Virus record (IMG/VR): IMGVR_UViG_3300009410_000068
Span: 1 to 21,629 of that record
Strand: one strand, 5' to 3'
Source of the DNA: a virus
Length of the DNA stretch: 21,629 nt
The notes under the pieces were generated by a model. The model saw nothing but the letters and a program-made list of their open reading frames with translations, did no database searches and was not told the origin of the DNA. Position numbers and translations under genes: made by a program. Positions 1 to 21,629 of this stretch are shown here, piece after piece (the stretch's first letter is position 1; each line of letters begins with the position of its first letter).

Positions 1-397
1 ATGATTAAAGCAAACGATTACACCGTAATTGGACGAGTATCTAAGGTACTTGTTCGGTTTCTGGAAATGCTGGGGCTGATCGCGGCGCAAGCGAATATTT
101 TCATCTCAGGAGTTACGCCAGCGACACCGCAATTCGTCATGTTATTGTGGCCAGCCAACCCTGATTATTGTTTTTATTTGGCCCAAAACGGCGTCAAGCC
201 AAGCGGCCCGGTTCTACGCCAGCCACATCCCTCCTGCTTTCGGTCATTGCTGATTGCAACCAGAACGGCGACCACCGCCATTGTGGCAACCTGAGGTTCA
301 GGAAATATCGCACATACAGGTTAATTCACGCCTGTTAATCATCTTTCAAAATCACATTTATGTCGCGTCGATTTTAAAAGACGCGTGAAGGTCTAAA
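1..397. other. Upstream region, no confident gene
   Basis: This stretch lies upstream of the autotransporter gene. An open frame runs from 1 to 294 on the plus strand (97 codons), but its translation resembles no family I recognise and has no clear domain or signal sequence, so I do not call it a gene. From 295 to 397 the sequence becomes AT-rich and would hold the autotransporter promoter and leader. GTTAAT occurs twice (320-325 and 334-339). A 6-bp inverted repeat (CGCGTC at 364-369, GACGCG at 380-385) sits just before the ribosome binding site. Confidence 0.5.
364..385 (+). promoter_or_regulatory. Leader hairpin before the autotransporter start
   Basis: CGCGTC and GACGCG form a 6-bp stem around an AT-rich 10-nt loop. 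The stem ends one base before the Shine-Dalgarno-like GAAGG (387-391), which is 6 nt from the ATG at 398. In the mRNA it could affect ribosome access or stability. The pairing is seen directly; any regulatory role is inference. Confidence 0.3.
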
Positions 398-3300
398 ATG
401 AGCAACATTAATAAAATCAAACAACTGGGTATTCGTCAGCAGAGTGTTGTCCCAAAATTCGGACGCGCAAGCGCACTTGTGTTTATCTTTATCACAGGTA
501 CGGCGGTCATTGTGTCGAGTGCCAGTCAAGCGCAAACGTTGGAATGGGACACAACAACCGGCGATAATACTGTGAATGGTGGGACAGGTACGTGGGATGG
601 CGCGACGCAAAACTGGACTGCTGACGTTGGTAATTCCAATATCGCGTGGGGATCTGGCGGCGACGCGGTTTTCGGCGGCACTGCCGGAACCGTGGATGTC
701 AGCGGTCCGCAAGCGGCCAGCGGGCTGAGCTTTACTTCCGATGGATATACGCTGACCGGAAATATTGGCGATGGTGATATCCTGACGCTAACCGGGACAA
801 ACGCGCAGATCGATGTCGCGACCGGAACCGCGACATTGGGCGTAAAATTAGCAGATGTTAATCAAGGCGGTCTGGTAAAAACCGGCGACGGCACACTCAT
901 TTTATCTGAATTCAGTGATCTTTATGGAATGGTGACCATCGATGCCGGAACGCTGAGCATTACAAAATCAGGCGTGTTGAATGGGACTGGCAATGGGGTC
1001 ACCGTCAATTCCGGCGCAACGTTCGATGTCGCGGCGAGCGAGGGTATTGATAATTTCATTGGCAGCGGCAGCACAGTGATTGCTAATGGCCAGACCCTGA
1101 GCGTCGGACTTAACTCCGTTTCGTTTAGTGGGGAATATTCCGGTGTTATTTCGGGCGCCGGTGCGCTGCATAGTTATGCGGACAGGACATTGTCAGGTGA
1201 TAACACCTTTACAGGGGGGCTGACAGTGCAGGGCGGTGCTCTGCTGTTGAGCGGTTCACTCGATACAAATGCGATCAACATCGTCGACGGTATATCCGGT
1301 TACGGTGATCTTGTCGTGGCGGGGAACGGTGACGCATTGAGCGATACTGTAGTGATTAACAATTCCGCTACACTGACACTCAGCGGCAATGACGAAACGA
1401 TCGGTTCGGTCTTTGGCGCTGGCGATATCAACCTCAATGAAAATAGGTTGACGACCGGTGATGCCTCTGACGCCGAAATTTCGGGCGTCATTTCTGGCAC
1501 CGGGGGGCTGGTCAAGCAAGGAACAGGGACGCTGACCCTGTCAGGTGCTAACACATATTCTGGTGATACAGACATCAACAATGGTACGGTAACGACGAAC
1601 AACGTCTCTGCGCTTGGCACCGGGACGGTCAGCGTCAATGGTGGCACACTGAACCTTGCTTCTGACCTGACGATTGGCGCGCTTGTCGGCTCAGGTGATA
1701 TCACCAACAACGGCAATCTTTTGACGACTGGGGACAACAATGCCTCGACCACTTATTCCGGGGTCTTATCCGGCACAGGAGGTCTGACCAAGTCCGGCAC
1801 CGGCACGATGACCCTGAACGGCGCGAACACCTATACCGGGGAAACCATCGTCAACAGTGGCGGCACCTTGGTCGCTGGGAACGCCAATGCATTCGGCACG
1901 GGCAACAACTTCCGCGTCAGCGGCACTGCTGATCTTGGCGGGTTCACCATCACGAAATTTTCGACGATCTCGCAAGGTGGTACGTTACAGAACGGCACAT
2001 TGAACATGACCGGTGCCCTTCAGATCCAGAATGCGACGGTTAATACCGTATTGTCAGGCACAGGATACGTAGCGAGCGTTGGTGGCGGCACGAGCACACT
2101 TTCTGCTGCCAACACCTTTACCGGCAATCTTGTCGCAGACCGCGGCGTATTGGACATAACTGGGTCCACCGTAACGAACACTGTTAATATCACGGACCTT
2201 GGTAGTAACGGTGCTGGTATCGTGGTTCACGGTGCCTCGCTGGCTGATACGGCAGATGTGACGATTTCAAATAGCGGCGTGCTGACAGTCGCGGGCGATG
2301 AAACTATCGGGTCGCTGGCAAGTGCATCGGCGACATCATCTGTTGTGCTGAACGCTGATTTGACGACGGGTGACGCCGGCGATGATGTCTTTGCAGGCGT
2401 CCTGTCAGGTGCAGGCGATCTGATCTATCAGGGCAGCGGCACGTTTGAATTGTCAGGCGCCAGTACGATGACCGGCGATATCCAAAACACGGGCGGCGGC
2501 GCACTGACACTGAGCGGCAGCACAGCGGGCGGCGTTGTGAACAGTGCTGGCACGTTCAACAATTCCGGCGCGATCGGGGGAACCGTAACAAACGAAGCCG
2601 GTGCCGTGTTTAATGCAAACTCTGGCGGCACTTATGGCGCAGATATCGACAACACGGGTGATTTCAATATTGCTGCGCTTGACTTCACCCTGAACGGCAC
2701 TTTTACGAACGATGGCACGGTGACCAACACGTCCGGCAGTGCGGTCACGTTTACCGTTGGTACAGGCGCGAATTTCGTCAATAACGGCGCGCTGGATGGC
2801 GGAGCGTCGGGGATTACGCTGACTGGCGATAAATATACAATCGGCATAGGCAGCACGCTGAACGCAGTCACGCTTGATGTCGAGAACCTGACCGCCAACG
2901 CCGATTACGACCTGTCAGGTACAACCGATTACAACTTTACCAACAACGCAACGGCGACTGTTGTTGCCGATGCTATATTTAGCGGCGGGGATCTGGACAA
3001 TACCGACATACTCAACGTAGCGGGCGGTGATTTGACCGGGGTAGGTGAACTGGACAATAGCGGCACCGTGAATATCGGCGATGGCACGGCGCGGACGTTA
3101 GAGGCCGCTAGTGTGACCAATAGCGGTACGATCAATGTGAATGACGGCTCCACCCTGCGCGGCACGGGGAATACCTCCAACAATTCAGGCACGGTCAATG
3201 TGGCAGGCGGTGGCGCGCTGGTGGAAACCACGGGCGACTATAATAACCTTGCCGGTGGCGAGATAAATTTCAACGATGCGGACGCCAAAACATTCGCCGT

Positions 3301-6300
3301 GCAGACCGGGGTTATCACCAATGTGGGCTACCTGAACTTCAACGGTGGTGTGACAACCGTCAATTCCGCAGGGGGTGCCATCGACAACAGCGGGACGATT
3401 ACCGTTGCGAATGGTGCAACGATGGATGCAACGGGTGATGCGATCACCAACATCGGCACAATTGATATGGCGACGGGCAGTGTGCTGACTGTCGATACGC
3501 TGACCAACGATACCGGTGGCGTTGTAAATTCTTCCGGGACACTGAATGCCGACGTGATCAATCAAGGCAGTGGCGATTTCAATATTCTGGACGGTTTGAT
3601 CAGTCTGGGCCTCAATTTCACGAACACCGATACGGCAACGCTGGACGTCAACACCGGCACAAGCATCATCCAGAACCTGACCAACACCACGACAAGCGGC
3701 ACGGGTGTCACCGTGGCCGTGAATGCAGGATTGAATGCGAATTCCATTCAAAACGGGCTTTCCAATGGATCCGCGGCGTCCGTGATCACCAATAACGGCG
3801 GATTGTATAGCGATACGTCGATTACCAATTATGCAGGTGCAACGCTGAATTCAGCGACGACAGATAGCGTGATTGCGCTTGAGGGTACGCTGACGAACAA
3901 CGGCACCGTGAATATTCAGGGCTTGCTTGCCGGTGCATCGGTCGTGAATAGCGGCGCGGATGCCATATTTAACGTTGTGGGGGATCTGAACGCAGACAAC
4001 TCAAACCCGCTCAGCGCCTTCACCAATCAAGACAGCGCAGTCCTGAACGTCACGGGCGGGACATTTTCGTTGGACACGCTGACCAATACTTCCACTGGGA
4101 CGGGCACGACACTGACAACCGCTGGCGTCCAGATCGCTGCGGATGGGGGGCTTTTGGTCGATGGCGCGTTTGCCAATAGTGGCACTGGCACGGTCAACAA
4201 CGCCGGTACCATCGAAGCGACGACGATCACCAACGGTGCGGATGCCACGCTGGTATCCACCGGCACCATCGACGTTAGCAATTCTTCTGATCCGGCTGCA
4301 TTTTCCAATGCCGGGATTGCGGAAGTTGTCGGCAGTATTCTCGGAAATACGACCAACACCGGTGATTTTACGGTAGCAGGCATTCTGGACGCCACAGGGG
4401 ATTTCCTCAACAACGGGTCCGGCACGGTGAGGGTGGAAGATATCGCGCTGAACGTCAGCGGCGATTTTACCAACACAAGTGATGTATCTGGCACAACGGT
4501 GGCTACCGCTGGTGTGCAGGTGGCTGACGGTGCGTCGCTTTCGGCGACGACCATTGTCAACGGAGAAGACGCATCAATGGCTGTTGCGGGGGTTTTGACT
4601 GCCCTATCCAACGCAAACGACGCAATCGACAATGCCGGGACCCTTACCGTGGATGCAAGCGGAACGGTGAATGGGCCACTGACCAACAGTGGCACCCTGA
4701 CATCGACCGGAAGCTTGAACGATGGGCTGACCAACGATGGGATCGCGACCATCAGCAATGATGTGAACGGCGTGATCCAGAACAACGATGGCGCGCAGTT
4801 GATCGTTGATGCCAACCTGGCGATGGACAATACACTGAACAACGCGGCCGGTGGGCTGGTGGATGTAAACGCGGGTAGCATAAGCGGGGTGGTTGCATTA
4901 AGTAATCGCAGCGCTGGCACCGGAACTGGCGCAGATGCCGCCGGGTTCGAGATTGACGCAGGCGCCTCGGTGAGTGCGTTAAACGTGCTGAATGCAGATG
5001 CCGGGACGCTTTATGTCGCGGGTACCCTGACGAGCAACGATGGGATCAGCAACACCGGGACAGCGCAGCTTGATTCGATAGGGGTTTTGAGCGGCGATGT
5101 TTTGAATAACGCAACACTGAACCTAGAGGGCATTCTTGACGGTGCCTTAGACAATGACGCGGGGACGACCACGATCACCGGTCTGCTGACTGGTACAGCC
5201 GGGGCAGCAACCGGCACTGTTACCAACCGCAATGGCGCTGAATTCACCATGCAGGCGGGAACAACAATCACGCTGGATATATTGGAAAATGATGCGACCT
5301 CCTTGATGACGTTGAACGGGGCGACAATCGACGGCGATGTCACAAACCAAGGAGACATAGTCGGTGGCGGTCTGGTGACGGGATTACTTGAAAACAATGG
5401 AACGGTCGATATGACCAATGCGTTGGCTGGAGATGAACTGCGCATGGAGACAGGACTGGTTAGTTCCGGGTCCTATGCTCTAGACCTTGATCTCGCTTCA
5501 GGCACGCCGGGCTCGGATTTGTTAACCGTAATGGGCAGCACGACAGGAAATCTGTCGTTGCAGTTTGCGCCCCTGACCGGAGCTGTTCGGCTGATGGACA
5601 GCCCACTAATGGTTGTCGATGTTGATGATACAGCGGTAAATGATTTCATGTTTTCCGTGAACGGTTTGCCCACCGGAATAGGCCCAATCGCCGTATACGC
5701 CAGCCAGCTGGTGCCAAATGGCGATATTGCGATTGAAACAGGAGTTTCGCTGACCCTTGGCGCATTGCTGGAAGGGGTCGCACAGATTGAGGCGTTGAGC
5801 AGTCGGGGGCCGGGGCTTGTTGCCCCGCATGTCGCAGATATCTGCGGTGGTGCGAGCGGCTGGGGCCGCGTAACCGGAGGAGAAGCGACAGCCAATTCTA
5901 CCGCGCAAAGTGGCGGTCGCACCGGCAATCTGAAGCTCGTAAGTGACCACAGTGGGATCGAAGTCGGCGCGAATTTGGGGTGCGCAAGCGAGTTGGGTGG
6001 CTGGGATCTGAGCTATGCCGTTTTAGGCGGTATGAACAGCGGGTCATCTACTCAGAGCTTGATCGGTGATGTCGCTTCGGTCACCGCAATGAACTTTGAA
6101 CAGCTTTATGGCGGTTTGGCCGGTTCCGCCACACGTGGTGCGCTGACTGCAGACGCACAACTGCGCTTTGCCCAAACTGATTATACCCTTGGTACAAGCA
6201 CAGGCGGTGTCGGAGCGGCATTGAACCTGTCCAACGATAGCATTACAACCCAGACGATCGGCTTCGCGGGATCGTTGAATTACCGTATCCCTGTGGGCCA

Positions 6301-6730
6301 GACCGATTTCGCCGTCGTCCCTCATGGCGGTGTATCCATTGCCAGCACCAGCGTTGATGCTCTGTCATTTGACATGGGTGAAACCCTGGCGGCTGACGAC
6401 TACACCACCACCAGCGGCTTCGTCGGTGCCACGGTGCAATACGAATCCGTTGCGGCGGATGGCCAAAGCACCCTGAATGCATTTGTCGGGGCCAGCTATC
6501 ACAACTCCCTGAGCGAAGCGCAAATCGCAACGCTGACTGACACTGCCGACAATCAGGCACGTCTGAGCACAAGCGGCGTTGATGGTTTCGCTGACATCAG
6601 TTTTGGTGTGGAGTACACTAGCCAGATCGACGCGAAGCGCGAGTTCAGTCTAGCCTTTAAGGCAGACAGCAGTCTAGGAGATGATGTGGAAGGCTATGCT
6701 GTTGCTCTTCAGGTCGGCCTGCAGTTTTGA
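398..6730 (+). CDS. Giant type V autotransporter (PATR-repeat adhesin-like)
   Basis: This 2110-residue protein is a type Va secretion autotransporter. Residues 1-45 form a basic leader and hydrophobic core (about 25-41), with likely cleavage after Ser-Gln-Ala (43-45). The passenger (about 46-1815) is rich in Gly, Asn, Thr, Asp and Ser and I see no Cys in it. It carries autotransporter-associated beta-strand (PATR) units, for example near residues 158, 370 and 461 (GTGTLTLSGANTYSG type), then a long region of Asn-x-Gly-Thr coils suggesting an extended beta-helix. The beta-barrel starts near GWGRV (1821) and ends in the typical C-terminal Phe (VGLQF). The only Cys residues seen are 1816 and 1862, at the barrel entry. 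The start is supported by GAAGG 6 nt upstream. I see no protease or lipase motif, so adhesion or biofilm is the likely role by family analogy. It is probably a host gene rather than a phage gene, since its strand and style differ from the prophage. Confidence 0.93.
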   Translation: MSNINKIKQLGIRQQSVVPKFGRASALVFIFITGTAVIVSSASQAQTLEWDTTTGDNTVNGGTGTWDGATQNWTADVGNSNIAWGSGGDAVFGGTAGTVDVSGPQAASGLSFTSDGYTLTGNIGDGDILTLTGTNAQIDVATGTATLGVKLADVNQGGLVKTGDGTLILSEFSDLYGMVTIDAGTLSITKSGVLNGTGNGVTVNSGATFDVAASEGIDNFIGSGSTVIANGQTLSVGLNSVSFSGEYSGVISGAGALHSYADRTLSGDNTFTGGLTVQGGALLLSGSLDTNAINIVDGISGYGDLVVAGNGDALSDTVVINNSATLTLSGNDETIGSVFGAGDINLNENRLTTGDASDAEISGVISGTGGLVKQGTGTLTLSGANTYSGDTDINNGTVTTNNVSALGTGTVSVNGGTLNLASDLTIGALVGSGDITNNGNLLTTGDNNASTTYSGVLSGTGGLTKSGTGTMTLNGANTYTGETIVNSGGTLVAGNANAFGTGNNFRVSGTADLGGFTITKFSTISQGGTLQNGTLNMTGALQIQNATVNTVLSGTGYVASVGGGTSTLSAANTFTGNLVADRGVLDITGSTVTNTVNITDLGSNGAGIVVHGASLADTADVTISNSGVLTVAGDETIGSLASASATSSVVLNADLTTGDAGDDVFAGVLSGAGDLIYQGSGTFELSGASTMTGDIQNTGGGALTLSGSTAGGVVNSAGTFNNSGAIGGTVTNEAGAVFNANSGGTYGADIDNTGDFNIAALDFTLNGTFTNDGTVTNTSGSAVTFTVGTGANFVNNGALDGGASGITLTGDKYTIGIGSTLNAVTLDVENLTANADYDLSGTTDYNFTNNATATVVADAIFSGGDLDNTDILNVAGGDLTGVGELDNSGTVNIGDGTARTLEAASVTNSGTINVNDGSTLRGTGNTSNNSGTVNVAGGGALVETTGDYNNLAGGEINFNDADAKTFAVQTGVITNVGYLNFNGGVTTVNSAGGAIDNSGTITVANGATMDATGDAITNIGTIDMATGSVLTVDTLTNDTGGVVNSSGTLNADVINQGSGDFNILDGLISLGLNFTNTDTATLDVNTGTSIIQNLTNTTTSGTGVTVAVNAGLNANSIQNGLSNGSAASVITNNGGLYSDTSITNYAGATLNSATTDSVIALEGTLTNNGTVNIQGLLAGASVVNSGADAIFNVVGDLNADNSNPLSAFTNQDSAVLNVTGGTFSLDTLTNTSTGTGTTLTTAGVQIAADGGLLVDGAFANSGTGTVNNAGTIEATTITNGADATLVSTGTIDVSNSSDPAAFSNAGIAEVVGSILGNTTNTGDFTVAGILDATGDFLNNGSGTVRVEDIALNVSGDFTNTSDVSGTTVATAGVQVADGASLSATTIVNGEDASMAVAGVLTALSNANDAIDNAGTLTVDASGTVNGPLTNSGTLTSTGSLNDGLTNDGIATISNDVNGVIQNNDGAQLIVDANLAMDNTLNNAAGGLVDVNAGSISGVVALSNRSAGTGTGADAAGFEIDAGASVSALNVLNADAGTLYVAGTLTSNDGISNTGTAQLDSIGVLSGDVLNNATLNLEGILDGALDNDAGTTTITGLLTGTAGAATGTVTNRNGAEFTMQAGTTITLDILENDATSLMTLNGATIDGDVTNQGDIVGGGLVTGLLENNGTVDMTNALAGDELRMETGLVSSGSYALDLDLASGTPGSDLLTVMGSTTGNLSLQFAPLTGAVRLMDSPLMVVDVDDTAVNDFMFSVNGLPTGIGPIAVYASQLVPNGDIAIETGVSLTLGALLEGVAQIEALSSRGPGLVAPHVADICGGASGWGRVTGGEATANSTAQSGGRTGNLKLVSDHSGIEVGANLGCASELGGWDLSYAVLGGMNSGSSTQSLIGDVASVTAMNFEQLYGGLAGSATRGALTADAQLRFAQTDYTLGTSTGGVGAALNLSNDSITTQTIGFAGSLNYRIPVGQTDFAVVPHGGVSIASTSVDALSFDMGETLAADDYTTTSGFVGATVQYESVAADGQSTLNAFVGASYHNSLSEAQIATLTDTADNQARLSTSGVDGFADISFGVEYTSQIDAKREFSLAFKADSSLGDDVEGYAVALQVGLQF
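3677..5300 (+). repeat. Four-copy super-repeat in the autotransporter passenger
   Basis: A degenerate module of about 130-144 residues recurs with starts at residues 1094, 1228, 1357 and 1501 (nucleotides 3677, 4079, 4466 and 4898). Each copy opens with a [L/F]-[T/S]-N-[T/R]-[S/T] motif, followed within about 15 residues by an A-G-[VFL]-x-[IVA] segment (AGVQIAADG, AGVQVADGA, AGFEIDAGA and a weaker NAGLNANS). Later come a short N-G/A-x-A linker and an S/D-N-A/T-G-x-A step. Copies are diverged in DNA and protein, so this is old intragenic duplication rather than a recent tandem repeat. Confidence 0.55.
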
Positions 6731-6905
6731 GCGTCCTCTGGAGGCATGATTTCATCTACTGTCATGCGACTGAGAGCCTAAATATGCTTGCTTAGTTGAA
6801 TAGATTAGAGGAACGCGCAATTGGCTCCCCGCAGATTTCTAGTAACTGAAGCTGTTTGATACTTCGCCCTACCGATGTTGTAAGAACAGCTAAATGCATA
6901 CCATG

Positions 6906-6925
6906 GAAGCGAAAATTTTCGCTTC
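6906..6925. repeat. Perfect 20-bp palindrome
   Basis: The sequence GAAGCGAAAATTTTCGCTTC is its own reverse complement over all 20 bases. As RNA it would give an 8-bp stem with an AATT loop. It lies between two converging transcripts (autotransporter and phage late operon), so it may be a bidirectional terminator, though no U-run follows on either side. It could instead be a dimeric-protein binding site. Confidence 0.45.
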
Positions 6926-7037
6926 AGAGTTCCTGTTTGCTGTGGGCTTATGCCGTTATGCATAAGATTGGTGCCGTCGTCATGCCGTGATCAGTATAAA
7001 GTTAGCGAACGGCCGGTCCTGCGCGCGTGATCCGAGG

Positions 7038-7056
7038 CTTCGCGATGGCCGCGAAG
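7038..7056 (-). terminator. Possible terminator hairpin after the phage late operon
   Basis: CTTCGCG (7038-7044) and CGCGAAG (7050-7056) form a perfect 7-bp stem with a 5-nt loop, 25 nt past the spanin stop on the minus strand. No U-tract follows, so an intrinsic terminator is only a weak possibility. Confidence 0.25.
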
Positions 7057-7081
7057 GTCTGGTCTCTGATGACATCTCCCA

Positions 7082-7528
7082 CTACCGCCTCACTTCGCGC
7101 ACGTAATCCTGCAGGCCTATGACCGTGGCGCGGAGTTTGTCAGCGCGTGCCGCCATGTCTCGATATGCGCTTGTGCAGTTGGCAAGGAGGGATCTGGCAC
7201 GGGCTGCATCAAATGCGCCGGAGGTGCTGGGATCAGCACGGGCGTTGGCGTCACGTACTGCTTGTCGCAGCCGCTCAACGCTAGCGTCAGCAGCAATAAG
7301 CCGCGCGGCCATTTCTGTGCGTTCGGTTTCAGCATTCTGTGCCACCCTTTCCACAGCCCGCATCAGGGCCTTTTGCTCATGTGCGCTTTCGGCAACGGCT
7401 TGGGCAAAGGCGACCGCGTGTTCCCCCTGCCCGCGCGCATAGCCGCGCCGATCGCCCAGTATCTGCCCCCCGGTGAATGCAGCCCCCACGATCACAATGA
7501 CCGCAAGGATCTGCGACAAGCGGTTCAT
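7082..7528 (-). CDS. Inner-membrane spanin (Rz-like)
   Basis: A 148-residue type II membrane protein completing the lysis cassette. After the inner membrane is holed and the wall cut, i-spanin and o-spanin bridge the periplasm and disrupt the outer membrane. Residues about 7-24 form one transmembrane segment (ILAVIVIVGAAFTGG), and about 38-105 is an Ala/Glu/Arg-rich helix likely to form a coiled coil, the standard Rz plan. The start is set at 7528, where ATG overlaps the endolysin TGA as ATGA; an in-frame start 24 nt upstream lies inside the endolysin gene and is less likely. A second spanin gene is nested inside it in another frame, as in lambda Rz/Rz1. The family call rests on architecture and position, not on strong sequence motifs. 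Confidence 0.8.
   Translation of the reverse strand: MNRLSQILAVIVIVGAAFTGGQILGDRRGYARGQGEHAVAFAQAVAESAHEQKALMRAVERVAQNAETERTEMAARLIAADASVERLRQAVRDANARADPSTSGAFDAARARSLLANCTSAYRDMAARADKLRATVIGLQDYVREVRR
7117..7335 (-). CDS. Outer-membrane lipoprotein spanin (Rz1-like), nested in Rz
   Basis: A 72-residue lipoprotein encoded entirely inside the Rz gene in the +1 frame. Residues 1-22 are a basic N-terminus plus hydrophobic core (GLLLLTLAL), followed by lipobox L-S-G-C with Cys23 as the lipidation site. The mature part (50 residues) is very Pro-rich (VTPTPVLIPAPPAH, QPVPDPSLP), as in Rz1 proteins. The ATG at 7335-7333 is preceded by AGGGTGG about 6 nt upstream. Its partner would be the Rz product, the two meeting in the periplasm through their C-termini. 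Lipobox, Pro-richness, nesting in Rz and the position after the endolysin make this a strong call although it is an overlapping frame. Confidence 0.82.
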   Translation of the reverse strand: MLKPNAQKWPRGLLLLTLALSGCDKQYVTPTPVLIPAPPAHLMQPVPDPSLPTAQAHIETWRHALTNSAPRS

Positions 7529-8016
7529 TTGTTCGCCAACGCATCGAGACACATGCGCCGCTCTGCACCGCGCCGATTGGATAGCCCGCGAATGATTTGT
7601 CCGCCTGCGCGGTTCCAGCGCGGCAGCTCACGGCATGCCCCATCGAGGTCCCCAGCGTTCGCCTTGCGTACCAGTGTGGATCCACACGCCGCCCCTGCCC
7701 CGACGTTGTAGATCCAAGACACGAACGCCACCTTTGCATTGACCGGAATGTCCTCCTCATGGGTCAGGCAGGCATCAAGTTGGCGCTCAAAATCCAAGAT
7801 GCCATCGGCCAGCATCGCGTCGCATTCCGCTTGGGTGTAGCTATCACCCTGCCCGACCCCGCGCGTTTCACCGCTGCACACCGTCCAGACCGCGCCAAAG
7901 TGATCCCAATAGGCCGTGGTTTCGCTGCCCTCCCATCCGCCGATGAAGTTAACGGCCAGGGCTAGTGCTGCTACGGATCCTGCAATGCCACCCGCAGCCT
8001 TACGACGGACGCTCAT
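7525..8016 (-). CDS. Phage endolysin, GH24 lysozyme with SAR-like N-terminus
   Basis: A 163-residue muramidase that cleaves the glycan strands of peptidoglycan at the end of infection. Residues about 9-27 form a weakly hydrophobic Ala/Gly-rich segment (IAGSVAALALAVNFIGG), typical of signal-arrest-release endolysins such as P21 R21. Candidate catalytic residues fit the Glu-8aa-Asp-Thr pattern: Glu29 in GWEG, Asp38 in YWDHFG and Thr45 in VWTVCSGET. The Asp-Thr spacing is one residue longer than in R21 or T4. Further family signs are the SYTQAECDAML stretch and the C-terminal GLSNRRGAERRMCL. The start overlaps the holin stop as ATGA, and its own stop overlaps the Rz start as ATGA. Confidence 0.93.
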   Translation of the reverse strand: MSVRRKAAGGIAGSVAALALAVNFIGGWEGSETTAYWDHFGAVWTVCSGETRGVGQGDSYTQAECDAMLADGILDFERQLDACLTHEEDIPVNAKVAFVSWIYNVGAGAACGSTLVRKANAGDLDGACRELPRWNRAGGQIIRGLSNRRGAERRMCLDALANK

Positions 8017-8228
8017 CTTTCCCTCTCCAGGGTGGGTTGCGCCAGCAACCGTGCAATCGCACCGCAGGCAACGGCGATGATCGACAAGACTGTCATCACG
8101 CCATCGCTGGGCTGCATGTCTGGGGCCAAGGCGCCGATCACTTCAGGCACCGCCTCAAGTAAAATCAGGACATAGAACGCCCACATAGACCACGCGCCTA
8201 AGGCGGTGGCCTTCCAATTATCGATCAT
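8013..8228 (-). CDS. Putative holin
   Basis: A 71-residue membrane protein directly upstream of the endolysin and overlapping it as ATGA. It has two hydrophobic segments, about residues 8-33 (LGAWSMWAFYVLILLEAVPEVIG) and 43-64 (GVMTVLSIIAVACGAIARLL), with a short Asp/Pro-containing loop between and a charged tail (LERER). Size, two-helix topology and place in the lysis cassette fit a holin or pinholin, which would depolarise the membrane and release a SAR endolysin. No diagnostic motif exists for this group, so the call depends on context. Confidence 0.75.
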   Translation of the reverse strand: MIDNWKATALGAWSMWAFYVLILLEAVPEVIGALAPDMQPSDGVMTVLSIIAVACGAIARLLAQPTLERER

Positions 8229-8259
8229 GACAGATCACTCCAATTTTAGGTAAAAAGCG

Positions 8260-8463
8260 CTATTTGTCAGCCTTGTGATCAAGCTTGTCTTCGATCCTTT
8301 GAAGACCATCCTTGATGTCTTTAAAGCCGTCTTTGACGGCTTCGCGATCGCGTTTCTGCAGCGCCTCAATGACAGAAACCCGACCTCTGAGATGAAAGAA
8401 CGCTCCAGCGACAGTCACCGCCGTCGCGCACCAGGCAAGAACATCCTTAAGGTAAACATCCAC
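8260..8463 (-). CDS. Small membrane protein with coiled-coil tail (lysis region)
   Basis: A 67-residue protein with one N-terminal transmembrane helix (about residues 5-25, LKDVLAWCATAVTVAGAFF) and a charged helical C-terminal half (about 30-64) with spacing suited to a coiled coil. The likely start is GTG at 8463, with a GGGGG ribosome site 8 nt upstream. It lies just upstream of the holin gene. It could be a second holin, an antiholin or a holin accessory protein; the sequence does not decide. Nothing suggests an enzyme. Confidence 0.65.
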   Translation of the reverse strand: MDVYLKDVLAWCATAVTVAGAFFHLRGRVSVIEALQKRDREAVKDGFKDIKDGLQRIEDKLDHKADK

Positions 8464-8577
8464 TATTCATGCCCCCATCTTTAGAATGGAGCGCACCGAC
8501 CAGCAGACAAGACAATGCGCACCACCACGGTCCTCGTAATGCCTTGTGGCGCACAAGCTGGGTGTCGATCGGCGCGC
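8464..8577 (-). other. Gap between fibre accessory and lysis-region genes
   Basis: 114 bp without a confident gene. It holds a small inverted repeat (CTTGTG-GCG-CACAAG, 8543-8557). A GTG-initiated frame of about 35 codons runs through it on the minus strand and past the start of the next gene, but it lacks a clear ribosome site and is not called. Confidence 0.4.
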
Positions 8578-9063
8578 TCACGGCCAATATCCATCAGCGG
8601 CAAAATCGACGGGGATCGGATCCAGAGCGATGAGCGCTGTTGCGGCCCCCAAAATCGCACCTGCACCGCTAGAAAACGCCGTGCCGTTTGCAAGCACGCG
8701 GTCTGCCATCTCCTGAACAGTCATCCCGCGCGCCGCAGCCAAAGGCGAAAGCATCGGGGTTGCTGCCATCGGATCGCTTTTGAACGCATTGGCCTCAGCG
8801 ACTTGTGCATGCCAAGTCTCCCGCTCGGCCAAAGTGTAACCGGACGCCAAAATAGTGAGCCGCCGGTCGCGTTCTGCAACGACCTCTGCCGGATCAATGA
8901 CTGGCGCGACAAAGACCCATTCGCCCTCCACCAGCGTGTGATGCATTGACGGTTTCAATGTTAATTCGACTGTGCCCTCGGGATAGCCATCGCGGATCTG
9001 CTGAGACACTGTCCCGTTGGTCTGCCAGTATCCGCGATCAGGGTGGTAAAATCCGTGTTCCAT
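8578..9063 (-). CDS. Tail fibre-associated / assembly-like protein
   Basis: A 161-residue protein following the tail fibre gene. The ATG at 9063 overlaps the fibre stop as TAATG, so I prefer it over a start 27 nt upstream. The N-terminal part (MEHGFYHPDRGYWQTNG and following) is beta-rich and aromatic. The middle (about 75-105) is a charged helix ending in ETWHAQVAEANAF, a pattern like that of DUF4376-type fibre assembly proteins. The C-terminal part has the TVQEMADRVLANG helix and a Gly/Ala-rich end. The position right after a fibre gene and before lysis genes fits a fibre chaperone or accessory. The family name is tentative. Confidence 0.6.
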   Translation of the reverse strand: MEHGFYHPDRGYWQTNGTVSQQIRDGYPEGTVELTLKPSMHHTLVEGEWVFVAPVIDPAEVVAERDRRLTILASGYTLAERETWHAQVAEANAFKSDPMAATPMLSPLAAARGMTVQEMADRVLANGTAFSSGAGAILGAATALIALDPIPVDFAADGYWP

Positions 9064-9749
9064 TAGGCAGGTTCCCTGAGCTCGGACCATTTAGTCACGG
9101 CGTTATTGTCTTTGTAGTAATGTCCCGCAGGCACCGTGAAGTAGCCCGAATCATATACGCCAGCAGCGACGGAGACCCAGGTCACGTTATCCTTCGATAC
9201 CTCGGCAAAGGCACTCGCGCTGTTGTTGCCGGTCCAGGTCATAACCGCGATCGTGCGTCCTGTTGTGTTTTGATAGACAACGCCACCCGTGCGTTCTGCA
9301 TCAAGCGCGATCCACTCTTGACCGAGCCCAAGCGGCGGTTCAGAAAAAACAACATTCCCTGTTCCATCACTTGCCAGTGTCTGGCCAGCAGTCCCGTCGA
9401 CCTCAGGCAGAGAGAGCGCTGTCAGAAAGGCTGTTAAATTCGCACTGAATGCCTGGACCGCTATGTATTCAAACGCATCTTCTGTCGCGGTCACTCGCGG
9501 TACAAGCAGAGCCCGCCCAGTGAGAGCAGGAAATAAATCAGCAAATGCCTGCAAGTCAGCAAGCGCATCTACAATCGTCTCGGACCCCGACAACACCGCA
9601 TTCATCCAATCCAAATTCGTGTTGATGCCAGGAATGATATCGGACGCCATATGCTCAAACACATATGTGGCGTCCGTATGGAAGTTGGCCTCATCTGTGA
9701 CGTCCGGAATGCGCCCGGCATCAAAATTGGCAATGATCGTACTGGGCAT
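9063..9749 (-). CDS. Tail fibre protein (probable receptor-binding tip)
   Basis: A 228-residue structural protein. The N-terminal half (about 1-110) is mostly helical, with repeated Asp/Ala/Leu stretches (VDALADLQAFADLFPALTG), likely for trimerisation or attachment to the tail tip. A linker with AGQTLASDGTGNVVFSE leads to a beta-rich C-terminal domain (about 145-228), with the pattern VVYQNTTGRTI, SKDNVTWVSV, FTVPAGHYYK and final WSELREPA. This domain type is common at the tips of siphophage fibres and probably contacts the host surface. Its ATG overlaps the previous stop as TAATG, and its own TAA overlaps the next start in the same way. Confidence 0.75.
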   Translation of the reverse strand: MPSTIIANFDAGRIPDVTDEANFHTDATYVFEHMASDIIPGINTNLDWMNAVLSGSETIVDALADLQAFADLFPALTGRALLVPRVTATEDAFEYIAVQAFSANLTAFLTALSLPEVDGTAGQTLASDGTGNVVFSEPPLGLGQEWIALDAERTGGVVYQNTTGRTIAVMTWTGNNSASAFAEVSKDNVTWVSVAAGVYDSGYFTVPAGHYYKDNNAVTKWSELREPA

Positions 9750-10639
9750 TAGCTGACCCCCTGTGTGGTGATTTCAAACATGAAGTTATCGGGCATATCG
9801 GCAGGCAGCTCCCAATCGGTGATGAACCCGTAATTGATGAACTGGTCCCACCCATCCGCGGCAAAGGTCACCACACGCACGCCATCAATGCTGTCCAGGA
9901 ACTGCGCCTTGGTTCCAAAGCCATCGCGATCCGCGACAATCGAATAGGTGACATCGCGTGCAATCGCGCGGCGGGTCACCGTCACGTCACCAAAATCATT
10001 CGTCTCAATCTTGGTGAATGTGCGCCGGCGTAGCTTGGTAGACCCATCCATGATGGAGCTGCCAATGCGGATCACGCGCCCCACAACGAGGCTGCCTAAC
10101 GCAGGCGATCCGCCAGTGATGGTCAGCCGTATCGTTGAGCCTGCAAACCCTGACAGACCGGTCAAAACCAACCTGTCTGTGCTGGCATAGAACACAGTGT
10201 TGAGCCAATCCCACCAACTACCGACCGGCTCTGCGCCCGTGAAGATCGTGGCTGCGGTTGTTGTGGTCACCCCGGTGATAATCTCAACCGTTGTCTTTGA
10301 TGTATCGAGGCCAAACAAAGCAAGCGCGGTAAAGCGCTCTGCGGCCGTGACCTCAATGATCAAGGGATCATCGCCGACCGTCTGCGTCGACAAAGAGGCA
10401 TCCATAAACTTGCGGATATTGGTAGCACCACGCAACACCCAACGCACGCCGACTAGCCCCTGCTCTTCGAGCGATGGATCAAGTCCAAGGTTGCCGTCGA
10501 TCGATGAGACATAAACGAGTCCATCTCGCATGACGGGATTGCCAAAGTTGTAGGTGGTGGCCCCATCCCAAACGGGCGCATCATCTTCGGCTGCGCTGAC
10601 ACTGGTCAGCGCATAGTCTACCGGTTTGATAACCTGCAT
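9749..10639 (-). CDS. Tail structural protein downstream of tape measure
   Basis: A 296-residue protein. The start is placed at 10639 (MQVIKPVDYAL) because GGGG lies about 7 nt upstream and the tape measure stop is only 4 bp away; an upstream in-frame start would overlap that gene deeply. Sequence features are VWDGATTYNFGNPVMRDG near the N-terminus, an Asn-Ile-Arg-Lys-Phe-Met-Asp motif, and a long beta-rich body with many Thr/Val strands. This pattern resembles virion proteins placed after the tape measure gene in YuA-like and other alphaproteobacterial siphophages. It may act at the distal tail or baseplate. I cannot assign it to a hub or Dit family. Confidence 0.65.
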   Translation of the reverse strand: MQVIKPVDYALTSVSAAEDDAPVWDGATTYNFGNPVMRDGLVYVSSIDGNLGLDPSLEEQGLVGVRWVLRGATNIRKFMDASLSTQTVGDDPLIIEVTAAERFTALALFGLDTSKTTVEIITGVTTTTAATIFTGAEPVGSWWDWLNTVFYASTDRLVLTGLSGFAGSTIRLTITGGSPALGSLVVGRVIRIGSSIMDGSTKLRRRTFTKIETNDFGDVTVTRRAIARDVTYSIVADRDGFGTKAQFLDSIDGVRVVTFAADGWDQFINYGFITDWELPADMPDNFMFEITTQGVS

Positions 10640-10643
10640 GTCT

Positions 10644-12080
10644 TTACCCCAAGCTGCTTTGGAAATTGCTGTCGGCGGCCGCGTTGGATTGTTTGACGAG
10701 TTCCTTTTGCATCTTCTCCAAAAGGTCAGATTGCCTGCGCAACTCTTCATTCTGCGTGTTGATTAAGTCTTGCGAGATCTTCCCTTGGTTTGCCGCCTCA
10801 TAGGCAATCTTTGCATCGAAAGCCGTGGCATAGCCGGACCCGTCCAATTGATACGCACCACGCAAGGCTAAGGCTGCGCTTTCAAGGCTATCAGCGGCAT
10901 CTGTCACGCTGTCAAAAATAGGGGCCAGCTGAATCAGGCTTGCCGCCAGATCCGTGTCACCGGCAAGCATCGCAGTCTCAACCATTTCTCGGAATGCCGC
11001 GTTGGTGTCGGGCATAAAGTTCACACCCAGTTCGCCAAGCGCTTCGGTCAGGCGCACCCGTGCATTCGCGAGCTTTTCGTCATCGGTGTAGAATTGATCG
11101 TAGTAGGTTGCAGTCGCCGTGCTGAAGTCTTCCAGCGTCCCGAACAGATCCGCGAACTGCGCCGCCGCATCAGCACCCACGAGTGAGATGTCATAAGCGC
11201 TGAAGCCGAGATCCCGGAACACATTGTTCACCGTGACCAGCGACGAACTCAGCCGCATCAGTTCATCATAGGCACCGTCAACGCTGCGGCTGACGTCATC
11301 CACGCCATTTTGAAACCTGGCAGAAAACCCACGACCGAGACTATCACCAATCGTCGCGCCGAGATCACCAAAACCACCCGAAGCCAAAACACCGCTGCGG
11401 ATCCGGTCGATCAGTGAGCCGCCAACTGTTTCCGCCGCGTCTTGGACATTCCACCCCAATACGATCGCCGCCATTTCATCGCCAAGCCCGCCGAGCGCAT
11501 CCGTGATGGCCGCCTCTTGCGCGGCCTCATCAAGCCCCTTCAAGGACACTTTGAATTGATGCGTAAACCCGTCAAAGACATCGGCTGAGATCCCTAGCGC
11601 TGCGGTCGCGGCCACAACACCATCTTGCACTGAAAGCACCGCGGTATTGAGCGGGTCGCTTTCTTCATCAGATAATGCGTCGTAGTTATAACTGGTCTTT
11701 TTAGACAGACCCCAGAATTTGCTTTTCTGGATCTTCTCAAAGCTTTCAAACATGGCCCCTTCCATGTCGATCGTCGCACGAACACCGCTGTCTAACAGTT
11801 TGGCTTTGGTCTTAAAAAACGACACTGCCGCGAGCGCGATCCCCGCGATTGGCAAGGCGGCACCCATCGTTGCCATCAAACCGCCCCCCGCCAAACCAGC
11901 ATTGGCCCCGATGCTCAGCAAGCCGCCAAGACCGCCGCTAGACCCAAAACTGGCAGCCAATGTGCTGCCCAAACCGCCCAACAGACCGCTCCCACCTGCA
12001 AGCCCACTAAAGCCAGCCGCCAAACCACCGCCGCCCGTGAATGCGCCCATGATCCCACCAGATCCACCCATGCTGCCCAT
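10644..12080 (-). CDS. Tape measure protein, C-terminal part (other frame)
   Basis: About 478 residues if started at the ATG at 12080, which overlaps the stop of the upstream fragment as TGATG. The first 90 residues are Gly/Ala/Met-rich and hydrophobic (LAGGSGLLGGLG and similar), the sort of membrane-active segment that normally lies inside a tape measure protein. Helical stretches follow, with a final coiled coil (about 440-470, EELRRQSDLLEKMQKELVKQ). The frame stays open upstream past the stop of the first fragment and encodes AAGGGLLSGL, which joins smoothly to its GSMAGGLAG. The two are therefore best read as one gene of about 1060 residues broken by a -1 frame change near 12096-12121. 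Independent re-initiation cannot be excluded. Confidence 0.75.
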   Translation of the reverse strand: MGSMGGSGGIMGAFTGGGGLAAGFSGLAGGSGLLGGLGSTLAASFGSSGGLGGLLSIGANAGLAGGGLMATMGAALPIAGIALAAVSFFKTKAKLLDSGVRATIDMEGAMFESFEKIQKSKFWGLSKKTSYNYDALSDEESDPLNTAVLSVQDGVVAATAALGISADVFDGFTHQFKVSLKGLDEAAQEAAITDALGGLGDEMAAIVLGWNVQDAAETVGGSLIDRIRSGVLASGGFGDLGATIGDSLGRGFSARFQNGVDDVSRSVDGAYDELMRLSSSLVTVNNVFRDLGFSAYDISLVGADAAAQFADLFGTLEDFSTATATYYDQFYTDDEKLANARVRLTEALGELGVNFMPDTNAAFREMVETAMLAGDTDLAASLIQLAPIFDSVTDAADSLESAALALRGAYQLDGSGYATAFDAKIAYEAANQGKISQDLINTQNEELRRQSDLLEKMQKELVKQSNAAADSNFQSSLG

Positions 12081-13828
12081 CAATCCCGATAACAGGCCAC
12101 CGCCCGCGGCGCCCCAGCTAGGCCGCCCGCCATCGATCCCGTCGGCGCAAGTCCCAGGCCAATCATGATCTTGTTTTTGACGGCCGTTGAGATCAGATCG
12201 GACAGGAGCTGCTTGAATGTCGCCTTGATACCAGAGGCAAAGCTCTTAAAATCCTTAAACCCATTGGCAACAAAATCACCAAAGGCGGATGCAACCTCAC
12301 CCCATGCCGATTTGAGTTGCCCTGAAAGCGTATCAGCGAGACTTTCCGCCCCAGACGCGGCACCGCCCGCTGCCGCGTCAACATCCTCTAAGCTCTTTGA
12401 GAGATCGCCCGCATCCGCACCGGTGTCGGCAATAGCCTCACCTGCGGCCACAGTGACCGCCCGCAGTGCCGCGATACTTTCCAAGGGTGCGCCGACAGCC
12501 GCTGCCGTGTCATGCAATGCCCCCGTCGCCACATCTGCGGCATCGCGCGCAGCCTTCGCCATCAGCGTCAGCTCTTGCGTGATGACACCAGAGGCGCCGC
12601 TGAGGTTTGTGCCAAACAAATCGTTCAGCCCTTCAGCAACAGACCAGGTGAATTCCACAAACTTGTAGGCCATTGACCCGATGGCTTCCGCGAACCAAGC
12701 ATTCATTGATGCAGACCCGGCCTTCACCGCGAGTGGCACCAAGCTGAATGCTTTACCTATCCGGCCAAACACCTCAACGGCCACATCCTTCAGCAAGCCA
12801 AGCGCATTGCCAAATCCGCCTGCACTCTCAACCAGGCGCGTAAACCGCAACACAAGCTCACCAGCACCGACAATCAATGTGCCAATGCCAGTGCGGATCA
12901 GCGCCCTGCGCAAAAGCGTTAAACTGCCCGCAAGCGAGAATGTCGCGATACGCGCCGCAACAAGCGCCCCAACGTAATGCGTGCCAAACGCGGCGACCGC
13001 GACGCCAGCATAGATTGCCAGCCGATCCAGGTTGTTGATGAGCGCATCTGTCACGCCGCGCAAAAGCCCGCCCTCTTGCATCGATGCCACAAAGGCATTT
13101 GCCAGCGCCTCAAGTGAGGGTGCCACCTGCACGGCAATGCGGTTTGCCATCCCCGTGAACGCAACGCCCACCTGGCCGATCGCAAGGCTCGTTTTGCGCA
13201 GTGACGCAATCGCGTCTTGATCCAAGATAACGCCCAGTGATGCCGCACTCGCGCCAAAGCGGTCCATCTCGCTGGCGTTGTCACGCAGCAGTGGCAACAG
13301 CAGCGTGCTATCCCCCGCCATGGCCTCCATATAGAATGTCATTTCTGCTTGGGTCAGGTTGGCCTTTTCCAAACTGCTGACAAAAAGCTGCAGCCCTTGC
13401 GCGCCCGACAGATTGCGAAACGACGCCGCCGTAACCCCAACCTTTGGCGCGATGTTCTCAAAAAAGTCTGCCATTGGCCCGCCGCCGGTCGCGGCAAAGT
13501 CACCAACCCGGTCATTCATATCCTTGAGAATGTCAGACAGCTTATCTTGTTCAATCCCCACCGTTCTGGCCCCAGCCGCCCAGCGTTGAAACACCTCAGG
13601 GGCGGTGTTCGCGACCCTTGCGAAGTTATCGATTTCCTGTGCCTGCGCAGCCACCCCAACCGTCAGACCGGCCAATGCCGTTGCCGTCGTTGCCGCAACA
13701 GCAGAAATCGCCATGAACTGTTTACGCATCCGGCGCAAAGGCGCATCCATGCGCTTAGCACCACGTTCAAACTGGGCGCTATCCAAGCCAAGGTTCACCC
13801 GCAGGCTACCGATCACCGATGATGACAT
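12080..13828 (-). CDS. Tape measure protein, N-terminal part
   Basis: A 582-residue fragment of the tail length ruler, which spans the tail lumen and helps DNA entry. The start at 13828 (MSSSVIGSLRVNLGLD) has AGGAG 8 nt upstream. The N-terminal stretch with LGLDSAQFERGAKRM is typical of alphaproteobacterial phage tape measure proteins. A hydrophobic Ala/Thr segment follows at about 37-60 and further hydrophobic segments lie near the middle (LAIYAGVAVAAFGTHY, LVAARIATFSLAGSL). The end (KNKIMIGLGLAPTGSMAGG) enters a Gly-rich zone and is then cut by an out-of-frame tail (APRAVACYRD, stop at 12080-12082). In an intact phage this gene would follow the assembly chaperones directly; here a bacterial cassette of about 3 kb intervenes. 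Confidence 0.88.
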   Translation of the reverse strand: MSSSVIGSLRVNLGLDSAQFERGAKRMDAPLRRMRKQFMAISAVAATTATALAGLTVGVAAQAQEIDNFARVANTAPEVFQRWAAGARTVGIEQDKLSDILKDMNDRVGDFAATGGGPMADFFENIAPKVGVTAASFRNLSGAQGLQLFVSSLEKANLTQAEMTFYMEAMAGDSTLLLPLLRDNASEMDRFGASAASLGVILDQDAIASLRKTSLAIGQVGVAFTGMANRIAVQVAPSLEALANAFVASMQEGGLLRGVTDALINNLDRLAIYAGVAVAAFGTHYVGALVAARIATFSLAGSLTLLRRALIRTGIGTLIVGAGELVLRFTRLVESAGGFGNALGLLKDVAVEVFGRIGKAFSLVPLAVKAGSASMNAWFAEAIGSMAYKFVEFTWSVAEGLNDLFGTNLSGASGVITQELTLMAKAARDAADVATGALHDTAAAVGAPLESIAALRAVTVAAGEAIADTGADAGDLSKSLEDVDAAAGGAASGAESLADTLSGQLKSAWGEVASAFGDFVANGFKDFKSFASGIKATFKQLLSDLISTAVKNKIMIGLGLAPTGSMAGGLAGAPRAVACYRD

Positions 13829-14081
13829 TGTAAAAACTCCTGTTCGAGCGAGGCGTGCGCACACAACAATGAGCGCGTACGGAAAGCCGTCGCGGTTTGG
13901 GAAGGATGTGAAAGATGGAGGGCTATGGGGTGGTAGGGTCAGGCAGATGTGAAATGCCTGAGGACGGGTGTATGCCGCGTAGCGTCAGATGTCCGCTTCG
14001 CGGGACTTATCTGCCATTGGAACTATCAATGCGGATGTCGGCTTTTCAGAATCGAACCCGAAAGGCCGCGCTACTATTTTT
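13829..14081. other. Non-coding left flank of the inserted cassette
   Basis: About 250 bp between the tape measure start and the PPOX-class gene stop. It holds the tape measure ribosome site and, further right, sequence with TTCGCGGGAC (13997-14006) and GGATGTCGGCTT (14033-14044), both echoed on the other side of the PPOX gene. The left junction of the cassette must lie here. No transposase or integrase remnant is visible. Confidence 0.45.
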
Positions 14082-14744
14082 TTAGTACAACGTATTCTGG
14101 TAGTCGTCCTCTAAAGCCTCATTCAACCTATCCATTTCCCCTTTATCGCTCGGGGCGGAGTTCGTGGCGTCCAGCGCAATCTTCATAAGGGAAGGTAGTT
14201 CGCTTCGATCTTGATGGTGATCAGGGTTCCATAGATGTGATCGGCGAAACGCCTTTGCGCAGTGAATGAACACGGTACTCACCTCAACCACAATCGCCAA
14301 TCTGGGCAAGCGATCATCTACGGACAGGCTTTCAAGAAGACCGGGGTCCGCGACCAGTGTTGCCTTTCCGTTTACACGCATCGTGTCGTCAAAACCGGGT
14401 ATGATAAACAACAGGCCCACATGAGGGTTCGCGACGATATTTGACAGGGTATCAAGTCGATTGTTGCCGGGCCTGTCGGGGATCACCAGTGTCTTGTCGT
14501 CAATGATTTTGACAAACCCAGCAGGGTCGCCGCGCGGGCTGACATCCGCTTTACCCGCGATACTTTGCGTGCCGATACAGATAAACGGACTCCTTTCGAT
14601 GAACGCCCGGGCGTGTTTATCAATAGACGTCTGCACCTTTTTTATCGCCAAATCATGGGTAGGCGGGAACAAGGATCGCAAATCATCTTCATTCGATATG
14701 ATGAACTCAGGCACAGGTCTGTAGGATGACATTCTTTGTCTCAT
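14082..14744 (-). CDS. PPOX-class FMN-dependent enzyme, DR_2398-like
   Basis: A 220-residue protein of the pyridoxamine 5'-phosphate oxidase-like split-barrel class, closest to the DR_2398/MSMEG_1061 subgroup (TIGR04025 type). Recognisable blocks are KADVSPRGDPAGFV (65-78), PDRPGNNRLDTLSNIVANP (89-107), the LLFIIPG strand (111-117), TMRVNGKA (121-128) and HCAKAFRRSHLW (161-172). Such proteins bind FMN or F420 as dimers and catalyse undefined redox reactions on small molecules; the substrate is unknown. Met5 (14732) is an alternative start, and neither start has a strong ribosome site. It lies downstream of the hydrolase on the same strand but 304 bp away, so it may have its own promoter. It is not a phage structural gene. 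Confidence 0.85.
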   Translation of the reverse strand: MRQRMSSYRPVPEFIISNEDDLRSLFPPTHDLAIKKVQTSIDKHARAFIERSPFICIGTQSIAGKADVSPRGDPAGFVKIIDDKTLVIPDRPGNNRLDTLSNIVANPHVGLLFIIPGFDDTMRVNGKATLVADPGLLESLSVDDRLPRLAIVVEVSTVFIHCAKAFRRSHLWNPDHHQDRSELPSLMKIALDATNSAPSDKGEMDRLNEALEDDYQNTLY

Positions 14745-15048
14745 TCATGGTTTCGCTGCTTTCTCCTAGGGTAATCGCCAAAGCAGTCGTTTGTGAAGGG
14801 CGCAGCATCGGTCCCTTTGGGCTCACTGCCGCCATTCGTCTCGGTTGCAAACTTTGTTTGGCTCAATCGTGCTCGCTAATGACTGGTTCGCGGGACGAAG
14901 CCGACATCCACGGAATTCAATTGAAGGTCTGCTATCGCGTTTATGGTGCGCTTTCATACCGATTATACTACTAACGTTGAGCGGGCATCAGCGAAGCATG
15001 CGGCTCTCCGTTGATCTCGGAGGGCCGCACTAGGCAAGGCTATGCAAT
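14745..15048. other. Non-coding gap between PPOX and hydrolase genes
   Basis: 304 bp with no convincing coding frame. It contains TTCGCGGGAC followed by AAGCCGACATCC (14887-14909), words also found on the far side of the PPOX gene, and a strong hairpin near the hydrolase stop (14999-15029). It resembles decayed or dispersed intergenic sequence and could carry the PPOX promoter. Confidence 0.4.
14999..15029. terminator. Strong hairpin after the hydrolase gene
   Basis: Arms at 14999-15010 and 15018-15029 pair over 12 bp around a 7-nt loop. On the plus strand all pairs form, with one G-U; on the minus strand that pair becomes A-C. It lies 19 nt past the hydrolase stop, a fitting place for a terminator, but there is no U-run after it. 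Confidence 0.35.
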
Positions 15049-15984
15049 CTAAAGAACCTTTAGCCAATCTAAGATCGCGTGAGTGGTCTCATGCGGCTTT
15101 TCCTGCTGAATCCAATGGCCGCAGTCGAGGCTCAGCACCTCCACATTCGGGACATAGTCCGCGAGATTTTCCGAAGGTGGGATTATGTCCCGGGTACCAT
15201 ATACCATCAGCGTAGGTTGCTGGACGATAGGATCGACATCCGCCAAGATATGCCAGTTGCGGTCAATGTTCCGGTACCAATTGATACTCCCGGTGAACCC
15301 GGTCTTCTCGAATGACGCAGTGAAGACGGCAAGATCGTCGTCGCCCATGATAGGGTGGCCCATAGGCGCCGGAGCTTTGGCTATATTGATCATCATCATC
15401 CCAGGCTCCTGCGGTACGGGCGGAACATTCTTTCGGAACAGGTTCCGCAGGAAACGGCCCGTTTGCGCGTCTAAGACCGCGTCCGCGACACCAGGCTTCC
15501 GATTGAAATGGACGAAATAGTTGTCCTCTCCGAACAAAGCTTCCATGTACTCAATCCAAGGGACAGGCGTGCGGGCTTGATAGGGAAGCGCGAGGTTGAT
15601 TATCTTCTTCACGCGGGCCGGATGCAAAAGCGCCATGCTCCACACGACATTGGCGCCCCAGTCATGGCCGACAAATACCGCATCATCATAGCCGAAGTGA
15701 TCCAGAAGCCCAGCAAGATCACCTGTCAGATGGACGATGTCGTACTCTGTCACAACCTCCGGGCAGGAAGAGTTTCCATACCCCCGCTGGTTTGGAACGA
15801 TGACGTGGTAACCTGCCTCCGCGAGGGCGGGCATCTGATGGCGCCAGGAATACGCGTGCTCGGGCCATCCGTGGCACAGCACAATCGGGTTGCCTTTGTT
15901 CTCCTGCCCCGCCTCAAAAACCTCTAGTTCGATGCCATTGACGGCAATGAGCTTAGGTGTAGGAAAATTGGCGATGGTGGTCAT
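15049..15984 (-). CDS. Alpha/beta hydrolase, soluble epoxide hydrolase-like
   Basis: A 311-residue cytosolic alpha/beta hydrolase that probably opens epoxides to diols. The oxyanion-hole motif HGWP is at 38-41, the nucleophile elbow GHDWG at 106-110 with Asp108, the acid Asp266 in VYGTRD, and the general base His290 in DCGHW. Lid tyrosines that activate the epoxide are likely Tyr156 (NYFVHF) and Tyr237 (SINWYRN), the latter in the usual epoxide hydrolase context. An Asp nucleophile also occurs in haloalkane dehalogenases, but the lid Tyr favours epoxide hydrolase. Length is normal and no signal peptide is seen. GGAG lies 8-9 nt before the ATG. It is divergent from the WYL regulator, with an inverted repeat in the 87-bp gap. 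Confidence 0.9.
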   Translation of the reverse strand: MTTIANFPTPKLIAVNGIELEVFEAGQENKGNPIVLCHGWPEHAYSWRHQMPALAEAGYHVIVPNQRGYGNSSCPEVVTEYDIVHLTGDLAGLLDHFGYDDAVFVGHDWGANVVWSMALLHPARVKKIINLALPYQARTPVPWIEYMEALFGEDNYFVHFNRKPGVADAVLDAQTGRFLRNLFRKNVPPVPQEPGMMMINIAKAPAPMGHPIMGDDDLAVFTASFEKTGFTGSINWYRNIDRNWHILADVDPIVQQPTLMVYGTRDIIPPSENLADYVPNVEVLSLDCGHWIQQEKPHETTHAILDWLKVL

Positions 15985-16028
15985 ATCAGTGTCTCCGGTT
16001 TGGTTGGTTCGACACTCGCCTATGCCGA

Positions 16029-16053
16029 AAAGGTATCAAAATCTGATACCTTT
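16029..16053. promoter_or_regulatory. Probable operator between hydrolase and WYL regulator
   Basis: A perfect 10-bp inverted repeat, AAAGGTATCA (16029-16038) and TGATACCTTT (16044-16053), with a 5-bp spacer. It is centred in the divergent gap, 18 bp before the regulator ATG and 44 bp before the hydrolase ATG. Length and symmetry fit a site for a dimeric HTH protein. The adjacent HTH-WYL regulator is the natural candidate, so autoregulation together with control of the hydrolase is inferred. Confidence 0.7.
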
Positions 16054-16071
16054 GTGTGTTAGGATCGAAAA

Positions 16072-16785
16072 ATGAACAGCCGGTCCCGCCAAGACGCCAT
16101 CGTCCGAAGCCTCCGCCGCAACGGAGCGATCACCATCAGATCCTTGAGTGGAGAGGTGGGCGCATCGCGCAGTACAGTCCTGCGCGACCTTTCTGCCCTA
16201 CGTGATCAGGGCTACGTGATCCATGCCGAACAAGGTCGCGGTGGCGGGCTCTATCTAGACCCAGGCTCAGTGCAAACGACCGCCAAACTCTCTGTCGCCG
16301 AAGTCTTTGCATTGATACTTGGCATATCGAGCATGCGGGCCGCCGGATCGCTCCCGTTCTCGGGCCTCGCCGATAGTGGGCTCGCCAAGATCGAGAAGGC
16401 GTTGCCACCCGACAAGCTGCGCGACCTTCGTCGGCTGTTGGAATGCCTCTACGTTGGGCCACTGGCCCCGCAAGTTGATGTCTCGAATGTCGGAGAAATG
16501 GACGACGACCTGCTCCCCGCTTTTGAGCGGGCGTTTCTCGAACGCCTACGGCTGACGTTTGACTACTGCGACGGAAAGGGCGTCAATTCAAAACGCCGTG
16601 TCGAGCCTCAGGCCATGTTGATTTTGCCCCCGCTTTGGTACTTGGTCGCATGGGACCCAAGTCGCGAGAACTTCCGGCATTTTCGAATGGACAGGATCAG
16701 CCGCCCCGAAATCGTTGAAGGCCATGCATTTCGACAGCGGCGCATTGTATTCGAAGCAGGCGTGCAACCCGCACGATACGCTTAG
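16072..16785 (+). CDS. HTH-WYL domain transcriptional regulator (YafY-like)
   Basis: A 237-residue DNA-binding regulator. Residues 4-55 form a winged helix of the HTH_11/DeoR type (ITIRSLSGEVGASRSTVLRDLSAL), followed by a Gly-rich turn (GRGGGLYLD). The C-terminal WYL domain spans about 145-225, with the motif PPLWYLVAWD (W189-Y190-L191) and the FRHFRMDRI segment that usually contributes to ligand binding. WYL proteins sense small ligands or nucleic acid and often control a neighbouring gene. AGGA lies 7 nt before the ATG. It is divergent from the hydrolase with a shared inverted repeat, which points to local control. It runs opposite to the surrounding phage genes. The effector is unknown. 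Confidence 0.92.
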   Translation: MNSRSRQDAIVRSLRRNGAITIRSLSGEVGASRSTVLRDLSALRDQGYVIHAEQGRGGGLYLDPGSVQTTAKLSVAEVFALILGISSMRAAGSLPFSGLADSGLAKIEKALPPDKLRDLRRLLECLYVGPLAPQVDVSNVGEMDDDLLPAFERAFLERLRLTFDYCDGKGVNSKRRVEPQAMLILPPLWYLVAWDPSRENFRHFRMDRISRPEIVEGHAFRQRRIVFEAGVQPARYA

Positions 16786-16798
16786 CGGTCATTCAAGC

Positions 16799-16849
16799 TA
16801 GGTGCAGAAATAGACACTTTGGGCTTTTAGCCGACCTTCACTGCACCTA
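16799..16849. repeat. Structured inverted-repeat element at the cassette's right edge
   Basis: TAGGTGCAG (16799-16807) and CTGCACCTA (16841-16849) pair perfectly over 9 bp and enclose a smaller hairpin GGCT-TTT-AGCC (16822-16832). It begins 14 bp after the WYL stop and ends 21 bp before the chaperone frame's stop, so it lies between converging genes. It may be a terminator or a scar or end of the inserted DNA. Confidence 0.4.
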
Positions 16850-16869
16850 CTTATCCGCCCATCCCAAAA

Positions 16870-17546
16870 TCACGCCCCATTCTGCAGCGCCCATGATATC
16901 AGAGCGCCACGTGCGCGCGCCTGCTGCACCTCCTCAGAACTCGGTTGAGGTTTGGCGCTTACGGGTTTGTATTGTGGCATTTTTTTGGGATCATGCAGCG
17001 CAAAGGTAAGCAGGTTTGCCAGTTCATAATTGCGGATGCGCGCTGCCTCATGCTCCCTCGCGTCTCGCGCCCGCACCCCTGTGATAATGCGCACAATCTC
17101 TGCAGGCGTGAGGTCCCAAAACAAGAGGTAATCTTGGCGCGCATCAATCCACGCGCCAAGAAGATTGTCTATGTCGTCGGGGTTTTTGGTTTCGTTTGGG
17201 GTTTGGCGGCTTTCACCGCCTTGCCGTTTCCCACCGCAGCCGCATCAGGTGGCGGGAACGCCAGGCTCACGGCTTCGGTAAAGGCCGCGAGTGCTGCGGG
17301 AAGTCCAACCGCATCCATGACGTCGCCCGCATCTTCCACTGATATGTCTTTGTCGTGGGCAAGCGCCGCCCAGATCACCGCACGTGCTGTACGGAAGTCA
17401 TCTTGGTTTACTTGGATCGCCTCCAGCCCCTCTTGGAACGAATGCCCCATCATATCTTTATAGGCGATCAAAGCATTGGTTGTGATCCGGAAGGTGTAAT
17501 CCACACCGTCCACCGTGAGTGTTACGCCGCCGCGTTTGCTGTTCAT
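16870..17546 (-). CDS. Tail assembly chaperone GT, -1 frameshift fusion product
   Basis: A predicted product of about 225 residues made when ribosomes slip -1 near the end of gene G and continue in the overlapping frame to the stop at 16870. The extension (about 102 residues) begins DDIDNLLGAWIDARQDYLLFWDLTPAE; its FWDLTPAEIVR core is typical of the second tail assembly chaperone. The frame is open from just after a TGA at 17245-17247 and has no ATG or GTG before its conserved part. The only possible start is a TTG at 17124, inside the conserved stretch and without a ribosome site. In lambda-like phages G and GT act together to assemble the tail on the tape measure protein. The exact slip point is inferred. 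Confidence 0.72.
17169..17546 (-). CDS. Tail assembly chaperone G (gp10-of-GTA-like)
   Basis: A 125-residue protein after the tail tube gene, starting with ATGA overlap of that gene's stop. The N-terminal half (LTVDGVDYTFRITTNALIAYKDMMG) is typical of small tail chaperones that resemble gene transfer agent gp10 and phage TAC proteins, in which a short beta segment precedes helices. The last 20 residues are a Lys/Pro/Thr tail (KPQTKPKTPTT) encoded by an A- and C-rich run where -1 slippage would give GT. Function: coat and fold the tape measure protein before tube polymerisation. Confidence 0.8.
   Translation of the reverse strand: MNSKRGGVTLTVDGVDYTFRITTNALIAYKDMMGHSFQEGLEAIQVNQDDFRTARAVIWAALAHDKDISVEDAGDVMDAVGLPAALAAFTEAVSLAFPPPDAAAVGNGKAVKAAKPQTKPKTPTT
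17178..17189 (-). other. Candidate -1 slippery sequence of G/GT
   Basis: On the minus strand the zero-frame codons are CCA AAA ACC CCG. Lys on AAA can re-pair with AAA, and Pro on CCG with CCC, when moved back one base. This is not a classical X XXY YYZ heptamer, so single-tRNA slippage is the more plausible mechanism. The stop of G (TAG, 17169-17171) is 6 nt further on. Confidence 0.5.
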
Positions 17547-17983
17547 GGCGCCGCCGTGCCTTTTACCCAGGCCACATTGCCGGTCGTGCGGATGCTGACG
17601 GTCATGCCAACCAAATCGCCGACATCGTTGCCCTCAACCGATGGGGTTGGAAAGCCACGGAATGTGAAGATATCACCCGTTGTTTGCGACGGCTGCGGCT
17701 TGAGTGTGCAGCGATAATAAATCGCATCACTCGCGGCTTGATCCGCAAGCTGCTGCTCATAGCCGGCAGCCGTGTAGCCAGCGGGCACGCTGATCACGCC
17801 CGCATCTTTCAGGCCCTTGGTGTATTCTTTGAACCCACCGACACTATCGAGCGATGTCGCCTCTTTATAGTCGGTTTCTGTCGATGGGATTGCCAGCCCT
17901 TTGCATTCGGGGATTTTGGTGAATGCAACGCCATCGTGCGAGCGCTCTACGGTCGCGCCATAGGCAATAATCTGTTCGCTCAT
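17543..17983 (-). CDS. Major tail tube protein
   Basis: A 146-residue protein forming the hexameric rings of the non-contractile tail tube. The N-terminal strand pattern (ATVERSHDGVAFTKIPECKGLAIPS), the central motif SLDSVGGFKEYTKGLKDAG and the beta-rich C-terminus match the lambda gpV-like tail tube fold seen in many alphaproteobacterial siphophages. It has a strong ribosome site (AGGAGG, 5 nt from the ATG) that overlaps the stop of the gene before it, consistent with a protein needed in high copy. Its TGA overlaps the chaperone start as ATGA. Confidence 0.88.
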   Translation of the reverse strand: MSEQIIAYGATVERSHDGVAFTKIPECKGLAIPSTETDYKEATSLDSVGGFKEYTKGLKDAGVISVPAGYTAAGYEQQLADQAASDAIYYRCTLKPQPSQTTGDIFTFRGFPTPSVEGNDVGDLVGMTVSIRTTGNVAWVKGTAAP

Positions 17984-17992
17984 AAGAGCCTC

Positions 17993-18379
17993 CTAAGTGT
18001 TTGTGAACTGGACCATAAAGTCCAATGAGGCGCGGTAGGGCCGTTCCGCGTCATTTGATCCGCCCTCACGCCCTTCACGCGATCCCGCGAGAAAGACGCC
18101 CTGGAACGCGCCGTGCTGATAGCCGCTCAACAGCGACCGCACAGCGCGCGACAATCGTTTTGCAGCGCCGTAGGTCTGCGCATAGCAATCGACCTGCACG
18201 CGCGTGTTCGTGACGCCGTTTGGGCCTTGCAACGTGTAGCCTTCGGTCTCGCTGATTGTGTTCAGCACGATCGCTGGAAATGGCTGGCCTTGCGGGTGCG
18301 CACCAAAGTTCACGCGGGTCCCGACATGACTGGAAACCCCGCTGTCGTTCAACAGCAGAGCGCGTAATTGCTCTTCCAT
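17993..18379 (-). CDS. Tail completion protein, DUF3168
   Basis: A 128-residue protein of the DUF3168/SPP1 gp17-like group, which caps the tail end that joins the head. Diagnostic parts are the N-terminal LRALLLNDSGVSSHVGTRVN, the FPAIVLNTISETEGY strand, then TRVQVDCYAQTYGAAKRLSRAV and the final YRASLDFMVQF. It lies between the gp10-like and tail tube genes, with 6 and 9 bp gaps, the usual order in HK97-type phages and gene transfer agents. Confidence 0.88.
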   Translation of the reverse strand: MEEQLRALLLNDSGVSSHVGTRVNFGAHPQGQPFPAIVLNTISETEGYTLQGPNGVTNTRVQVDCYAQTYGAAKRLSRAVRSLLSGYQHGAFQGVFLAGSREGREGGSNDAERPYRASLDFMVQFTNT

Positions 18380-18385
18380 ATGCAG

Positions 18386-18841
18386 CTAGTCCTTTGCCGC
18401 TTTGCGTGCCGCACGTAGGCGCGACTTTTCAAACGCATCCCACAGATGGCGACCAAGGCGATCCAATGTGGGTTTTGCTTCGGCATCAAAGGCCGGACGC
18501 GCAAAAGGCTGTGCGCCGTGGTTCACGTTGCCAAACTCTTGGTTCCAAGCCGCAGGATCAGGCCCCGGCCCCACAAACATTTCCACCGCCGCGCGATCGT
18601 CACGGAACATCTTGCGGTGCAATCCCGCCTGACGTTTTGAGAGTTTGCCGCCAATGGTCACGGAATCCGCCAGATCATCGGATGCCGTGTCGCCGCGCGG
18701 CGCGAGATCTTGCATCAAATCCTTCATCGGCATGGCCGCTTTCTTCAGTGACCGGCGCAGAACACTTTTGCCCGCGGCCTTGCTGAGTTTGTTCAATTCA
18801 CGCTCAAGCGCACTGAGACCTTCAATCTTAACCGTTGCCAT
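18386..18841 (-). CDS. HK97 gp10-like minor tail/neck protein
   Basis: A 151-residue protein of the HK97 gp10 family. Typical features are the start VKIEGLSALERELNKLSKAAGKSVLRRSL-type amphipathic helix (given here only in outline), the APRGDTASDDLADSV segment, EMFVGPGPDPAAWNQEFG, and ARPAFDAE near the end. It acts at the head-tail interface. The start overlaps the adaptor gene by 14 bp and has GGAGG 6 nt upstream. The C-terminus is rich in Arg and Lys. Confidence 0.85.
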   Translation of the reverse strand: MATVKIEGLSALERELNKLSKAAGKSVLRRSLKKAAMPMKDLMQDLAPRGDTASDDLADSVTIGGKLSKRQAGLHRKMFRDDRAAVEMFVGPGPDPAAWNQEFGNVNHGAQPFARPAFDAEAKPTLDRLGRHLWDAFEKSRLRAARKAAKD

Positions 18842-19175
18842 TGCTCACCTCCGCGCCGGCTGTAATCTCCAAACGATCGTTGCGTCCGATTTCTTTGATC
18901 CCGAAGATCGCGTAGGTGACGCCGTTGTACGTCAGCGCATCCTTTGCCGTCAGATCACGGGTGAATGCTGATGAGCGGACAACAAACCGCGCGGTGAGCG
19001 ATGCAGAGACAGCACCCGCATGGATCCGCTCACCATCAGACACATCCGTCTTGCTGGCCCAAATCAGATCACCATGATCCACAAACTGTTCCACGTTCTG
19101 GAACCCATCATCGACCAAAATGGCACGCCGAAGCTGAATGCGCCGATCAAGTTTACCTGCTTGATGATCCGTCAT
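18828..19175 (-). CDS. Head-tail adaptor (head closure) protein
   Basis: A 115-residue protein of the phage head-tail joining group (SPP1 gp16-like). Family signs are AGKLDRRIQLRRA near the N-terminus, the LIWASKTDVSDGERIHAG segment with the conserved strand-turn, SASLTARFVVR, and the C-terminal YNGVTYAIFGIKEIGRNDRLEIT, which matches the usual end of these proteins. Start 19175 overlaps the connector stop as ATGA; an alternative ATG lies 9 nt upstream. It closes the connector after DNA packaging. Confidence 0.87.
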   Translation of the reverse strand: MTDHQAGKLDRRIQLRRAILVDDGFQNVEQFVDHGDLIWASKTDVSDGERIHAGAVSASLTARFVVRSSAFTRDLTAKDALTYNGVTYAIFGIKEIGRNDRLEITAGAEVSNGNG

Positions 19176-19468
19176 GACAGGCACCGCAGCCCCGACAGTA
19201 AATCTTTCACACCAGGTGGCATCCCTGATCCCGCGCCACCCTCAGTCGTTGGTGCGCGGTGTTCATACCAGTGGCATGTCAGCATGCGCACCGCTTGATC
19301 CGCCTCAAACGGCCACCCAGCCGTGAACTCGGCATCAAGATCCCGGCGCAGATACCGCACGACACGGGCCTGCGCGGCCGACAGATAGCTGACGATCACC
19401 GCGTCTTCGTCATCATGGTCCACACGCAAGTGGGCCTTGATTTGCGTAAGATCGACGCCGCTGGCCAT
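19172..19468 (-). CDS. Head-tail connector, gp6-like DNA packaging protein
   Basis: A 98-residue helical protein of the HK97 gp6-like connector family, which forms a ring under the portal. The N-terminal pattern LTQIKAHLRVDHDDEDAVI is the family signature, followed by the helix LSAAQARVVRYLRRDL and a second helix with AVRMLTCHWYEHR. A MPPGVKDLLSGLR stretch near the C-terminus is also typical. One base separates its ATG from the TAA of the gene before. Confidence 0.9.
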   Translation of the reverse strand: MASGVDLTQIKAHLRVDHDDEDAVIVSYLSAAQARVVRYLRRDLDAEFTAGWPFEADQAVRMLTCHWYEHRAPTTEGGAGSGMPPGVKDLLSGLRCLS

Positions 19469-19469
19469 C

Positions 19470-19727
19470 TTATTTCACGGCCTGATCGGCGGCAGGCTTT
19501 ACAGCGGCTGCCGGCAACGTCTCACTTGCCGCAGGCTTTGCTTTCAACGTGAACACCTCTTGCCCTTCGGCAAGGTCCTTCTTGCTGGCTTTCACAGCAA
19601 AGCCCCGCTTCAAAAGGGTCTCCAGATCGCGCTTTTGCAGATGGTTCTTTTCGTCGATCTCATAGATCACACCACAGCGGTATGTCCCTGAGGCGCAGCT
19701 TTGACTGCGTTTCATTTTAATCAGCAT
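19470..19727 (-). CDS. Small hypothetical protein between capsid and connector
   Basis: An 85-residue protein of unknown function. The start at 19727 (MLIKMKRSQSC) is chosen for its GGGG ribosome site and because it removes an upstream extension lying in the short gap after the capsid gene. The N-terminal half is basic with one Cys pair (Cys11, Cys18). A central segment (KRDLETLLKRGFAVKASKKDL) looks helical. The last 25 residues are an Ala/Pro/Lys low-complexity tail. The position suggests a head accessory or decoration protein, but no motif supports a specific role. Confidence 0.7.
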   Translation of the reverse strand: MLIKMKRSQSCASGTYRCGVIYEIDEKNHLQKRDLETLLKRGFAVKASKKDLAEGQEVFTLKAKPAASETLPAAAVKPAADQAVK

Positions 19728-19807
19728 GATTGGCCCCTTGCCTTGGCTTATTCTTCGTTGACGGGCGACACCGCGCCGCCCGACCAAATCACATCAAAGA
19801 TGCGGAT

Positions 19808-21124
19808 CTATGCGAATGTGAAGTCGCCAGTCACCAGCGATGCCGGGCGCGTGACAGCCAAGCCAACACGCTTGGTCGATTTGACCGTGACCATGCCTGT
19901 GATGAAGTTCTGATCATGTTCCGTCGACGTCAGGATTTCATTTTGTTGGCGGTCATAAAGCTTGGCGGCCATATACATTGACCCAACCAACCATTCGCCC
20001 GCCGTCATCGCATTGCTTTCGACAACCGGCAGACGCCACAAAGCGGGCGCGGCAGATGTGCCCGGCACACCAAATAAGAACATGCCGGTCGCGGTTTCGC
20101 GCATCAGTTCAATTCCGGCCCAATCGGTCGGGTTCAACACGATGCCATCCGCCGCATAATCGGCCAGTGTGACCTGCAAAATAGCAAGGCGTAGACGCTC
20201 AATGCGATCCGTATCCGGCAAGCCTGCAGCCGCAGCAAAAGCCGTGGCTTGCGTAATCAGCCCAGACAGATTTTGGCCAGTACCATCACCGCTCAAGATC
20301 TGCCCTTCTTCTTTGAGGTCTGTGCCATAGGCCAATTCACCATCAATCTCACCCGCAAGCTGCGCGCTATCCGCCATTGCTTCTTCGCTGACATTGATGT
20401 GGTGACCGATCTTCTTAATGCTGGCCTGTGCGACTTCCCAGCCATATTCCGATTCAGCAAGTGCAGCCCCCTCGGCGGTCATAGCAGCCTTATTGTCGCG
20501 CAAGACCTGCTTGGAATAATCAACGGCATTGGAACCTGTTGGCACCACATTCAATAGCCCCCGAATGAACAGCTGCCGACGCGGCATGTTCACCGGCGCA
20601 GTTTCACGTTCAGACCAGATCAACCCGCCCCCCGAACCACCAACAGACGTAATTGCAGCCTTCGGTTCATATTTGAACTGGCCTTGCGCACCAGATGCAA
20701 TATGCGCCTTGAACGCATCGCTTTGTGCCATTTCGCAACCCGCGGACATATGATCTGATGCGCCACCGCCTGCCCCCGCAATCGCCTGCGCGAGATCAAG
20801 GTTGGACGTTTCAAGCGCTTCAAGCTTGCCTTCGAGTGTCTTGTGATTGGCGGATGCGGCATTGAAGTCGCCCAACACTTTGTCGATCGATGCCTTCAAT
20901 TCATCCGTCAGCTTTTCGCCATTCTCAGCAAGCTTGAGCGCTTTCTCCGCTTTGGGCAAAACATCCTCGCGCAGCGCTTTGACGCTCGCACCAACTTCAC
21001 TCAGCTGCGCTGCAACATTGCCCGCATCTGCGCGCGGTGCATGCAACACCCCCGCGGGTGTGTTCACGGCATGCGCCATCAGGGCGGGCACCGACAGTGC
21101 CGCCGACTTCATCATCTTATTCAT
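19808..21124 (-). CDS. HK97-family major capsid protein
   Basis: A 438-residue shell protein. The start is put at 21124 (MNKMMKSAAL), 4 bp after the protease stop, with AAAGGA 7 nt upstream; a longer frame to 21157 would overlap the protease. Residues about 36-112 are an Ala/Glu/Lys helical region like the scaffolding delta domain that the prohead protease removes. The rest has HK97-fold family signs: LIWSERETAPVNMPRRQ, VPTGSNAVDYSKQ, the GWEVAQASIKKIGHHINVSEEAM beta/helix turn, ILSGDGTGQNLSGL, and DGIVLNPTDWAGIELM. Downstream connector and adaptor genes support the call. Confidence 0.95.
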   Translation of the reverse strand: MNKMMKSAALSVPALMAHAVNTPAGVLHAPRADAGNVAAQLSEVGASVKALREDVLPKAEKALKLAENGEKLTDELKASIDKVLGDFNAASANHKTLEGKLEALETSNLDLAQAIAGAGGGASDHMSAGCEMAQSDAFKAHIASGAQGQFKYEPKAAITSVGGSGGGLIWSERETAPVNMPRRQLFIRGLLNVVPTGSNAVDYSKQVLRDNKAAMTAEGAALAESEYGWEVAQASIKKIGHHINVSEEAMADSAQLAGEIDGELAYGTDLKEEGQILSGDGTGQNLSGLITQATAFAAAAGLPDTDRIERLRLAILQVTLADYAADGIVLNPTDWAGIELMRETATGMFLFGVPGTSAAPALWRLPVVESNAMTAGEWLVGSMYMAAKLYDRQQNEILTSTEHDQNFITGMVTVKSTKRVGLAVTRPASLVTGDFTFA

Positions 21125-21128
21125 AGGA

Positions 21129-21629
21129 TTATCCTTTGAGTGATTTAACTTGCGCAAGAAGCTCTGCGACCCGCGCGTCGATATCGGCAGCGCCAGACAT
21201 GCCGGATAGGTCAGCGCCAGACTTGACCCCTTTCAAGCTGGCGAGAAGATCCCGCCCAGCAGATTTCGTAACACCCGCGCGTGACGCCATAACGTCAAAC
21301 ATGCGCTCTGCGCGCAGCGCCGCTGCAGCATCCCCGTCACCATGAGACAGGCTCACCTGGTCACGCGGTAAAAAGTCATCAGCAAAGCCCAGATCAACAG
21401 CATCCTTGCCGCCAATCCAGGTTTCCTTGTCCATCATATCCGTCAGTTTCTTGACGTCCTGCCCACTGCGATCGGCGTAGATTTCCGCCATCGATGCATC
21501 AAACGGTTCCAACCAATCAGCCACATCACGCAGCGCATGCTGATCACCCATCGCCATGACCCACGCATTGTGGATCATAAAGAAGCCAGACTTTGCGATC
21601 TGGATCTCATCGCCCGCCATGGCAATGAA
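21129..21629 (-). CDS. ClpP-like prohead protease (C-terminal part, cut by window)
   Basis: At least 166 residues; the frame continues past the right edge, so the true start is not visible. The fragment begins FIAMAGDEIQIAKSGFFMIHNAWV, where the His in MIHN matches the catalytic His of ClpP-type phage head maturation proteases; the catalytic Ser should lie just beyond the edge. The following DVADWLEPFDASMAEIYADRSG and the WIGGKDAVDLGFAD segment match the family. The C-terminus is a charged helix. It cleaves the capsid scaffolding domain and lies directly upstream of the capsid gene. Confidence 0.88.
   Translation of the reverse strand, partial: FIAMAGDEIQIAKSGFFMIHNAWVMAMGDQHALRDVADWLEPFDASMAEIYADRSGQDVKKLTDMMDKETWIGGKDAVDLGFADDFLPRDQVSLSHGDGDAAAALRAERMFDVMASRAGVTKSAGRDLLASLKGVKSGADLSGMSGAADIDARVAELLAQVKSLKG

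Follow-up and report, generated by a model that had tools for sequence, protein, structure and literature searches.

Organization of the tail gene locus

The window analyzed here is an IMG/VR virus record of 21,629 bases, and its closest sequenced relatives are prophages of Loktanella sp. D2R18 and Yoonia tamlensis. On the minus strand, the genes run in the order major capsid protein, tail terminator, major tail protein, G, T (in the -1 frame), an insertion, and the tape measure gene. G and T overlap, with T in the -1 frame relative to G, and lie between the genes for the major tail protein and the tape measure protein (Table 1); the latter is 3 kb farther away because of the insertion.

Table 1. 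Features of the tail chaperone locus, in window coordinates
Feature	Positions	Strand	Basis or remark
Major tail protein, upstream neighbor of G	17543..17983	-	phrog_158, E=3.1e-13
Gene G, tail assembly chaperone, 125 aa	17169..17546	-	ORF list; phrog_2115; relatives match Pfam Phage_TAC_11
TGA, upstream bound of the -1 frame	17245..17247	-	frame reading
T open frame, -1 relative to G, no usable start	16870..17244	-	phrog_2066; relatives match PF09550 Phage_TAC_6
Slippery heptamer G_GGA_AAC, G frame	17226..17232	-	kept as G_GGA_AAC/G/A in 50 of 86 distinct relatives
Probable stimulatory hairpin GGCGGU-GAAA-GCCGCC	17205..17220	-	5 nt after the heptamer; -12.3 kcal/mol
AAAAACCCCG, earlier proposed slip site, not supported	17178..17187	-	A_AAA_ACC in the G frame, which does not fit XXXYYYZ
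Tape measure protein, N-terminal part	12080..13864	-	phrog_2854, E=6.1e-80; downstream of GT past the 3 kb insertion

Three further features of the record concern its surroundings. The insertion between T and the tape measure gene (14082-16785) holds three unrelated genes, for a WYL-type regulator (plus strand), an alpha/beta hydrolase (minus strand), and a pyridoxamine-oxidase-like protein (minus strand). The equivalent position in Loktanella sp. D2R18 (L007) reads as a hybrid histidine kinase on the opposite strand, and two other loci (L012 and L013) have no insertion there; the region has the look of a site for cargo insertion. Two ORFs (12080-13864 and 10644-12083) make up the tape measure gene, which in Y. 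tamlensis corresponds to one undivided open frame of 1,107 aa. The break, at about 12100-12130 in the window, looks like a one-base change by a run of G, either a sequencing error or a mark of a damaged prophage. At the record edge, positions 398-6730 encode an autotransporter-like repeat protein of 2,110 aa, which is probably bacterial flank rather than phage.

The T frame closes at TGA 16872-16870, and its conserved domain occupies 17178-16873. The sole start-like codon near that domain in the -1 frame is a TTG at 17124, which sits 18 codons inside it, and T lacks its own start. The first-pass annotation had placed a conserved second chaperone in the -1 frame, had found no ATG or GTG ahead of the conserved part, and had derived a fused product of 225 residues; on all three points our reading agrees with it.

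Protein families and predicted fold

Profile searches assigned G to phrog_2115 ("tail protein"; E=1.5e-13) and T to phrog_2066 (E=1.6e-9). Against PF11836 (Phage_TAC_11), the window G scored 18.5 bits, below the curated cutoff of 27.8, and 25 of 54 G relatives matched the family at E<=0.001. The window T on its own matched no Pfam family, including PF09550 (Phage_TAC_6), which was matched by 21 of 46 T relatives (best E, 5.7e-8). The G model (pLDDT 82) had no significant Foldseek match among solved structures. On a second look at Foldseek's PDB matches, the best were the HK97 tail assembly chaperone 2ob9 (Z 4.1) and phage p2 ORF12 3d8l (Z 3.8), both below the secure level, and the named viral matches were mostly tail chaperone or tail tube proteins. 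The predicted fold of G thus seems to resemble tail chaperones, which we treat as supportive only. Foldseek matches of T to viral models were weak and mostly unnamed. A sequence search of solved structures matched helical-repeat proteins, which we took as chance matches, no stretch having passed on its own.

A conserved slippery heptamer in the overlap

Read in the G frame, the overlap contains GTG GGA AAC GGC, within its open stretch and roughly 12 bases beyond the stop codon of the -1 frame. This places an XXXYYYZ heptamer, G_GGA_AAC, within the overlap, contrary to the first-pass annotation, which had held that no heptamer of the G-GGA-AAG type was present. After a -1 slip at this position the frame would be open all the way into T, with the same 225-residue product length.

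Relatives were collected from viral contigs, genome contigs, and Rhodobacteraceae genomes. After removal of near-duplicates (T proteins more than 90% identical), 86 loci had G and T in a -1 relation; ten more loci without such a G call were set aside. An in-frame G_GGA_AAC/G/A was found in the overlap of 50 of the 86 distinct loci, compared with about 3.5 expected under synonymous shuffling that kept the same codons and local codon usage. Across all such heptamers (some loci have two), the third codon was AAC in 32 cases, AAG in 17, and AAA in 5. In 14 loci that we followed codon by codon, GGA was preceded by GTG, GCG, TCG, CCG, or GGG, so that the amino acid varied while the last base was always G, and GGA itself was rare, at 2 to 13% of Gly codons. 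Since the preceding codon varies yet ends in G, and since GGA is rare, it is the nucleotides that are conserved and not only Gly-Asn/Lys. Different classical heptamers, C_CCA_AAC and A_AAA_AAC among them, occur in several other relatives.

One candidate reason for AAC in place of AAG, a host tRNA-Lys(CUU), was rejected. Among the 40 tRNA matches checked in Y. tamlensis, a relative, we found tRNA-Gly(UCC), tRNA-Asn(GUU), and, as the only tRNA-Lys, UUU; AAG should therefore be slippery there as well. This tRNA set speaks in favor of a slip at the heptamer. No Shine-Dalgarno-like enhancer was evident by eye upstream of the heptamer in the close group. G_GGA_AAC has been tested less thoroughly in bacteria than G_GGA_AAG, and this counts against a slip at the heptamer.

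The slip site proposed in the first-pass annotation was AAAAACCCCG, which is indeed present at 17187-17178 but is not conserved. There, a Lys-tRNA would slip by itself on A_AAA, and the P-site pairing is in favor of this, as A_AAA re-pairs perfectly after a -1 step; the A-site codon ACC, however, would be unable to re-pair with AAC. The element is absent from L002, L003, L007, L008, and L104, all five of which keep G_GGA_AAC, and the T proteins of L002 and L007 are 87% identical to that of the window. We consider slippage at AAAAACCCCG very unlikely. With a classical, conserved heptamer present and the proposed site missing from the nearest relatives, the idea of a nonclassical site with a variant mechanism is refuted for the window.

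A predicted hairpin downstream of the heptamer

The window hairpin has a z score of -1.95 relative to dinucleotide shuffles, which is modest for the window alone. The eight closest loci share a stem of five or six pairs in the same place. It begins five to six bases past the heptamer and in most cases has a GNRA loop. The loop-closing pair varies among five standard types in these loci (U-G, U-A, C-G, G-C, and G-U). Only 7 of 500 shuffles and none of the slid controls reached the observed covariation score, a result carried mostly by one base pair in eight sequences. More distant relatives have different hairpins or none that is clear. From this pattern, the hairpin probably stimulates the slip.

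Gene transfer agents and the absence of a T start

The gene transfer agents of Rhodobacteraceae, with g10 and the rcc01693 family, have the same two protein families at family level (Phage_TAC_11 and Phage_TAC_6, TIGR02216). Their T homologues belong to Phage_TAC_6, and the one tested was named as rcc01693 family, TIGR02216; in a profile comparison, phage T and gene transfer agent T matched with a probability of 96% over 32 columns. The difference lies in expression. In the gene transfer agent clusters (L204-L216 and L228), at least 9 of the 15 loci that we inspected have an ATG or GTG of the T homologue overlapping the G stop, an ATGA-type junction, with no frameshift arrangement. Since T starts there at its own ATG or GTG, the pair is expressed in these clusters without frameshifting.

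The same arrangement in the same bacterial family lends some plausibility to coupled reinitiation near the G stop in the window, which would yield T as a separate protein. However, neither the window nor any of the 50 relatives with the heptamer has an ATG, GTG, or TTG in the T frame over the 60 bases before the domain, and reinitiation would leave the conserved heptamer unexplained. We regard it as even less probable than a slip at AAAAACCCCG. The first-pass annotation had named T homologues encoded as separate genes with their own starts as evidence against frameshifting; such genes do exist, only in the distant gene transfer agent homologues and not among the phage homologues. A frame break due to sequencing error or gene decay, for which the apparent one-base break in the tape measure gene of the same record might speak, is already refuted, and its probability is negligible, because exactly this -1 relation is found again in 86 distinct loci, among them isolate genomes such as Loktanella sp. 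D2R18 and Y. tamlensis. The frame relation, the missing T start, the conservation of the heptamer, and the hairpin pattern are all read from the sequence, and dependence of the second chaperone on -1 ribosomal frameshifting, as the first-pass annotation had also suggested, is strongly supported.

A distant branch without the heptamer

Some distant relatives lack the heptamer (L020, L061, L064, L070, L071, L075, L078, L151-L158, and L168-L172), and many of them have C_CCU or C_CCC at the junction. In this distant phage group (e.g., L020, L061, L071, and L078), a CCU or CCC codon preceded by C stands at the junction, and the -1 peptide is conserved from the junction proline onward (P-S-E-G). C_CCY was found in the overlap of 22 of 36 heptamer-less loci versus 12.5 expected, and therefore it stays a lead; as a general alternative, one-tRNA -1 slip site, it is suggested but not proven by these counts. 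It is possible, although we hold it to be rather unlikely, that the distant branch has swapped the two-tRNA heptamer for a one-codon proline site (CCU or CCC re-pairing with CCC), with the gene transfer agents using an overlapping start.

Comparison with known tail chaperone frameshifts

The locus resembles G/GT of phage lambda in the order major tail protein, G, T, and tape measure, in the -1 direction, in an XXXYYYZ heptamer near the end of G, and in a T without its own start. It differs from lambda in that the heptamer ends in AAC rather than AAG (G_GGA_AAG in lambda), in the predicted downstream hairpin, and in the 3 kb of unrelated genes lying between T and the tape measure gene. The family searches yielded no sequence matches to lambda proteins. 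In lambda, G and GT function in tape measure binding and tail protein recruitment (PMC5009743). GGGAAAC is reported as the slip site of the tail chaperone frameshift in Caulobacter phage Colossus (PMC3556154) and in halovirus HCTV-1 (PMC5009743); these viruses have other hosts, and what they share with the window here is the heptamer. By implication in one paper on Rhodobacter capsulatus phages, most of those described there carry the usual chaperone-frameshift sequences (PMC8601537). Because GGGAAAC has already been reported in Colossus and HCTV-1, this is a known kind of system, and its heptamer has a precedent in this gene.

We therefore read the locus, with a probability of about 0.95, as a lambda-like G/GT pair of tail assembly chaperones with a -1 slip on G_GGA_AAC, carried by a tailed prophage of Rhodobacterales, in the Roseobacter group. 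Most ribosomes would complete G, and a minority would slip at the heptamer through a tandem shift of tRNA-Gly (GGA to GGG) and tRNA-Asn (AAC to AAA), probably assisted by the GNRA-loop hairpin five bases downstream. Reading on in the -1 frame would then give the 225-aa GT fusion (...AAVGN-RQGGES...DDIDNLLGAW...). The slippage itself, its efficiency, and the chaperone function are what we infer here; by analogy with lambda, G may coat the tape measure protein and the T part may recruit the major tail protein.

Implications

The frameshift finding is real but ordinary, with a slip site of the well-known GGGAAAC type. It corrects the annotation in that the T part joins G by a -1 shift at 17226-17232 and is not a separate hypothetical gene. 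It also spares a test of the wrong slip site: the reporter segment suggested earlier (17165-17200) excludes the heptamer. The 86 or so loci offer a clean comparative case: within one chaperone family, phages have a conserved heptamer and gene transfer agents a separate start. If the proline site of the distant branch were also true, a single gene pair would have three interchangeable routes to its second chaperone.
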